A stretch of DNA of 64,000 bases from Psychrobacillus vulpis (GTDB lineage Bacteria > Bacillota > Bacilli > Bacillales_A > Planococcaceae). How positions within the stretch are numbered: the stretch's first letter is position 1; every line of letters begins with the position of its first letter. Where the stretch lies: the NCBI RefSeq assembly GCF_006861825.1, contig NZ_VDGI01000002.1:1-64000 (forward strand). The letters are read 5' to 3'. The notes beneath the pieces were generated by a model. The model had not been told where the DNA came from and made no database searches. It was given only the letters and a program-made list of their open reading frames with translations. Shown here piece by piece: positions 1 to 64,000 of the stretch. Position numbers and translations under genes: made by a program.

Positions 1-145
1 CGCCCGTGGAAAGCGAGCGGTAAGCTTCGGAAAACTACGGGGGAACTTCATTAAAAGTGAAACTATATGGACTTTTTCAGTGGCCTCCGGAAAGGGAGCC
101 GTTTCAACGATTTTCTTATTTATTGGAATATTGGACACCCTATTT
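1..145 (+). repeat. dispersed intergenic repeat modules
   Basis: The first 35 bases resemble the end of the GC-rich repeat seen at 22773-22898 and 33742-33869 (GCCCGTGGAAAGCGAGCGG followed by AAGCTTCGGAAAA). Bases 70-140 match the right-hand repeat module at 3080-3150 and 7985-8050 (GACTTTTTCAGTGGCC, then CGTTTCAACGATTTTC). No gene is visible here, and the window edge cuts the left part. Confidence 0.75.
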
Positions 146-158
146 TTATCTAATATAA

Positions 159-197
159 AAACAGCTGACACTCTTATAAAAAGTGTCAGCTGTTTTT
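159..197 (-). terminator. terminator of the yjiH-like gene
   Basis: Perfect inverted repeat AAACAGCTGACACT / AGTGTCAGCTGTTT with a short loop, followed on the minus strand by a T-rich run. It lies just past the minus-strand stop at 204. Confidence 0.85.
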
Positions 198-203
198 AAT
201 TGT

Positions 204-1544
204 TTAAAATAAAAGATGTGCTGCTGCTGCGATGATTGGAAAAGCAATAAGTGTACGCAATAAGAAAATCACGACTAAATCCTTGAAATTAACCGGAATT
301 TTCGAACCAAGTAGCAGTCCACCAACCTCAGACATATAGATAAGCTGAGTAACAGACATTGCTGCGATAAAGAAAAGAGTAACCTCTGATTCAATGCCGC
401 TGCTTAGTAGTGTCGGAAGAAACATATCCGCAAATCCTACAACCATTGTTTGAGCAGCTTCAGCAGCTTCTGGAATACCGAATAACATTAATAATGGTTC
501 AAACGGTTTTCCTAAAATAGTGAAGATAGGTGTGAATTCTGCAAGCATTAACGCGGTCGTACCAAAAGCTAGTACAACTGGCGCAACACCAATGTACAAG
601 TCGATTACGTTTTTAAATCCATCTGAGAAAAATTTCTTGATTGAACGGTTATTGTCCGCTTTCATCAATGCATTTTCTAAACCATGTGTGAAAGCATTAT
701 AGCCTTCAGGAAAATCCTCCGCTTTCAAATCAAGTGGACGACCATCAATATGCTCCTCTGGTTTACCTTTCAGTGGGTAAATACGTGGCATAATGAATGC
801 TAAAACAAGTCCACAAAGCAAAACAGTAAAATAAAATGGAACGAAATAATTGGAAAGCCCAACTTCATCAAGTACTACAATACAAAACGTGATGGATACA
901 ACGGAAAAAGTTGATCCGATAATAGCTGCTTCCTTCTTCGTATAGTATCCTTCTTCGTATTGTCTAGCTGTAAGTAAAACTCCGATAGTTCCGTCACCGA
1001 CCCAAGAAGTAAGTGCGTCTACTGCAGAACGTCCAGGAAGCTTGAAAAGCGGTCGCATAACTTTTACCATCATCGTTCCGAAAAACTCCAGCAATCCGAA
1101 GTTTAATAAAAATGGCAATAATAAGCCTGCGAATAAGAAAATAGTGAATAGGAAGGACACTAAACCGTCTGGGCTAAGTAGCATTCCGCCAGTATTCTCA
1201 TTCCAAACCGCTTCAGGTCCCACTTGGAAAATAATTAATACAGCAAAAATAGCACCAACTACACGAGTAGCTGTCCAAAATAAAGATACTTTAAATAATT
1301 GGTTTACAAACGTGTCCTTTTTAGGGACAAACACAAACACAACCGATCCAATTGCTGCGATCCATATCATTGTTAGTGCTATCCATTGAACGTATGGAGA
1401 GATAGCAGTGGATAAGATATTAGAAAATAACGCAATCGGAATCTTAAAACCGTCCGAAGTAGGTAGTGGAATCATGAATAAAATAACACCTACTATGGAT
1501 GGTAATAGAAATAAAATCCATGTAGATAGAGAAAACTTTTTCAA
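204..1544 (-). CDS. YjiH-family membrane protein (nucleoside-recognition/Gate domain)
   Basis: A polytopic membrane protein of about 446 residues with many hydrophobic segments and the conserved middle stretch GRSAVDALTSWVGDGTIG, typical of the YjiH family of Gate-domain membrane proteins. The family is thought to be a transporter or channel, but its substrate is not established, so none is assigned. No ATG lies near the N-terminus. I chose the TTG at 1544 (MKKFSLSTW), which gives a normal family N-terminus. A TTG at 1556 is also possible and the ribosome-binding site is weak for both. The gene stands alone, with a strong terminator just downstream. Confidence 0.75.
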   Translation of the reverse strand: MKKFSLSTWILFLLPSIVGVILFMIPLPTSDGFKIPIALFSNILSTAISPYVQWIALTMIWIAAIGSVVFVFVPKKDTFVNQLFKVSLFWTATRVVGAIFAVLIIFQVGPEAVWNENTGGMLLSPDGLVSFLFTIFLFAGLLLPFLLNFGLLEFFGTMMVKVMRPLFKLPGRSAVDALTSWVGDGTIGVLLTARQYEEGYYTKKEAAIIGSTFSVVSITFCIVVLDEVGLSNYFVPFYFTVLLCGLVLAFIMPRIYPLKGKPEEHIDGRPLDLKAEDFPEGYNAFTHGLENALMKADNNRSIKKFFSDGFKNVIDLYIGVAPVVLAFGTTALMLAEFTPIFTILGKPFEPLLMLFGIPEAAEAAQTMVVGFADMFLPTLLSSGIESEVTLFFIAAMSVTQLIYMSEVGGLLLGSKIPVNFKDLVVIFLLRTLIAFPIIAAAAHLLF

Positions 1545-1649
1545 GTATATGACCAACTTTCTATGTTTGAATAATTATGCAAAATCTTTATTGTTTTTAC
1601 ATAATAATTCTTTTACAGAGTTAAGTCTATAGTATTACTTTATGTTCTA

Positions 1650-2336
1650 TTATTCAAAATCTTTGCTGAAATCATACGTATAAAAGCGTTCAAAATGTAA
1701 CCAGTTTTCCGCTTCTGGTTCACCATCTGCTAATCGTTTATCCATTTCTTCAAGCATCCATGCAGTTTGGGAAATATGTGCTCGCATTGCACCCATTTTT
1801 TCTTCTTTAGATTCTTTAATATTATGCACAACATCGGGCTCTCCTAAAACACCTTTTGAATCGTTCGAAAATGCAAGTGCATAAATTTTTGGTCTTGATG
1901 ATTCTGGCATGCGACGTATTGCACGAATCATAGCACGACCAGTCGCATCATGGTCAGGGTGAACAGCGTAGTTCGGGTAAAACGTTATGACAAGAGAAGG
2001 ATTCGTATCAGCAATTAGGTTTTCCATCATTCCGACCATTTTTTCATCGTCTTCAAATTCGATTGTTTTATCACGAAGTCCCATCATACGAAGATCGGTC
2101 ACTCCCATAGCTTTTGCAGATGCGAGTAACTCTTCTTTTCGAATATGTGGTAATGTTTCGCGTGTTGCAAAAGGAGGATTGCCTAAGTTACGTCCCATCT
2201 CTCCTAAAGTTAAGCATGCATAAGTAACAGGAATTCCTTGTTTAATATAAGTGGCAATCGTACCGGAAACACCGAAAGCCTCGTCATCTGGGTGAGGGAA
2301 TACGACTAATACATGTCGTTCCATTGGTAAAGTCAT
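1650..2336 (-). CDS. bshB2: bacillithiol biosynthesis deacetylase BshB2
   Basis: LmbE/PIG-L deacetylase of 228 residues. The zinc-binding motif HPDDEAFG lies near residues 15-22 and a second conserved block, YPNYAVHPDHDATG, lies around residue 120. BshB enzymes remove the acetyl group from N-acetylglucosaminyl-malate in bacillithiol synthesis. Assignment to BshB2 rather than BshB1 rests on similarity to B. subtilis YojG and on the adjacent yojF. Start at 2336 has AAGGAGG eight bases upstream. It is 13 bases downstream of yojF and probably cotranscribed with it. The companion genes bshA and bshC are not in the window. Confidence 0.88.
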   Translation of the reverse strand: MTLPMERHVLVVFPHPDDEAFGVSGTIATYIKQGIPVTYACLTLGEMGRNLGNPPFATRETLPHIRKEELLASAKAMGVTDLRMMGLRDKTIEFEDDEKMVGMMENLIADTNPSLVITFYPNYAVHPDHDATGRAMIRAIRRMPESSRPKIYALAFSNDSKGVLGEPDVVHNIKESKEEKMGAMRAHISQTAWMLEEMDKRLADGEPEAENWLHFERFYTYDFSKDFE

Positions 2337-2349
2337 TTATTTTTCCTCC

Positions 2350-2700
2350 TTAATAAGTGAATGGGGTTCTGCTGATTTGTAGTGCAACTGCAAGTTTTCC
2401 ACTCTGATCGTGGCCCGCCATTAGTAAGCGACCATGCTCGTCTAATTCGAAATGCGTAATTCCTTGTGCATACACCCATCCGTGTGGAAGTTTTAGTCCA
2501 ATTCGATGTGGTGCTTCACCAACTACTTTTCCAAGTTCATAACGAAGCATAACATTGCGAATAAATGCACCAGCGTTAAACACATTCTCGTTAAAATGGG
2601 ATGCATAAGCACCATTTGTAGTTTCTAAATGTATATATACATCTTCGTTTGCAAAGTTATTCAAAAGCTCTTGTAATTGCTCAACATTAACAAGTTCCAT
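2350..2700 (-). CDS. yojF: YojF family protein (DUF1806)
   Basis: A 116-residue soluble protein matching the YojF/DUF1806 family (MELVNVEQLQELLNNFAN at the N-terminus, HGWVYAQGITHFELDEHGR in the C-terminal half). It sits directly upstream of bshB2, as in B. subtilis yojF-yojG, which suggests a role linked to bacillithiol or to BshB2, but no biochemical function is established. A TTAGGAGGC ribosome-binding site precedes the ATG at 2700. Confidence 0.82.
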   Translation of the reverse strand: MELVNVEQLQELLNNFANEDVYIHLETTNGAYASHFNENVFNAGAFIRNVMLRYELGKVVGEAPHRIGLKLPHGWVYAQGITHFELDEHGRLLMAGHDQSGKLAVALQISRTPFTY

Positions 2701-2836
2701 CTATATATTGCCTCCTAACATACTGTCTTTCATTAGTATAATGAAAAATAGTTTTGGAAGCGAATGATTGAACTACACGAAAAGAAAAATAGGGTACTGA
2801 AAAACAGTCAATTTTTTAAGGTAAATACTTTTTTTA

Positions 2837-3180
2837 TTTCTAGAAAATCGTTGAAAAAGCGACACTCCTGCGGGAATATAGTTAGTTGAAGATCCCACAG
2901 CGAAGCGAGGAGGCTGAGGCAACGCCAGCGGAAAGGGGGGCCACTGAAAAAGTCACTTTTTTTCAAAAAATAAAAACGAAATCCCATAATTCCTTCACTT
3001 TTTAGGGTGTTTATGGGGACGTCATGCCAATTTTGATACAAATATACTTCTCAAGTGGTGACTTTATTTTCTGAATTTTGGTTTTTCAGTGGCCTCCGGA
3101 AAGGGGGCCGTTTCAACGATTTTCTTATTAATTGGACAACCCTTCTGGCAAAGTAGAATTATAGGGACTTTTTCAGTGCC
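2837..3180 (+). mobile_element. composite repeat, core in minus orientation
   Basis: Left module starting TTTCTAGAAAATCG and containing CTCCTGCGGGAATA and GAGGAGGCTGAGGCAACGCC. The core 2941-3094 is bounded by inverted GGCCACTGAAAAA ends. The right module contains CCGTTTCAACGATTTTC. The core is the exact reverse complement of 7843-7996, although left and right modules face the same way in both places. CGGAAAGGGGG stands on both sides of the core here, resembling a target-site duplication. Confidence 0.7.
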
Positions 3181-3268
3181 CTTAAGAAAAAAGGGAAGGA
3201 TTCTCGAGTTAAACAAAAAACACTTAAAGCATGACTTTAAGTGAAGAAGTTTCCTGTGATTGGCTAGT

Positions 3269-3382
3269 TTGGACAATCTTTAGTGTAAGTTGGACAATAA
3301 ACATTGAAGTTTGGACAATCTTTAGTAAAAGTTGGACAATAAATACCGAAGTTTGGACAATCTCCACTAAAACTTGGACAAT
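3269..3382 (+). repeat. six-copy array, exact 21-bp period (TTGGACAAT)
   Basis: TTGGACAAT begins at 3269, 3290, 3311, 3332, 3353 and 3374, exactly 21 bases apart each time. The spacers between cores vary. The array lies just past the pdxK terminator. Confidence 0.95.
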
Positions 3383-3387
3383 AAAAA

Positions 3388-3424
3388 ACCACTCAAGAAA
3401 AAGAATCTTGAATGGTTTTTCAAC
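3388..3424 (-). terminator. pdxK terminator
   Basis: On the minus strand, ACCATTCAAGA pairs with TCTTGAGTGGT and is followed by TTTTTTATTG. It lies directly after the pdxK stop. Confidence 0.85.
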
Positions 3425-3427
3425 TAT

Positions 3428-4261
3428 TTATACTGTAGTTTTTGTAACTTCTGGTGCACCAAATTTTCCTTTTGCGCCGTGTAGAACCGGACCAACGTAA
3501 TGGTTTAGCTTCCAACCGTGTGCGATAGCAGCAGAAACAAATTCTTTAGCTTCAAAAACTGAATCCGCAACTGTAAAACCATTTGCTAAGTTAGCAGTAA
3601 CAGCAGCAGCGAACGTGCAACCAGCACCATGGTTGTAAGTTGTATCTGTTTTTTCTGTTTCCAGAAGTGTATGTGTTTGTCCATCGTAGAATAAATCTAC
3701 TGCTTTTTCATGTGCTAATTGCTTACCGCCTTTGATGACTACATTTTTTGCGCCAAGTGCATGAATTTTTTCAGCAGCAGCTTTCATGTCTTCAATTGTT
3801 TTTAATGCTCCTAATCCTGAAAGTTGTCCAGCTTCGAAAAGATTAGGTGTCACAACTAAAGCACGTGGAAGTAAGTGTGTGATCATCGCATCCACTGTAC
3901 CTGGATTTAATACTTCATCTTCTCCTTTACAAACCATTACTGGGTCAATAACGACACTTTTAACTCCTGATTCCCCAATAATATTACCTGCGGTTTCGAT
4001 AATTTCTTCTGTACTTAACATTCCTGTTTTGATAGCGTCTACGTTTGTAGATAATGCCGTTTTAGCTTGTCGTTTAATCTCGTCGACTGGAAGAGAAAAT
4101 ACGCCGTGGCTCCAACCATTGTCTGGATCCATTGTAGCGACAACTGTTAGAACGTTCATACCGTATGTACCATGTTCTTGGAAAGTTTTTAAATCGGCTT
4201 GTATTCCAGCTCCTCCTGAAGTATCAGAGCCTGCGATTGTTAATGTTTTTTTAATAGACAT
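3428..4261 (-). CDS. pdxK: pyridoxal/pyridoxine kinase PdxK (ThiD-like)
   Basis: Ribokinase-fold kinase of 277 residues, closest in pattern to B. subtilis PdxK: LTIAGSDTSGGAGIQADLKTF at the N-terminus, KTGMLST, VVIDPVMVCKGE, TPNLFEA, and the anion-hole motif HGAGCTFAAA near the C-terminus. It phosphorylates B6 vitamers in the salvage of pyridoxal phosphate. Members of this family can also act on hydroxymethylpyrimidine, so annotation as ThiD is the main alternative. Start chosen at ATG 4261 because AAAGGAG lies nine bases upstream. The longer frame would need a TTG without a site. The B. subtilis homologue also lies near ung. Confidence 0.85.
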   Translation of the reverse strand: MSIKKTLTIAGSDTSGGAGIQADLKTFQEHGTYGMNVLTVVATMDPDNGWSHGVFSLPVDEIKRQAKTALSTNVDAIKTGMLSTEEIIETAGNIIGESGVKSVVIDPVMVCKGEDEVLNPGTVDAMITHLLPRALVVTPNLFEAGQLSGLGALKTIEDMKAAAEKIHALGAKNVVIKGGKQLAHEKAVDLFYDGQTHTLLETEKTDTTYNHGAGCTFAAAVTANLANGFTVADSVFEAKEFVSAAIAHGWKLNHYVGPVLHGAKGKFGAPEVTKTTV

Positions 4262-4331
4262 GACAATTTTCTCCTTTTTCAAAAACCTTTTAATATTATT
4301 TTATTGTATCAGATTGGAGGGAACATTTAAA

Positions 4332-4592
4332 TTAAGGAAGTTTAGGTGCTGTCCATAATTTAATTAAGACAAAAATAGAAATAATCGCAACGAGAAATGT
4401 AATAATTGATCCAACCATTATGCCATTTGTGAATAATGAAAAAGCTAAAAAGAGAAGAAAAGCTATAAATACAATGGTTCCCAAAGTAAAGCAACCCATA
4501 CCAATATTTTTAGCCTTTTCAGGAACTTCATTAGACGTTGTTGCAGCTCTCTCAATTGTTTTCAACTTTTCGCGAAAATGTAAATCTGCCAT
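4332..4592 (-). CDS. small two-helix membrane protein, unknown
   Basis: An 86-residue protein with a polar N-terminal 35 residues and two hydrophobic helices (about residues 33-53 and 58-78). I do not recognise the family. The ATG at 4592 is preferred because AAGGAG is eight bases upstream; the ATG two codons earlier is too close to it. The gene is 70 bases upstream of pdxK on the same strand and diverges from the DUF4230 gene. Confidence 0.65.
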   Translation of the reverse strand: MADLHFREKLKTIERAATTSNEVPEKAKNIGMGCFTLGTIVFIAFLLFLAFSLFTNGIMVGSIITFLVAIISIFVLIKLWTAPKLP

Positions 4593-4696
4593 CTGCATAT
4601 CTCCTTTTTTTCATCGTAACACGTATGGAATAGTTGTTAATAGAGAAACTTTTAGGTACTGTTAACGTAATAGAATGAGAGGAAAAGAGGGATGAC

Positions 4697-5446
4697 ATGA
4701 AAAATGATAAAAAGATCCGTGAGATGGAGAAACTATTAGAGGAACTAAAAGCGCAAAATGAAACTGCTGCTACGATTGCTGAATATCCTTCTAGACGGGG
4801 ATTCAGGTTTTGGAAAGTACCAAAAGTTATAGCCAGACTCGGCTCTAAATCATTCCTTGCTATTGCGATAATTGTTTTTCTATTAATAGCGGCATTACCA
4901 TTTGTTGCTTTTTGGGCAATTAAAGGAAGTACATTTACAGAAAAAAAAGGATCGTTTGTGGAGCAAGTACAAGCCTTAAATGAATTATCCACTGCGCAAG
5001 CTTTTACAAAAGTAATTATTGAACGACAAGATAATGCATTATTTGGAAAAGAAATTGGTATCGATTTACCCGGTACAAAAAGACAACTGCTCGTTGTAGT
5101 TCCTGGTTCAGTAAAAGCTGGAGTTGATTTTTCACAAGTTACAGAGTCTGATATTAAATTAGATGAAAATAATAAAACAGCAACACTCACACTACCAAAG
5201 CCACAATTTTTAGGTGGACCTGAGATTTTATTCGATCAAGTCGAAGTATTTTCATACGAGGGACTATTCCGAGAAAAAGCAGATATTAAAGAAGCATATG
5301 AACTTGCTGAAACTGCTAAAGAGATGATGATTGAAGAAACAACAGGACAAGGGTTACTACAGCTGGCCGAAGATAACGCTGCAAAGTCTGTAAAAGAAAT
5401 GTTCCAATTAGTAGATTATGACGTGCAAGTAGAATTTAAGGAGTGA
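4697..5446 (+). CDS. DUF4230-domain membrane-anchored protein
   Basis: A 249-residue protein: charged, coiled-coil-like start (MKNDKKIREMEKLLEELKAQN), one transmembrane helix at about residues 55-75, then an extracytoplasmic domain resembling DUF4230. Function unknown. It ends six bases before ung and is probably cotranscribed with it. GAGAGGAAAAGAGGG precedes the ATG. Confidence 0.72.
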   Translation: MKNDKKIREMEKLLEELKAQNETAATIAEYPSRRGFRFWKVPKVIARLGSKSFLAIAIIVFLLIAALPFVAFWAIKGSTFTEKKGSFVEQVQALNELSTAQAFTKVIIERQDNALFGKEIGIDLPGTKRQLLVVVPGSVKAGVDFSQVTESDIKLDENNKTATLTLPKPQFLGGPEILFDQVEVFSYEGLFREKADIKEAYELAETAKEMMIEETTGQGLLQLAEDNAAKSVKEMFQLVDYDVQVEFKE

Positions 5447-5452
5447 CGTATA

Positions 5453-6106
5453 ATGACTAGCTGGAAAGAAGTTTTAGCAGAAGAATTGGAGAAACCATAT
5501 TTTGTACAGCTACAGAATTTCTTGGACAAGGAATATGCAGAATATACGATTTATCCTTCTAGAGATGACATTGGAAGTGCATTTCAAGTAACAGCATTTG
5601 AAGATGTAAAAGTTGTTATATTAGGGCAGGATCCTTACCATGGTGCTGGACAAGCACATGGGATGAGTTTTTCCGTAAAATCAGGAGTAGCGATTCCTCC
5701 GAGTTTGCGAAATATGTTTAAGGAGCTTTCTGAAGATATTGGGTGTCCTATTCCAATGGAAGGATATTTGGGGAAATGGGCGCAGCAAGGTGTTTTATTG
5801 TTAAATACAGTATTAACCGTTCGTGCTGGAGAAGCAAATTCGCATAAAGGGATGGGCTGGGAAGCTTTCACAGATACAGTAATTCAGAAACTATCGAAAC
5901 GAGAAGAACCAATAATTTTTGTTTTGTGGGGAAGACCTGCACAAGCGAAAAAGAAGCTAATTGATTTAAGTAAACATACTATTTTAGAAGCTCCTCATCC
6001 TAGTCCGCTAAGTGCACATAGAGGTTTCTTTGGAAGCAAGCCATATTCCAAGATAAATAAACAACTACAAGCTTGGGGTGAAAAGCCAATCGATTTTTGT
6101 TTGTAA
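5453..6106 (+). CDS. ung: uracil-DNA glycosylase
   Basis: Family 1 uracil-DNA glycosylase of 217 residues, the usual length. It shows the catalytic water-activating motif [13 protein letters not shown] (about residues 61-73) and the minor-groove intercalation loop [13 protein letters not shown] near residue 182. It removes uracil from DNA to start base-excision repair. It sits between the DUF4230 gene and the small cysteine protein, in the same area as B. subtilis ung (ywdG). Confidence 0.97.
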
Positions 6107-6142
6107 TTATGCTACTATATGGAATGAAAGTGGGGGAGTGAA

Positions 6143-6322
6143 TTGGCTGTAAATTGTTTTAAATGCCGACACTTTTTTACTACATGGGATGCTAATCATC
6201 CCCGTGGTTGTAGAGCCTATGGGTTTAAAACGAAAGAGCTCCCATCAGCATTAGTAAAGCGAACCTCTGGCATTGAGTGCTTAAAATTCGAACGAAAGCA
6301 AGGGGAGGGACACAAACAATGA
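6143..6322 (+). CDS. small four-cysteine protein, probably zinc-binding
   Basis: A 59-residue protein beginning with TTG at 6143: NCFKCRHFFTTWD, then PRGCRAYGFKTKELPS, then GIECLKFERKQG. The CxxC, single Cys and second single Cys spacing suggests a small zinc ribbon. A GGGGGAG ribosome-binding site lies upstream. Its stop overlaps the next start (ATGA at 6319-6322), which supports translation and coupling to ywdI. It is also linked to ung. I recognise the pattern from small proteins next to ung in related bacteria but know of no function. Confidence 0.78.
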   Translation: MAVNCFKCRHFFTTWDANHPRGCRAYGFKTKELPSALVKRTSGIECLKFERKQGEGHKQ

Positions 6323-6564
6323 TTTCTTATAATCAAATTGTTATTCAAATAGAGAAGCAATTACATAAGGCTAAGTTGGAAACAAATGAACAAACTACAA
6401 GAGAGGCGTTTGCAGCAATACGAGCATTATGCGAAGTGGCATTAGATTCTTCCACACCTGTAACACCTTCATCTAGTTTTGTTCAAACGAACCAAGTTAT
6501 GTCCACTCAATCGACTGCCGTAAAAGAAGACGATGCAAACGGAGAATCATTATTCGATTTTTAA
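6319..6564 (+). CDS. ywdI: YwdI family protein
   Basis: An 81-residue soluble protein resembling YwdI (DUF5327): MISYNQIVIQIEKQLHKAK, an alpha-helical N-terminal half, a low-complexity Ser/Thr linker, and an acidic end GESLFDF. Function unknown. The ATG at 6319 overlaps the stop of the small cysteine protein and has AGGGGAGG upstream, so I chose it over the longer frame. It is followed 19 bases later by ywdK. Confidence 0.8.
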   Translation: MISYNQIVIQIEKQLHKAKLETNEQTTREAFAAIRALCEVALDSSTPVTPSSSFVQTNQVMSTQSTAVKEDDANGESLFDF

Positions 6565-6583
6565 TAGAAAGTAGGAGACTTTT

Positions 6584-6964
6584 GTGAAATTCTTTATTAT
6601 CGCAGGGGCAATCAATGGATTTTTATCTGTAGCACTAGGTGCATTTGGTGCACATGCTTTGAAAGAAAGACTTTCTGAAAAATATTTAGCTATTTGGGAA
6701 ACAGCTGTTCAATATCAAATGTTCCATGCCTTAGCACTAGTGGCTATCGGAATTTTGATGAGTAGTAAATTACTTGGTCCAGTAACGTCTTTAAATACAG
6801 CTGGTTATTTAATGTTAGTTGGAATCGTTTTATTCTCAGGAAGCCTATATGTATTAAGTTTAACAGGAATAGGCGTTTTAGGTGCCATCACTCCAATTGG
6901 AGGAGTAGCATTTTTAGTAGGATGGATTATGCTAATTGTTGCTGCAATGAAATTTGCAAATTAA
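6584..6964 (+). CDS. ywdK: DUF423 membrane protein YwdK
   Basis: A 126-residue integral membrane protein with four hydrophobic segments and the family signature FGAHALKERLSEKYLAIWET followed by QYQMFHALAL. DUF423 proteins are widespread small membrane proteins of unknown function. It starts with GTG at 6584 after TAGGAGAC and ends the ung-ywdI-ywdK group, as in the B. subtilis ywd region. Confidence 0.88.
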   Translation: MKFFIIAGAINGFLSVALGAFGAHALKERLSEKYLAIWETAVQYQMFHALALVAIGILMSSKLLGPVTSLNTAGYLMLVGIVLFSGSLYVLSLTGIGVLGAITPIGGVAFLVGWIMLIVAAMKFAN

Positions 6965-6970
6965 TGAGAA

Positions 6971-6993
6971 GACCAGATCTAAATGGATCTGGT
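6971..6993 (+). terminator. ywdK hairpin, T-tail interrupted
   Basis: ACCAGATC / GATCTGGT hairpin directly downstream of ywdK, but followed by TTTCAGACTG instead of a T-run. A near-identical hairpin with an intact T-run is found at 7543-7571, suggesting that an insertion split the original terminator. Confidence 0.6.
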
Positions 6994-7542
6994 TTCAGAC
7001 TGTAGACAAATTCGTTTTACAATGAATAGAGATGTATAAGAGAATCAGAGGGGCCAGCCACTTCGCTTTCCGTGGGCTTGGCTTCAGCCTCCTCGTCACT
7101 GGAAAAACATGTGCTCCTGCGGTTACTCGTCGCAAAGACACTGGCCAAATAAAGTTCGGCCAATGTCTTTCCTGCGGGGTCTTCAGCTCAAGCTATTCCC
7201 ACAGGAGTCTCCGTGGCGGGCCCTGCCTATTTTTCAAAAGTTGAAAGTGGAAATCTGAAGATGCTGTGATCAATCAATGTTTCTCGGAATATCTGATAAA
7301 ATAACGGATTGACTATCCTATTTCATCAAGTGAAAAGGCTTTAATTGTCCACTTTTCTGTTTATTGAAGTTAAAAATAAGCGGAAGGCGGCGACTCCTGC
7401 GGGACAGCGAGACAGTCCAAGACCCCGCAGGCAAAGCCGAGGAGGCTTGGCGCGAGCCCGCGGAAAGCGCCGCCTGGAGCGATTGCTACAGGAAAGGCAC
7501 AATTTTGATTCATAAAAATGCATTTGTCGACAAGCTGAGACC
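6994..7542. mobile_element. element with TTCAGACTGT-type inverted ends
   Basis: Left end TTCAGACTGTAGACAAAT (6995-7012) is matched at the right by ATTTGTCGACAAGCTGA (about 7524-7540), an imperfect inverted repeat. The element is flanked by two copies of an AGACCAGATCTAAAT hairpin. It holds GC-rich palindromic repeats at about 7045-7228 and 7379-7486 and no transposase, so it would be non-autonomous. Confidence 0.6.
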
Positions 7543-7571
7543 AGATCTAAATAGATCTGGTTTTTTTTTAG
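7543..7571 (+). terminator. displaced ywdK-type terminator
   Basis: ACCAGATCT AAAT AGATCTGGT followed by a run of T. It duplicates the hairpin at 6971 and has the T-tail that the first copy lacks. Confidence 0.75.
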
Positions 7572-7577
7572 ATAAGA

Positions 7578-8210
7578 AAGTATATAAAATTGATGTACTA
7601 TGAACCCATAGTACTTTTACTAGGATTAGTAAAGACTTGTAGGGGCGCTGAAAGAGTGTCATTCCAATAAATTATTTATCAAATAGCCGCTAGGAAAATT
7701 TAGCGCTTTGACATTCACTTTCCTCGGGTTAAGGTATTATTTCTAGAAAATTGTTGAAAAAGGCGACACTCCTGCGGGAATAGCGTTAGTCGAAGACCCC
7801 CGTGCTGCGCGAGGAGGCTGAGGCAACGCCCGCGGAAAGGGAGGCCACTGAAAAACCAAAATTCAGAAAATAAAGTCACCACTTGAGAAGTATATTTGTA
7901 TCAAAATTGGCATGACGTCCCCATAAACACCCTAAAAAGTGAAGGAATTATGGGATTTCGTTTTTATTTTTTGAAAAAAAGTGACTTTTTCAGTGGCCTC
8001 CGGAAAGGGAGCCGTTTCAACGATTTTCTTATTAATTGGACTATTGGACAACCTATCTGGCAAAGTCGAATTATAGGGACTTTTTCAGTACCCACGCTTC
8101 GGCTTGCCACTTCCCCCCTCTTAAAACTTATCCGGTAATAAGATGGCCGACATGCTGTCCAAAGTACGCTAGAAACAGTGAAGACAAGATGTACTTAAAT
8201 GGCGCTCTGC
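7578..8210. mobile_element. composite segment sharing both ends with 48575-49243
   Basis: The left end (AAGTATATAAAATTGATG, then AGAGTGTCATTCCAATAAA) and the right end (ACTTATCCGGTAATAAGATG, CATGCTGTCCAAAG) recur in the same order and orientation at 48575-49243. The interiors differ. No transposase gene is present. The nature of the element is unknown. Confidence 0.6.
7739..8095 (+). mobile_element. composite repeat, core in plus orientation
   Basis: Left module 7739-7842, core 7843-7996 and right module 7997-8090. CGGAAAGGGAG stands on both sides of the core. The core is the exact reverse complement of 2941-3094, while both flanking modules have the same orientation as at 2837-3180. Confidence 0.7.
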
Positions 8211-8229
8211 GCTTTCCTTATTTGGAATT

Positions 8230-8301
8230 GAGACCAAATCTTCTTCCATCGAGACTAATTCGCTAGTGGTAAAAAACCAAAACCCAAAAGTTGAGATCAA
8301 C
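8230..8301 (+). repeat. 21-bp-period motif series (GAGACCAA)
   Basis: GAGACCAA at 8230, GAGACTAA at 8251 and GAGATCAA at 8293 lie at 21-bp multiples. The unit at 8272 is degenerate. The reverse complement, TTGGTCTC, is the core of the array at 34479. Confidence 0.7.
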
Positions 8302-8308
8302 AAAAAAG

Positions 8309-8342
8309 AAGCATCCCCCTAAACTAGGAAAGCTTCTTTTCT
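8309..8342 (-). terminator. cwlJ-gerQ terminator
   Basis: On the minus strand, GAAGCTTTC...GATGCTTC forms a hairpin followed by T-rich sequence, just after the gerQ stop. Confidence 0.65.
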
Positions 8343-8346
8343 GTCA

Positions 8347-8679
8347 TTAAAAATAATTAATTTCCTCATCAAATGTAACGTAGTTTAAGTAAATCATAAG
8401 CATTAAGTATCTTTTTCCATTTGGGTCACTAATAATGACGTGGTCGCGACCTGCTGCTTCTATATAACCTTTAACGATTAGGGCATTCCATTCTTTATTG
8501 TTCTCAAAAGTAAAATAAAATGTACCAAGCTTCCCTTTATTCAGCCTTAAGATGTTCTCGATATAGGATTCTTCTTGTCGGCCTGGTGGGGTTGGTGGTT
8601 GAGCGGGAGGGGTCATTTGTTGTTGCTGCTGTGGCATTTGCTGTGGATAACCACCAGGGTACCAGTAATATTGAACCAT
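8347..8679 (-). CDS. gerQ: spore coat protein GerQ
   Basis: A 110-residue spore coat protein. The N-terminal 40 residues are rich in Gln and Pro (YYWYPGGYPQQMPQQQQQM), followed by the conserved GerQ domain (SYIENILRLNKGKLGTFYF ... AAGRDHVIISDPNGKRY). In B. subtilis, GerQ is cross-linked into the coat by transglutaminase and is needed for CwlJ localisation and function in germination. It lies 19 bases downstream of cwlJ on the same strand, an operon arrangement known from the B. cereus group. AAAGGATG precedes the ATG. Confidence 0.95.
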   Translation of the reverse strand: MVQYYWYPGGYPQQMPQQQQQMTPPAQPPTPPGRQEESYIENILRLNKGKLGTFYFTFENNKEWNALIVKGYIEAAGRDHVIISDPNGKRYLMLMIYLNYVTFDEEINYF

Positions 8680-8698
8680 TCATACATCCTTTCTTTAC

Positions 8699-9118
8699 TT
8701 AAATATTTGGACAATCTTCAGTTGATGGGGAGTAAAAACAATGTGATTTGTAGCGTCCAGAGTTCCATTGGTTATACCACTGAGCGGGGCACTCTCCCGA
8801 AGGTTCGAAAAACCAAAGAGAACGCGTTGCTGGATGAAACCGCTCACCGTTTATCGTACGTCTTGCTAGTTTTCTGTCGACCTCGCGAGCTGACTGATAA
8901 AAATATGATTTCGTTGTTGCTTCAAAACCACCTGGTGATTGGAAAACCATCTCTTCAAGATTACGGATATCTTTGAAATCTAAGCAATTAGCAAGAACTC
9001 GATTCACGCCAACATTTCCTACCATCAGCATGCCCAGTTGACCATCACCCTCTGCTTCTGCACGCATTAGCTTTGCTAGTAAATCTAGTTGCTTTGACGT
9101 GGATTGAACTACTGCCAA
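8699..9118 (-). CDS. cwlJ: cell wall hydrolase CwlJ
   Basis: A 139-residue protein of the SleB/CwlJ hydrolase_2 family without the signal peptide and peptidoglycan-binding domain of SleB, which is typical of CwlJ. The glutamate in LMRAEAEGDGQLGMLMVGN is the expected catalytic residue. It degrades spore cortex peptidoglycan during germination, including calcium-dipicolinate-triggered germination in Bacillus. Translation starts with TTG at 9118 after AGGAGGTGATG. It is followed by gerQ, whose product it depends on in Bacillus. Confidence 0.95.
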   Translation of the reverse strand: MAVVQSTSKQLDLLAKLMRAEAEGDGQLGMLMVGNVGVNRVLANCLDFKDIRNLEEMVFQSPGGFEATTKSYFYQSAREVDRKLARRTINGERFHPATRSLWFFEPSGECPAQWYNQWNSGRYKSHCFYSPSTEDCPNI

Positions 9119-9195
9119 GGCATCACCTCCTATACCTACACTATGTTTGTAAATGACAAATGATTCATTAATACCTGTGACTTATGAGAAATGAT

Positions 9196-9237
9196 TTTAG
9201 TTGGAATTTCGGAGGATTTAGTTGGAAAAATAGTAGG
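9196..9237 (+). repeat. two-copy 21-bp repeat (TTTAGTTGGAA)
   Basis: TTTAGTTGGAA begins at 9196 and again at 9217, exactly 21 bases apart, in the intergenic region between hemQ and cwlJ. It has the same period as the arrays at 3269, 8230, 23002 and 34479. Confidence 0.75.
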
Positions 9238-9261
9238 AGTAGCCAGAGAAAAAGAAAAGGC

Positions 9262-9300
9262 AATCTTCAGTCCACTAAGAACGGAAAATCGCCTTTTTCA
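9262..9300 (-). terminator. hemQ terminator
   Basis: On the minus strand, AAAAAGGCGATTTTCC pairs imperfectly with the downstream AGATTGCCTTTT, immediately after the hemQ stop. Confidence 0.65.
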
Positions 9301-9306
9301 TGTTAA

Positions 9307-10056
9307 TTAAATATGAAAGAATTTTTCTCGTTTTTCATCTTCAAGAATTGTACCAATGAAGAAGGAACCGAATTCTGCATAGCGAGCACTTACTTCGTCA
9401 AATCGCATTTCATATACTAATTTTTTGAATTGTAGAACATCATCTGAGAATAATGTTACGCCCCATTCGAAATCGTCAAATCCAACAGAACCTGAAATGA
9501 TTTGTTTTACTTTACCAGCGTAGCTTCGTCCAATTTTTCCATGGCTTGCCATAAGAGCACGGCGGTCATCCATAGAAAGCATGTACCAGTTATCATTGCC
9601 ATTGCGACGTTTATCCATTGGATAGAAGCAAATGTATTGAGAACGTTGAAGCTCTGGATATAAACGAGCACGCACATGTGGGTTTTGGTATGGATCATCC
9701 GTTGATTCACCAGCTAAGTAGTTAGACAATTCAACAACTGACACATACGAATATGCAGGAATCGTAAAGTCTGCAATTGTTAGTTTATTAAATTTAGCTT
9801 CTATTTCTTGTAACTCGTCAATTGTTGGACGTAATGTCATTAACAAGAAGTCTGCCTTTTGACCAACGACTGTGTAAAAAGCATGCGCGCCTGTTTTTGC
9901 ATCATCAGCTTGTTGTAATTCATCTAAAAATGCTACAAATTCATCTGTTGCTTGTTTACGAAGTTCTGGATCAATTTGTTTCCATGACGCCCAGTCCATT
10001 TGTCTGAAATCATGTAAAACGTACCAACCATCTAATGTAATTGCTGCTTCATTCAT
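9307..10056 (-). CDS. hemQ: coproheme decarboxylase HemQ
   Basis: A 249-residue member of the chlorite dismutase-like HemQ family. It completes the coproporphyrin-dependent haem pathway of Gram-positive bacteria by decarboxylating coproheme to haem b. The [17 protein letters not shown] stretch contains the tyrosine region used in decarboxylation, and [10 protein letters not shown] carries the expected proximal histidine. Start is ATG 10056; an upstream GTG overlaps the ribosome-binding site AAAAGGAG and is unlikely. It is divergent from pta, the arrangement seen for ywfI-pta in B. subtilis. Confidence 0.95.
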
Positions 10057-10207
10057 TATATAAGACACTCCTTTTAAATAAGAAATTGCACCTTTAGTGT
10101 ATCATAAGAACTGTTTCATATCTCGTAATGTCCTCGATATCGCATGACAATCTGTGACAATCTCGTGTATGCTTGAACTATCGATAACTTCTGTAGGAGG
10201 AGTGCAA

Positions 10208-11152
10208 ATGGCAGAATTATTTCAAGAAATAAAAGACAAATTAAAAGGTGCTAATATATCCATTGTTTTACCTGAAGGAACAGATGAGAGAATTCTAGAA
10301 GCCGCCGAAAAATTACAAGCAGAGGGAATCATAAAACCTATTGTTATAGGCTCTGCCAATAATCTTTCTCAATATTTGACGGTGATTGATCCAGAAAAAT
10401 ATGAGGAAATGGACGAGCTTGTGCAAGCGTTTGTGGAACGACGAAAAGGGAAAGTGACGGCTGAAGAAGCAAAAGAACTTTTGAAAGACGTTAACTATTT
10501 TGGAACGATGCTCGTATACTCAAAGAGAGCGAATGGGTTAGTAAGTGGTGCAGCACATACAACTGCCGAAACAGTTCGTCCGGCACTTCAAATTATTAAA
10601 ACAAAGCCAGGTATATCGAAAACAAGTGGAGCATTCATCATGGTGAAAGAAAATCTTCGATATGTGTTTGCTGATTGTGCGATTACAATTGCCCCAACAA
10701 GTGAAGATTTGGCAGAAATAGCAGTAGAAAGTGCAAAAACTGCATCAGCATTTGGTATTAAACCAAAAGTAGCCATGCTTTCGTTCTCTACAAAAGGTTC
10801 TGCGCAATCAGAAGAAACTGAAAAGGTAGTAAAAGCAACAGCCCTTGCTAAAGAGATGGCTCCAAATATTGCAATTGAAGGAGAACTACAATTCGATGCA
10901 AGTATAGTGCCTGCAATTGCAGCCAAAAAAGCTCCGGAGGCTATTGTTCAAGGAGATGCGAATGTATTTGTATTCCCATCACTTGAAGCAGGAAATATTG
11001 GGTATAAAATTGCAGAACGACTAGGTGGTTTTGAAGCAATCGGTCCTATTTTACAAGGGTTAAATGCTCCTGTAAATGATTTATCTAGAGGTTGTTCAGC
11101 AGAAGATGTATATAAGCTTGCCTACATAACAGCAGCGCAAGTATTAGATTAA
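10208..11152 (+). CDS. pta: phosphate acetyltransferase
   Basis: Short Pta of 314 residues without the N-terminal regulatory domain of the enterobacterial enzyme. It interconverts acetyl-CoA and acetyl phosphate in overflow metabolism. Recognisable blocks are ISIVLPEGTDERILEAAEKL, GLVSGAAHTTAETVRPALQI, FADCAITIAPTSEDLAEIA and NVFVFPSLEAGNIGYKIAER. Start is ATG 10208 after GTAGGAGGAGTG. The stop codon at 11150 sits in an ATTAAGGAGTA sequence that is repeated just before lipL, suggesting that the two genes were once directly adjacent. Confidence 0.97.
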   Translation: MAELFQEIKDKLKGANISIVLPEGTDERILEAAEKLQAEGIIKPIVIGSANNLSQYLTVIDPEKYEEMDELVQAFVERRKGKVTAEEAKELLKDVNYFGTMLVYSKRANGLVSGAAHTTAETVRPALQIIKTKPGISKTSGAFIMVKENLRYVFADCAITIAPTSEDLAEIAVESAKTASAFGIKPKVAMLSFSTKGSAQSEETEKVVKATALAKEMAPNIAIEGELQFDASIVPAIAAKKAPEAIVQGDANVFVFPSLEAGNIGYKIAERLGGFEAIGPILQGLNAPVNDLSRGCSAEDVYKLAYITAAQVLD

Positions 11153-11341
11153 GGAGTAATTCTAAGGCTATGGGTAAAATCTAAATTCGAATGTGGATAC
11201 TTCAGACTGTCTTGAAAACGCTTGTCAGTCGAGGCGCGCCAGTACGAGGCGGAAGCGAATAGAACTTAGTTCATGAGCTTACAACGATGTGCAAGCAACG
11301 AAGAATGAAAGCGTTTGTCAACAGTCTGAGATTAAGGAGTA
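11147..11341. mobile_element. insertion between pta and lipL with duplicated ribosome-binding site
   Basis: GATTAAGGAGTA occurs at 11147-11158 (overlapping the pta stop) and at 11330-11341 (the lipL ribosome-binding site). Between them lies a segment with inverted ends TTCAGACTGT...AAAACGCTT (11200-11221) and AAAGCGTTTGTCAACAGTCTGA (11308-11329). The ends match the element at 6994-7542. About 40 bases on the left lie outside the inverted repeat. Confidence 0.65.
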
Positions 11342-11346
11342 GTAGA

Positions 11347-12189
11347 ATGTCACAAGTAGAAATGTTATTACAGCAAGAGATTTGGCGGTTTTGGGATCAA
11401 TCGCTTAGTGGTAAAAGCCGCTCTGCATTAGAATCATTTGCAGCAGATGATTTGCTTTGCCATTTAGTTGGACAAGGGCAATCTCCAGCAACTGTTCGGA
11501 CATGGGTTCACCATAATACAGTCGTATTAGGAATTCAAGATCACCGACTTCCATTTGTAGACGATGCGCAGGAGTTCTTACGCACACAAGGTTTTGCTCC
11601 CATCGTGCGTAATTCAGGTGGTCTTGCAGTTGTATTAGATGAAGGAGTACTGAATATATCAATTGTCCTTTCTGAAATAGAAGAATCGATTGATATTTCA
11701 ACTGGTTATGATGTCATGCTAGCTTTCGTTCAGCTTTTATTTCCAGAGGCTGAAGGTAAAATAGAAGCTTATGAAATTGTAGGATCATATTGCCCAGGGT
11801 CATATGATTTAAGTATTAACGGAAAGAAATTCGCGGGTATATCTCAACGAAGACTTCGCCAGGGAATCGCCGTTCAAGTGTATTTATGTATAGAGGGTAG
11901 TGGAAGTGAGCGAGCAGATTTGATTCGTCAGTTTTACGAAATTGGTGTGCAAGGAGAGGAAACAAAATTTAGTTATCCAGTAATCCAACCTGAAGTGATG
12001 GCATCTTTAAATGAATTGCTTCATGCAACCTTTACAGTTGAAGATATTGTCATTCGCCTTCAACAAGTATTACAGATACTATCTACTAGAGTAGTTTCTC
12101 AATCTGTCATGCGGGATGAGATGGATCTTTATCAGTTTTATATGCAAAGGGTAATAGATAGAAATAAAAGAATGCTTTCAAAGGAATAA
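11347..12189 (+). CDS. lipL: octanoyl-[GcvH]:protein N-octanoyltransferase LipL
   Basis: A 280-residue protein of the biotin/lipoate A/B ligase fold, matching B. subtilis LipL (YwfL). It moves octanoyl groups from GcvH to the E2 subunits of 2-oxoacid dehydrogenases during lipoate assembly. Supporting blocks are FVDDAQEFLRTQGFAPIVRNSGGLAVVLDEG and GSYCPGSYDLSINGKKFAGISQRRLRQG, which contains the catalytic-cysteine region (SYCPGSYD). Start is ATG 11347 after ATTAAGGAGTAG. It follows pta, as in B. subtilis, but is separated from it by the inserted element. Confidence 0.93.
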   Translation: MSQVEMLLQQEIWRFWDQSLSGKSRSALESFAADDLLCHLVGQGQSPATVRTWVHHNTVVLGIQDHRLPFVDDAQEFLRTQGFAPIVRNSGGLAVVLDEGVLNISIVLSEIEESIDISTGYDVMLAFVQLLFPEAEGKIEAYEIVGSYCPGSYDLSINGKKFAGISQRRLRQGIAVQVYLCIEGSGSERADLIRQFYEIGVQGEETKFSYPVIQPEVMASLNELLHATFTVEDIVIRLQQVLQILSTRVVSQSVMRDEMDLYQFYMQRVIDRNKRMLSKE

Positions 12190-12190
12190 G

Positions 12191-12228
12191 AAAAAACCAC
12201 CAATCCCTACATGGTTGGTGGTTCTTTT
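12191..12228. terminator. bidirectional terminator between lipL and rsfA
   Basis: AAAACCACCAATC / GGTTGGTGGTTC hairpin followed by TTTT on the plus strand and preceded by an A-run. It overlaps the last codons of rsfA (stop at 12207), so it serves two convergent genes. Confidence 0.8.
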
Positions 12229-12833
12229 GATACAAGGTTACCATTTTTCTCCATTTGGAAAATAGGAACAGCCGGTACTTCCTCATCGTTTAATGTAACA
12301 AGTCGTCGTGCGCGGTTCATGATTTGCACAAATTGCTCATAATCTTGTTTAATCGCAGCATTTTCTTTTTCCAGTTTTGCAAGTTCACTTTCTAGTTTGC
12401 GAATTTTTTCTGTTGATATAGAAGCTAAATGTCGATATCTCGATATATCCGAATCACTATGCTGTAATCGAACGAGATATGCAATGATAATATCAATTGA
12501 TAATGCAGAGACTGGAACAGATGCTGCTGTACGTTCTCCATTTTCCTGAGGTTTTGCTAGATAAATGCCGTTTCCTCTTCGTCTATAATCTTTTCCTAAT
12601 ATACGAAGCTTTTCTTTACGCTCTTTTTTCGCTTCTTTTAATTCTGTTTCATATTGATGGCGAACGACCGCATTCCAGCGAAATCCACATGCTGCAGCAG
12701 TTCGATTTAATTCGTCTCCAGCTTCTTCGAATGCGTTTAACTGAGTACTCCCTTCGCGGACGTGTCGAAGCACCATTTCCGCTAACATTTCATCATTTTC
12801 ATCCATCCATGCATCTTGTCTAATTTTTACCAT
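12207..12833 (-). CDS. rsfA: RsfA-family prespore transcription factor
   Basis: A 208-residue regulator. The N-terminal 50 residues form a Myb-like helix-turn-helix (RQDAWMDENDEMLAEMVLRHVREG ... AAACGFRWNAVVR), followed by a basic region and a coiled coil at about residues 130-180. RsfA tunes sigma-F-dependent genes in the forespore of B. subtilis, where it is ywfN. Start is ATG 12833 with GTAGGAGG six bases upstream. The last codons lie inside the shared terminator hairpin. Confidence 0.9.
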   Translation of the reverse strand: MVKIRQDAWMDENDEMLAEMVLRHVREGSTQLNAFEEAGDELNRTAAACGFRWNAVVRHQYETELKEAKKERKEKLRILGKDYRRRGNGIYLAKPQENGERTAASVPVSALSIDIIIAYLVRLQHSDSDISRYRHLASISTEKIRKLESELAKLEKENAAIKQDYEQFVQIMNRARRLVTLNDEEVPAVPIFQMEKNGNLVSKEPPTM

Positions 12834-12990
12834 GTTTGTCCTCCTACCATGTTCATAGTTTCGTTGTTCTATTAACATAATGGACAACTTATTGCTCTTT
12901 TATTCACGTAAAATACACTTGATAGCAATATAAGCTTTAAGATACAATGACCTGTAGACTATTACTATTCATAGAAAGGGTTGTGGACAA

Positions 12991-13218
12991 ATGGCAAACC
13001 ATTTTCGAGTTTGCGATGAGTGTCAGGCCGTGAATTTAAAAACATTAATTCCAAAGCTAAAGGCGATTGATCCAGAAGCAGAAATTGAAATTAAAGAATG
13101 CCAATCGTATTGCGGACCAGGTCGGAAAAAGACGTTCGCATTTATTAATAATCGTCCGGTTGCTGCATTATCAGAAGACGAATTAATGGAAAAAGTACGC
13201 GCCAAACTAGAAGTATAA
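12991..13218 (+). CDS. DUF1450 (YuzB-like) protein
   Basis: A 75-residue protein of the DUF1450/YuzB family: [18 protein letters not shown] near the N-terminus and [22 protein letters not shown] in the middle. The CxxC and CxxxCG pairs resemble a small thioredoxin-like or Fe-S-binding fold, but the function is not known. It stands alone with its own terminator at 13335-13359. Confidence 0.85.
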
Positions 13219-13334
13219 GAAGAGTGCAAAGGGACAATTTGTGTAGGAGCAGAAAATGGACATTTGACTTCAAGCGACTAGACAGTAATTAAATTAGAAG
13301 AGTTATAAATAGATGTCCTTGAATCAGAACTTTC

Positions 13335-13360
13335 GCCGCTTTTCATAAGCGGCTTTTTTC
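13335..13360 (+). terminator. terminator of the DUF1450 gene
   Basis: GCCGCTT / AAGCGGC hairpin with a five-base loop and a TTTTTTC tail. Confidence 0.85.
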
Positions 13361-13426
13361 TTTATACTAGTGTAAATCGTTGCAGCAAAAACAGGTGTTA
13401 CGTTTATAAATAATGGAGGTGGGTAA

Positions 13427-14722
13427 ATGAGCTATGCAACGCAAAAACTAGCAGAAGAGAAAGTGTTTAAAGACCCAGTTCATCGATATATTCATGTTCG
13501 CGACCAAGTAATTTGGGATGTTATCGGTTCGAAAGAATTTCAAAGACTCCGTCGTATAAAACAGCTTGGTACTACGTATTTAGTTTTTCATGGTGCAGAA
13601 CATAGCCGTTTTAATCACTCTCTTGGAGTATATGAAATTGTTCGACGAATAGTGGATGATAGTTTTAACGGACGTCCAGAATGGGATGCTTCTGAGAGAC
13701 TAGTAGTATTATGTGCTGCTCTTCTTCATGATTTAGGGCATGGACCCTTTTCACACGCATTTGAAAATGTCTTTGATTTAGACCATGAAGAGTTTACGAG
13801 AGCGATACTACTTGGGGATACCGAAGTTAATGAGATATTAAAAAGAGTTAGTAATGATTTTCCTCAAAAAGTAGCGGATGCTATTGCAAAAACATATCCA
13901 AACAAACAAGTTGTAAGCTTAATCTCCAGTCAAATAGATGCAGACCGTATGGATTATTTGCAGCGTGATGCTTATTTTACAGGAGTAAGCTATGGACATT
14001 TTGATATGGAACGAATTTTACGTGTGATGCGTCCTCGGGAAGATCAAGTCGTTATTAAATCGAGTGGAATGCATGCAGTAGAAGATTACATAATGAGTAG
14101 ATATCAAATGTACTGGCAAGTTTATTTTCATCCAGTGTCTCGTAGTGCAGAAGTTATTTTAACGAAAATTTTACATCGAGCAAAAGCTTTAAGTGAAAGC
14201 GGCTATGATTTTGAGCAGCAGCCTACTCATTTTAAATCCTTTTTTGAAGGAACTTTTTCATTAAAAGATTATCTTGCATTAGATGAAGGAGTGTTATTGA
14301 CGTATTTCCAGTATTGGATCAACGAAAAAGATCCTATTTTATCTGATTTAAGTGATAGATTTGTTAATCGAAAGTTATTCCAGTACATTGAATTTGATCT
14401 TGCAAAAGACTATATGAAAATGAGAGAACTAGAGCAATTATTTAAACGAGCAGGGATTGATCCAGAATATTATTTAGTTTTTGATTCGTCATCGGACTTG
14501 CCGTACGATTTTTACCGTCCAGGGGAAGAAGGAGAACGAATCCCGATTCATTTGTTAATGCCCTCAGGCGAAATAAGAGAGCTATCACGTGAATCTGAAA
14601 TAGTAGAAGCAATATCCGGAAAACGTAGAACGGATCATAAGTTGTATTTTCCAGAAGATTTCTTAACAGAAGACGGAAAGAAAAAAGCTTTGAAGAAACA
14701 GATTTTAGAACTGTTAAAATAA
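13427..14722 (+). CDS. ywfO: HD-domain phosphohydrolase YwfO
   Basis: A 431-residue HD-superfamily protein. Its metal-binding motif is in VLCAALLHDLGHGPFSHAFENVF (about residues 98-120), preceded by a histidine in GAEHSRFNHSLGVYE. It resembles SAMHD1/dGTPase-type deoxynucleotide triphosphohydrolases; B. subtilis YwfO is the nearest named homologue. The physiological substrate cannot be read from sequence. GGAGGTGGGTAA precedes the ATG. ywgA follows 13 bases downstream. Confidence 0.9.
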   Translation: MSYATQKLAEEKVFKDPVHRYIHVRDQVIWDVIGSKEFQRLRRIKQLGTTYLVFHGAEHSRFNHSLGVYEIVRRIVDDSFNGRPEWDASERLVVLCAALLHDLGHGPFSHAFENVFDLDHEEFTRAILLGDTEVNEILKRVSNDFPQKVADAIAKTYPNKQVVSLISSQIDADRMDYLQRDAYFTGVSYGHFDMERILRVMRPREDQVVIKSSGMHAVEDYIMSRYQMYWQVYFHPVSRSAEVILTKILHRAKALSESGYDFEQQPTHFKSFFEGTFSLKDYLALDEGVLLTYFQYWINEKDPILSDLSDRFVNRKLFQYIEFDLAKDYMKMRELEQLFKRAGIDPEYYLVFDSSSDLPYDFYRPGEEGERIPIHLLMPSGEIRELSRESEIVEAISGKRRTDHKLYFPEDFLTEDGKKKALKKQILELLK

Positions 14723-14735
14723 AGGTGGGTTTGAA

Positions 14736-15251
14736 TTGCTAGGAGAACATGCAAAAATTATACAATTTATCGGAGTAGCTGACGGGATTACTGGCAGAAA
14801 AAAACTACAGAAAATGGTTTATATTGCAAAAAAACTACAGTTTCCTTATAAAGAAAAATTTGAATTTCATTTTTACGGCCCTTATTCAGAAGAGCTGACA
14901 TTGCGTGTAGAAGAGCTTTGTAATATGGGATTTTTGAACGAAGAAAGACAAGATAAGGGCTCGTACGTTCAATACAAATATCAAATGACCGATGCTGGTG
15001 AACATTTCACACAAATGGCTCAAGTGGAGGAAGTAAGTCCTTCTTTAATAGCATGTATTGAACAAATGAAGCAGAAAAGCTCTCGATTTTTAGAGCTAGT
15101 ATCAACTTTATTATATTTTGATCATCTTCCAAAAGAAGAACAAATCGAAAAGTTGCATGTCGTGAAGGGAAAGTTAAATTTCACCGAAGAAGAAATTGAA
15201 GAAGCATTTGAGTTTGTGATGAATTTAATGAATGAAAGAGCTATCCATTAA
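14736..15251 (+). CDS. ywgA: YwgA family protein
   Basis: A 171-residue soluble protein matching YwgA: GRKKLQKMVYIAKKLQFPYKEKFEFHFYGPYSEEL, a pattern shared with winged-helix-like proteins related to Panacea/SocA antitoxin domains. Function is not established. It starts with TTG at 14736 after AAAGGTGGG and is close behind ywfO, as in B. subtilis, so the two are probably cotranscribed. Confidence 0.85.
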   Translation: MLGEHAKIIQFIGVADGITGRKKLQKMVYIAKKLQFPYKEKFEFHFYGPYSEELTLRVEELCNMGFLNEERQDKGSYVQYKYQMTDAGEHFTQMAQVEEVSPSLIACIEQMKQKSSRFLELVSTLLYFDHLPKEEQIEKLHVVKGKLNFTEEEIEEAFEFVMNLMNERAIH

Positions 15252-15335
15252 GATAGTTCTTTTTTTTATGAAAGTAAAAGTATGAGACAAACTAATTAGT
15301 AACCTGACCAGACAAACCCAAGATTCCAACAAAAA

Positions 15336-15378
15336 AAGGTATTCGTTCTCTCATAACTTGAGAGAAGAATCCCTTATT
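15336..15378 (-). terminator. ywhB terminator
   Basis: On the minus strand, GGGATTCTTCTCTC pairs imperfectly with GAGAGAACGAATACC across ATAACTT, followed by a T-run. Confidence 0.65.
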
Positions 15379-15390
15379 TCATCGTTCTGA

Positions 15391-15576
15391 TTATTTATCG
15401 CTGAATAATTTACCTGCAACGCCGTAATGATTTTTCGGCATGTCCTCGATGAATACAACAACATTTTCAACTGGAGCGTTTACTGTTTCAGATACTGCAG
15501 CTGTCACTTTTTCTACTAATGCTCTTTTTTGTTCTTCTGTACGACCTTCTAGCATTTTTACTGTTACATATGGCAT
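15391..15576 (-). CDS. ywhB: 4-oxalocrotonate tautomerase family enzyme YwhB
   Basis: A 61-residue protein with the catalytic N-terminal proline of the tautomerase superfamily (MPYVTVKMLEGRTEEQKRAL) and the usual EDMPKNHYGVAG ending. It matches B. subtilis YwhB, which tautomerises 2-hydroxymuconate-like substrates in vitro. The physiological role is unknown. It is divergent from ywhD, with 67 bases between them. Confidence 0.92.
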   Translation of the reverse strand: MPYVTVKMLEGRTEEQKRALVEKVTAAVSETVNAPVENVVVFIEDMPKNHYGVAGKLFSDK

Positions 15577-15643
15577 TTCATTTCCTCCTTTAGTGAAATC
15601 TTCTGTATACTAGATATCATAACAGAACGGAGGGAACTTTCGA

Positions 15644-16171
15644 ATGGCAAATGAAGAAAAACCAAAACAAAAAATTGGCTTTACGATTATAAAAAATGAT
15701 CCGACTGATGGACATAAAGGATATGGGATTGGTTCTCTATCTCTTGAAAATGTGTCACCAGTCATTATTGATATAGAGGAAGGCGTTGCAAGAGTAGAAA
15801 TTGGTGCGATGCATGCAAGAAGCGACACAGAGAGAGGCGTTAAGTTTACGACTAATCGGGAGGATTCCGAAGGCGGAAAACCGTACTGGTTAGTTTGGGT
15901 AACAATTGACCAAAAACAGGAAGGTCCATATTATGCTGGAGTTACAGCATGCGAAATGGTTGTTAATCGTGAAAAACGTCGCGGGTATAAAATTTTGGCA
16001 GATCATGTGAATCGAATGGATAAATCCATGAAACGCCATATTCTTGTAGATTTTATGGATGATCGTTCTAAAAATATTTTGCGTGACTTTCTACAAACGC
16101 ATAACCGTGAGATATGGGATAGAAGTGATGAAAAGTTGCATAATGATTTACAAGTGAATTCGAATAAATAA
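15644..16171 (+). CDS. ywhD: YwhD family protein
   Basis: A 175-residue protein of the YwhD family, found in Bacillales next to ywhB and ywhE. Conserved blocks are GFTIIKNDPTDGHKGYGIGSLSLENVSPV and GGKPYWLVWVTIDQKQEGPYYAGVTACEM. Function unknown. A GAACGGAGGG ribosome-binding site precedes the ATG. Confidence 0.88.
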   Translation: MANEEKPKQKIGFTIIKNDPTDGHKGYGIGSLSLENVSPVIIDIEEGVARVEIGAMHARSDTERGVKFTTNREDSEGGKPYWLVWVTIDQKQEGPYYAGVTACEMVVNREKRRGYKILADHVNRMDKSMKRHILVDFMDDRSKNILRDFLQTHNREIWDRSDEKLHNDLQVNSNK

Positions 16172-16345
16172 TGACAATTTTATAGCTTCACTTTATGTGG
16201 TTGAATATTAAGCGAAAAGAAAGTACAATTTACTTAAAGCTTACTTCAAAGTAATGCTAGGACACTTAGTGAACATGCAAATTGTTCGTAGAAATTGAGA
16301 CAACCCATTCCGATAACTGCAAGCTTTCTGCAATATGTACCACTA

Positions 16346-16394
16346 AGAAAAAGCTTTCTATTACCTCTTGTTAGGTAGTAGAAAGCTTTTTAAT
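16346..16394. terminator. bidirectional terminator between ywhD and pbpG
   Basis: AAAAAGCTTTCTATTACCT and its near-perfect complement AGGTAGTAGAAAGCTTTTT form a long hairpin, with T-runs in both directions between two convergent genes. Confidence 0.88.
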
Positions 16395-16405
16395 TTATTT
16401 TCTAG

Positions 16406-18478
16406 TTACTCTCCGAAAAATGAGAATGGGAAAAGTGACCATGGGTCAGAATCCTCTTCAGAATCCACTTCAAACGTTTGTTGCTTTAATTTTGGATCAG
16501 TACATAATTTTGTCGGTACGTCCTTTTCCTTTAAATAGACAAGTCTTTGCTTCTCACAAGCTGAAGTAGCAATTCCACCAGTTTCAATATCTACTATGAC
16601 TCCTCGAACACCAGGTGGAGCTATAAAAGGTTCTACTGGTAAGCCTTGATGCGCCTTTTCCATAAATTCAATCCAAACCTGCTTTGTCACTTGTTTTGCT
16701 TCTGCATCACTTACTTGTTTTCCTTGATCGTACCCATTCCAGACACCTGCAGTCAGTTGTGGGGAGAACCCGATCAAATATTGATCGGAAATAGTAGTTC
16801 CTGATTTAGCAGCATATGGTCGTGACTGCTTGGAGCGAATGCTAATACCTGTCGCTGGAGAGTAATCATTGAAAATAGGATCGAACATACCAGTTAGTAA
16901 ATGTGTTAACAAAAATGCATCTTGCTCTACTAATACTTTTTTATCTTTTACTTTTTCTTTTTCTACATCGTAAAGTACATTGCCGTCATTATCCGTAATT
17001 TTCTTAATATATGTTGGTTTCTTTTGAATGCCGTCCGCAGAAATCGTATTGTATGCCTTTGTCATGTCAAGAAGGGATACCTCAGACGTACCTAGTGCAG
17101 TTGCTGGGGTATTCTTGACTTCCATATTAATATTAAAACGTTCAATCAGTTGTTGGAATGGTTTATAACCAACTTGTTCAAATGTTTTTACAGCGTAAAT
17201 ATTATCGGAAATGGCGAGAGCCTGTGCCAGCGAGATGGGATGCTCAGCAAATTCGCCGTTAACATTTTTCGGTTCGTATTCTCTTCGTCCGTTATCGTAA
17301 GTGAAAATAGTTCGCTCACTCTTCATATACGTGAGAGGAGAAAATCCATTTTCTAATGCTGCTGCGTACAACAATGGTTTAATAGTTGAACCAGGCTGCC
17401 TCTTCGCTTGTGTCACTCGATTAAATGGACTTTCTGCAAAATCTCGTCCTCCAACCATCGCTGTTACAAACCCAGTTCTTGGCTCCATACTGACAAAACC
17501 GATTTGAAGCTCACCCTCAGGCATCCACTTGTCGATAATTTCTTCTGCTGCTTGCTGATGTTGTCTATTTAAGGTTGTCTCAATTGTCCAGCCACCTTCT
17601 TCAATGCGATGGCCTTTTTTCTGAACAATTTCACTTGCTTCTTTCCAAACTTCTTCTAAAAAGTAAGGTGCCATTTTTTGCGTTACAATGGAATCTTCCG
17701 TTTTTAAAACGTAATTTTCCTCTAGTGCATTTTTACGTTGATCTGCAGTGATAAATTGTTGATTTTCCATTAATTTTAAAATTAGTTGTTGGCGGTTAAC
17801 GGCTTTTTCCTCATTCACTAATGGGGAATAGTGAGTAGGCCCTTTCGGTACGGCCATTAATAAGGCAGATTCTGAAAGAGTTAAAGATTTTGCACTCTTA
17901 CCAAAATAAAACCTGCTTGCTGCCTCCACACCGTACATTCCATGTCCAAAATAAACGGTATTCAAATATCCTTCTAGCAAATCATCTTTTTCGTAAAAAA
18001 TTTCTAAACGATATGCATACAACGCCTCATTAATTTTCCGATTCCATGACTTTTCATGAGTTAAAAACAGATTTCGTGCGTATTGCTGAGTAATCGTACT
18101 TGCACCTTCTACTTTTTTCCCAGCTTTAACATCCTTTAAAAGAGCAGAAGCAATTCGAGTATAATCAAACCCGTGATGCTCATAAAACTCTTGATCTTCC
18201 ACTGCAATTGCGGCTTGGGATACAAAAGGTGAAATCTCGTCCAAAGAAACCCAGTAACGTCGCTGTTCCTTAAATCGATCACCAATGACATTTCCTTGAT
18301 TATCTAAAAAGACTGAAGAAATAGGAACTTGGATAATAGGTGCTCCAACAATTTGTGCATAAATACGAAGGGTCAAAAAAGCGCTGAGAAAAGCACAAAC
18401 AGCAGCAATACTTAGTAGAAAAATCCTTTTCATGCGTTTTGATCGAATGACTTTTTTTCGGTATTGTACGCGACGCAT
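16406..18478 (-). CDS. pbpG: class A penicillin-binding protein (PbpG/PBP2d type)
   Basis: A bifunctional 690-residue peptidoglycan synthase: basic cytoplasmic tail, transmembrane helix at about residues 18-42, GT51 glycosyltransferase domain (AVEDQEFYEHHGFDYTRIA, GASTITQQYARNLFL) and a transpeptidase domain with the motifs STIK, SDN and KSGT. Its place next to speE matches B. subtilis ywhE (pbpG), a sporulation-expressed enzyme. GGAGTAGA lies upstream of the ATG. Expression timing is inferred from the homologue. Confidence 0.93.
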   Translation of the reverse strand: MRRVQYRKKVIRSKRMKRIFLLSIAAVCAFLSAFLTLRIYAQIVGAPIIQVPISSVFLDNQGNVIGDRFKEQRRYWVSLDEISPFVSQAAIAVEDQEFYEHHGFDYTRIASALLKDVKAGKKVEGASTITQQYARNLFLTHEKSWNRKINEALYAYRLEIFYEKDDLLEGYLNTVYFGHGMYGVEAASRFYFGKSAKSLTLSESALLMAVPKGPTHYSPLVNEEKAVNRQQLILKLMENQQFITADQRKNALEENYVLKTEDSIVTQKMAPYFLEEVWKEASEIVQKKGHRIEEGGWTIETTLNRQHQQAAEEIIDKWMPEGELQIGFVSMEPRTGFVTAMVGGRDFAESPFNRVTQAKRQPGSTIKPLLYAAALENGFSPLTYMKSERTIFTYDNGRREYEPKNVNGEFAEHPISLAQALAISDNIYAVKTFEQVGYKPFQQLIERFNINMEVKNTPATALGTSEVSLLDMTKAYNTISADGIQKKPTYIKKITDNDGNVLYDVEKEKVKDKKVLVEQDAFLLTHLLTGMFDPIFNDYSPATGISIRSKQSRPYAAKSGTTISDQYLIGFSPQLTAGVWNGYDQGKQVSDAEAKQVTKQVWIEFMEKAHQGLPVEPFIAPPGVRGVIVDIETGGIATSACEKQRLVYLKEKDVPTKLCTDPKLKQQTFEVDSEEDSDPWSLFPFSFFGE

Positions 18479-18646
18479 AAAAATCTACTCCGTTCTTTTG
18501 AGGTTTTTATTAGTATGAGAACAATAGATTCAAATTAAACAGAGGAAGAAAAAACTATTGCACTTTCTTCAAAAACCTCTATACTTTCTTTGTATTTATT
18601 TTTTTGATACATTACACATAAATCATATTGGCGAGGAGATAGATAA

Positions 18647-19480
18647 ATGGCTGGATTTTGGTTTACAGAAAAGCAAACCGAGAATTTTGGCATTACGATG
18701 AAGGTGAATCGTACACTTCATACGGAACAAACAGATTTTCAATTATTAGAAATGGCGGAGACTGCTGAGTGGGGGAATATGCTCTTTTTAGATGGCATGG
18801 TAATGACATCGCAAAAAGACGAATTTGTGTACCATGAAATGGTTGCACATGTTCCTTTATTTACACATCCTAATCCGGAGAACGTATTAGTTGTTGGAGG
18901 CGGAGACGGCGGAGTAATTCGTGAAATTATGAAGCATCCGAAAGTAAAAAAAGCAACTCTTGTTGATATAGACGGAAAAGTTATCGAGTACTCTAAGAAA
19001 TATTTACCGGAAATTGCGTGTGAATTAGAAAACCCACGTGTAGAAGTACATGTAGGCGACGGTTTCATGCATATTGCAGAGTCTGAAAATGAATACGATG
19101 TAATCATGGTAGATTCAACTGAACCAGTAGGACCTGCTGTAAACTTATTTACAAAAGGTTTCTATGCTGGAATTTCGAAAGCTTTGAAAGAAGACGGACT
19201 ATTCGTTGCACAATCGGACAACCCTTGGTTCAAAGCGGATTTAATCCGACAAGTACAAAAAGACGTAAAAGAAATTTTCCCGATTACAAATATGTATTTG
19301 GCGAATATTCCAACGTATCCAAGTGGTCTTTGGTGCTTTACGATTGGTTCGAAAAAATACGATCCACTTCAAGTTCCAGACGAGCAGTTCCATGATATCG
19401 AAACAAAATACTATACAAAAGAGCTTCACAAAGCAGCATTCGTATTACCGAAATTTGTGAAAGACTTAGCAGGAGAGTAA
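18647..19480 (+). CDS. speE: spermidine synthase
   Basis: A 277-residue polyamine aminopropyltransferase, the usual Bacillus length. It transfers aminopropyl from decarboxylated S-adenosylmethionine to putrescine. It shows [17 protein letters not shown], the acidic [17 protein letters not shown] and [12 protein letters not shown], which are cofactor-binding and catalytic blocks. GCGAGGAGATAG precedes the ATG. speB follows after four bases, giving a putrescine-to-spermidine operon. Confidence 0.97.
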
Positions 19481-19484
19481 GCCA

Positions 19485-20357
19485 ATGCGATTTGATGAAG
19501 CTTACTCAGGAAATGTATTTATTAAAAGCAAGCAAAATTACGAAGAAGCGCAAGCAGTTATTTATGGCATGCCAATGGACTGGACAGTAAGTTACCGTCC
19601 AGGCTCACGCTTTGGCCCGCAGCGAATTCGTGAAGTATCAATTGGTCTAGAGGAGTACAGTCCGTATCTAGATCGCGAGCTAGATGATGTGAATTACTTC
19701 GATGCTGGCGATATTCCACTTCCATTTGGAAATGCAGGGAAAAGTTTGGATATAATTGCAGAATTTATTGGTCAACTCATGAAAGACGGGAAAGTTCCTG
19801 TCGGAATGGGTGGCGAGCATTTAGTGTCATGGCCAGTAATGAAAACTGTGGCGGATAACTATAAAGACCTTGCGATTATTCATATGGATGCGCATACGGA
19901 TTTACGTGTGGAATATGAGGGGGAACCACTTTCACACTCTACACCAATTCGAAAAATTGCAGAGTATATCGGTCCAAAAAACGTATATTCTTTTGGTATC
20001 CGTTCTGGAATGAAAGAAGAGTTTGACTGGGCAAAAGAAAATGGTATGCATATTTCTAAGTTTGAAGTATTAGAGCCTTTAAAAGAAGTACTTCCAACAC
20101 TTGAAGGTCGTCCTGTCTATGTCACTATTGACATTGACGTATTAGACCCTGCACATGCACCTGGTACAGGAACTGTAGATTGTGGAGGAATTACAAGTCG
20201 CGAGCTACTTGCTTCTATTCATGCCATTGCAAACTCAGGCGTAAACGTTGTCGGCTTTGACCTAGTAGAAGTTGCACCTATTTACGATTCATCTGAGCAA
20301 ACTGCAAACACTGCTAGTAAGTTAATACGCGAAATGATTTTAGGTTGGGTTAAATAG
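19485..20357 (+). CDS. speB: agmatinase
   Basis: A 290-residue ureohydrolase that hydrolyses agmatine to putrescine and urea. The manganese-binding motifs are all present: GGEHLVSWP, HMDAHTDLR and DIDVLDPAHAPGTG. It is coupled to speE. Its last 62 bases are repeated, with eight substitutions, at 20397-20458 after a 40-base gap. Confidence 0.97.
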   Translation: MRFDEAYSGNVFIKSKQNYEEAQAVIYGMPMDWTVSYRPGSRFGPQRIREVSIGLEEYSPYLDRELDDVNYFDAGDIPLPFGNAGKSLDIIAEFIGQLMKDGKVPVGMGGEHLVSWPVMKTVADNYKDLAIIHMDAHTDLRVEYEGEPLSHSTPIRKIAEYIGPKNVYSFGIRSGMKEEFDWAKENGMHISKFEVLEPLKEVLPTLEGRPVYVTIDIDVLDPAHAPGTGTVDCGGITSRELLASIHAIANSGVNVVGFDLVEVAPIYDSSEQTANTASKLIREMILGWVK

Positions 20358-20396
20358 AAAGTGAATATTCAGTGTTACTGCGACGAGCTTGCGCAG

Positions 20397-20458
20397 GAGC
20401 AAACAGCTAATACAGCTTCGAAGTTAATACGCGAAATGCTTTTAGGTTGGGTTAAATA
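20397..20458 (+). pseudogene. second, diverged copy of the speB 3' end
   Basis: This 62-base segment aligns without gaps to the speB end at 20295-20356 and keeps the same 20 codons and stop context. Seven of the eight substitutions are silent; one changes Ile to Leu, and one serine codon changes AGT to TCG. No start or upstream gene body is present. The pattern fits the end of a separate functional speB allele left by recombination rather than a fresh tandem duplication. Confidence 0.85.
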
Positions 20459-20463
20459 ATAAG

Positions 20464-20498
20464 AAAACGTGATGTCCATAAGGGCATCACGTTTTTTG
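20464..20498 (+). terminator. speE-speB terminator
   Basis: AAAACGTGATG / CATCACGTTTT hairpin with a T-run. It lies beyond the duplicated speB end. Confidence 0.88.
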
Positions 20499-20584
20499 CT
20501 TCTAGTTAATGTTTAGTTGGCATTATAATGCTTTTAGCTTTATAATAAAAAGGTTATATTAAAAATGTATTAAGGATGAAAGCA

Positions 20585-21004
20585 ATGTCTCAACCAATAA
20601 AAAAAGCAGTGATTGTTCGCTTATTATCGACGATTCAACATCCAAATGCAGCAGCAGAAACTTTCGATATGAAAACGACAGGTGAGCTAACGATAAAAGG
20701 AGCTCAACCTTATTTAGTTTACGAAGAAGTGCAGGATGAAAAAGCGATTAAAACAACTGTGAAGTTAAATAGTGAATCCGCTTTAATTATTCGAAGCGGC
20801 GGCGTAAAAATGCGGTTGCCTTTCTTTAAAGGAGAACTTCAAACAGGAAGTTACGATTCCGGATACGGCACAATGATGATCACAACAAATACGAAACAAC
20901 TACATTTTAAAGATGGTCATTTTCGAGTAGAATATGAACTTTTAATGAATGAAGAAGTTGTAGGTACATATACATTAGAACTAACTTATACGGAGGCGAA
21001 ATAA
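20585..21004 (+). CDS. ywiB: DUF1934 protein YwiB
   Basis: A 139-residue beta-rich protein of the YwiB/DUF1934 family, a calycin-like fold of unknown function that usually precedes argS in Bacillales. Start is ATG 20585 with AAGGATG upstream; the ATG at 20576 overlaps that site. Its stop is directly followed by the argS start with no gap, so the genes are cotranscribed. Confidence 0.85.
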   Translation: MSQPIKKAVIVRLLSTIQHPNAAAETFDMKTTGELTIKGAQPYLVYEEVQDEKAIKTTVKLNSESALIIRSGGVKMRLPFFKGELQTGSYDSGYGTMMITTNTKQLHFKDGHFRVEYELLMNEEVVGTYTLELTYTEAK

Positions 21005-22672
21005 ATGAATGCAGTAGAAAAAGTACAGCAATCGATTAAAACAGCGTTGCAAAATGCGATTGTAAAAGCAGAATTAGTAGCGGAAGATCAAATTCCAGCT
21101 ATTCATTTAGAAACACCGAAAGATAAAGCAAATGGTGATTATGCAACGAATGTTGCAATGCAACTAACAAAAATAGCGAAAAAAGCACCTCGCCAAATTG
21201 CAGATGCAATTGTTGAAAATCTTGATATGGCAGGAACAATGATGGAGAAAATCGATATCGCCGGACCTGGTTTTATGAACATTACTGTTCGTAAAGATTA
21301 TTTACAAGAAGTTGTGAAAGCAGTTTTATCAGAAAATGAAAACTACGGTCGTACAAATTCAGGAGCTGGTGAAAAAATTCAAGTAGAATTTGTATCTGCT
21401 AATCCTACTGGCGACTTGCACTTAGGGCATGCTCGTGGTGCATCTGTTGGGGATTCATTATGTAATGTGTTGGATTTCGCAGGATACAATGTAGCACGTG
21501 AATACTATATTAACGATGCTGGTAATCAAATCCACAATTTAGCAGTTTCGATTGAAGTACGCTATTTTGAAGCATTAGGTCTTGAAAAAGAAATGCCGGA
21601 AGATGGATATCGTGGTCAAGATATTATCGATATCGCAGCGGATCTTGTAAAAGAGCATGGGGATAAATTTGTTCAGATGTCAGACGAAGAGCGATATAAA
21701 GCGTTCCGTGCACATGGTTTAAAAGTAGAACTTGCCAAATTACAAAAAGATTTAGCAGATTTCCGCGTTGGTTTTGATAATTGGTTCTCCGAAACATCAT
21801 TGTATGAAGACGGTAAAATCGAGGTAGCATTAGATAAATTAAAAGCAAATGGACATATTTTTGAAGAAGAAGGAGCTACTTGGTTCCGTTCTACAACATT
21901 TGGTGATGATAAAGATCGAGTATTGATTAAAGGTGATGGATCATTCACGTATTTACTACCAGACATCGCATACCACGAGGACAAATTGGTTCGTGGATTC
22001 GATCAGTTGATCAATATTTGGGGAGCGGATCATCACGGATATATCCCACGTATGAAAGCAGCGATAGAAGCACTTGGTTATGAACGTGAAAAGTTAGAAG
22101 TGTCCGTTATTCAAATGGTTCAGCTGTATAAAGACGGAGAAAAAATGAAAATGAGTAAACGTACAGGTAAAGCAGTTACGATGCGTGAGCTTGTTGAAGA
22201 AGTTGGACTCGATGCAGTTCGTTATTTCTTCGGCATGCGTTCTGGCGATTCTCATATGGACTTTGACTTAGATTTAGCTGTTTCACAATCAAATGAAAAC
22301 CCAGTGTATTATGCACAGTATGCACATGCACGTATTTGTTCGATTTTACGTTCAGCTGAAACTCAAGAGATGAAAGCTTCTACAGATTCACTTCACTTAT
22401 TACAAAGTGAAAAAGAGTTAGACTTATTGAAAAAAATCGGGGACTTCCCACAAGTAGTGGCAGATGCTGCAAAACTTCGTGCATCTCACCGTGTAGCAAC
22501 ATATATCCAAGAACTAGCTGCAACATTCCATAGCTTCTACAATGCGGATAAAGTACTCGACGCAGAAAACGTAGAACTATCTGAAGCACGTCTTGCACTA
22601 GTAACGTCAGCTCGTCAAACAATTGCAAACGCACTACGCTTAATCGGTGTTGCTGCTCCAGAAAAAATGTAA
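21005..22672 (+). CDS. argS: arginyl-tRNA synthetase
   Basis: A 555-residue class I aminoacyl-tRNA synthetase. The HIGH-type motif is [20 protein letters not shown], the KMSKS-type motif is [13 protein letters not shown], and the anticodon-binding domain with a DALR-type end is complete. It charges arginine onto tRNA-Arg. It follows ywiB immediately and ends at a strong hairpin (22710-22750). Confidence 0.98.
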
Positions 22673-22704
22673 TACTACTTTAAACACTTCGATCTCGGTA
22701 GTGA

Positions 22705-22757
22705 TGTTCAGACTGTAGACAAACTCAAAAAATGAGTTTATCTACAGTCTTTTTATT
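22705..22757 (+). terminator. argS terminator formed from a TTCAGACTGT element end
   Basis: AGACTGTAGACAAACTC (22710-22726) pairs with GAGTTTATCTACAGTCT (22734-22750) with one mismatch, followed by TTTTATTTTT. The outer arm TTCAGACTGTAGACAAA is identical to the left end of the element at 6994. Confidence 0.88.
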
Positions 22758-22772
22758 TTTATAAAGGAAAAT

Positions 22773-22898
22773 CAGGTTTTCCGAAGCTTACCGCTCGCTT
22801 TCCGCGGGCGAGTGCCGAGCCGCTTCGTCGCTATGCTCCTTCAGGGTCTCGTCTGACTCGCTTTTCCCGCAGGAGTCGATCGGACGCTTCTCCAAACC
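22773..22898. repeat. GC-rich palindromic dispersed repeat (type B)
   Basis: CGAAGCTTACCGCTCGCTTT...GAGCCGCTTCGTCGCTA...CTCGCTTTTCCCGCAGGAGT...GACGCTTC. It aligns along its length with 33742-33869 and partly with 48903-49013 and the window start. It is much richer in GC than its surroundings and internally palindromic. Confidence 0.85.
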
Positions 22899-23001
22899 AA
22901 TACAATGCTACTTTCCACTTTTTCATTCATTTTAATGTGAGAGCAACTGCGAACAAATTTAGTAAAGAAGTGTTTTTTTTATTTGGAAATAAAATCCGGT
23001 T

Positions 23002-23097
23002 CGAGAGAATAAAAAGTTATCCGAGAGAAACAGGAGTTTATGCGAGAGAATAGATGGACTATCCGAGACAACCAGGCGGTTATCCGAGAGAATAGTT
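23002..23097 (+). repeat. five-copy 21-bp-period array (CCGAGAGAA)
   Basis: CGAGAGAA or close variants begin at 23002, 23022, 23043, 23064 and 23085, giving spacings of 20, 21, 21 and 21. Cores are preceded by TTATC in most units and spacers differ. Confidence 0.9.
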
Positions 23098-23184
23098 ATC
23101 CTTTGATGAGGTTTTTATGGATATGCTCGTTCAACAGAGCGACATGAGTGGAAGGCACAAAGATATAAGACGAAAATTAGTTTG

Positions 23185-23212
23185 TCGACAGCTTGCTATT
23201 TTATTGTATAAT
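23185..23212 (+). promoter_or_regulatory. probable promoter of the cobalamin operon
   Basis: A TCGACA hexamer (23185-23190), 16 bases, then TATAAT (23207-23212), about 30 bases upstream of the riboswitch core. Confidence 0.6.
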
Positions 23213-23237
23213 GAAGTCGATGCATCAAGAATATTTT

Positions 23238-23405
23238 GAACATAAAGGTGCTTGCTAGATTACTAGTAAGTTAAAAGGGAAGCTGGTTCGAGTCCAGCAC
23301 GGTCCCGCCACTGTATGTGATAGAACTTATCACGAGTCAGAAAACCTGCCTTTATGCGTTACACTTTAGTGCCTACGAGGATAGGTTTCGTGTAAGTCAG
23401 CTTGG
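23238..23405 (+). ncRNA. cobalamin (adenosylcobalamin) riboswitch
   Basis: The leader contains the conserved aptamer blocks: AAAGGTGCTTGC at the 5' side, GGGAAGCTGGTTCGAGTCCAG, CGGTCCCGCCACTGTA and the B12 box GAGTCAGAAAACCTGCC near 23334-23350. It precedes B12 transport genes. The downstream terminator hairpin suggests control by transcription termination when cobalamin is abundant. Confidence 0.95.
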
Positions 23406-23440
23406 CAAGTGTGATCCTAGCAGATTTATACCTATTCTAT

Positions 23441-23470
23441 CTCTCGTTCATAAGGACGAGAGTTTTTTAT
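23441..23470 (+). terminator. riboswitch expression-platform terminator
   Basis: CTCTCGT / ACGAGAG with an eight-base loop, followed by TTTTTTATTTTT, between the riboswitch aptamer and btuF. Confidence 0.88.
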
Positions 23471-23495
23471 TTTTAGAACAATGGGGGAATGGAAC

Positions 23496-24476
23496 TTGAA
23501 GAAATTATGGCAATTATGGATGACAGCCGCATTAGCAGTGCTATTGCTAGTAGGGTGTGGCCAAAAAGAAGCGACACCTGTCGAAAATACGGATAAGCCA
23601 AAAGAGGAAGTTGTAAAGGAAACTGCTGCGGATGAAGCTACATTTCCGTTAACAATAACCGATGCAGTTGGTAATGAGATTACATTAGAAGAAGCTCCAA
23701 AGACAATTGTTTCAATGATGCCAAGTAATACGGAAATTTTGTTTGCACTTGGATTAAATAATGAAATTGTTGGTGTAAATGACTTTGATAATTATCCAGC
23801 AGAAGCACTTGAAAAAGAAAAAATCGGTGGAATGGAATTCAACGTAGAAAAAATCGTTGGAATGAATCCAGATATCGTTTTCGCACATGAATCTAGCCTA
23901 GGAATGGGTGAGGCTGGTCTGCAACAAATTCGTGATGCTGGTGTGAAAGTTTTCGTTGTAAAAAATGCAGCGGACTTTAATGAAACATACACTACAATTG
24001 AACAAATTGGACGTGCTACTGGAAAATTAGCAGAAGCACAAAAAATTGTGGAAGATATGAAAGCTAAAGTAGAAGAAGTAAAAGAGAAAGTTGCAAAAGT
24101 AGAAACGAAGAAAACAGTATTCGTAGAAACATCGGATGTTCCTGAAATTTACACACCTGGTAAAGGAACATTTATGCAAGAGATTTTAGATATGGTGAAT
24201 GCTGAAAATATTGCAGCAGACCAAGAAGGTTGGTTCAAAATTGAGCCAGAAGAAATTGTAAGCCGCAATCCTGATGTGATTATTGTTATGTATAGCTATG
24301 TAGAAGGTATTGTGGATAGCGTGAAGGCTCGTGATGGATTTGATACTATTACAGCTGTGAAAAATAATGAAGTTGTACAAGTAGATGAAAACTTAACAAG
24401 TCGTACAGGTCCTCGTCTAGCAGAAGGTCTAGAAGAAGTAGCGAAAGCAATTTATCCAGAGGCATTTAGTGAGTAA
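23496..24476 (+). CDS. btuF: cobalamin ABC transporter substrate-binding lipoprotein BtuF
   Basis: A 326-residue lipoprotein: signal peptide MKKLWQLWMTAALAVLLLVG with a lipobox cysteine (LLVGCGQ), then a periplasmic-binding fold of the BtuF/FhuD type (TIVSMMPSNTEILFALGL, PDIVFAHESS, NPDVIIVMYSY). It captures corrinoids for BtuC and BtuD. Start is TTG 23496 because GGGGGA lies just upstream; the ATG at 23481 has no such site. It is the first gene behind the riboswitch. Confidence 0.93.
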   Translation: MKKLWQLWMTAALAVLLLVGCGQKEATPVENTDKPKEEVVKETAADEATFPLTITDAVGNEITLEEAPKTIVSMMPSNTEILFALGLNNEIVGVNDFDNYPAEALEKEKIGGMEFNVEKIVGMNPDIVFAHESSLGMGEAGLQQIRDAGVKVFVVKNAADFNETYTTIEQIGRATGKLAEAQKIVEDMKAKVEEVKEKVAKVETKKTVFVETSDVPEIYTPGKGTFMQEILDMVNAENIAADQEGWFKIEPEEIVSRNPDVIIVMYSYVEGIVDSVKARDGFDTITAVKNNEVVQVDENLTSRTGPRLAEGLEEVAKAIYPEAFSE

Positions 24477-25464
24477 AGCCATGATCGGCTACATCTTGTC
24501 AATTGCTGCCCTTATAGTAGCAATTTGGCTAGGTGTATCGGTCGGATCCGTAAAGGTACCGATCAGTACATTATGGGACACGGGAGCAGATGCAATCGCG
24601 ACCAATATAGTTTGGAAAATTCGCATGCCGCGTGTAGTACTTGCAGGGCTAGTTGGTGCATCACTAGCCATTGCAGGTGCTGCGTTTCAAGGGTTATTAA
24701 AAAACCCGCTTGCCGATCCTTATACGTTAGGAGTGTCGTCCGGTGCCTCAGTAGGTGCCGTGGCTACGCTCTTTTTCGGTATTTCGATGCCTTTTTTAGG
24801 GATATACACGCTGCCAGTTTTCAGTATGATCGGCGCGTTAGTTACAATGCTTCTTGTTATTTCTTTTGCAAAGCTAGTCGATCGTGCGATGAAAATGGAG
24901 ACAATTATTTTAACCGGTATTATTTTTAGTTCTTTTTTAGGCTCAGTCATTTCTTTGATGATTGCACTTACTGGTGAAGAGCTACGTCAAATTATTAGTT
25001 GGTTACTCGGTAGTGTGTCGATGCGTGGTTGGAGTTTTGTGCAGATGGCACTTCCTTTTGTAGTAATTGGTACACTTTTATTATGGCTAAACAGAAGAGA
25101 ACTAAATGCGATGCTTTTTGGAGAAGAACGTGCAAAGCATTTAGGCGTTAATGTGAAAAAGCGAAAAATGATGATATTAATTGGTGGTTCCATGCTTACT
25201 GGAACGGCGGTTGCTGTATCGGGAACGATAGGGTTTGTTGGTCTTGTTGTTCCGCATATGACAAGACTATTATTTGGCTCTGACAATCGTCACGTACTTC
25301 CTCTTAGCTTCATTAACGGAGCGGCATTATTAATCATTTGCGATTTAGTGTCCCGGACGATTATTTCTCCAACAGAGTTACCGATTGGTGTTATTACTTC
25401 ATTTGTTGGAGCACCGGTTTTTGCTTATATTTTCTTCAGACAACGAAAAAAAGGAGGCAATTAA
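24469..25464 (+). CDS. btuC: cobalamin ABC transporter permease BtuC
   Basis: A 331-residue FecCD-family permease with about ten membrane helices and the family blocks KIRMPRVVLAGLVGASLAIAG, GAAFQGLLKNPLADPYTLGVSSG and GTIGFVGLVVPHMTRLL. It starts with GTG overlapping the btuF stop by eight bases; ATG 24481 is an alternative. Together with BtuF and the BtuD domain of the next gene it forms a corrinoid importer. Confidence 0.94.
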   Translation: MSKAMIGYILSIAALIVAIWLGVSVGSVKVPISTLWDTGADAIATNIVWKIRMPRVVLAGLVGASLAIAGAAFQGLLKNPLADPYTLGVSSGASVGAVATLFFGISMPFLGIYTLPVFSMIGALVTMLLVISFAKLVDRAMKMETIILTGIIFSSFLGSVISLMIALTGEELRQIISWLLGSVSMRGWSFVQMALPFVVIGTLLLWLNRRELNAMLFGEERAKHLGVNVKKRKMMILIGGSMLTGTAVAVSGTIGFVGLVVPHMTRLLFGSDNRHVLPLSFINGAALLIICDLVSRTIISPTELPIGVITSFVGAPVFAYIFFRQRKKGGN

Positions 25465-25465
25465 T

Positions 25466-26935
25466 ATGTTAAAAATAGAAGGTTTATCGGGTGGATACGA
25501 TAACAAATTGATTATTAAAAATGTCTCCTTTTTCGTTGCAAAAGGTGAAATGCTTGGTATTCTTGGACCAAATGGGAGCGGGAAATCCACTTTGTTAAAG
25601 GTAATAAGTGGAATATTAAATATGGAGTCTGGGAATGTTCTCATTGAGGGAAAGCCCTTAAAATCCTATTCATCAAAAGATCTAGCCAAGAAAATGGCGG
25701 TTCTTCCACAATTACATAGTCATGCATTTTCACATACAGTCAGGGACACGATTGCACTTGGTCGGTACCCTCATCAAAGTGGTTTGTTTTCATCTTGGTC
25801 AATTGAAGATGAAGCGGCGGTTGTGGAGGCAATGAAACTGACGGCTATCGAAAGATATGAGAGTCAAATGTTAGACCTTTTATCCGGTGGCGAGCAACAG
25901 CGCGTATTTGTTGCACAGGCACTTGCCCAACAAGCACCTATACTACTACTCGATGAACCAACAAATCATTTAGATATAGCACATCAAAAGCAATTGCTCG
26001 ATACGATCAAAACGCAAGCGATTGAAAAAGGAATCACGATTGTTAGTGTGTTTCATGATATAAATCTTGCGTCTTTATACTGTGATCGGTTGTTGTTAAT
26101 GGATCAAGGAGAGATAAAAGTAATTGGTGCACCACATGAAGTAGTAACGAAAGATCAAATTGAAACGGTTTACGAAGCACGTATTAGCACAAATCCACAT
26201 CCTGAACGTCCAAAGCCTCAAATTACGATTCTTTCGGACGTAAATGAAAAGAACAATGATAAGCTAATTACAACAGAAAATTTTCAAGTAACAGGAGAAC
26301 TAGTTGTTTTTCAAGCAGAAACGCAACTAAAAACTTGGTCATCTGCAGTAACAAATGCTGGTAGTGGTTGGTATAGAACTTTTGTCAATAGAAGAGTGGA
26401 TGCAAATTATGCATGTGATAATGTACATGAGGAAATGTTAGAGTTTCTAGTGAACCGAGGGTTTTCCGAGGCAGATACAGTTGGTATGATGACAGCTGTA
26501 AATACTACGGATGCAGTTATTAAAGAGTATAAAACTCCATTTGGAAATGTTGTCATCATGGTAACTGCTGGAGTAGGAAACGCAGTAGACGTATCGAGAA
26601 CGCATGAAGTAGAAATGCTACCTGCAATTGGGACGATCAATACATGGATTATCGTAAACGGAGAGCTTTCTGATGAAGCGTTTATACAATCCGTCATTAC
26701 TGCAACAGAAGCGAAAACAAAAGCGCTCGCATTTGAACAAGTAAAGGATCCCCGTACTGGAACGATTGCAACAGGAACATCAACTGATAGTATATTAGTT
26801 GCAGCAACACAACGTGGAGTGCATATTCCGTATGCAGGACCAATCACGGAAATCGGTAAAAAAATCGGACTTGGCGTATATGAATGTACAGTCGAAGCGA
26901 TTCAAATTTACAAAAAAGCGAAAGGCTGGGATTAG
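25466..26935 (+). CDS. BtuD-CbiZ fusion: corrinoid ABC ATPase plus cobinamide amidohydrolase
   Basis: A 489-residue fusion. Residues 1-255 are an ABC ATPase: Walker A GPNGSGKST at 34-42, signature LSGGEQQ near 138, Walker B ILLLDEPTNHLD near 160. Residues from about 270 onward match CbiZ, adenosylcobinamide amidohydrolase (STDSILVAATQRGVHIPYAGP near the end). CbiZ removes the aminopropanol side chain from adenosylcobinamide or pseudocobalamin precursors to give adenosylcobyric acid, which CbiB then re-uses. Fusion to the transporter couples uptake to remodelling. AAGGAGGC precedes the ATG, one base after btuC ends. Confidence 0.92.
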   Translation: MLKIEGLSGGYDNKLIIKNVSFFVAKGEMLGILGPNGSGKSTLLKVISGILNMESGNVLIEGKPLKSYSSKDLAKKMAVLPQLHSHAFSHTVRDTIALGRYPHQSGLFSSWSIEDEAAVVEAMKLTAIERYESQMLDLLSGGEQQRVFVAQALAQQAPILLLDEPTNHLDIAHQKQLLDTIKTQAIEKGITIVSVFHDINLASLYCDRLLLMDQGEIKVIGAPHEVVTKDQIETVYEARISTNPHPERPKPQITILSDVNEKNNDKLITTENFQVTGELVVFQAETQLKTWSSAVTNAGSGWYRTFVNRRVDANYACDNVHEEMLEFLVNRGFSEADTVGMMTAVNTTDAVIKEYKTPFGNVVIMVTAGVGNAVDVSRTHEVEMLPAIGTINTWIIVNGELSDEAFIQSVITATEAKTKALAFEQVKDPRTGTIATGTSTDSILVAATQRGVHIPYAGPITEIGKKIGLGVYECTVEAIQIYKKAKGWD

Positions 26936-26937
26936 TA

Positions 26938-27897
26938 ATGGGTCCACATATTATCGCAATAGCGATTGGACTAGTACTAGACCGGATTATTGGCGATCCA
27001 CCAAATTGGCCTCATCCAGTCCGTTTTATAGGTTCGCTCATTTCAAAGCTAACAATTTGGTTGAATAAAGGTAGTGCACGGAAAGCGAAAGGGTTTCTAC
27101 TTGTTTTTATAGTAATTGGAATAACTTTCTCCGTTACGTTAGCTATTTTAATAAGTGCTTATTCCATTCATATGTGGGTTGGAATTGCTGTGGAAAGCAT
27201 TGTAATCGCTTCAGGACTCGCTCAAAAAAGTTTAAAAGAAGCAGCGATGGACGTATACAAACCATTGATGGCAAATGATTTTTCTGCTGCAAGAGAAAAA
27301 CTTTCGTGGATTGTCGGAAGAGATACGGAACAGTTAGATGAAAAAGAAATCACACGTGGCGTTGTGGAAACAGTATCCGAAAATATTAGTGATGGGATTA
27401 CTGCTCCACTTTTTTACGCATTTGTTTTTGCTGGTGCACCTGGTCTTTGGGTGTATAAAGCAATAAATACGCTCGATTCGATGGTTGGATACAAAAATGA
27501 GAAATACGAGGATTTTGGATACGCTTCAGCTAAGCTAGATGATATTGTGAACTATATACCAAGCCGTTTAACGGGATATATCATTATGTTGTGGGGCAAA
27601 AAAGAGAGCAGCTTACCTTTTAATAAACGAATAAAGGGCTGGTGGCTTGATGCGAAAAAGCATCCAAGCCCGAATAGTGGCTATCTAGAAGCAGCAACAG
27701 CTTATCAGCTCGGAATCCAACTCGGAGGGATAAATACTTACAAGGGTATCGTTTCAAACCGAGCGCTAATGGGGATTGGCGAGGTTCCATTAACACCAAA
27801 TCATATATTAAGTGCCATCTCGCATTTGAATACAGCAGTATTTCTGTTTTGGCTTTGGATGATGGTGATTGGAGGGATATTGTTTGTCTTTACCTAA
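26938..27897 (+). CDS. cbiB: adenosylcobinamide-phosphate synthase CbiB
   Basis: A 319-residue membrane enzyme that joins adenosylcobyric acid to (R)-1-amino-2-propanol phosphate. Family blocks are GLVLDRIIGDPPNWPHPVRFIGSLI, VETVSENISDGITAPLFYAF and DGMV-like NTLDSMVGYKNEKYEDFG. Start is ATG 26938, three bases after the fusion gene. Its 3' end overlaps cobD by 14 bases. It uses the product of the CbiZ domain and of CobD. Confidence 0.94.
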   Translation: MGPHIIAIAIGLVLDRIIGDPPNWPHPVRFIGSLISKLTIWLNKGSARKAKGFLLVFIVIGITFSVTLAILISAYSIHMWVGIAVESIVIASGLAQKSLKEAAMDVYKPLMANDFSAAREKLSWIVGRDTEQLDEKEITRGVVETVSENISDGITAPLFYAFVFAGAPGLWVYKAINTLDSMVGYKNEKYEDFGYASAKLDDIVNYIPSRLTGYIIMLWGKKESSLPFNKRIKGWWLDAKKHPSPNSGYLEAATAYQLGIQLGGINTYKGIVSNRALMGIGEVPLTPNHILSAISHLNTAVFLFWLWMMVIGGILFVFT

Positions 27898-28960
27898 TCA
27901 TGGAGCAAATGCTCATCATGTATATGAACGTCTAGGTCTCGAAATGCCAGAAACGGTTATTGACTTTAGTGAAAATGTGAATCCAATTGGACCTCCAGCA
28001 TTTGTGAAGGAGCGGTGGGACTCGTATGCACCGCTAATCACTAAGTATCCAGATCCACATGGAGAGCCGTTTTTATCAGCAGTTGCAAAGTTTCACAATG
28101 TGTCAGCTGATAAAGTAATCGTGAGTAATGGTGCCGCTGAAATTTTCGCAAGCCTAGCAAAACGATATGAAAATAAACGTGCAGTTTTGATTCACCCTAC
28201 TTTTTCGGAATACGCCGCAACACTTGCCCCTTATAATGTTTACATAAAAGAAATAATCGCAACTGGGGCTTTGCCTTTAGAAAAAGTATTTGGTGAAATA
28301 GAGTTTGCAGAAGTTATTTATATTTGTAGACCAAATAATCCAACCGGCTATTTAATGCCTTTAGAAGAAATTATTCGAATCGCAGATTATGCAAAAAGAT
28401 ATAAGTGTGAAGTCGTTTTAGACGAAGCGTTTCTTGACTTTATAGACGAAAAAGAATCATTTATTCCATATTTAAAGGATTTTTCGAACGTTATTGTTGT
28501 ACGTTCGATGACGAAAATGTATGCGATTCCAGGCTTGCGACTTGGTTACGCAGTGGCTAGTGAACCAATCGTAGACGAGATTCGTTCTAGAATGCCCCAT
28601 TGGAATAGTAATGCAATTGCGACAACAATTGGTGCAGATTGTTTAGAAGAAGAACAGTATCGACTGCAGGCAATAAAATTTGCTAAAGAAATGCGGGAGC
28701 AAATGACTGTGTTTCTAGAAAAATGGAACTGCATTGTTCTTCCGTCTACGGCTAATTTCATTTGCTTTCAACTGCCCAATCCCTCCCTTTCTAAAGAGTT
28801 TTTTGAGTATTTATTAGCAAATGGTTGCGTACTTCGCCATACGGAAAATTTTAAAGGACTCGACGGAAAATGGTTTAGGGTTGGAATGAAACAAAAGCCG
28901 CAAATGGAGCACTTGCAAAAGGAGATGACCGCATGGTTCGAGGAAAACTTGTCTTCATAA
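27884..28960 (+). CDS. cobD: threonine-phosphate decarboxylase CobD
   Basis: A 358-residue PLP enzyme of the aminotransferase class I/II fold. It decarboxylates L-threonine phosphate to aminopropanol phosphate for CbiB. Supporting blocks are DFSENVNPIGPPAFV, CRPNNPTGYLMPL, LDEAFLDFI and the lysine motif VRSMTKMYAIPGLRLGY. Start is TTG 27884, with GGAGGG eight bases upstream inside cbiB. Other family members (HisC-like aminotransferases) are less likely given the context. Confidence 0.92.
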   Translation: MSLPNHGANAHHVYERLGLEMPETVIDFSENVNPIGPPAFVKERWDSYAPLITKYPDPHGEPFLSAVAKFHNVSADKVIVSNGAAEIFASLAKRYENKRAVLIHPTFSEYAATLAPYNVYIKEIIATGALPLEKVFGEIEFAEVIYICRPNNPTGYLMPLEEIIRIADYAKRYKCEVVLDEAFLDFIDEKESFIPYLKDFSNVIVVRSMTKMYAIPGLRLGYAVASEPIVDEIRSRMPHWNSNAIATTIGADCLEEEQYRLQAIKFAKEMREQMTVFLEKWNCIVLPSTANFICFQLPNPSLSKEFFEYLLANGCVLRHTENFKGLDGKWFRVGMKQKPQMEHLQKEMTAWFEENLSS

Positions 28961-29463
28961 CAGGTGGAGTGAGAAGTGGAAAAAGTAACTTTGCCGAACA
29001 TTACTTAATGAATGAACAAGCAAAACGAAATGTGTATGTCGCTTCTGGAGTTGCAGTAGACGATGAAATGAATGAACGCATAAAAAGGCATCGAGATGAT
29101 CGTGAAAATTATCCGGTTGAATGGGTAACAATCGAGCAACCGCGACGCTTTGAAGAGGTAGTTCAGCAAATTAATCAAGGGGACGGCATCCTTTGGGATT
29201 GTGTAACAACTTGGCTCGCAAATGAGCTGTATGAAGGACAAATAGAGGAAGTAGAAAAACAACTCTATGTAGCAATTGACCAGTTATTAGAAAAAGCAAA
29301 AGTAGTTGTTATTGTTTCGAATGAAGTGCTGGACGAACCATTATCCAAATACGAAAGTGTTGTTCTCTATCAAAAATGGATAGGAAGAATTCATCAAAAG
29401 CTTGTGGAAAGAGCAGATCATGCCTTCGAAATGGAATACGGCTTAAGTCATCAGTGGAAATGA
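28933..29463 (+). CDS. cobU: adenosylcobinamide kinase/guanylyltransferase CobU
   Basis: A 176-residue bifunctional enzyme that phosphorylates adenosylcobinamide and then transfers GMP to make adenosylcobinamide-GDP. The P-loop GGVRSGKS is at residues 11-18, and the guanylylated histidine is expected in KRHRDDRENYPVEW (His53). It overlaps cobD by 28 bases with AAAAGGAG inside cobD. A second, shorter CobU-like gene lies at 31569. Confidence 0.94.
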   Translation: MVRGKLVFITGGVRSGKSNFAEHYLMNEQAKRNVYVASGVAVDDEMNERIKRHRDDRENYPVEWVTIEQPRRFEEVVQQINQGDGILWDCVTTWLANELYEGQIEEVEKQLYVAIDQLLEKAKVVVIVSNEVLDEPLSKYESVVLYQKWIGRIHQKLVERADHAFEMEYGLSHQWK

Positions 29464-29471
29464 GGGGTAAT

Positions 29472-30302
29472 ATGAAAGGCTTGATGGTACAAGGAACCGC
29501 TTCTAGCGTAGGGAAAAGTTTAGTTTGTACAGCTATTTGTCGACTTCTTTCAAATGAAGGGAAGCAAGTGGCACCTTTTAAATCACAAAACATGTCTAGC
29601 TTAAGCACACGCACAGAAGAAGGTTTGGAAATAAGTGTTTCTCAAGCGCTGCAAGCAAGAGCTGCAAGGACTCCTTATTTAGCAGAAATGAATCCAATAT
29701 TATTAAAACCTACAGGAAATATGGAATCTGACATTATTATTCTTGGAAAAAAAGAAAATAGACTGAATGGAATGCGTTATCGAGATCAGTTCTTTGAGGA
29801 AGGTCAAAAACTCATTACAAACAGTATAAAGACTCTTTCTGCATCCTATGAATACTTGATTCTAGAAGGTGCTGGCAGTCCTGTAGAAGTGAATTTAAGG
29901 GATCGGGAATTAGTAAATATGAGAGTTGCTGATTTGGCGAATGTTCCGGTTTTATTAGTAGCAAACATTGAATATGGTGGTGTGTTTGCGTCCATTGTTG
30001 GCACGCTTGCACTTTTACCGGAAGCGCAGAGAGCTCGAGTAAAAGGGATTATTATTAATAAGTTTCGGGGAGACATTTCATTATTTCAAGAAGGAATTGA
30101 CTTCATCGAAGAGTATACAGGGATAGACGTAATAGGAGTAGTTCCTTATTTTCAGAATGAATTTGAAGAAGAAGACGGAGAAGCAAAAAGTAGCGAAAAT
30201 GCATCCGATGAACATATTAATGAATGGGCTAGTCATTTTAAAAAGTATATAAAGTGGGATAAAATCATAGCAATTTTAAATAGTGATGTGGTGAGTAAAT
30301 GA
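29472..30302 (+). CDS. CobQ/CbiP N-terminal domain protein lacking the glutaminase domain
   Basis: A 276-residue protein that is clearly CobQ in its N-terminal half: P-loop GTASSVGKS (8-16), VAPFKSQNMSSLSTRTEEGLEIS, QALQARAARTPYLAEMNPILLKPTGN, and VANIEYGGVFASIVGTLALLP. Normal cobyric acid synthases have about 490-510 residues with a C-terminal class I glutamine amidotransferase domain. Here that domain is absent: the frame ends cleanly in an ATGA overlap with cobS. No glutaminase remnant is visible around it. It cannot perform glutamine-dependent amidation alone, and because the pathway starts from cobyric acid via CbiZ, that step may not be needed. Function is open. Confidence 0.85.
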   Translation: MKGLMVQGTASSVGKSLVCTAICRLLSNEGKQVAPFKSQNMSSLSTRTEEGLEISVSQALQARAARTPYLAEMNPILLKPTGNMESDIIILGKKENRLNGMRYRDQFFEEGQKLITNSIKTLSASYEYLILEGAGSPVEVNLRDRELVNMRVADLANVPVLLVANIEYGGVFASIVGTLALLPEAQRARVKGIIINKFRGDISLFQEGIDFIEEYTGIDVIGVVPYFQNEFEEEDGEAKSSENASDEHINEWASHFKKYIKWDKIIAILNSDVVSK

Positions 30303-31048
30303 CTAGTCTATTGTTAGCTCTTCAATTTTTTACTATTGTTCCAGTGCATAAAAATTTGCCGATGGAAAGACGTTCGATTACAGGAATGTATAGTATTTTT
30401 CCATGGGTAGGTACTGTCATTGGAGCATTTGCTTGCCTATTGCTTTATTTTGAATGGAGTCATTTGATGACTGCATTTAGTATTGTCCTTTTAGGAATCA
30501 TATTCTCTGGGGGACTCCATATGGATGGATTTATTGACACTTCAGATGCTTTTTTTTCTTATAAGGATCGACTGAAACGATTTGAAATACTAGATGATCC
30601 AAGAGTTGGCGCATTTGGAGTAATGGCTGTTGTATTATTAGTCGTTGGTAAAGTTATTATTGTGTCCGAAGTGTTGTTGGCAGAATCGTTTCATTGGGTT
30701 TTTATCTTGCTGATCCCTTTTTTCTCTCGAACTACACTTGCTATGTTATTTTCTCTAACGAATAGTGCAAAAGCTAGTGGACTTGCTTGTTATTTTAAGC
30801 AAAAAATGAATGCATCGGATGTAATAGTTGCAAATGTACTCAACTTTGTAATCGGCGTCATCATTTTAGGGTGGCTGACGAATTGGACGGTTTCTCTAAC
30901 ATTTGCAATTATTTTAGTACTCTTTGTATGTTTATTTCGCAATTGGTCACTTAAAAATTTCGGTGGAGTTACTGGTGATTTGCTTGGAGCTAGTTTAGAA
31001 GTTTCGGAGGTAGTACTATGGCTGACACTTTTACTGTTACTCTCGTAA
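30299..31048 (+). CDS. cobS: adenosylcobinamide-GDP ribazoletransferase CobS
   Basis: A 249-residue integral membrane enzyme joining adenosylcobinamide-GDP to alpha-ribazole or its phosphate. The conserved acidic motif GGLHMDGFIDTSDAFFSYKDR (about residues 76-96) and the FGGVTGDLLGASLEVSEV motif near the end are present. Its start overlaps the stop of the CobQ-like gene by four bases, and its 3' end overlaps cobC by 31 bases. Confidence 0.94.
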   Translation: MTSLLLALQFFTIVPVHKNLPMERRSITGMYSIFPWVGTVIGAFACLLLYFEWSHLMTAFSIVLLGIIFSGGLHMDGFIDTSDAFFSYKDRLKRFEILDDPRVGAFGVMAVVLLVVGKVIIVSEVLLAESFHWVFILLIPFFSRTTLAMLFSLTNSAKASGLACYFKQKMNASDVIVANVLNFVIGVIILGWLTNWTVSLTFAIILVLFVCLFRNWSLKNFGGVTGDLLGASLEVSEVVLWLTLLLLLS

Positions 31049-31617
31049 GGCATTTTCCAACGAAAGGGAATCAGGAGAAAAAATATATTGGTTGGACCGA
31101 TGAGCCAATCATTACTGGCATGAAACCGAAAAAATTGTCTCAAGATATGAAACAAGTTGTCTGTAGTGATTTGCTTCGATGTAAACAAACGGCAGAACAA
31201 TTATACGGAGAAACTCTCTATACTGTGAATGCAAATTTTCGAGAATGCTCCTTTGGTGATTGGGAAGAAAAAACATATAATGAATTAAAAGAAGATGTGC
31301 ACTATAGGGATTGGATTAATAACCCTCGTCAAATTACACCTCCAAATGGAGAGTCATTGGAAATAATGGAAGCCCGAGTGTTATTAGCATTTTATGAAGT
31401 AGTGGAGCAATTGAAGTTTCCAACTATTGTAACGCATGGGGGGCCAATTCGTTTTTTATTAACAAAGTTTGCAAATGTTGAAAAGAGTTTTTGGGATTGG
31501 GATGTATTACATGGATGCAGTTTCACACTACAATGGGCAAATAAAAGTGACGTATTGGAGGGAAAGCAGTGCATGTCATTTTCGGTGGAGCATTTAATGG
31601 AAAACGAACGTATGTAG
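31018..31617 (+). CDS. cobC: alpha-ribazole phosphatase CobC (histidine phosphatase family)
   Basis: A 199-residue member of the phosphoglycerate mutase-like histidine phosphatases: LVRHFPTKGNQEKKYIGWTDEP (catalytic His in RHF), SDLLRCKQTAEQLYG, ECSFGDWEEKTYNEL and IVTHGGPIRFLL. In this operon the likely role is dephosphorylation of alpha-ribazole phosphate or adenosylcobalamin phosphate. GGAGGTAGTACT precedes the ATG inside cobS. Assignment depends partly on context. Confidence 0.85.
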   Translation: MADTFTVTLVRHFPTKGNQEKKYIGWTDEPIITGMKPKKLSQDMKQVVCSDLLRCKQTAEQLYGETLYTVNANFRECSFGDWEEKTYNELKEDVHYRDWINNPRQITPPNGESLEIMEARVLLAFYEVVEQLKFPTIVTHGGPIRFLLTKFANVEKSFWDWDVLHGCSFTLQWANKSDVLEGKQCMSFSVEHLMENERM

Positions 31618-31961
31618 AAAAAATGTTACAAGAACGTCATCAACAATCTGTCGAGTGGCTAGATGCCACTGTAAATACGCCTGTTTTATCTCCAAAAACA
31701 GAAACGATTGTCGTGTATGGCGTGGAAAATGTTCCAGAGGAAGGCTTGAATATGTTATTAAAACAAATCGAGCAATGGGAAGAAAAAGTAGAAATTATTG
31801 TAATAGCAACAGAAATTGGGCGTGGAATCGTACCAATGGAGGCAGGGATGCGCAAGCTTCGAGATGATGTAGGAAGATTTTATCAACAACTTTTTACAAA
31901 AGCGGAACGGGTTACAAGAATTTGGTATGGTATTTCACAAACGATAAAGGGAGATGTGTAA
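31569..31961 (+). CDS. short CobU-like protein, probably degenerate paralogue
   Basis: A 130-residue protein starting with GTG at 31569. The N-terminal IFGGAFNGKR replaces the P-loop GGARSGKS, and the C-terminal EIGRGIVPMEAGMRKLRDDVGRFYQQL strongly resembles the end of CobU (NEVGxGIVPxxxxxRxFRDxxGRxxQ). The middle is shortened and the guanylylated-histidine motif (RHRxxRP...W) is missing. The gene is tightly packed between cobC and the adenosyltransferase with an upstream GGAGGG, so it is probably translated. It may be a regulatory or partner subunit; function unknown. Confidence 0.75.
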   Translation: MHVIFGGAFNGKRTYVEKMLQERHQQSVEWLDATVNTPVLSPKTETIVVYGVENVPEEGLNMLLKQIEQWEEKVEIIVIATEIGRGIVPMEAGMRKLRDDVGRFYQQLFTKAERVTRIWYGISQTIKGDV

Positions 31962-31963
31962 AG

Positions 31964-32554
31964 ATGAAAATTTATACAAAAACAGGGGATAAAGGGCAAA
32001 CAGGTTTAATTGGGGGAAGAACGGACAAGGATAATGTACGTGTAGAAGCGTACGGTACAATCGATGAGTTAAATTCATTTATCGGAAAAGCCGTAACAGA
32101 ACTAGACCCAGCTATTTTTGCAGATATTTTAGTAGACTTAGAAACTATTCAACATGAACTATTTGATTGTGGTGGAGATCTTGCAAACGTATCGAATCGT
32201 AGAGTATATAAAATGACGGATGAACCAATCGAAGCTATGGAAAAACGAATTGATGTGCTAGTGGAAGAGGGACCAGTGTTAGAGCGTTTCATCCTACCTG
32301 GCGGAACACCAGCAGCTGCAACACTTCATATTGCACGTACAATTACGAGACGCGCGGAAAGACAAGTCGTGACATTGACGAAGGCAGAAGAAGATGTTCC
32401 GGCAGTTGTACAGCGCTATTTAAATCGTCTATCTGACTATTTATTCGCAGCGGCTCGTGTAGCTAACGCTCGAGTAAATGTTTCAGATGTCGAATACGTA
32501 CGCAGTGCAAAAGTATTTAAAAACGTAGGAAGTGTGAAAAAAGAGGGGGAGTAA
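31964..32554 (+). CDS. PduO-type ATP:cob(I)alamin adenosyltransferase
   Basis: A 196-residue PduO-family adenosyltransferase: MKIYTKTGDKGQTGLIGGRTDKDN (ATP-binding N-terminus), VEAYGTIDELNSFIGKA, FILPGGTPAAATLHIARTITRRAER and YLNRLSDYLFAAARVAN. It attaches the 5'-deoxyadenosyl group to cobalt, giving the adenosyl form used by CobU/CobS substrates and by IcmF. Start is ATG 31964, three bases after the CobU-like gene. B. subtilis YvqK is a homologue. Confidence 0.94.
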   Translation: MKIYTKTGDKGQTGLIGGRTDKDNVRVEAYGTIDELNSFIGKAVTELDPAIFADILVDLETIQHELFDCGGDLANVSNRRVYKMTDEPIEAMEKRIDVLVEEGPVLERFILPGGTPAAATLHIARTITRRAERQVVTLTKAEEDVPAVVQRYLNRLSDYLFAAARVANARVNVSDVEYVRSAKVFKNVGSVKKEGE

Positions 32555-32559
32555 GAAGG

Positions 32560-33042
32560 GTGAAGCTTCGTTTACTAACGCTCGCAGCAATGTTTGCGGC
32601 ACTATCGGCAATTGGTGCGTTCGTAAAAATTCCAGTAGGGATAGGGAGTGCGGCACTTGATACAGTACCAGCACTTGTGTCAGCTGCATTTTTGCCACCA
32701 GCCTATGCAGGAGCAGCATCATTAATCGGTCACTTATCATCTTCTCTTTATGCTGGATTTCCTTTCGGACCACTGCATATAATCATTGCCGCGGAAATGT
32801 TCTTGATTTTATTCGTGTATACGAGGCTACATCAAGCAAGACGATATGTGCTGAAATGGGTGTTTTTCATTTTTGCGAACAGCGTACTTGCAACGCTTCC
32901 GTTTTACTGGATTATTTCACCCGCATTTTTTGCAAGTGCATTACCGGGAATTACGATTGCAACCATTTTGAATGCTGGAATTGCAATGACCGTCTCACCA
33001 GTTATTGTGAGGGTAATGGAGAGAGTGAAAACCCATGCGTAA
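32560..33042 (+). CDS. cblT: ECF transporter S component, CblT-like (alpha-ribazole)
   Basis: A 160-residue membrane protein with five to six helices and an ECF S-component look (LAAMFAALSAIGAFVKIPVGIG at the N-terminus, AGFPFGPLHIIIAAEMF in the middle). Position beside a CblS-like gene in a B12 operon without cobT fits CblT, the alpha-ribazole S component known from Listeria and Geobacillus. Starts with GTG at 32560 after GAGGGGGAG. The energising EcfA/A'/T module must be elsewhere. Substrate is inferred from context. Confidence 0.75.
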   Translation: MKLRLLTLAAMFAALSAIGAFVKIPVGIGSAALDTVPALVSAAFLPPAYAGAASLIGHLSSSLYAGFPFGPLHIIIAAEMFLILFVYTRLHQARRYVLKWVFFIFANSVLATLPFYWIISPAFFASALPGITIATILNAGIAMTVSPVIVRVMERVKTHA

Positions 33043-33697
33043 TGCCGTTATATTGCCAAATGGATTAGTGTTGACGACAGATAACTCTGCAGGTATTGGA
33101 GAAAAATTAGATGATGTTGTTTCCATAGATGATGATGTAGTTTCTTATTTTGCAGGTAGAGTAACATTAATGGAACAGTGGGCAGCAGGCGCACATCCAG
33201 TTTCGATTATTGTGCATAATTTTTCTGGAAGTAAAAGCTGGAACAAATATGTGGCAGGTATTGAGAAATTATTTGTAGATCTAGGTCAGAGTTGTCCAGT
33301 AATAACAGGAAGTACTGAATCGAATATGGAAATGCTACAATCCGCAATGGCGGTCACGATGATAGGTGAAAAAAAGGAAAAAAGCGACCAAGATTTTACA
33401 TGGTATGTGTATGGAATGCCATGTGTCGGCGGAGAAGTTTTGGAGGAATCCGAGAAAATCGCTGACACGAAAAAAATCTGGGATGCATTGAATTGTGGGC
33501 TAGTTCAGCGAGTTTGGCCAGTTGGCTCAACTGGAATAGCAGAAGAGTGCAAACGAATTGGATTACGTGGAGAATTGGAAAACTGGGATGTGGAAAAATC
33601 GGCAGGACCAGCAACTTCTGTCCTTCTCGGCATTGCAAATAATCGAATAGAAGAAGCCAAGCTGCATTTTGGAAAGTATTTTGAAATAATTAGTTGA
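33035..33697 (+). CDS. cblS: CblS-like alpha-ribazole kinase
   Basis: A 220-residue soluble protein overlapping cblT by eight bases. It begins NAVILPNGLVLTTDNSAGIGEKLDDVVSI and contains VTLMEQWAAGAHPVSIIVHNFSG, a layout reminiscent of PurM-like ATP-binding proteins, and ends with a GPATSVLLGI motif. With the adjacent CblT-like transporter and no cobT in the operon, CblS (phosphorylates alpha-ribazole) is the best assignment. The family call is from memory and context and was not confirmed by a search. Confidence 0.65.
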   Translation: MRNAVILPNGLVLTTDNSAGIGEKLDDVVSIDDDVVSYFAGRVTLMEQWAAGAHPVSIIVHNFSGSKSWNKYVAGIEKLFVDLGQSCPVITGSTESNMEMLQSAMAVTMIGEKKEKSDQDFTWYVYGMPCVGGEVLEESEKIADTKKIWDALNCGLVQRVWPVGSTGIAEECKRIGLRGELENWDVEKSAGPATSVLLGIANNRIEEAKLHFGKYFEIIS

Positions 33698-33741
33698 TTG
33701 TAGTTGTCTACTTTATTTTTTATTTTTATATAGAATAGCTT

Positions 33742-33869
33742 AGGTTTTCCGAAGCTTACAGCTCGCTTTCCGCGGACGAACGCCGAGCCGCTTCGTCGCT
33801 ACTCTCCTGCTGGGTCTCGTCTTTCTCGCTTTTCCCGCAGGAGTCGAGCAGACGCTTCTTCAAACCATA
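33742..33869. repeat. GC-rich palindromic dispersed repeat (type B)
   Basis: Aligns along its length with 22773-22898: CGAAGCTTACAGCTCGCTTT, GAGCCGCTTCGTCGCTA and CTCGCTTTTCCCGCAGGAGT appear in the same order and orientation. Confidence 0.85.
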
Positions 33870-33996
33870 ATACATCTGATTTTCTAATAGAAAGTTCGTA
33901 ATGGCTATTGTTAGCATTTCCTACTGTTAGCGTAAATTGATTTGTTCTTCGTCATCCTATCCATCACTTCGGTTATTTTTCAGAACACTAGTTATC

Positions 33997-34175
33997 ATTT
34001 CTAGAAAATCGTTGAAAAAGGCGACACTCCTGCGGGAATAGCGTTAGTCGAAGACCCCGCAGCGAAGCGAGGAGGCTGAGGCAACGCCCGCGGAAAGGGA
34101 GCAGTATCAACGATTTTCTTATTTATTGGACTGTTAGACAACCCATCTGGCAAAGTCGAATTATGGGGACTTTTT
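33997..34175 (+). repeat. composite repeat without the 154-bp core (empty site)
   Basis: The left module (TTTCTAGAAAATCGTTG ... GAGGCAACGCCCGCGGAAAG) joins the right module (TATCAACGATTTTCTTATT ... GACTTTTTCAGTG) directly at CGGAAAGGGAGC. At 2837 and 7739 the core sits at this junction, between two copies of CGGAAAGGGRG. Confidence 0.8.
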
Positions 34176-34418
34176 CAGTGTCCTCCTTACCTCACTGCGG
34201 GGTCTTGGCAGCCCGGCCTCTTGAGTGGGAACTTCAACAATTCCCACACTCTACTTTACTTTTTCTTATTTATTGGACTATCGGACAATCCTTCTGGCAA
34301 AGTCGAATTATAGGCACTTCTTCAGTGCCCTCCAGCATAGCGACCCAAGAGGCTCGAGTCACGTCCGCGGAAAGCTTCGGAGAACCTGAGCTATCCTATT
34401 TCTTGGAGTTTATCTACA

Positions 34419-34450
34419 GGGAGCTATCTCGCATAGAGATAGCTCTTTAT
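34419..34450 (+). terminator. orphan hairpin terminator
   Basis: GAGCTATCTC / GAGATAGCTC hairpin with a five-base loop followed by TTTATT. It could terminate read-through from the cobalamin operon, 720 bases upstream. Confidence 0.6.
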
Positions 34451-34478
34451 TGTGAGAAATGATTGCTTTCATGATTGA

Positions 34479-34533
34479 TTTGGTCTCGATTATATGTAAA
34501 TTGGTCTTGAATACCGATGAATTTATTTCGATC
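34479..34533 (+). repeat. 21-bp-period series (TTGGTCTYGAWT)
   Basis: TTTGGTCTCGATT at 34479, ATTGGTCTTGAAT at 34500 and a degenerate ATTTATTTCGATC at 34521 are spaced by 21 bases. The core is the reverse complement of the series at 8230. Confidence 0.7.
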
Positions 34534-34573
34534 ATCGGTTTTCTTCCAAATGTAAATTTTCAATAAATAACTG

Positions 34574-34602
34574 TTGACTGAATGCTCATTCAGTTTTAAT
34601 AT
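34574..34602 (+). promoter_or_regulatory. fadF promoter with FadR/TetR operator in its spacer
   Basis: TTGACT (34574-34579), exactly 17 bases, then TAATAT (34597-34602). The perfect palindrome ACTGAATGCTCATTCAGT occupies 34577-34594, inside the spacer. It resembles the B. subtilis FadR box (TGAATGAnTAnTCATTCA). A repressor bound here would block RNA polymerase. The TetR gene at 41436 is the local candidate. Confidence 0.8.
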
Positions 34603-34685
34603 TAAATTAATTCTTTAAAATTCTATTAACCTAGTGGTATATTCTATGCATAACATCATTTTACATCTTAGAGGGGGAGAATAAG

Positions 34686-36839
34686 ATGAGTTCATTGTTA
34701 ATCGCAAACTGGGTGCTGTTTCTTGCAGTAACTTTGTATGCTATCGGTTTATTCGCATATTTGTTGAAAACTAGATATGCCTATATCAAATTGGGGAAAA
34801 AAGTCGAATTCGAAGATAATGTGAAAGAAAGACTTCGCAAAATTTGGGTGTATGTTTTCGGACAAAAGAAGCTATTAAAAGACAAAAAAAGTGGAGCAAT
34901 CCATCTCATGTTCTTTTACGGTTTTTTACTTGTTCAGTTTGGGGCAATTGATTTTATTTGGAAGGGATTAGCACCTGATTCACACTTGCCTTTAGGTCCA
35001 GTGTATCCAGCGTTCACGTTTTTCCAAGAAATCGTTACATTTATTATTTTAATAGCAGTTGTGTGGGCTTTCTACCGACGCTATATTGAAAAGTTAGTTC
35101 GTCTAAAACGCGGATGGAAAAGTGGACTTGTACTGATTTTCATTGGTGGTTTAATGGTTTCAGTTCTAGTTGGTAATGGTATGGGAATGGTTTGGCATGG
35201 TCATGAAGCAGTTTGGTCAGAACCGATTGCATCATCTATTGGAACTATCTTCGGTTTCTTACCGCCAACAGCTGCAGCAGTCATTTTCTATATCATGTGG
35301 TGGGCGCATTTATTGTTCTTACTAACGTTCTTAGTATACGTACCGCAGTCGAAGCATTTCCACTTAATAACTGGTCCTGCAAACGTTTACTTCCATCGTT
35401 TAGACAATGTTGGAAAACTACGTCCTATCAATTTTGAAGAGGAAGAAGACGAAGAATCAGATGAAGAAGTAATGCCATCTTTTGGTGTTGGGAACATTCA
35501 TGAATTTACACAAGCACAAATGATCGATTTCTACGCATGTGTAGAGTGCGGTCGTTGTACGAATATGTGTCCTGCTACAGGAACAGGAAAAATGCTGTCT
35601 CCGATGGATTTAATAACAAAGCTTCGTGACCACTTAACATTCACAGGAGCTGTAGAAACAAAACAAAAACCTTGGGTTCCAGCACTAGCTTTCCAAGGAA
35701 CGAAAGGTAACCAACTTGCTATGGCTGCTGGTGCAGAAGGAGCAATTATAGAGGACATTTATAGCCCATCATTAATTGGCGATGTAATCACAGAAGAAGA
35801 AATCTGGGCTTGTACAACTTGCCGTAACTGTGAAGATCAATGTCCAGTAATGAATGAGCACGTAGATAAAATTATCGACCTTCGCCGTTACTTAGTAATG
35901 ACGGAAGGGAAAATGGATCCAGATGCACAACGCGCAATGACGAATATTGAGCGACAAGGAAATCCATGGGGCTTAAATCGTAAAGAAAAAGAAAACTGGA
36001 GAGATGCTCGTCCAGATATTCATATTCCAACAGTGAAAGAAGTTTCAAAAGCTGGAGATGAATTCGAGTACTTATTCTGGGTTGGTTCAATGGGATCGTT
36101 TGATAATCGTTCACAAAAAATCGCATTAGCTTTTGCGCATTTGATGAACGAAGCTGGAGTAAAATTTGCGATTCTTGGAAATAAAGAAAAGAACTCTGGA
36201 GACACACCACGTCGTCTAGGAAACGAGTTTTTATTCCAAGAATTAGCTAATTCAAATATCTCCGAATTTGAAAAAGCTGGCGTAACAAAAATCGTAACAA
36301 TTGATCCACATGCATATAATATCTTTAAAAATGAATATAGTGATTTTGGTTGGAATGGTGAAGTGCTTCACCATACAGAAATGCTATACGATTTAGTTCA
36401 AGCAGGTCGCTTGAAACCACAATATGCTGTGGAAGAAACGATTACATTCCATGATTCATGTTATTTAGGTCGATACAATGATGTGTACGATGCACCTCGT
36501 GAAGTATTGAAAGCAATTCCTGGTGTGAAGCTAGTAGAAATGCAACGTAACCGCGAAACTGGAATGTGTTGTGGAGCAGGTGGCGGACTTATGTGGATGG
36601 AAGAACATGTAGGAAATCGTATTAACGTTGCTCGAACAGAACAAGCGCTAGAGGTAAATCCAACTATTATTTCTTCTGGATGTCCGTATTGCTTAACTAT
36701 GTTGTCAGATGGTACGAAAGCGAAAGAAGTAGAAGAAACTGTAGGCACTTACGATATTGCGGAACTTTTAGAACGCTCTATTTTTGGAGAATATGTTCCG
36801 TCAGTAGAAGAGGAAGATGCTGAGCAAGTTGTTCAATAA
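34686..36839 (+). CDS. fadF: membrane Fe-S oxidoreductase FadF (putative ETF:quinone oxidoreductase)
   Basis: A 717-residue protein: an N-terminal domain with about five to six membrane helices (NarI-like, residues 1-230), two 4Fe-4S motifs (CVECGRCTNMCP near 285, CTTCRNCEDQCP near 376) and C-terminal CCG domains (SCYLGRYNDVYDAP, GMCCGAGGGLMW). It matches B. subtilis YwjF (FadF). The family is proposed to pass electrons from reduced electron-transfer flavoprotein to menaquinone during fatty acid beta-oxidation. Controlled by the palindromic operator at 34577. GAGGGGGAGA precedes the ATG. Confidence 0.92.
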   Translation: MSSLLIANWVLFLAVTLYAIGLFAYLLKTRYAYIKLGKKVEFEDNVKERLRKIWVYVFGQKKLLKDKKSGAIHLMFFYGFLLVQFGAIDFIWKGLAPDSHLPLGPVYPAFTFFQEIVTFIILIAVVWAFYRRYIEKLVRLKRGWKSGLVLIFIGGLMVSVLVGNGMGMVWHGHEAVWSEPIASSIGTIFGFLPPTAAAVIFYIMWWAHLLFLLTFLVYVPQSKHFHLITGPANVYFHRLDNVGKLRPINFEEEEDEESDEEVMPSFGVGNIHEFTQAQMIDFYACVECGRCTNMCPATGTGKMLSPMDLITKLRDHLTFTGAVETKQKPWVPALAFQGTKGNQLAMAAGAEGAIIEDIYSPSLIGDVITEEEIWACTTCRNCEDQCPVMNEHVDKIIDLRRYLVMTEGKMDPDAQRAMTNIERQGNPWGLNRKEKENWRDARPDIHIPTVKEVSKAGDEFEYLFWVGSMGSFDNRSQKIALAFAHLMNEAGVKFAILGNKEKNSGDTPRRLGNEFLFQELANSNISEFEKAGVTKIVTIDPHAYNIFKNEYSDFGWNGEVLHHTEMLYDLVQAGRLKPQYAVEETITFHDSCYLGRYNDVYDAPREVLKAIPGVKLVEMQRNRETGMCCGAGGGLMWMEEHVGNRINVARTEQALEVNPTIISSGCPYCLTMLSDGTKAKEVEETVGTYDIAELLERSIFGEYVPSVEEEDAEQVVQ

Positions 36840-36897
36840 TTCGACAAATTATATTGCAAATAGTTTAATAGTTTCGTAAACTAGAAATAACAATAGA

Positions 36898-36923
36898 GGG
36901 AGTGGAGGCACTCCCTTTTTTCT
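36898..36923 (+). terminator. fadF terminator
   Basis: GGGAGTG GAGG CACTCCC followed by TTTTTTCT. Confidence 0.85.
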
Positions 36924-36935
36924 AACAAATGAAAT

Positions 36936-36953
36936 CGAGCGAGCGTTCAGTCA
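36936..36953 (+). promoter_or_regulatory. degenerate FadR/TetR-type box before the thiolase operon
   Basis: ATCGAGCGAGCGTTCAGT matches 11 of 18 positions of the fadF operator, with the right half CGTTCAGT well preserved. It suggests, but does not prove, co-regulation with fadF. Confidence 0.4.
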
Positions 36954-36978
36954 ACTGGATTTTTTATTTTACAAGTGA

Positions 36979-36992
36979 TGAAAGCGATTACA
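36979..36992 (+). promoter_or_regulatory. candidate cre (CcpA) site before the thiolase operon
   Basis: TGAAAGCGATTACA fits the cre consensus TGWAARCGYTWNCW at 13 of 14 positions. It lies 14 bases upstream of the thiolase start. The B. subtilis mmg operon is carbon-catabolite repressed, so the site makes sense. Confidence 0.55.
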
Positions 36993-37006
36993 AAGGGGTG
37001 GCTATT

Positions 37007-38215
37007 TTGACGAAGACAGTAATTTTAGATGGGGCACGTACAGCTTTTGGAAAGTTCGGTGGGGCACTTAGCAGCTTAACAGCTTCTGATCTTGGGGGAG
37101 TAACGATAAAAGAAGCTTTGACTCGTGCTGGAGTAAATGCAGAGCAAGTAGATGAAGTAATTATGGGGACAGTTTTACAAGCCGGACAGGGACAAATTCC
37201 ATCTAGACAAGCGGCTACTAAAGCAGGAATTCCTTGGTCTGTAAAAACAGAAACGATCAATAAAGTTTGTGCTTCTGGTATGCGTAGTGTTACTTTAGCA
37301 GATCAATTAATCCGCCTAGGAGATGAAGAAATCATCGTAGCCGGTGGAATGGAATCGATGTCAAATGCTCCATATTATTTACCAAAAGGAAGATTTGGAC
37401 TTCGAATGGGAGATGCGCAAATGGTTGACGGCATGGTCTATGACGGACTTTCTTGTTCATTTCATCCGAAACATGTGCATATGGGAACATACGGAAACAT
37501 AACAGCACAATCATTTGAATTATCTCGTGAAAAGCAAGATGAATGGTCATTTAGAAGTCATGACCGTGCATTAAAAGCAATTGACAACGGAATTTTTGCA
37601 GAAGAAATTATTCCAGTTGAGATTCCTCAGCGAAAAGTGGAAGCCGTTATCGTCCAAGTAGACGAGGCGCCTCGCCGTGATACTTCACTTGAATCGCTTG
37701 CTAAACTAAAGCCAGCATTCGGCAAAGATGGGACGATTACAGCAGGTAATGCACCTGGAATAAATGATGGTGCTTGCGCAATTGTTTTAACGAGTGAAGA
37801 TAAAGCAAAAGAGCTAGGCAAGGAACCTTTAGCCTACGTGATTGGGCATGCAGAAGTAGCAATTGAGCCGGAAAATTTTCCGCAAACTCCTGGTTTAGTA
37901 ATCAATAAACTACTAGAAAAAACAGGTAAAACACTAGCGGATATTGATTTATTTGAAATTAACGAAGCATTTGCAGCGGTTGCGCTTGCAAGTAGTAAAA
38001 TCGCTGGTTTAGATGAAGAAAAAGTGAATGTAAATGGCGGAGCAGTTGCATTAGGTCATCCAATTGGAGCATCTGGGGCACGAATCATTTTAACACTAGC
38101 TTATGAGTTGAAACGCCGTGGCGGTGGAGTTGGAATTGCATCCATTTGTTCAGGTGGAGGGCAAGGAGACGCTATTATGATTGAAGTTCCAAAAACAGGG
38201 GGAAGTAACGAATGA
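37007..38215 (+). CDS. mmgA: acetyl-CoA acetyltransferase (thiolase)
   Basis: A 402-residue thiolase II-type enzyme: acyl-accepting cysteine in [45 protein letters not shown] and the second catalytic cysteine in [12 protein letters not shown]. It cleaves or condenses acetoacetyl/3-ketoacyl-CoA. Start is TTG 37007 with AAAGGGG upstream; a longer frame exists but includes the regulatory region. It overlaps the next gene by four bases. The name follows the B. subtilis mmgABC order. Confidence 0.88.
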
Positions 38216-39063
38216 CAATCCAAAAAGTAATGGTAATTGGTGCAGGCCAAATGGGTTCGGGAATTGCTCAAGTATGTGCACAAGCTGGATTTGCAGTAAA
38301 GTTAAATGACCGAGAAGAACAATTTTACGAGCGCGGCATTCAAACAATAACGAAAAACTTGACTAGAAACGTCGAAAAAGGTCGAATGACAGAGGAAGAA
38401 AAACAATCAGTACTAAACAATATAACAAAATCATTATCGATCGAAGATGCAAATGATGTAGATTTAGTGATCGAAGCAGCCGTTGAAAATATGGAAATTA
38501 AGCAATCTATTTTTAAACAGCTAGATACGATTACACCAAAGCACACTATTTTAGCAACAAATACTTCTTCACTACCAATTACAGAAATTGCTGCTGTAAC
38601 GAATAGACCTGAGCAAGTGATTGGAATGCATTTTATGAACCCAGTTCCAGTGATGAAGCTAGTAGAGATTATTAGAGGATTAGCAACATCTGATGAGGTT
38701 TATACAGCTATTGAAGAAATGACGAAGAAACTTAGTAAAGTACCTGTAGAGGTAAACGATTTCCCAGGATTTGTTTCCAACCGTATATTAATGCCGATGA
38801 TAAATGAGGCAATTTACACGCTTTACGAAGGAGTAGCATCGAAAGAAGCAATCGACGATGTGATGAAATTAGGTATGAATCACCCTATGGGACCACTTCA
38901 ATTAGCCGATTTCATCGGTTTAGATACATGCTTATACATTATGGAAATATTACATGAAGGGTTTGGGGACAGTAAATACCGTCCATGCCCATTGCTTAGA
39001 AAATACGTAAAAGCTGGTTGGTTAGGAAAAAAATCGGGCCGAGGCTTCTACACTTACGAATAA
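38212..39063 (+). CDS. mmgB: 3-hydroxybutyryl-CoA dehydrogenase
   Basis: A 283-residue 3-hydroxyacyl-CoA dehydrogenase: NAD-binding [21 protein letters not shown] at the N-terminus, [13 protein letters not shown], and the catalytic histidine in [19 protein letters not shown]. It oxidises (S)-3-hydroxyacyl-CoA to 3-ketoacyl-CoA. ATGA overlap with the thiolase gene indicates translational coupling. The sequence ends GRGFYTYE, usual for this family. Confidence 0.94.
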
Positions 39064-39076
39064 AGGGGAATATGAG

Positions 39077-40213
39077 ATGGAGCTAAAGTTTACTGAAGAA
39101 CAACTAATGATGCGCAACATGGTCAGAGATTTTGCTAAAACAGAAATTGAACCTTTTATAGAACGGATGGAGCAAGGAGAGTTTCCTCGTGAGATCATTC
39201 AGAAAATGGGTGAACTCGGTTTAATGGGCATAACAGTCCCAGAACAATATGGTGGCTCTGAGATGGATTTCACTAGCTATGTTATTGCGATTAATGAACT
39301 TTCAAAAGTTAGTGCGGTTGTAGGTGTTATTCTTTCTGTTCATACTTCGGTAGGAACAAATCCAATTCTTTATTTTGGCAATGAAGAACAAAAGAATAAA
39401 TACGTACCGAAGCTAGCAACGGGTGAATATTTAGGTGCATTTTGCTTAACAGAGCCATCCGCAGGATCGGATGCAGGCGCATTGAAAACGAAAGCAGTTA
39501 AGCAAGGTGATCATTATGTACTTAACGGTTCAAAAGTATTTATTACGAATGGTGGAGAAGCGGATGTGAATATCGTATTTGCGTCGACAGATTCGTCACA
39601 AGGTTCAAAAGGAATCTCCGCTTTCATCGTAGAGAAGGATACACCAGGTTTTATTATCGGAAAAGATGAAGAGAAAATGGGCTTGCATGGCTCAAGAACA
39701 GTGCAAATCACTTTTGAAGATATGAAAGTACCTGTTGCGAATAGACTTGGTGAAGAAGGCGATGGATTTAAAATTGCAATGGCAAATTTAAATACTGGGC
39801 GTATCGGAATCGCTACGCAAGCATTAGGTATTGCGGAAGCAGCATTTGAAGCAGCAGTAGCATATTCAAAAGAACGTGTGCAATTTGGTAAGCCGATTGC
39901 AGCAAACCAAGGGGTAGGTTTTAAACTTGCAGATATGGGAACAGCGGTAGAAGCTGCTAGACTTCTAGTGTACCGTGCAGCTAATCTTCGTGAGCAAGGA
40001 CTTCCATGTGGAAAAGAAGCATCGATGGCTAAATTATTTGCTTCTAAAACCGCAGTTGATGTAGCAATTGAAGCCGTTCAAGTGTTTGGAGGATACGGAT
40101 ACACAGAGGATTACCCTGTAGAACGTTATTTCCGAGATGCAAAAATTACAGAGATTTACGAAGGAACTAGTGAAATTCAGAGGATTGTAATTAGTAAATA
40201 TTTAACTAATTAA
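39077..40213 (+). CDS. mmgC: acyl-CoA dehydrogenase (MmgC-type)
   Basis: A 378-residue flavin acyl-CoA dehydrogenase: [19 protein letters not shown] (FAD and substrate contacts), [35 protein letters not shown] and the catalytic glutamate region [21 protein letters not shown]. It introduces the alpha-beta double bond in a short- or branched-chain acyl-CoA. Substrate length cannot be read from sequence. It is 13 bases behind mmgB. Confidence 0.92.
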
Positions 40214-40292
40214 AACTCCCAGGTAATTGGCTATACAAATATGATATATACAAAAGCAAATCTACACTACTACCAAAAAGGGCGGGGAAAAA

Positions 40293-41432
40293 ATGAACTT
40301 TCAACTTTCAGAAGAACATGAAATGATTCGTAAAATGGTACGTGATTTTGCAGAAAATGAAGTAGCACCAACTGCTGCAGAGCGTGATGAAGAAGAGCGC
40401 TTTGACCGTGAGATTTTTGATAAAATGGCGGAGCTTGGATTAACAGGTATCCCTTGGCCAGAAGAATACGGTGGAATCGGGTCTGATTATCTTGCGTATT
40501 GCATCGCTGTAGAGGAACTTTCACGCGTTTGTGCATCTACAGGAGTAACACTTTCTGCACACACTTCACTTGCTGGATGGCCAATTTTCAAATATGGGAA
40601 TGAAGAGCAAAAACAAAAATACCTTCGTCCAATGGCGGAAGGATCAAAAATTGGTGGGTACGGTTTAACAGAAGCCGGTTCAGGTTCTGATGCAGGAGGC
40701 ATGAAAACAACTGCTAAGTTAGACGGCGATCACTATGTATTAAATGGTTCCAAAATTTTCATTACAAATGGTGGAATTGCAGACATTTATGTAGTTTTTG
40801 CAGTAACGGATGCAGAATCTAAGCATAAAGGTACAAGCGCATTTATCGTAGAGGCAGGATTTGAAGGATTCTCTGTAGGGAAAAAAGAAAAGAAACTAGG
40901 TATTCGTTCTTCACCAACGACAGAAATTATTTTTGATAATTGCCGAGTACCAAAAGAAAATCTTCTTGGAGAAGAAGGAGAAGGCTTCATCATTGCAATG
41001 AAGACATTAGATGGTGGACGTAACGGGATTGCTGCTCAAGCTGTAGGGATTGCGCAAGGGGCGCTGGATGCATCAGTAGGATATGCAAAAGAACGTGTTC
41101 AATTTGGTAAGCCAATCGTTGCGAACCAAGGGGTGTCTTTCAAACTGGCAGACATGGCAACTGCAACGGAAGCATCACGACTACTTACTTATCAAGCAGC
41201 TTGGTTAGAGTCAAATGGACTTCCATATGGTAAAGAGTCTGCCATGGCTAAATTAATGGCAGGTGATACAGCGATGAAAGTGACAACAGAAGCGGTGCAA
41301 GTTTTCGGTGGATATGGTTATACAAAAGATTACCCAGTAGAACGCTATATGCGTGATGCAAAAATAACTCAAATTTACGAGGGAACTCAAGAAATTCAAC
41401 GTCTTGTTATTTCTCGTATGTTAACAAAGTAA
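40293..41432 (+). CDS. acdA: acyl-CoA dehydrogenase (AcdA-type)
   Basis: A second acyl-CoA dehydrogenase of 379 residues, parallel to the previous gene: [51 protein letters not shown] and the catalytic [16 protein letters not shown]. It probably differs from its neighbour in acyl-chain preference, for example isobutyryl- or 2-methylbutyryl-CoA, but this is inference. B. subtilis acdA likewise lies between fadF and rpoE. GGGCGGGGAAAA precedes the ATG. Confidence 0.92.
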
Positions 41433-41435
41433 TAG

Positions 41436-42062
41436 ATGCCTATGGAAAAAAAGCATGAAGTGCAGACATCTGTAAAGGATGAAAGTCTTATCGAAAAAAG
41501 GCGTCTCCAAATAATTCGTGCAGCTGTTACTTTATTCAAAGAAAAAGGTTTTCACCGTACCACAACGAGAGAAATTGCAAAAGAAGCTGGTTTTAGTATA
41601 GGTACACTCTATGAATATATTAGAACAAAAGAAGATGTGCTCTATTTAGTTTGCGATAGTATTTACAATGAAGTGCACGACAAATTATCGCAGATTACGT
41701 TGGAAAATGGCACGATAGAGGACTTAAAAACTGCAATACGTCATTATTATGGGGTGATTGACGATATGCAGGATGAGTTCGTTGTTATGTATCAAGAGTC
41801 CAAATCTTTACCGAAAAGTGCTCTTGAATATGTTTATAAAAAAGAACTAGAAATGGTGGAATTATTTCACAAAATTCTTGTCGGCTGTACACAAGTTGGG
41901 GAGCTTAAGCTGACAAATGCACAAGCAAAACTCTATGCACATACGTTAGTCGTACAAGGGCAAATGTGGGCATTTAGAAGATGGGCTTTGCGCAAGGAAT
42001 TTTCAATGGAACAATTTTCAGACCTTCAAATCGAATTCGTACTCAATGGGATGGGGAAATAA
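41436..42062 (+). CDS. TetR/AcrR-family regulator (FadR-like)
   Basis: A 208-residue TetR regulator: N-terminal helix-turn-helix IIRAAVTLFKEKGFHRTTTREIAKEAGFSIGTLYEYIRTKEDVLY, then an all-helical ligand domain. Three bases behind acdA, so it belongs to the acyl-CoA operon. By analogy with B. subtilis FadR it may repress fadF and the mmg operon and release DNA upon binding acyl-CoA. The palindrome at 34577 is its likely target. ATG 41436 or ATG 41442 may be the start; no strong ribosome-binding site is visible. Confidence 0.85.
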   Translation: MPMEKKHEVQTSVKDESLIEKRRLQIIRAAVTLFKEKGFHRTTTREIAKEAGFSIGTLYEYIRTKEDVLYLVCDSIYNEVHDKLSQITLENGTIEDLKTAIRHYYGVIDDMQDEFVVMYQESKSLPKSALEYVYKKELEMVELFHKILVGCTQVGELKLTNAQAKLYAHTLVVQGQMWAFRRWALRKEFSMEQFSDLQIEFVLNGMGK

Positions 42063-42063
42063 G

Positions 42064-42145
42064 AAAAGCGAAAGCGCCTATGTCTGCCCTGGCAGGCACG
42101 CTCTTCTGCGAAGAGCATTGCGCTATAGCTGGACAGTAAATGTTT
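42064..42145. repeat. short hairpin repeat before icmF
   Basis: GAAAAGCGAAAGCGCCTATG...CTCTTCTGCGAAGAGCATTGCGCTATAGCTGGACAG is a structured, GC-richer stretch with several small inverted repeats. The AAGCGCCT start and AGCTGGACAG end recall the larger hairpin before prfA (57404-57513). Confidence 0.5.
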
Positions 42146-42168
42146 AAATAAAACAAAGGGGGAACAAC

Positions 42169-45100
42169 ATGTCTACGGTAGAAGTATATCGTCCAAAAAA
42201 TCATGTTCGTTTTGTAACGGCATCAAGCCTATTTGACGGCCATGATGCATCGATTAATATAATGCGTCGTATTTTACAAGCGAGTGGAGCAGAGGTTATA
42301 CATTTAGGTCATAACCGCTCGGTAGAAGAAGTAGTAAATGCTGCTATTCAAGAGGATGTTCAAGGGATTGCAATTTCTTCCTATCAAGGAGGACATGTTG
42401 AGTATTTTAAATATATGAAGGATTTACTCGTAGAACGCGGTGCACCACATATCCGTATTTATGGTGGGGGCGGCGGAGTAATTATCCCTAAAGAGATTAA
42501 GGAATTACAAGAATACGGAATTTCCGGTATTTTCTCGCCTGAAGATGGTCGTAAATTGGGCCTTCAAGGCATGATTAATCATATGTTAATAGAATGTGAT
42601 GTACCTACAAAAGCTTCTGGTGTAAAAGATGAAATTACATCTGTTTCTACAGAAAATCCAGAAGTTCTTGCCCATTTGATAACAGTAGCCGAGGAAGCAC
42701 ACCAAACAGGGGATTCCGAAGCAAAAGGAATGATGGAGCAAGCAAAAAGCCTTTCTAAAGGTACACCGGTACTAGGTATTACGGGGACTGGTGGAGCAGG
42801 TAAAAGTTCACTAACGGATGAGTTAATTCGCAGATTCCTTCATGAATTGCCTGATAAAAAGATTGCTGTACTTTCCATTGATCCGACGAAGCAAAAAACA
42901 GGTGGAGCATTGCTTGGTGATCGCATTCGTATGAATGCAATCTTCAATAATCGAGTATTTATGCGAAGTTTAGCGACACGAGGATCTCGCACGGAATTAT
43001 CTGGTGCAATAGCGGATGTTCTAGATGTTGTAAAGGTCGCGGGATACGATTTAATCATTGTGGAAACTAGTGGTATCGGACAAGGGGACGCTGAAATTAC
43101 AAATGTATCAGATGTTTCGATGTATGTAATGACAAGTGAGTTCGGAGCACCTTCTCAATTAGAAAAAATCGACATGATTGACTATGCGGATCTAATTGTC
43201 ATCAATAAATTTGAACGTAAAGGCTCGGAGGATGCACTGCGCCAAGTGCAAAAGCAATATCAACGTAGTCGTGAGTTATGGCATGATGAGTTAGACACTA
43301 TGCCAGTTTACGGTACAATTGCTAGCCAGTTTAATGACAAAGGAACAAATTCTTTATTTGCAGCTTTAGTTGCAGTCTTAAATGAAAAAACGGGTTCAAA
43401 TTGGGAAACATCGTACGAACAATTTATTAAAACACAAAAGCAAAACGTGATCATTCCAAATGATCGACGATATTATCTCCGCGAAATTACAGATGCGGTT
43501 CGTGGGTACCATAAAAAATCAGAAGAGCAAGTGGCATTTGCGAGAAGATTGTTTCAATTAGAAGGAGCAATTGAAGCTGTTAATGAAAAAGCGGCTAATG
43601 ACGCATTAGTACAATCATTAGAATCACTAGCTTCCGGAATACGTGACGAACTAACTGCAGAATCGAAGCGTATATTAGAAAATTGGGCAACTTTAAAAGA
43701 AGCATATGCAGGGGATGAATTCGTCACGAAAATTCGTGATAAAGAAATTCGTACATTACTTCGTACAGAAAGTTTATCCGGTTTGAAAATACCAAAAGTA
43801 GTTCTGCCGAAATTTGTCGATTACGGTGAAATATTAAAATGGGTTTACAAAGAGAATGTACCAGGCTCATTCCCATATACAGCAGGAGTATTCCCTTTTA
43901 AACGAGAAGGGGAAGATCCAAAACGACAATTTGCTGGAGAAGGAACGCCGGAACGTACTAATCGAAGATTTCACTATTTATCAAAAGACGATGATGCAAA
44001 ACGTCTTTCTACTGCATTTGACTCAGTGACTTTATACGGAGAAGATCCAGACCATCGTCCTGATATATATGGAAAAGTCGGTGAATCAGGTGTAAGTATT
44101 TGTACGCTTGAAGATATGAAAAAGCTATATGATGGTTTTGATTTATGTGCGCCATCAACTTCGGTATCGATGACGATAAATGGGCCAGCTCCAATTATTT
44201 TAGCGATGTTCATGAATACTGCTATTGATCAACAAGTACGTATTCGTGAGGAAGAGCTTGGTCGTACACTTACTATAGAAGAGTTTGCACAAGTGAAGGC
44301 TGCAACATTGCAAGTAGTTCGAGGAACAGTGCAAGCAGATATATTAAAAGAAGACCAAGGACAAAATACTTGTATTTTCTCTACAGAATTTGCACTTCGT
44401 ATGATGGGCGATATACAACAATACTTTATTGATCAAAAAGTTCGAAATTATTATTCGGTTTCTATTTCTGGATACCATATTGCAGAAGCAGGAGCAAATC
44501 CAATTTCACAACTAGCATTTACGCTTGCAAATGGCTTTACTTATGTGGAATACTATTTGAGTCGTGGTATGCATATAGATGATTTTGCGCCAAACTTATC
44601 ATTCTTCTTCTCAAATGGTTTAGACCCAGAGTATACAGTTATCGGACGTGTTGCTCGTCGAATTTGGTCGGTAGTAATGCGCGATAAATATGGTGCGAAT
44701 GATCGAAGTCAGAAACTAAAATACCATGTACAAACTTCTGGTAGAAGTCTACATGCACAAGAAATTGACTTTAATGATATTCGAACGACACTACAAGCAT
44801 TAATGGCATTACAAGATAACTGTAATTCTCTTCATACAAATGCGTACGATGAAGCTATCACAACTCCAACAGAGGAATCTGTTCGTCGTGCGATGGCGAT
44901 CCAAATGATTATTACAAAAGAGCATGGATTATCGAAAAATGAAAATCCACTTCAAGGTGCTTTCATTATCGAAGAAATGACAGATCTTGTAGAAGAAGCA
45001 GTTCTTTCTGAATTTGACCGAATCAACGACCGTGGTGGAGTGCTTGGTGCGATGGAGACTCAGTACCAACGTGGAAAAATTCAAGAAGAATCTATGTACT

Positions 45101-45426
45101 ATGAAATGAAAAAGCATACAGGTGAACTTCCAATCATCGGTGTGAACACATATTTAAATCCGAATCCACCTTCCGCAGAAGACATTGATAATATGGAGCT
45201 TGCACGTGCAACAATAGAAGAAAAAGAAACGCAAATTACTAACCTTGGCAATTTCCATGAAAAGCACAAGTTAGAGTCAAGCGAAGCGCTGGATCGTCTG
45301 AAGCAAGTAGCAATCACTGGTGGAAATATTTTTGAAGAGCTAATGTCGACCGTTCAAAAGGCTAGTCTAGGGCAAATTACGAACGCTCTTTATGAGGTCG
45401 GAGGGCAATATAGAAGAAATATGTAA
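42169..45426 (+). CDS. icmF: fused isobutyryl-CoA mutase IcmF
   Basis: A 1085-residue adenosylcobalamin-dependent mutase. Order: B12-binding domain (residues 1-140; [10 protein letters not shown] with cobalt-ligand His25), MeaI-type GTPase chaperone (P-loop GTGGAGKSS near 206), and a C-terminal TIM-barrel mutase domain. The substrate-region stretch [31 protein letters not shown] is of the IcmF type rather than methylmalonyl-CoA mutase. It interconverts isobutyryl-CoA and butyryl-CoA, linking branched-chain and linear acyl-CoA breakdown. GAGGGGGAAC-like AAAGGGGGAAC precedes the ATG. Some family members act on pivalyl-CoA. Confidence 0.95.
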
Positions 45427-45436
45427 AAAAAACTAG

Positions 45437-45466
45437 TGTCTCGATGTATTATCGGGACACTTTTTA
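45437..45466 (+). terminator. icmF terminator
   Basis: GTGTCTCGAT / ATCGGGACAC hairpin followed by TTTTTACTT. Confidence 0.85.
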
Positions 45467-45514
45467 CTTATTTTTTTGTATAATAAAGCTAATATGTAGT
45501 AAAGGAGAAATGGC

Positions 45515-45673
45515 ATGAAAAAACCTATTCACATAATGGTCATTATAATACTCCTACTACTTACTATTTTCTTATATAATAAACAACTGGGATCAATTCC
45601 TTTGCTCTCCCTTTCATTTTATTTGTTTGCGTTAGCAGGGGTGAAAATTTCTCTATTCAAAAAGAATAAATGA
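45515..45673 (+). CDS. small hydrophobic protein, unknown
   Basis: A 52-residue frame with AAAGGAG upstream of ATG 45515. It encodes MKKPIHIMVIIILLLLTIF, a short polar turn, then SIPLLSLSFYLFALAGVKISLF and a basic end KKNK: two membrane helices. I recognise no family. It is not covered by larger frames and lies between icmF and rpoE. Confidence 0.6.
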   Translation: MKKPIHIMVIIILLLLTIFLYNKQLGSIPLLSLSFYLFALAGVKISLFKKNK

Positions 45674-45745
45674 ATGTAGCATATTACATAATTGTTTGTA
45701 TATAATGGGAAGTATGCAAACGGACATAGAAAGGACGTGCACGAT

Positions 45746-46291
45746 TTGAATTTTCGTGAAATGACAAAAGCACAACTACAAGAAGAATCATTAATAGACT
45801 TAGGATTCGCGATTTTAGAAGATAAGAAAAATTCCTTAACATTAAATGATTTGTTTAATGAGATACAAAATATGAATGGTTTATCGGATGAAGACATGGA
45901 ATCCCGCAAGCTTCAGTTCTATACAGATATGAATATTGATGGACGATTTTTAGCAACAGCTGAAAATAAATGGGGACTAAGAGAATGGTACCCAGTAGAA
46001 CAAATTGAAGAAGAGACAGCTCCTACTGTGAAGGTACGTAAAAAGAAAGCTAAAGCAACAGAGGATGACGATTTAGAAGAAGTGGACGAAGATGAAATCA
46101 TTTTCGAGGAAGAATTCGATGAGTTTATTGAAGACGACGAAGAAGAAGATGATGATGAAACATTAGATTTCGTTGAAGAAGAAATTGATGAAGTGATTGA
46201 AGAAGACTTAATCGATGAAGATGAAGATGAATTTGAAATTATCGATGACGAAGAGGATCTCGACGACGAAGATTTGGAAGACGAAGAATAA
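45746..46291 (+). CDS. rpoE: RNA polymerase delta subunit
   Basis: A 181-residue protein: folded N-terminal domain (residues 1-90; LQFYTDMNIDGRFLATAENKWGLREWYPV) and a long acidic tail made almost wholly of Asp and Glu. Delta raises promoter selectivity and helps recycle RNA polymerase in Firmicutes. Start taken as TTG 45746 after AAAGGAC; other in-frame starts exist. The pyrG promoter begins three bases after its stop. Confidence 0.93.
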   Translation: MNFREMTKAQLQEESLIDLGFAILEDKKNSLTLNDLFNEIQNMNGLSDEDMESRKLQFYTDMNIDGRFLATAENKWGLREWYPVEQIEEETAPTVKVRKKKAKATEDDDLEEVDEDEIIFEEEFDEFIEDDEEEDDDETLDFVEEEIDEVIEEDLIDEDEDEFEIIDDEEDLDDEDLEDEE

Positions 46292-46294
46292 TTC

Positions 46295-46333
46295 TTGACT
46301 TCTTTATCTATACGCTATAAAATTCTATTGGGC
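46295..46333 (+). promoter_or_regulatory. pyrG promoter with GGGC initiation sequence
   Basis: TTGACT (46295-46300), 17 bases, TAAAAT (46318-46323), six bases, then GGGC (46330-46333). In B. subtilis, pyrG transcripts start at GGGC and low CTP causes repeated G addition there. Confidence 0.8.
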
Positions 46334-46364
46334 TCTTTTTAAGAGACAGTACTTATGTGCATAT

Positions 46365-46402
46365 GCGCTCCCCTGCCAAAATAGCAGGCGGAGCGCTTTT
46401 TG
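46365..46402 (+). terminator. pyrG CTP-sensing attenuator
   Basis: GCGCTCCCCTGC (46365-46376) pairs with GCAGGCGGAGCGC (46384-46396), followed by TTTTTG. The 5' arm carries the CTCCCC that poly-G added at the transcript start could pair with, preventing termination, as described for B. subtilis pyrG. Confidence 0.85.
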
Positions 46403-46433
46403 TTATTGTATTACCTTAATCAGCAATTTACTT

Positions 46434-46762
46434 TCTGCGACAAAACGAAGCGACAGAAGCAAAATTTTTTTCTGCGACGAAAGCGAAGCGACAGAAGCAA
46501 AATTTTTTTCTGCGACGAAAGCGAAGCGACAGAAGCAAAATTTTTTTCTGCGACGAAAGCGAAGCGACAGAAGCAAAATTTTTTTCTGCGACGAAAGCGA
46601 AGCGACAGGAGCAAATTTTTTTCTGCGACGAAAGCGAAGCGACAGGAGCAAATTTTTTTCTGCGACGAAAGCGAAGCGACAGGAGCAAATTTTTTTCTGC
46701 GACGAAAGCGAAGCGACAGGAGCAAATTTTTTTCTGCGACGAAAGCGAAGCGACAGGAGCAT
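46434..46762 (+). repeat. nine-copy 37-38-bp tandem array in the pyrG leader
   Basis: TCTGCGAC begins at 46434, 46471, 46509, 46547, 46585, 46622, 46659, 46696 and 46733. Units read TCTGCGACGAAAGCGAAGCG followed by ACAGRAGC and a T-run. The first four units have ACAGAAGC, the last five ACAGGAGC. A degenerate single copy is seen near 46864-46890. Open frames across the array are repeats, not genes. Confidence 0.95.
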
Positions 46763-46782
46763 AGAATTTTCACTTTTGCTGA

Positions 46783-48528
<1,746 letters not shown>

Positions 48529-48537
48529 TAAATGCAG

Positions 48538-48567
48538 AGCAGTTCGACTTGTCGAACTGCTTTTTTA
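48538..48567 (+). terminator. pyrG terminator
   Basis: AGCAGTTCGAC / GTCGAACTGCT perfect hairpin with a two-base loop and TTTTTT tail. Confidence 0.92.
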
Positions 48568-48574
48568 AATAAAA

Positions 48575-49243
48575 AAGTATATAAAATTGATGTACTATGA
48601 ACCTTTTACTAGGGATAGTAATAATGGCGCAGAAAGAGTGTCATTCCAATAAATTATCTATCAAATAGTCCTTCGCTTCGAGGGCACTGAAAAAGTACCT
48701 TTAATCAGCTTTGCCAGACGGAGTTGTACAATAACTCCATAGATAAGAAAATCGTTGAAATGGCTCCCTTTCCGCGGGCGTTGCCTCAGCCTCCTCGCTT
48801 CGCTGGTGGCCACTGAAAAAGTGCAGTTCTCATAATTTTTCTGATAAATATTTGCTACTGCGAAAATCTCGTCGCAGAAAAGACTTTATAATTGGATTTA
48901 GCACGGCTCTGTTCCCTTTCCGTGGGCGAGCGCCGAGCCTCCTCCTGCGCTACGCTTCGTGTGGGGTCTCGTCTGTCTCGCTTTCCCACAGGAGTCTCAC
49001 GCCGCCGTACTAAATCCTATAGTACGTAATATAGTCACATCAAATATTTATCATGAATAAATTCTGTAATAGAGTTTTTCAGTGACCTCCTTCGCTGCGG
49101 GGTCTTCGGCTAACGCTATTCCCGCAGGAGTGTCGCCTTTTTCAACGATTTTCTAGAAATAATAAAGTATTTACTTATCCGGTAATAAGATGGCCTACAT
49201 GCTGTCCAAAGCACGCTAGAAACGATGAAAGAAGATGCACTTA
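48575..49243. mobile_element. composite segment sharing both ends with 7578-8210
   Basis: Left end AAGTATATAAAATTGATG...AGAGTGTCATTCCAATAAA and right end ACTTATCCGGTAATAAGATG...CATGCTGTCCAAAG...CGCTAGAAAC match the earlier locus in order and orientation with small indels. The interior modules differ from those at 7691-8125. Confidence 0.6.
48903..49013. repeat. GC-rich palindromic dispersed repeat
   Basis: CCCTTTCCGTGGGCGAGCGC, GAGCCTCCTCCTGCGCTACG and CTCGTCTGTCTCGCTTTCCC follow the order of the type B repeats at 22773 and 33742 but are more diverged. Confidence 0.7.
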
Positions 49244-49337
49244 AAGGAAGGTTGCGCATATTACGTAATAAATGCGCAACAGCGACTAAATGACTGGTGA
49301 CCGAGACCAATGTGTACTAAGCTTAAACAAATAAATA

Positions 49338-49375
49338 AATGCCCAAAGAAAGTTAGAATCTCCTTGGGCATTTTC
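49338..49375 (-). terminator. ywjG terminator
   Basis: On the minus strand, AATGCCCAA...TTGGGCATT hairpin followed by TATTT, just after the ywjG stop. Confidence 0.85.
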
Positions 49376-49897
49376 TTATTCTTCTTCAACGAAGAGCATT
49401 TCGTCGAGTTTCATTTTTACTGCTTCATATACGAACATGGCACTTAATGCATAGGGCTGTACAACTCTGCTTCCATCTTCTGCGGGGATTAAACCTTTTG
49501 ATAGCTTCAACGAAATATATGTATATGCAAGGTTTGCGAGTTTATTTTCATCACTTGTAGGATCTGCGGCAGTTGCACTAAATGGAATGAAAGCATCACT
49601 TAATTTTTCTGCAAGTGCCAATGCATCTTCGTTTTCGCTAGATCGTGTAATAATCCAAACACGATCCGCACTAGTAAGCTTAGTATCTTCGGTAAAAACC
49701 TGCATACTAGGAAAGGGCTCTACAGCATATTTTGCGTTAATTGTGATACTCTGCATTTCTCCGAACGTCGCAAAATAAATAGTACCTTCTCGAGCTGCAG
49801 CTTGTGCAAGTAATCGAGCTGTTTCTTCTATATTCTCTTCTTCGGAAGTTGCAATTCTTTGTAGTAGACCATAAAGCTGTGTTGTTAATATTTTCAT
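49376..49897 (-). CDS. ywjG: DUF2529 protein YwjG
   Basis: A 173-residue protein of the YwjG/DUF2529 family with a SIS-like alpha-beta layout (GTIYFATFGEMQSIT, RVWIITRSSENEDALALAEKL). Such proteins sit next to spo0F or pyrG in Bacillales; function is unknown. It is transcribed away from spo0F, with 141 bases between the starts. Confidence 0.85.
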   Translation of the reverse strand: MKILTTQLYGLLQRIATSEEENIEETARLLAQAAAREGTIYFATFGEMQSITINAKYAVEPFPSMQVFTEDTKLTSADRVWIITRSSENEDALALAEKLSDAFIPFSATAADPTSDENKLANLAYTYISLKLSKGLIPAEDGSRVVQPYALSAMFVYEAVKMKLDEMLFVEEE

Positions 49898-49971
49898 GAT
49901 ATTTTCACCTCTTTGTTATTATAAAGTAGTGGATGGTTAACGTAAAACGGGAAATTATTAGATTCTTTTGA

Positions 49972-49996
49972 AGGAATGTGGAAATTAGTAGCGAAT
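49972..49996 (+). promoter_or_regulatory. candidate sigma-H promoter of spo0F
   Basis: AGGAATG (49972-49978), 14 bases, GAAT (49993-49996). This fits the sigma-H pattern AGGAnnT-N14-GAAT except for the last base of the first block. B. subtilis spo0F is sigma-H-dependent. Confidence 0.6.
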
Positions 49997-50038
49997 AGTA
50001 TAAGAAGGGGAAATTTTAATAAAAGGGGCTTAGACATC

Positions 50039-50398
50039 ATGAAACACATTTTAATAGTAGATGATCAACTAGGAATAAGGATGCTCTTGAAAGAAGTTTT
50101 TTCACAAGAAGGTTATAAAGTGAGTTTGGCTTCAAATGGTCAAGAAGCATTGGATATTGCAAGTAAGGAATCAATTGATGGTGTTTTACTAGACATGAAA
50201 ATTCCTGGAATGGATGGAATTCAAATATTAAAATACTTAAAAGAAAAGTTTCCTGCTCTACCTGTTATGATGATGACAGCATATGGAGAATTAAATATTA
50301 TCCAAGAAGCAAAAGATTTAGGAGCATCACTGTACTTTACGAAACCTTTTGATATATTTGAAGTCCGTGATTCCGTCAGTAACTTATTAAATGAATAG
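50039..50398 (+). CDS. spo0F: sporulation response regulator Spo0F
   Basis: A 119-residue single-domain receiver: acidic pocket ILIVDDQ, phospho-acceptor Asp52 in [12 protein letters not shown], the conserved Thr in MMMTAYGE and Lys in YFTKPFD. It passes phosphate from sporulation kinases to Spo0B in the phosphorelay. Start is ATG 50039 with AAAAGGGG upstream. A likely sigma-H promoter lies about 45 bases upstream. Confidence 0.95.
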
Positions 50399-50403
50399 CA
50401 TAT

Positions 50404-50437
50404 AGGCAGGCAGTGGAAAACATCGCCTGTTTTTGTT
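50404..50437 (+). terminator. spo0F terminator (weak)
   Basis: CAGGCAGTGG...ATCGCCTG imperfect hairpin followed by TTTTTG. Confidence 0.6.
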
Positions 50438-50568
50438 ATGATGAAACAAGAAAAGTGGAAGGCGCTATAAAGTGTGCTATTTGAGTTCAAATAGTCGGCG
50501 TCTGTAGCTAGAAAAATAGATATAAGAATTTAAATGAGTGTAAAAGCAAATAGAGGAGGTCCATTTAA

Positions 50569-51426
50569 ATGGCTTTAGTATCGATGAAAGAAATGCTTGA
50601 AAAAGGGAAAAAAGAAGGATATGCAGTAGGGCAATTCAATATAAATAATCTTGAATTTACTCAAGCTATTTTACAAGCTGCGGAAGAAGAAAAGTCTCCA
50701 GTCATTTTAGGTGTTTCCGAAGGTGCAGCAAAATATATGGGTGGCTTCACTACAGTCGTACATATGGTAAAAGGACTAATGGAAGACTATAAAACGTCTG
50801 TTCCAGTTGCAATTCACTTAGATCATGGCTCTAGCTTTGAAAAATGTAAAGCAGCAATTGACGCAGGATTCACTTCTGTAATGATTGACGCTTCACATCA
50901 TCCGTTTGAAGAAAATGTAGAAATTACTTCACAAGTAGTGGAATATGCGCATGCACATAATGTTTCTGTAGAAGCAGAGCTTGGTACAGTTGGCGGACAG
51001 GAAGATGACGTAGTGGCTGATGGTGTTATTTATGCAGATCCAGCAGAGTGCGCGGAACTAGTAAAACGTACTGCAATTGATTGCTTAGCTCCAGCATTAG
51101 GTTCTGTTCATGGTCCATACAAAGGTGAACCAAACTTAGGATTTAAAGAGATGGAAGAAATATCACAACTAGCAGACCTACCATTAGTGTTACATGGTGG
51201 TACTGGAATTCCAACACATGATATTACACGCGCTATTTCTCTTGGAACAGCGAAAATTAATGTGAATACAGAAAACCAAATTTCTGCTACAAAAGCAATT
51301 CGTGCCTATTTAGACGAAAATCCAGCGCAATATGACCCTCGAAAATATTTAATCCCAGCACGTGAGGCGATTAAAGCAACGGTTATCGGTAAAATGCGTG
51401 AATTTGGAAGTGCAAACAAAGCCTAA
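50569..51426 (+). CDS. fbaA: class II fructose-bisphosphate aldolase
   Basis: A 285-residue zinc-dependent aldolase. The metal-binding blocks are [38 protein letters not shown] and VLHGGTGIP. It cleaves fructose-1,6-bisphosphate in glycolysis and works in reverse in gluconeogenesis. AGAGGAGG precedes the ATG. With tal, glpX and rpiB, this region holds several central carbon genes. Confidence 0.97.
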
Positions 51427-51449
51427 TTTACTAACATAAATAGATTTAC

Positions 51450-51491
51450 AGGAGAAGCGTTCGGTTTAACTGGAACCTTCTCCTATTTTTC
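51450..51491 (+). terminator. fbaA terminator
   Basis: AGGAGAAG...CTTCTCCT hairpin followed by ATTTTT. Confidence 0.78.
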
Positions 51492-51516
51492 CATTATCAA
51501 GGAGGATATTATTAAT

Positions 51517-52164
51517 ATGAAGTTTTTTATAGATACAGCTAATTTTGAAGAAATAAAAGAAGCGCACGCTTGGGGCATTCTATCAGGAGTGACAACGAAT
51601 CCATCGCTAGTAGCGAAAGAAAATATTTCTTTCCATGACCGTCTTCGTGAAATTACGGCATTGGTAGACGGTTCAGTTAGTGCAGAAGTAATCTCTTTAG
51701 ATGCTGAAGGCATGATTAAAGAGGGAAGAGAACTTGCTGCTATAGCACCGAACATTACAGTTAAGCTTCCAATGACACCAGAAGGATTAAAAGCATGTTC
51801 CGTATTTCGTTCAGAAGGAATTAAAACAAACGTAACACTTATTTTTAGTGCAAACCAAGCACTACTTGCAGCACGTGCGGGTGCAACATATGTATCTCCA
51901 TTTTTAGGGCGCTTGGACGATATTGGGCATGATGGTATGGAATTGATTGCGAAGATTGCTCAAATTTTTGAAATCCATCATATTGATACAGAGATTATTG
52001 CTGCTTCTATCAGACACCCACAACATATTACAGATGCAGCGTTAAATGGTGCACATATTTCTACAACACCGTTTAAAGTATTAAAGCAACTTTTCCACCA
52101 TCCATTAACGGATAAAGGAATTGAAGGATTTCTAGCGGATTGGAACAATCGTAAAAGCGAGTAA
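51517..52164 (+). CDS. tal: transaldolase (short, TalB/fructose-6-phosphate aldolase-like)
   Basis: A 215-residue protein: [32 protein letters not shown], and the Schiff-base lysine in [15 protein letters not shown]. It matches the short Firmicute transaldolases (B. subtilis YwjH), which transfer a dihydroxyacetone unit in the pentose phosphate pathway. Fructose-6-phosphate aldolase activity is a possible alternative in this family. AAGGAGGA precedes the ATG. Confidence 0.93.
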
Positions 52165-52188
52165 CAAGACGAAGGAGAAACGTATGGT

Positions 52189-53466
52189 ATGGAAGTTTAC
52201 AAAATAAAAGGGGCAAATCGTCTACACGGTACGATTAAAGTAAGTGGAGCAAAAAATAGTGCAGTAGCACTTATTCCTGCTTCCTTGCTGGCGAACTCTC
52301 CTGTTACTATCGAAGGATTACCTGAAATTTTAGACGTATGGACTTTGAAAGAAATTTTAGAAGAAGTAGGAGCGGAAGTCACATTTAAAGATGGCACGAT
52401 GATAATCGATCCAACAAATGTTGTAGATATGCCGCTTCCTAATGGCAATATAAAAAAGCTGCGTGCATCGTATTACTTAATGGGAGCACTTCTCGGTAAA
52501 TTTAAGAAAGCTGCTATAGGTTTACCAGGAGGATGCCACCTAGGACCACGACCAATTGATCAGCATATTAAAGGTTTTGAAGCCTTAGGGGCTAATGTAT
52601 CAAATGAACATGGTGCTATATATTTGCGCGCAGAAGAATTGGTTGGCTCTAAAATTTATTTAGACGTTGTAAGTGTAGGTGCAACTATTAATATTATGCT
52701 TGCTGCTGTACTTGCTAAAGGTAGAACGATCATTGAAAATGCTGCGAAAGAACCTGAAATCATTGATGTTGCTACTCTATTATCTAATATGGGAGCAAAC
52801 ATTAAAGGTGCCGGAACGAATGTTATTCGTATTGACGGAGTGGAAGAACTGCATGGTACGAAGCATACGATAATTCCAGATCGAATAGAAGCAGGAACAT
52901 TCATGATTATGGCAGCAGTTGCAGGGGATGGCGTCACAATCGATAACGTTATTCCATTTCACGTAGAAGCTTTAACAGCGAAGCTTCGTGAAATGGGTGT
53001 GGAAGTAGAAGAGTATGAAGAAAAGATTTTTATTCCGAAACCTAGAAGTTTACAGGCAGTAGATGTGAAAACACTTGTATATCCAGGGTTTCCGACTGAT
53101 TTGCAACAGCCATTTTCAGTATTAATGACACAAGCTACTGGAACTTCCGTAATTACAGATAGTATTTATTCAGCGCGATTTAAACAAATTGACGAATTAC
53201 GCCGGATGAATGCAAATGGACGAGTAGACGGCAGAACGGCTTCTATTACTGGTCCAGTGAGTTTGGAAGCTGCAACAGTACGTGCCAGTGACTTACGAGC
53301 AGGGGCAGCGCTAGTAATTGCAGGGTTAATCGCTGACGGAGAAACAGAGATACAAGATATTTTTCATATAGAACGTGGCTATAGCTCAATTATTGAAAAG
53401 CTTCAAGGACTTGGTGCTGACATTAGAAGAGTGGAAGTAAAAGAAATCGAAATAAACAATGAATAA
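52189..53466 (+). CDS. murA: UDP-N-acetylglucosamine 1-carboxyvinyltransferase
   Basis: A 425-residue enolpyruvyl transferase starting peptidoglycan precursor synthesis: [18 protein letters not shown], the active-site cysteine in [20 protein letters not shown] (Cys117, fosfomycin target) and [16 protein letters not shown]. Its position between tal and glpX corresponds to B. subtilis murAB (murZ), the second of two paralogues in many Firmicutes. AAGGAG lies upstream of ATG 52189. Confidence 0.96.
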
Positions 53467-53558
53467 TTTCCATCATTATTTATTTATAAAATATGCTACA
53501 ATGTAACAGGAAGAAAGACAGGGCGGAATTATAACCGTAAAACGGGAGGCAAAATTAG

Positions 53559-54521
53559 ATGGAACGTAGTTTATCAATGGAGTTAGTTCGTGTAACAGAA
53601 GCGGCAGCAATCGCATCTGCTCGTTGGATGGGACGCGGATTAAAAAATGAAGCAGATGATGCAGCAACTACTGCAATGCGAACTGTTTTTGACACAATTC
53701 CAATGGAAGGTGTCGTAGTAATTGGGGAAGGTGAAATGGACGAAGCACCGATGTTATATATCGGAGAAAAGCTTGGACATGGAACTGGTGGTCCTCAAGT
53801 TGACGTAGCAGTAGATCCTTTAGAAGGTACGAATATTGTAGCTTCAGGTGGATGGAATGCACTTGCAGTTCTTGCAATTGCTGATCGCGGAAATTTACTT
53901 CATGCTCCAGATATGTACATGGAAAAACTTGCTGTAGGTCCGGAAGCTGTTGGCCAAGTGGATATTAACGCACCTGTTATTGACAATTTAAGAGCAGTTG
54001 CTCGAGCAAAAAATAAAGATATCGAGGACGTAGTGGCAACGATTTTAGGTCGTCCGCGTCACCAAAAAATAATCGATGAAATTAGAGCTGCTGGCGCTCG
54101 CATCAAGTTAATCACAGATGGTGATGTTGCTGGAGCTATTAATACAGCATTCGATAACACAGGTGTAGATATTTTATTCGGTATGGGTGGAGCTCCTGAA
54201 GGAGTTATCTCTGCTGTAGGATTAAAATGTTTAGGTGGAGAAATTCAAGGGAAACTTATACCACATGATGATGCTGAGCTAGCTCGTTGTATCAAAATGG
54301 GGCTAGATGTAAACAAGGTCTTACGTATGGAAGACTTGGTAAAAGGCGACGATGCTATTTTTGCTGCTACTGGTGTAACGGACGGAGAGTTACTTCGCGG
54401 TGTGCAATTTAAAGGAGCTTTTGGTTCTACACACTCAATCGTTATGCGTGCAAAATCAGGTACGATTCGTTTTGTAGAAGGACGTCATAGCTTAAATAAA
54501 AAACCGAATTTAGTTCTATAA
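53559..54521 (+). CDS. glpX: class II fructose-1,6-bisphosphatase GlpX
   Basis: A 320-residue GlpX-type phosphatase for gluconeogenesis: [20 protein letters not shown], the metal-binding [20 protein letters not shown] and [31 protein letters not shown] precedes the ATG. It follows murA, as in the Bacillus ywj region. Confidence 0.96.
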
Positions 54522-54540
54522 AACTAAACTTCCTTAATGT

Positions 54541-54570
54541 ATACCCGACTGTATCTGGTCGGGTATCCTC
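54541..54570 (+). terminator. glpX terminator
   Basis: ATACCCGAC / GTCGGGTAT hairpin with an eight-base loop; the following tail is only moderately T-rich. Confidence 0.7.
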
Positions 54571-54643
54571 TTAATAAACTTCATCCCTAATTAACCCAGA
54601 AAATATTTCACAACAAAATATTATAAAGAGTGGTGCTTTGCCA

Positions 54644-55927
54644 ATGACACAAACGACAATAAATGAATTAGAAAATATGACGCTAAAAGAACTTTATGCT
54701 CTGGCACGGAAGTTTAAAGTTGCAGCATATAGCAAACTCTCAAAAAAAGAACTTATTTTTGCTATTTTAAAATCACGTGCGGAACAAGAAGGATTTTTCT
54801 TTATGGAAGGCGTTTTAGAAATTATCCAGCAGGAAGGCTTTGGTTTCTTACGTCCTATTAACTATTCACCTAGTTCCGAGGATATTTATATTTCAGCTTC
54901 TCAAATTAGAAGATTTGATCTTCGTAACGGAGATAAAGTAACAGGGAAAGTAAGACCGCCAAAAGAAAGTGAACGTTACTATGGACTTCTACATGTGGAA
55001 TTAGTAAATGGGGAAGATCCGGAAATTGCAAAAGAACGTGTACATTTTCCAGGACTTACACCATTATATCCTGATCGCCATATTAAACTAGAAACTGTTT
55101 CAGAAAAGTTATCAACTAGAATTATGGACTTAGTCGCACCAGTTGGATATGGTCAACGTGGGTTAATCGTTGCCCCTCCAAAAGCGGGTAAAACATTATT
55201 AATAAAAGAAATAGCAAATGCTATTACAACGAATCATCCAAATGCAGAGCTTATTGTTTTATTAATAGACGAGCGTCCAGAAGAAGTAACGGACATCGAG
55301 CGTTCTGTTAAAGCTGATGTTGTCAGCTCTACTTTTGATGAGGTTCCAGAAAATCATGTGAAAGTTGCGGAACTAGTTTTAGAAAGAGCAATGCGTTTAG
55401 TAGAACATAAGCGAGATGTCATTATTTTAATGGATTCTATCACCCGCCTAGCACGTGCTTATAACTTAGTTATTCCACCAAGTGGACGTACACTTTCCGG
55501 TGGTATTGATCCAGCTGCATTCCACCGTCCAAAAAGATTTTTTGGAGCAGCACGTAATATTGAAGAAGGTGGTAGCTTAACAATTCTTGCAACAGCATTA
55601 GTTGACACTGGATCTCGTATGGATGAAGTAATTTATGAAGAGTTTAAAGGAACAGGAAACCTTGAACTTCACTTAGATAGAAGTCTTGCGGAACGTCGAG
55701 TGTTCCCTGCAATCGACATTCGTCGCTCAGGTACAAGAAAAGAAGAGCTTCTTATTCCAAAAGAGCAGCTTGATAAACTATGGGCTATTCGCAAAACATT
55801 TTCAGACACATCCGATTTTGCAGAGCGCTTCTTGAAAAAGTTACGCCAATCAAAAACGAACGAAGCGTTTTTTGAACAACTTACGGAAGAAATGAAAGCA
55901 CATCGTAGCGGAAAAGTTACGCTGTAA
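54644..55927 (+). CDS. rho: transcription termination factor Rho
   Basis: A 427-residue RNA-dependent helicase: N-terminal helical domain ([21 protein letters not shown]), cold-shock-like RNA-binding domain ([20 protein letters not shown]), Walker A APPKAGKT and Walker B-containing [15 protein letters not shown] with the Q/R-loop region. It terminates untranslated transcripts. Start may be ATG 54644 or TTG 54638; the ribosome-binding site is weak for both. Confidence 0.96.
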
Positions 55928-56101
55928 GAAGAAAAGTTCATATCAAAACAACTTGCATATTAAAACAATATATGGTATTATGTTCTTCGTAAGTTTACAA
56001 ATTTCTGCTACATATACGATTGGCATCATTCGGATCGTGTAAGGTATCAGTTTCATAACCAACTCTGTTCCAGATGGTTCAGGGCGAGAGGAGAGATAAA
56101 G
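55928..56101 (+). promoter_or_regulatory. rpmE leader, possible L31 autoregulatory region
   Basis: A 174-base leader with several short pairing segments (for instance around CTCTGTTCCAGATGGTTCAGGGCGAGAGGAG). L31 leaders have been described in Firmicutes, but I cannot confirm the consensus by eye. Confidence 0.3.
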
Positions 56102-56317
56102 ATGAAAGCAGGAATTCATCCAGATTACAAAGAAGCAACAGTAACATGTTCATGTGGTAACACATTCCAAACAGGTTCTGTAAAATCAGACATTAAAGTC
56201 GAGTTCTGTAACGATTGTCATCCATTCTATACTGGACGTCAAAAATTCGCAGCTGCGGATGGCCGTGTTGATCGCTTCAACAAAAAATACGGTATTCAAG
56301 AAGAAGCTAAAAACTAA
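56102..56317 (+). CDS. rpmE: 50S ribosomal protein L31 (zinc-binding type)
   Basis: A 71-residue L31 of the cysteine-containing type: [22 protein letters not shown] and [17 protein letters not shown] give the zinc-binding CxC and CxxC set. Such L31 can be replaced by a zinc-free paralogue under zinc limitation. GAGAGGAGAG precedes the ATG. It follows rho, the usual order in Bacillus. Confidence 0.96.
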
Positions 56318-56322
56318 GTACC

Positions 56323-56366
56323 AAATACCTGTAAAGCACATTGTGTTTTGCAGGTATTTTTATTTG
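56323..56366 (+). terminator. rpmE terminator
   Basis: AAATACCTG / CAGGTATTT hairpin followed by TTATTT. Confidence 0.82.
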
Positions 56367-56601
56367 GAAAAATGATGCTTCTAAAGAACAGACATAAAAA
56401 TGAAAATATTTTTTTAAGTATCGACAGTTAGATTCGTATGTTATAAATAGATAGAGGAAAAAACAGCATAAACATCTATACAAAATTTGAAGTGTATGGA
56501 AACAAGTTTCCAATAGCACATTTTCATAATAAATAAAAGACAAGATTTTTAATTTGTTTTTCGGTATGATGAGTAAAGATTGTTTGAAAGGGAGTATCTG
56601 A

Positions 56602-57213
56602 ATGTTTATTACGTCCCAAATGGGCTGGGTAGAAGTAATATGTGGAAGTATGTTTTCTGGTAAATCAGAAGAGCTAATTCGTCGTATTAGACGTGTACAA
56701 TTTGCAAAACAGAAAATTGTCGTGTTTAAGCCGATGATTGACAATAGGTATAGTGAAGAGGCAGTAGTAAGTCATGATGGAACCTCAACGATTGCGATTC
56801 CAATCCAACAATCAGAAGAAATTTGGCTCCATATTTCCGATGAAATCGATGTAATTGCTGTAGATGAGACACAATTTTTCGATGAAGGAATAGTGGATGT
56901 TGTCGCAAAACTTGCTGACCATGGCTATCGTGTAATTGTAGCGGGGCTTGACCAAGATTTTCGTGGAAAGCCATTTGGTCCGATGCCTGCCATTTTATGT
57001 ATGGCAGAACAAGTAACGAAACTTCATGCAGTGTGCGCTGTATGTGGTTCAGAAGCAAGCAGAACACAGCGACTCATCAATGGACAACCTGCCGGTGCCG
57101 AGGATCCAATTATTCTTGTAGGAGCATCAGAAGCTTACGAACCAAGATGCCGTCATCACCATGAAGTACCGATTGGTACAACAACATTACAACAACAACA
57201 CGCAAGAGAGTAG
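56602..57213 (+). CDS. tdk: thymidine kinase
   Basis: A 203-residue type II thymidine kinase: Walker [18 protein letters not shown] near the N-terminus, [31 protein letters not shown], and the zinc-lasso cysteines in [11 protein letters not shown] and PRCRHHHEV. It salvages thymidine to TMP. GAAAGGGAG precedes the ATG. It sits between rpmE and prfA, as in B. subtilis. Confidence 0.97.
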
Positions 57214-57234
57214 CAATAGCTGCTCTTTTTTGTT
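57206..57234 (+). terminator. tdk terminator
   Basis: AGAGTAGC AATA GCTGCTCT followed by TTTTTTG. Confidence 0.7.
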
Positions 57235-57244
57235 TTTGGTGATT

Positions 57245-57326
57245 GGTGCCTGGCACTGAAACTTTCATGAATGTTTAAACATTCGTGTTTGTTTCAACTT
57301 TCACGTTTGTTTTGGTGCCAGGCACC
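57245..57326. repeat. inverted repeat GGTGCCTGGCAC
   Basis: GGTGCCTGGCAC (57245-57256) and its exact complement GTGCCAGGCACC (57315-57326) enclose 58 bases with two TTTCAACTTTCAC-like repeats. A dispersed intergenic element of this kind is common in Bacillaceae. Confidence 0.8.
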
Positions 57327-57403
57327 AGTAACAATACTGAAATAGAAAAGGTAGCGGTTAGTGGAATTTTTCTTTATAATAGTAGAAAGTAGTTGTCCAG
57401 ACT

Positions 57404-57513
57404 TCAGCGCCTTGTCCCTCGAGGTCAAATGTGAAATAGCTGTGGTGGCTGGGGAACTGCCTCCTCGCTATCCCACATTTGCTTGTCGGGACAGTGACAG
57501 GCGCTTACGCTTT
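57404..57513. repeat. large hairpin element upstream of prfA
   Basis: AGCGCCTTGTCCC near the left end pairs with GGGACAGTGACAGGCGCT at the right; inside, CAAATGTG pairs with CACATTTG. The stem is long and GC-rich. It lies 38 bases before the prfA start and may be transcribed as part of the prfA leader. Confidence 0.7.
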
Positions 57514-57550
57514 TAAATTGATATAGACTGAAACGAACGAGGTGAGCTCG

Positions 57551-58630
57551 ATGTTTGATCGATTACAATCGGTAGAAGATCGTTATAATAATTTAAATGA
57601 ATTGCTTAGTGACCCAGATGTGGTCAACGATACAAAGAAACTAAGAGAATATTCAAAAGAGCAATCAGATTTGCAGCCGACAGTAGATGCGTACCGTGAA
57701 TACAAGGATGCAAAAAGTCAATATAATGACGCAAAGCTGATGTTAGAGGAAAAGCTCGATGCGGATATGCGTGATATGGTAAAAGAAGAAGTAAATGATT
57801 TGGAGATCCAAATTGCTGAGCTTGAAGAACTTCTTAGAGTTCTATTGATTCCAAAGGATCCGAATGATGATAAAAACGTTATTATGGAGATTCGTGGAGC
57901 TGCTGGGGGAGACGAAGCGGCTTTATTTGCAGGGAATTTATTCAGAATGTATAGTAGATATGCAGAAACACAGGGCTGGAAAATTGATATTATGGAATCC
58001 TCTCCTACTGGACTTGGTGGATACAAAGAGATCATTTTCATGATTAATGGAACGAATGCCTATTCCAGAATGAAATATGAAAACGGTGCTCATCGTGTAC
58101 AACGCGTACCAGAAACAGAGTCTGGTGGACGTATTCACACATCTACTGCAACTGTTGCTGTTCTTCCGGAAGCGGAGGAAGTGGATGTTGATATCCATGA
58201 AAAGGATGTACGTGTGGATACATTTGCATCTTCTGGAGCGGGTGGACAATCCGTTAATACGACCATGTCAGCTGTTCGTATGACACATTTACCAACCGGC
58301 ATTACAGTTTCAATGCAAGATGAAAAATCGCAAATTAAAAACAGAGAAAAGGCTATGAAAATTCTACGAGCTCGAGTTGCGGATAAATTCCGTCAAGAAG
58401 CACAAGCCGAATATGATGCTGTTCGTAAATCTGCCGTAGGTACTGGTGACCGATCGGAGCGAATTCGAACATATAATTATCCACAAAATCGTGTGACGGA
58501 TCACCGCATCGGATTAACAATTCAAAAGCTTGACCAGATTTTAGAAGGAAAGCTGAATGAAATAGTGGATGCATTAATATTGGAGGATCAAGCAGAAAAA
58601 TTAGAAAGAATGAATGATACCAATGTGTAA
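57551..58630 (+). CDS. prfA: peptide chain release factor 1
   Basis: A 359-residue release factor for UAA and UAG codons. The GGQ motif is in [17 protein letters not shown] (about residues 230-232), and the codon-recognition tripeptide region is [18 protein letters not shown]. Start is ATG 57551 after GAGGTGAG; the GTG at 57542 overlaps that site. It overlaps prmC, whose product methylates the GGQ glutamine. Confidence 0.97.
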
Positions 58631-59480
58631 AACAACTTATGAGGCCCTAACCCGGGCTTCTTCTTTTTTAGAAGAGAATAATCGAGAAAAAGAAGTGGCT
58701 CGTTATTTGTTGCAGCATGTATTAAAGAAAAATTATTCCGAATTGATGATGGCTATGTATGAAGAAATATCCCAAGAAGACTTCCAAACATTTTGGGCAT
58801 ACGTGGAGGAGCATGCAACTGGTCGTCCTTTTCAATACATTATTGGACAGGAAACGTTTTATGGGAGAGATTTTATAGTAAACGAAAACGTCTTAATCCC
58901 TCGCCCTGAAACAGAAGAATTAATAGAAGATGTAAAAAAACGTGCATTAAGATTGTTCGATACTAATAAAATCATACAGATCGCTGATATTGGAACTGGA
59001 AGCGGTGCAATTGCAGTCACAATCAAAAAAGAAATGCCAACCGCTAAAGTTACAGCATCTGATATTTCACCAAAAGCACTTGAAGTGGCAATGAAAAATG
59101 CAAAGCTATTAGATGCAGAAATAGATTTCAAATTAGGCGATTTACTTAAACCAATTGCCGATCAAAAATGGGATGTTCTGTTATCTAACCCTCCTTATAT
59201 TGGGAAAAGAGAAGCGGTATCACTTTCAGATACAGTGATTGACTATGAACCTCATCTTGCGCTGTTTGCAGAAGAAGATGGTTTACAATTATATAGGAAA
59301 ATGGCAGAACAGCTTCCAGCTATAATGAATACACCTAGTTTCATAGGATTTGAGATTGGATATGAACAAGGTCCGGCTGTACAAAAAATGCTTCAAACAG
59401 CGTTTCCTACTGCTTTAGTAGAAGTAGTGAAAGATATTAATCAAAAAAATCGTTTTGTTTTTTGTACAATCGTTGAATAA
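58614..59480 (+). CDS. prmC: peptide chain release factor N5-glutamine methyltransferase
   Basis: A 288-residue methyltransferase: helical N-terminal domain ([17 protein letters not shown]), SAM-binding [18 protein letters not shown] and the catalytic NPPY in [14 protein letters not shown]. It methylates the GGQ glutamine of release factors. It overlaps prfA by 17 bases. ATG 58614 and ATG 58623 are both possible starts. Confidence 0.95.
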
Positions 59481-59524
59481 GTTATGAATCTATTGGTAAC
59501 AATGTTCCTAAGGAGGAATGTTAC

Positions 59525-60058
59525 ATGTTACCAGATTACGAGATAAAAAGAGTACCACGTTTTACGCAACAGTTAGATGCAGTTATTTTCTTTGTATGGA
59601 TGCTGTTAATTATTCAATTTTGCTTATTTTTCCTATTTCAACAAAATGATCAAGCTGAAGGTATGCGATTTCGTTTAGTTGCAAATAGCAATACTATAGA
59701 AGATCAACATATAAAGAATGAAATAAAAAAGAATATCGAGCCTATTTTAATGCAATATGAAAACAATCCACAGCAAACATATGTAGAATTAGAACAGGTT
59801 GTGGATAAATTGTCAGAAAAGTTAAATGAAAAAATTAGTATATCCACAGGACTAGCATTATTTCCACCGAAAGTATGGGATCAAGGTATTACAGCGCAAT
59901 CATATATAGATTCCATTGTCATTACAATCGGAAATGGTCGAGGGGACAATTGGTGGTGTTCACTATTTCCGAAGGCTTGTTATAAGGAAGAACCAAAAAA
60001 AGATGAAAAACCAAAGTTTTGGGTTTGGGAATGGTTGAAAAAGAAGTTTTACACATAA
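59525..60058 (+). CDS. spoIIR: stage II sporulation protein R
   Basis: A 177-residue SpoIIR: membrane anchor at about residues 20-40, then MRFRLVANSNTIEDQHIKNEIK and the conserved GRGDNWWCSLFPKACY near the end. The forespore secretes SpoIIR across the septum to trigger SpoIIGA-dependent activation of sigma-E in the mother cell. CTAAGGAGGAATG precedes the ATG. Its position between prmC and ywlC matches B. subtilis (ywlB/ipc locus). Confidence 0.92.
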   Translation: MLPDYEIKRVPRFTQQLDAVIFFVWMLLIIQFCLFFLFQQNDQAEGMRFRLVANSNTIEDQHIKNEIKKNIEPILMQYENNPQQTYVELEQVVDKLSEKLNEKISISTGLALFPPKVWDQGITAQSYIDSIVITIGNGRGDNWWCSLFPKACYKEEPKKDEKPKFWVWEWLKKKFYT

Positions 60059-60126
60059 TTACCCACAAAATTCAGAAAGTTACTAACAAACTGTGGACAA
60101 GTACGGTAGAAAGGAGAAAAAACGAC

Positions 60127-61155
60127 ATGAAAACAGAAATTGTGAGTGTGGATAACTTATCCACAAAAGAGTTGGGTTATACACAAGCTGTGGCTTTTTT
60201 AAATGCAGGAGAAACCGTAGCATTTCCAACTGAAACAGTGTATGGTCTAGGGGCTGTTGCTACTAATGAAAAAGCAGTAAGTAAAATTTTTGGAGCAAAA
60301 GGTAGACCGCAAGACAACCCACTTATCGTCCACATCGCTGAAAAAGAAGAGCTAAATGCTTTTACGGCTAATATACCGAAGATAGCACAGGTGTGTATGG
60401 ATGCTTTTTGGCCAGGACCATTAACGATTATCTTACCTCTAAAGCCAAATTCACTTGCAAAAAATGTTACAGCTGGGCTAGATTCAGTAGGTGTTCGAAT
60501 GCCAGAACATCCAGTAGCACTGGAATTGCTTAGACGCTTAAAGCAACCGGTTGCCGCTCCGAGTGCTAACAGAAGTGGAAAACCTAGTCCGACAAAAGCT
60601 GAGCATGTTTTGCATGATTTGAGTGGTAAAATACCTTTCATCGTCGATGGTGGAGCGACTGGGATTGGTTTAGAATCGACAGTATTAGATTGTACTTCCA
60701 AAATTCCGACAATTCTTCGTCCAGGTGGAGTTACAAAAGAAATGCTTGAAAAAGTAATAGGGCCCGTCAATGAATCCAAATCGACAGACAATGCAGAAGC
60801 TCCTCGTGCACCAGGTATGAAATATGCACATTATGCACCAAATGCTCCTGTTTATCTAATTGATGCCTCTATACAAGCAGTACAAGATGCAGTGAAAAGC
60901 ATACATAGTAATCATGAAAAAGTAGCATTAATTGCAAGTGAACAATTCGATGGGATAGAAGTAGATTTCTTTTTTTCGCTAGGAAAAGAAAATCAACTCG
61001 AAGATGCGGCTCACCTTTTATACGAAGCTCTTAGAAGCTGTGATGAAACAGAAGCAGATTTAGTGCTAGTTCCTATTTTCTCTAAACAAGGTGTTGGAAC
61101 CGCAATTATGAATCGTCTAGAAAAAGCGGCAAATGGAAATTGGTATAAGATCTAA
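60127..61155 (+). CDS. ywlC: L-threonylcarbamoyladenylate synthase (TsaC/Sua5)
   Basis: A 342-residue Sua5-type enzyme: YrdC-like domain with GETVAFPTETVYGLGAVATNE, KGRPQDNPLIVHI and APSANRSGKPSPTKAEHV, plus a C-terminal Sua5 domain starting near APRAPGMKYAHYAPNAPV. It makes threonylcarbamoyl-AMP for t6A modification of tRNA. Start is ATG 60127 after GAAAGGAG; a longer frame overlapping spoIIR is not needed. Confidence 0.95.
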   Translation: MKTEIVSVDNLSTKELGYTQAVAFLNAGETVAFPTETVYGLGAVATNEKAVSKIFGAKGRPQDNPLIVHIAEKEELNAFTANIPKIAQVCMDAFWPGPLTIILPLKPNSLAKNVTAGLDSVGVRMPEHPVALELLRRLKQPVAAPSANRSGKPSPTKAEHVLHDLSGKIPFIVDGGATGIGLESTVLDCTSKIPTILRPGGVTKEMLEKVIGPVNESKSTDNAEAPRAPGMKYAHYAPNAPVYLIDASIQAVQDAVKSIHSNHEKVALIASEQFDGIEVDFFFSLGKENQLEDAAHLLYEALRSCDETEADLVLVPIFSKQGVGTAIMNRLEKAANGNWYKI

Positions 61156-61281
61156 GGAATATAATATCGAAGACGAATATCACAGATACTCTTCTAATGT
61201 ACAAACACTGCTTTTTTGGCTAACGTAGAATGAAAGCGATTTGAAACGGTCTAAGTAAATTATTGTATTCTCTCTTATTTC

Positions 61282-61305
61282 TTTGCATATAGTTAATTAT
61301 GCAAA
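61282..61305 (+). promoter_or_regulatory. perfect palindrome upstream of the mntP-like gene
   Basis: TTTGCATA (61282-61289), eight bases, TATGCAAA (61298-61305). It lies 20 bases before the start codon, a place suited to an operator. The cognate regulator is unknown. Confidence 0.55.
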
Positions 61306-61324
61306 TGGGACGGGGGAGATTTTT

Positions 61325-61828
61325 TTGTGGCGTGAAATATTAGCAGGCGCATTAATGTCTGTAGATGTTCTTATATTATTTTCACTTGTTTCATATAGAA
61401 AACAAATCTTTACACTAGCTGCTTGGGTGGCAGTATTACATATGCTTTTTCCTTTAATCGGATATTATGCGGGGACAATCGTGCAAAATTACTTAGAGCA
61501 TGCGAGTCCTTATTTATCGGGAGTTCTTCTTACCTTAGTAGGGCTGCAAATGATTCTGACACAATCTCCTAAACAAGTTCCGCTATTCTCTCCTTTTCTT
61601 CTAGCCATTGTCGCGAGCATTGACACCTTTTCAGTAAGTATTTCGTTTGGTATGCTTAAAGTGGAAAAACTTTTATTTATATTAAGTTCAGGCATATTTT
61701 CTTTTTTTGCAGTTTTTATTGCTCAAAAAATAATATTTAATCATTCTTTAATGAATAGAGTTATCATTTTGAAATTAGCAGGAGTCCTCTTATTTTTAAT
61801 GGGAATTATAACTTTACGAAATATTTAA
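61325..61828 (+). CDS. divergent MntP-like membrane protein (YwlD)
   Basis: A 167-residue protein with about six membrane helices. The second internal repeat keeps the MntP-type motif ASIDTFSVSISFGM, but the first repeat reads ALMSVDVLILFSLV where manganese efflux pumps have MDAFSVG-like residues. Position between ywlC and ywlE equals B. subtilis ywlD (mntP). Manganese export is therefore plausible but uncertain. Start is TTG 61325 after GGGGGAG. Confidence 0.7.
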   Translation: MWREILAGALMSVDVLILFSLVSYRKQIFTLAAWVAVLHMLFPLIGYYAGTIVQNYLEHASPYLSGVLLTLVGLQMILTQSPKQVPLFSPFLLAIVASIDTFSVSISFGMLKVEKLLFILSSGIFSFFAVFIAQKIIFNHSLMNRVIILKLAGVLLFLMGIITLRNI

Positions 61829-61887
61829 CAAATTTTAAATCATTTATAGGACTTTTTAATATATACTAGAGATGGGGAAATGGAACG

Positions 61888-62328
61888 ATGAAAATTTTAT
61901 TTGTTTGTACGGGAAATACATGTAGAAGTCCGATGGCAGAGGCAATTCTAAAAGCTCGTAATCTAGAAAATGTAGAAGTTCGTTCAGCAGGTATTTATGC
62001 CTTAAACGGGGGGAGTATGTCAAGAAATGGGCAAATAGTATTAGATAATGCGTTTATTCCATTTGTACATGAATCAGCTTCTTTAGAAGTACAGCACGTG
62101 GAATGGGCGGATATCATATTGACGATGACTGCATCCCATAAGCAAGCAATTATTCATGCATTTCCACATGCAATATCGAAAGTGTATATGTACAAAGAGT
62201 TTGTAACACCAGAAAATGTACAAGATGTATCAGATCCATATGGTGGAGATTTACGTACATATGAAAGCACGTTTGTAGAATTAAATGCATTAACAGATGA
62301 ACTAGTGAAAAAACTTCAGGGGGATTAG
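61888..62328 (+). CDS. ywlE: protein arginine phosphatase YwlE
   Basis: A 146-residue low-molecular-weight phosphatase: [20 protein letters not shown], with nucleophile Cys7 and threonine in GNTCRS, the change that marks arginine phosphatases, and the general-acid DPYGGD near residue 115. It removes phosphate from arginine residues placed by McsB. GATGGGGAAATGG precedes the ATG. The next gene starts three bases after its stop codon. Confidence 0.94.
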
Positions 62329-62330
62329 GC

Positions 62331-63641
62331 ATGAGAGAGAAAGAAAAAAAGAAAAGACACTCATTCGGATTACAAAAGAAAATTGTATTATTCGTCACCG
62401 TTTTAGCTATTATTACCTACTCATCAAGTGCAATTTTTATCCATTATGTTCCAGTGTTTTTTGAAAATGTAAATGCATCAATTCAATTTGAAATCGCTAC
62501 ATATGCATTAGGAATTATCTGGTCAGCGATACTTGCATATTTTTTCAGCGGACTAATTATTAAACCTCTATATAATTTAGAAAAAGTGGCAACGCTTGCT
62601 TCAAAAGGGAAAATTGGCGTGGACGTGAATGTTCCAAAGTCAAAAGACGAAATTCAGTCTGTCGCAATTGCATTCCAATCGATGCTTGTGAACTTAAGAG
62701 AAATGGTTCAAAGTATTGAAGATAACTTCGAAAAAACGAATATCACCGTGCAACAATTATCGAAAGAATCGTCTGTAGCTTCTGAACAAGCCGAAGCGAT
62801 TGCACATACGATTGCACAAATTTCAGAAGGAGCAGAACAATCTGCTGTTGCAGTACAAGAAACTGCTGAATCAGTAGAAGATGTAAGAGTACTTGCTTCT
62901 GAAGTAAATAAACGTGCAGAGAATTCTTCTGTCCAATCGAAAGAAATGATCCAGGGGCTAGCACAAACTACGGAAGTCATTCAATCACTAGTTAATGGCA
63001 TTCAAAAAATTGCTTCTGGAAGTGAAGCTGCTCTTGGAAACGTGCATCAACTAGAAGACAACGCAGGAAAAGTAGAGAGTATTATTCAACTTGTCGGAGA
63101 TATTGCTGCACAAACAAATTTACTTGCACTAAACGCTTCAATTGAAGCAGCTCGTGCAGGAGAGCATGGAAAAGGATTTGCAGTCGTGGCTGAAGAAGTT
63201 CGTAAACTTGCAGATGAAAGTGCAAAAGCAGTTCAAGGTATATCGGAACTTATTCTTGCCATTCAAACGGACGTACAAACAGTTGTACATCAAATGACGA
63301 ACCAGGTAAGCTTTGCGGTTGGAGAAGCAAAACGTGTATCGGAGACAAATGAGGCAGTCGAAGGTATGTCCAATAAAATCCACGATATGGCTGAAGCCGT
63401 TGTAGAAATTTCAACATTAATAGAGAAGCAATTAATTAATATTGAAAGTACTGCACGACAATCACAGGAGGTTGCCGCAATAGCAGAAGAAACTTCAGCG
63501 GGAGCAGAAGAAGTGCGAAGCGCTACTGATGAACAAGCACGATCAATAGAGCAAATTGAGCAGTTATCGTTCGGATTAAAGCAAGAATCGGAAGAATTAT
63601 TCAAGGTTATTTCGCAATTTGACAGAAATTCGTCAAATTAG
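62331..63641 (+). CDS. methyl-accepting chemotaxis protein without external sensor domain
   Basis: A 436-residue receptor: two membrane helices (about residues 16-36 and 48-72) separated by only a short loop, then a HAMP-like region ([23 protein letters not shown]) and a long coiled-coil signalling domain with the hairpin tip [41 protein letters not shown]. With no ligand domain outside, it may sense membrane state, energy or an intracellular signal. Cotranscribed with ywlE (3-base start gap). Confidence 0.92.
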
Positions 63642-63650
63642 TCTCTTCAA

Positions 63651-63684
63651 ATACAATTCACTTCGTGTGAATTGTATTTTTTTA
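63651..63684 (+). terminator. terminator of the chemotaxis-receptor gene
   Basis: ATACAATTCAC / GTGAATTGTAT perfect hairpin with TTTTTTTAAT tail. Confidence 0.9.
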
Positions 63685-63737
63685 ATCTGAAAAATGGTAT
63701 GATGAATTATAGTATGATACAGAAAAGAGGGAACGAG

Positions 63738-64000
63738 TTGAGAATAGCTATTTCTTCCGACCATGGTGGTAATAATCTTCGCAAGGAAATTATTCAGCAA
63801 CTAGAGGAGCTTGGACATACCTACGAGGATTTTGGTCCAAAAAACGATGATTCAGTCGACTATCCAGATTATGCTAAGCCAGTTTCAGAAGGTGTTGCAG
63901 CAGGAGAGTTTGATCGTGGAATATTAATTTGCGGTACAGGTATTGGAATGTCCATTGCAGCAAATAAAGTAAAAGGTACCCGATGTGCATTAGTGCATGA
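63738..64000 (+). CDS. rpiB: ribose-5-phosphate isomerase B (3' end outside window)
   Basis: The visible 87 residues start with TTG at 63738 after AGAGGGAACG: MRIAISSDHGGNNLRKEI, YEDFGPKNDDSVDYPDYA and the anion-binding GILICGTGIGMSIAANKVKGTRCAL, all typical of RpiB. It interconverts ribose-5-phosphate and ribulose-5-phosphate. The gene is cut by the window end. Confidence 0.94.
   Translation, partial: MRIAISSDHGGNNLRKEIIQQLEELGHTYEDFGPKNDDSVDYPDYAKPVSEGVAAGEFDRGILICGTGIGMSIAANKVKGTRCALVH

Follow-up and report, generated by a model that had tools for sequence, protein, structure and literature searches.

The window analyzed here is a 64,000-nucleotide stretch of Psychrobacillus vulpis DNA, and it contains a B12 salvage operon in which cobQ (29472-30302, + strand, as are all features of the operon given below) encodes a protein of 276 amino acids. 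CobQ carries out the glutamine- and ATP-dependent amidation of corrinoid propionates (PMC7242693), and the short protein raises the question of what a CobQ does without its glutaminase domain.

The operon has the order btuF, btuC, btuD-cbiZ, cbiB, cobD, cobU, cobQ, cobS, cobC, a short cobU-like gene, pduO and probable cblT and cblS, with a cobalamin riboswitch on its 5' side (23229-23367; Rfam RF00174, 74.3 bits). Reading frames and conserved operon order identify a btuF-like corrinoid-binding protein (23481-24476) and a btuC-like permease (24469-25464). These are followed by a fusion of the BtuD ATPase with the adenosylcobinamide amidohydrolase CbiZ (25460-26935; Pfam ABC_tran and CbiZ), the adenosylcobinamide-phosphate synthase gene cbiB (26935-27897; TIGR00380, 254.7 bits, cut-off 165.9), the threonine-phosphate decarboxylase gene cobD (27869-28960; TIGR01140, 268.5 bits, slightly below the cut-off of 290.6) and cobU (28933-29463; Pfam CobU). 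Downstream of cobQ, cobS (30299-31048; TIGR00317, 119.3 bits, cut-off 110) starts within the cobQ stop through the ATGA overlap already described from the sequence, and is followed by a cobC-like phosphatase (31018-31617; Pfam His_Phos_1). The second, 130-aa CobU-like protein (31569-31961; Pfam CobU, 38 bits, cut-off 27) matches only positions 104-167, the C-terminal part of the CobU profile, and is kept in the operon across genera. The next gene, also conserved in the operon (31922-32554), we take from its sequence and general knowledge to encode a pduO-type adenosyltransferase. The last two are an ECF substrate-binding component (32560-33042; Pfam ECF_trnsprt), likely CblT for alpha-ribazole uptake as judged by context, and the likely alpha-ribazole kinase gene cblS (33035-33697), which is named from its position after cblT and has no match in the Pfam or NCBIfam scans. 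Genome searches find neither CbiD nor CbiA in this organism, which is thus limited to corrinoid salvage.

The family scores place the short protein within CobQ and show which part of it is missing. It begins with the CobQ P-loop GTASSVGKS (residues 8-16, 29493-29519), common to full-length and short CobQ, and its amidoligase domain also retains K37, the invariant EGAGS motif (residues 132-136, 29865-29879), E139 and N141. The NCBIfam profile for cobyric acid synthase, NF001989, scores 331 bits (cut-off 273) over positions 2-244 of 480 only, while TIGR00313 (CobQ/CbiP) reaches 305.7 bits, below its cut-off of 309.9, and TIGR00347 (BioD) 36.6 bits, far below 83.3. The Pfam scan returns an AAA_26/CbiA match and no GATase_3 domain with its nucleophile Cys and His; about 200 residues are gone internally. 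The half-length profile match and the missing GATase_3 confirm the sequence-only reading of a CobQ-like protein devoid of a glutaminase domain. All Psychrobacillus orthologues found share this architecture, which therefore does not stem from a sequencing error.

The short protein is not simply truncated. In alignment with the full-length CobQ of related salvage loci (L067 and L068), residues 1-236 correspond to the amidoligase domain, the junction at residues ~236-245 (30177-30206) marks the loss of the ~200-residue glutaminase domain, and residues ~246-271 (30207-30284) correspond to the extreme C-terminus of CobQ, with the tail EHINEWASHFKKYIKWDKIIAIL pairing with VDRYDLWAEHVKSHIDWQAVSQMM of L067. 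The glutaminase domain has thus been removed from inside the gene, and the length of 276 residues noted earlier stands, though not as the result of a simple early stop. The short tails are on average 37% identical to salvage-type full-length CobQ vs 24% to de novo-type CobQ. In an AlphaFold2 model of the short protein (pLDDT 82.5, pTM 0.87) the tail forms two confident helices, 246-259 and 262-270, in a block with pLDDT up to 95. This model aligns, tail included, with dethiobiotin synthetase BioD (1dbs; Z 19.6, rmsd 3.1, 213 residues) and also with the synthetase domain of CTP synthase, which indicates that a complete stand-alone ligase fold is predicted to remain after the excision. The predicted fold is common to BioD, and a shared fold does not by itself show function. 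With the short protein as query, phmmer finds no match in the PDB, and a profile search of the PDB finds no solved CobQ structure.

Comparison across several hundred genomes places this excision in an evolutionary context. Of the 261 family genomes, 210 have a match. The slot between cobU and cobS holds short forms in four Planococcaceae genera (g1, g2, g12 and g17) and full-length CobQ in g5 and g13 as well as in four other families (L116-L119). In the tree, the short forms, 46 distinct sequences, group in a single clade (UFBoot 83) that is sister to the full-length CobQ of the same slot. As reconstructed from the alignments and this tree, these results show that the ancestral full-length CobQ of the slot lost its glutaminase domain by internal deletion, and that the core and the C-terminal helices have been kept under purifying selection in four genera. 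One short CobQ from a distant family (L114) shifts in the tree when the pocket columns discussed below are left out. In one locus (L077, genome G004) parts of the salvage operon, including the short cobQ, are repeated in tandem; this repeat may be an artefact, since the assembly is flagged as 7% contaminated.

The three states of the slot, full, short and absent, would fit a relic, that is, a CobQ losing its use in salvage-only bacteria, glutaminase domain first and whole gene later. We consider this very improbable. Within Psychrobacillus, dN/dS is 0.079 for the short cobQ, compared with 0.083 for cobD and 0.063 for cbiB, and a value near 0.08 is not that of a relic. Nearly all residues that are invariant in full-length CobQ, the catalytic ones included, are kept in the 46 short sequences of four genera, the reading frames are intact, and the monophyly of the short forms implies long retention. 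Full-length relatives at the locus do exist, which the sequence-only reading had coupled with decaying motifs as grounds against itself; the motifs here show no decay. The picture of a clean domain loss with an ATP-binding amidoligase core kept under selection is thereby supported.

If the core is kept, its ammonia must be accounted for. A GATase_3 search of the window genome, made because a separate glutaminase gene would have spoken against the earlier interpretation, finds no dedicated one and matches only PurQ, PdxT and HisH. Another glutaminase, for example the CbiA domain or a housekeeping subunit, could deliver ammonia in trans; these class I enzymes are available for it, and one relative discussed below (G219) has a CbiA with its Cys intact. 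We regard such a supply as improbable, because the window genome has no CbiA, its only stand-alone class I glutaminases found with GATase_3 are the three housekeeping subunits, and in G190, G216 and G292 the Cys of CbiA is gone as well. Urease was rejected as the supplier of ammonia, since it is absent from the window genome. Elsewhere its association with short CobQ is loose: 61 of 93 short-CobQ family genomes have urease, vs 3 of the 28 g13 genomes with full-length CobQ (classes read off result lists), but the pattern follows genus, with none in g12, and is confounded.

The simplest reading is an ammonia-using amidoligase, because a CobQ without glutaminase still carries the conserved core. 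The comparison of genomes suggests that the short protein has kept its corrinoid-amidating activity, with free ammonia as the probable nitrogen donor, and of the roles proposed earlier the use of free ammonia fits best. CobQ activation proceeds by acyl-phosphate chemistry. The short CobQ would bind an under-amidated corrinoid and phosphorylate a propionate carboxylate with ATP, and free ammonia would then attack the acyl phosphate, much as glutaminase-delivered ammonia does in the synthetase domain of the full-length enzyme. In the window organism, which has no CbiA or CbiD, it would complete or repair the side-chain amides of salvaged corrinoids, such as cobyrinic acid a,c-diamide or cobamides that have undergone partial hydrolysis, ahead of the CbiB step that adds aminopropanol phosphate. 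Such a substrate may well be available in salvage, as cobyrinate diamide uptake has been predicted for salvage genomes that have CbiP without ring synthesis, Paenisporosarcina among those listed (PMC8123684). The use of ammonia also has a parallel in CobB/CbiA, reported to accept either glutamine or ammonia (PMC8123684). We therefore consider it likely, though well short of certain, that the short CobQ acts before CbiB as a glutaminase-free corrinoid amidoligase, probably with ammonia as its nitrogen source, and completes or repairs side-chain amides.

The claim that all N-terminal motifs are intact holds nearly throughout, with three exceptions, of which the first two may bear on the substrate. 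Residue 44 is Asn in 22 of 22 full-length CobQ and Phe, Leu or Tyr in every short family sequence (Leu in the window protein, codon 29601-29603), and residue 55, Gly in nearly all of these 22, is Ser in each of the 46 short sequences (codon 29634-29636). The third, S236, lies at the old domain junction and is mostly changed in short CobQ. Read without gaps against CbiA, N44 falls across from the second Asp in the DYID motif of that protein, a region that we take to be important for acceptor binding in CbiA. A structure model of full-length CobQ for placing N44 and G55 against the glutaminase was poor (pLDDT 62.6) and was left out.

Since N44 and G55 are otherwise invariant, their replacement makes a shifted substrate or a different acceptor possible. 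The short protein could then be a neofunctionalised ligase or corrinoid-handling ATPase, which binds ATP and a corrinoid and acts on another carboxylate, uses a different amine or has become a carrier for CbiZ or CbiB, with the two replacements marking a new pocket. They are found in all 46 family sequences and recur in the short CobQ of L114; the operon could run from cobyric acid made by CbiZ; and genomes such as G192 have a full-length CobQ elsewhere besides the short one. We nevertheless judge this explanation unlikely. A glutaminase-free CobQ in another locus (L115) keeps the normal pocket, and the short CobQ with both replacements is the only CobQ in three genomes that have CbiA and CbiD. 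Moreover, operons with CbiZ, CbiB, CobD, CobU and CobS and without any CobQ occur in several genera (L097-L102, L104 and L107), so the short CobQ is not an obligate partner of CbiZ or CbiB, and the carrier role suggested by the sequence-only reading finds no support. A more general role of CobQ as an obligate CbiB partner, as for the unidentified protein alpha mentioned for P. denitrificans (PMC6249242), was rejected on the same complete operons. The accompanying statement that classical CobQ activity is not needed goes too far, given that full-length CobQ fills the slot in related salvage operons and that the short form is the only CobQ in the three ring-building relatives.

These relatives bear on the preferred reading of an ammonia-using amidoligase. 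CbiD is present in 82 family genomes. In G190, G216 and G219, which have CbiD, CbiA and a near-full cbi set, a search with the full-length profile finds the short form as the only CobQ; the G190 and G219 assemblies are single contigs. The same short CobQ thus appears to serve a ring-building pathway in a few relatives. The cbi cluster of G219 is intact, with CbiH, J, C, D, ET, L, F, G, A and BtuR, and shares 85-97% identity with its G180 counterpart. At the position of the full-length cobQ of G180, G219 has a scar in which the first codons ATGAAAGCGATTATGATT and a stop are followed by a stretch close to the 3' end, the mark of a ~1.3-kb deletion of full-length cobQ (L129, about 4540-4650). The loss in G219 may be recent and its pathway now broken; ammonia could also come from its CbiA in trans, as this CbiA keeps the Cys. 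G190 and G216 have no CobD above cut-off, which leaves room for an unusual or incomplete pathway in both. Their salvage operons (L078 and L079) are without cobD and btuFCD.

In G190 and G216, AEGGG replaces AECGG in CbiA, which turns the glutaminase nucleophile Cys into Gly. The same change is found in the unrelated genome G292. There an independently shortened CobQ adjoins CbiA and btuFCD; it retains both N44 and G55, and its junction differs. Among the CbiA of the loci examined, the Cys is missing in these three genomes only (L115, 5577-6965; L148, 9338-10738; L149, 9250-10650), and the only CobQ of these genomes is without a glutaminase domain. CbiA is without its nucleophile in three of the four genomes that combine CbiA with only a short CobQ, vs none of ~18 others (Fisher p 0.003), a comparison with an effective number of two because G190 and G216 are close relatives. 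In the CbiA tree G190/G216 and G292 are not sisters. A full-length CobQ in G528 (L122, 8809-10392), a genome without CbiD, has Val in place of the glutaminase Cys (GVGGGYPMM). It is about an even bet that several Bacilli lineages have switched corrinoid amidation to free ammonia in place of glutamine by convergent loss of glutaminase function. On this reading, the domain was excised from within CobQ two or more times, one full-length CobQ exchanged its Cys for Val, CbiA probably underwent the Cys-to-Gly change on two occasions, and all six amidations would be glutaminase-free in some genomes. In G341 a 956-aa frame (L120, 7400-10270) is an apparent fusion of CbiA, in its first part, with CobQ in its last 497 residues.

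The short CobQ is a derived variant of a known enzyme. It shares with CobQ/CbiP (EC 6.3.5.10; NF001989, TIGR00313) the whole amidoligase domain, the catalytic core, the C-terminal helices, the operon slot and a sister relation to full-length salvage CobQ, and differs in the missing glutaminase domain and the replaced N44, G55 and S236. BioD resembles it as a stand-alone ATP-dependent ligase fold without glutaminase, according to the model; however, the TIGR00347 score is below cut-off and the window genome has its own BioD-like gene (L002). A clear precedent is the single-domain NAD synthetase, an amide synthetase that works without a glutaminase domain and uses ammonia physiologically (PMC3376133). 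Its fold and substrate are unrelated, and its single-domain form is thought to be ancestral, in contrast to the secondary glutaminase loss in the short CobQ. The lipid II amidotransferase MurT/GatD also has a CobQ-type glutaminase apart from its synthetase, whereas the short CobQ is unaccompanied by a separate glutaminase gene. No description of a glutaminase-less CobQ was found in the literature searched, an absence that is weak evidence.

Annotation pipelines would label the 276-aa protein a cobyric acid synthase, as it passes NF001989, and the label would mask its inability to use glutamine by itself. If active, it would offer a small single-domain enzyme for studying the ordered series of four corrinoid amidations. 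It would then also demonstrate that nature can dispense with the glutaminase of the CobQ/CbiA family, and provide a second case for asking why ammonia serves some amide synthetases and glutamine others. Elsewhere in the window, an L31-Firmicutes ribosomal protein leader lies at 56063-56093 (RF03156, 34.4 bits).
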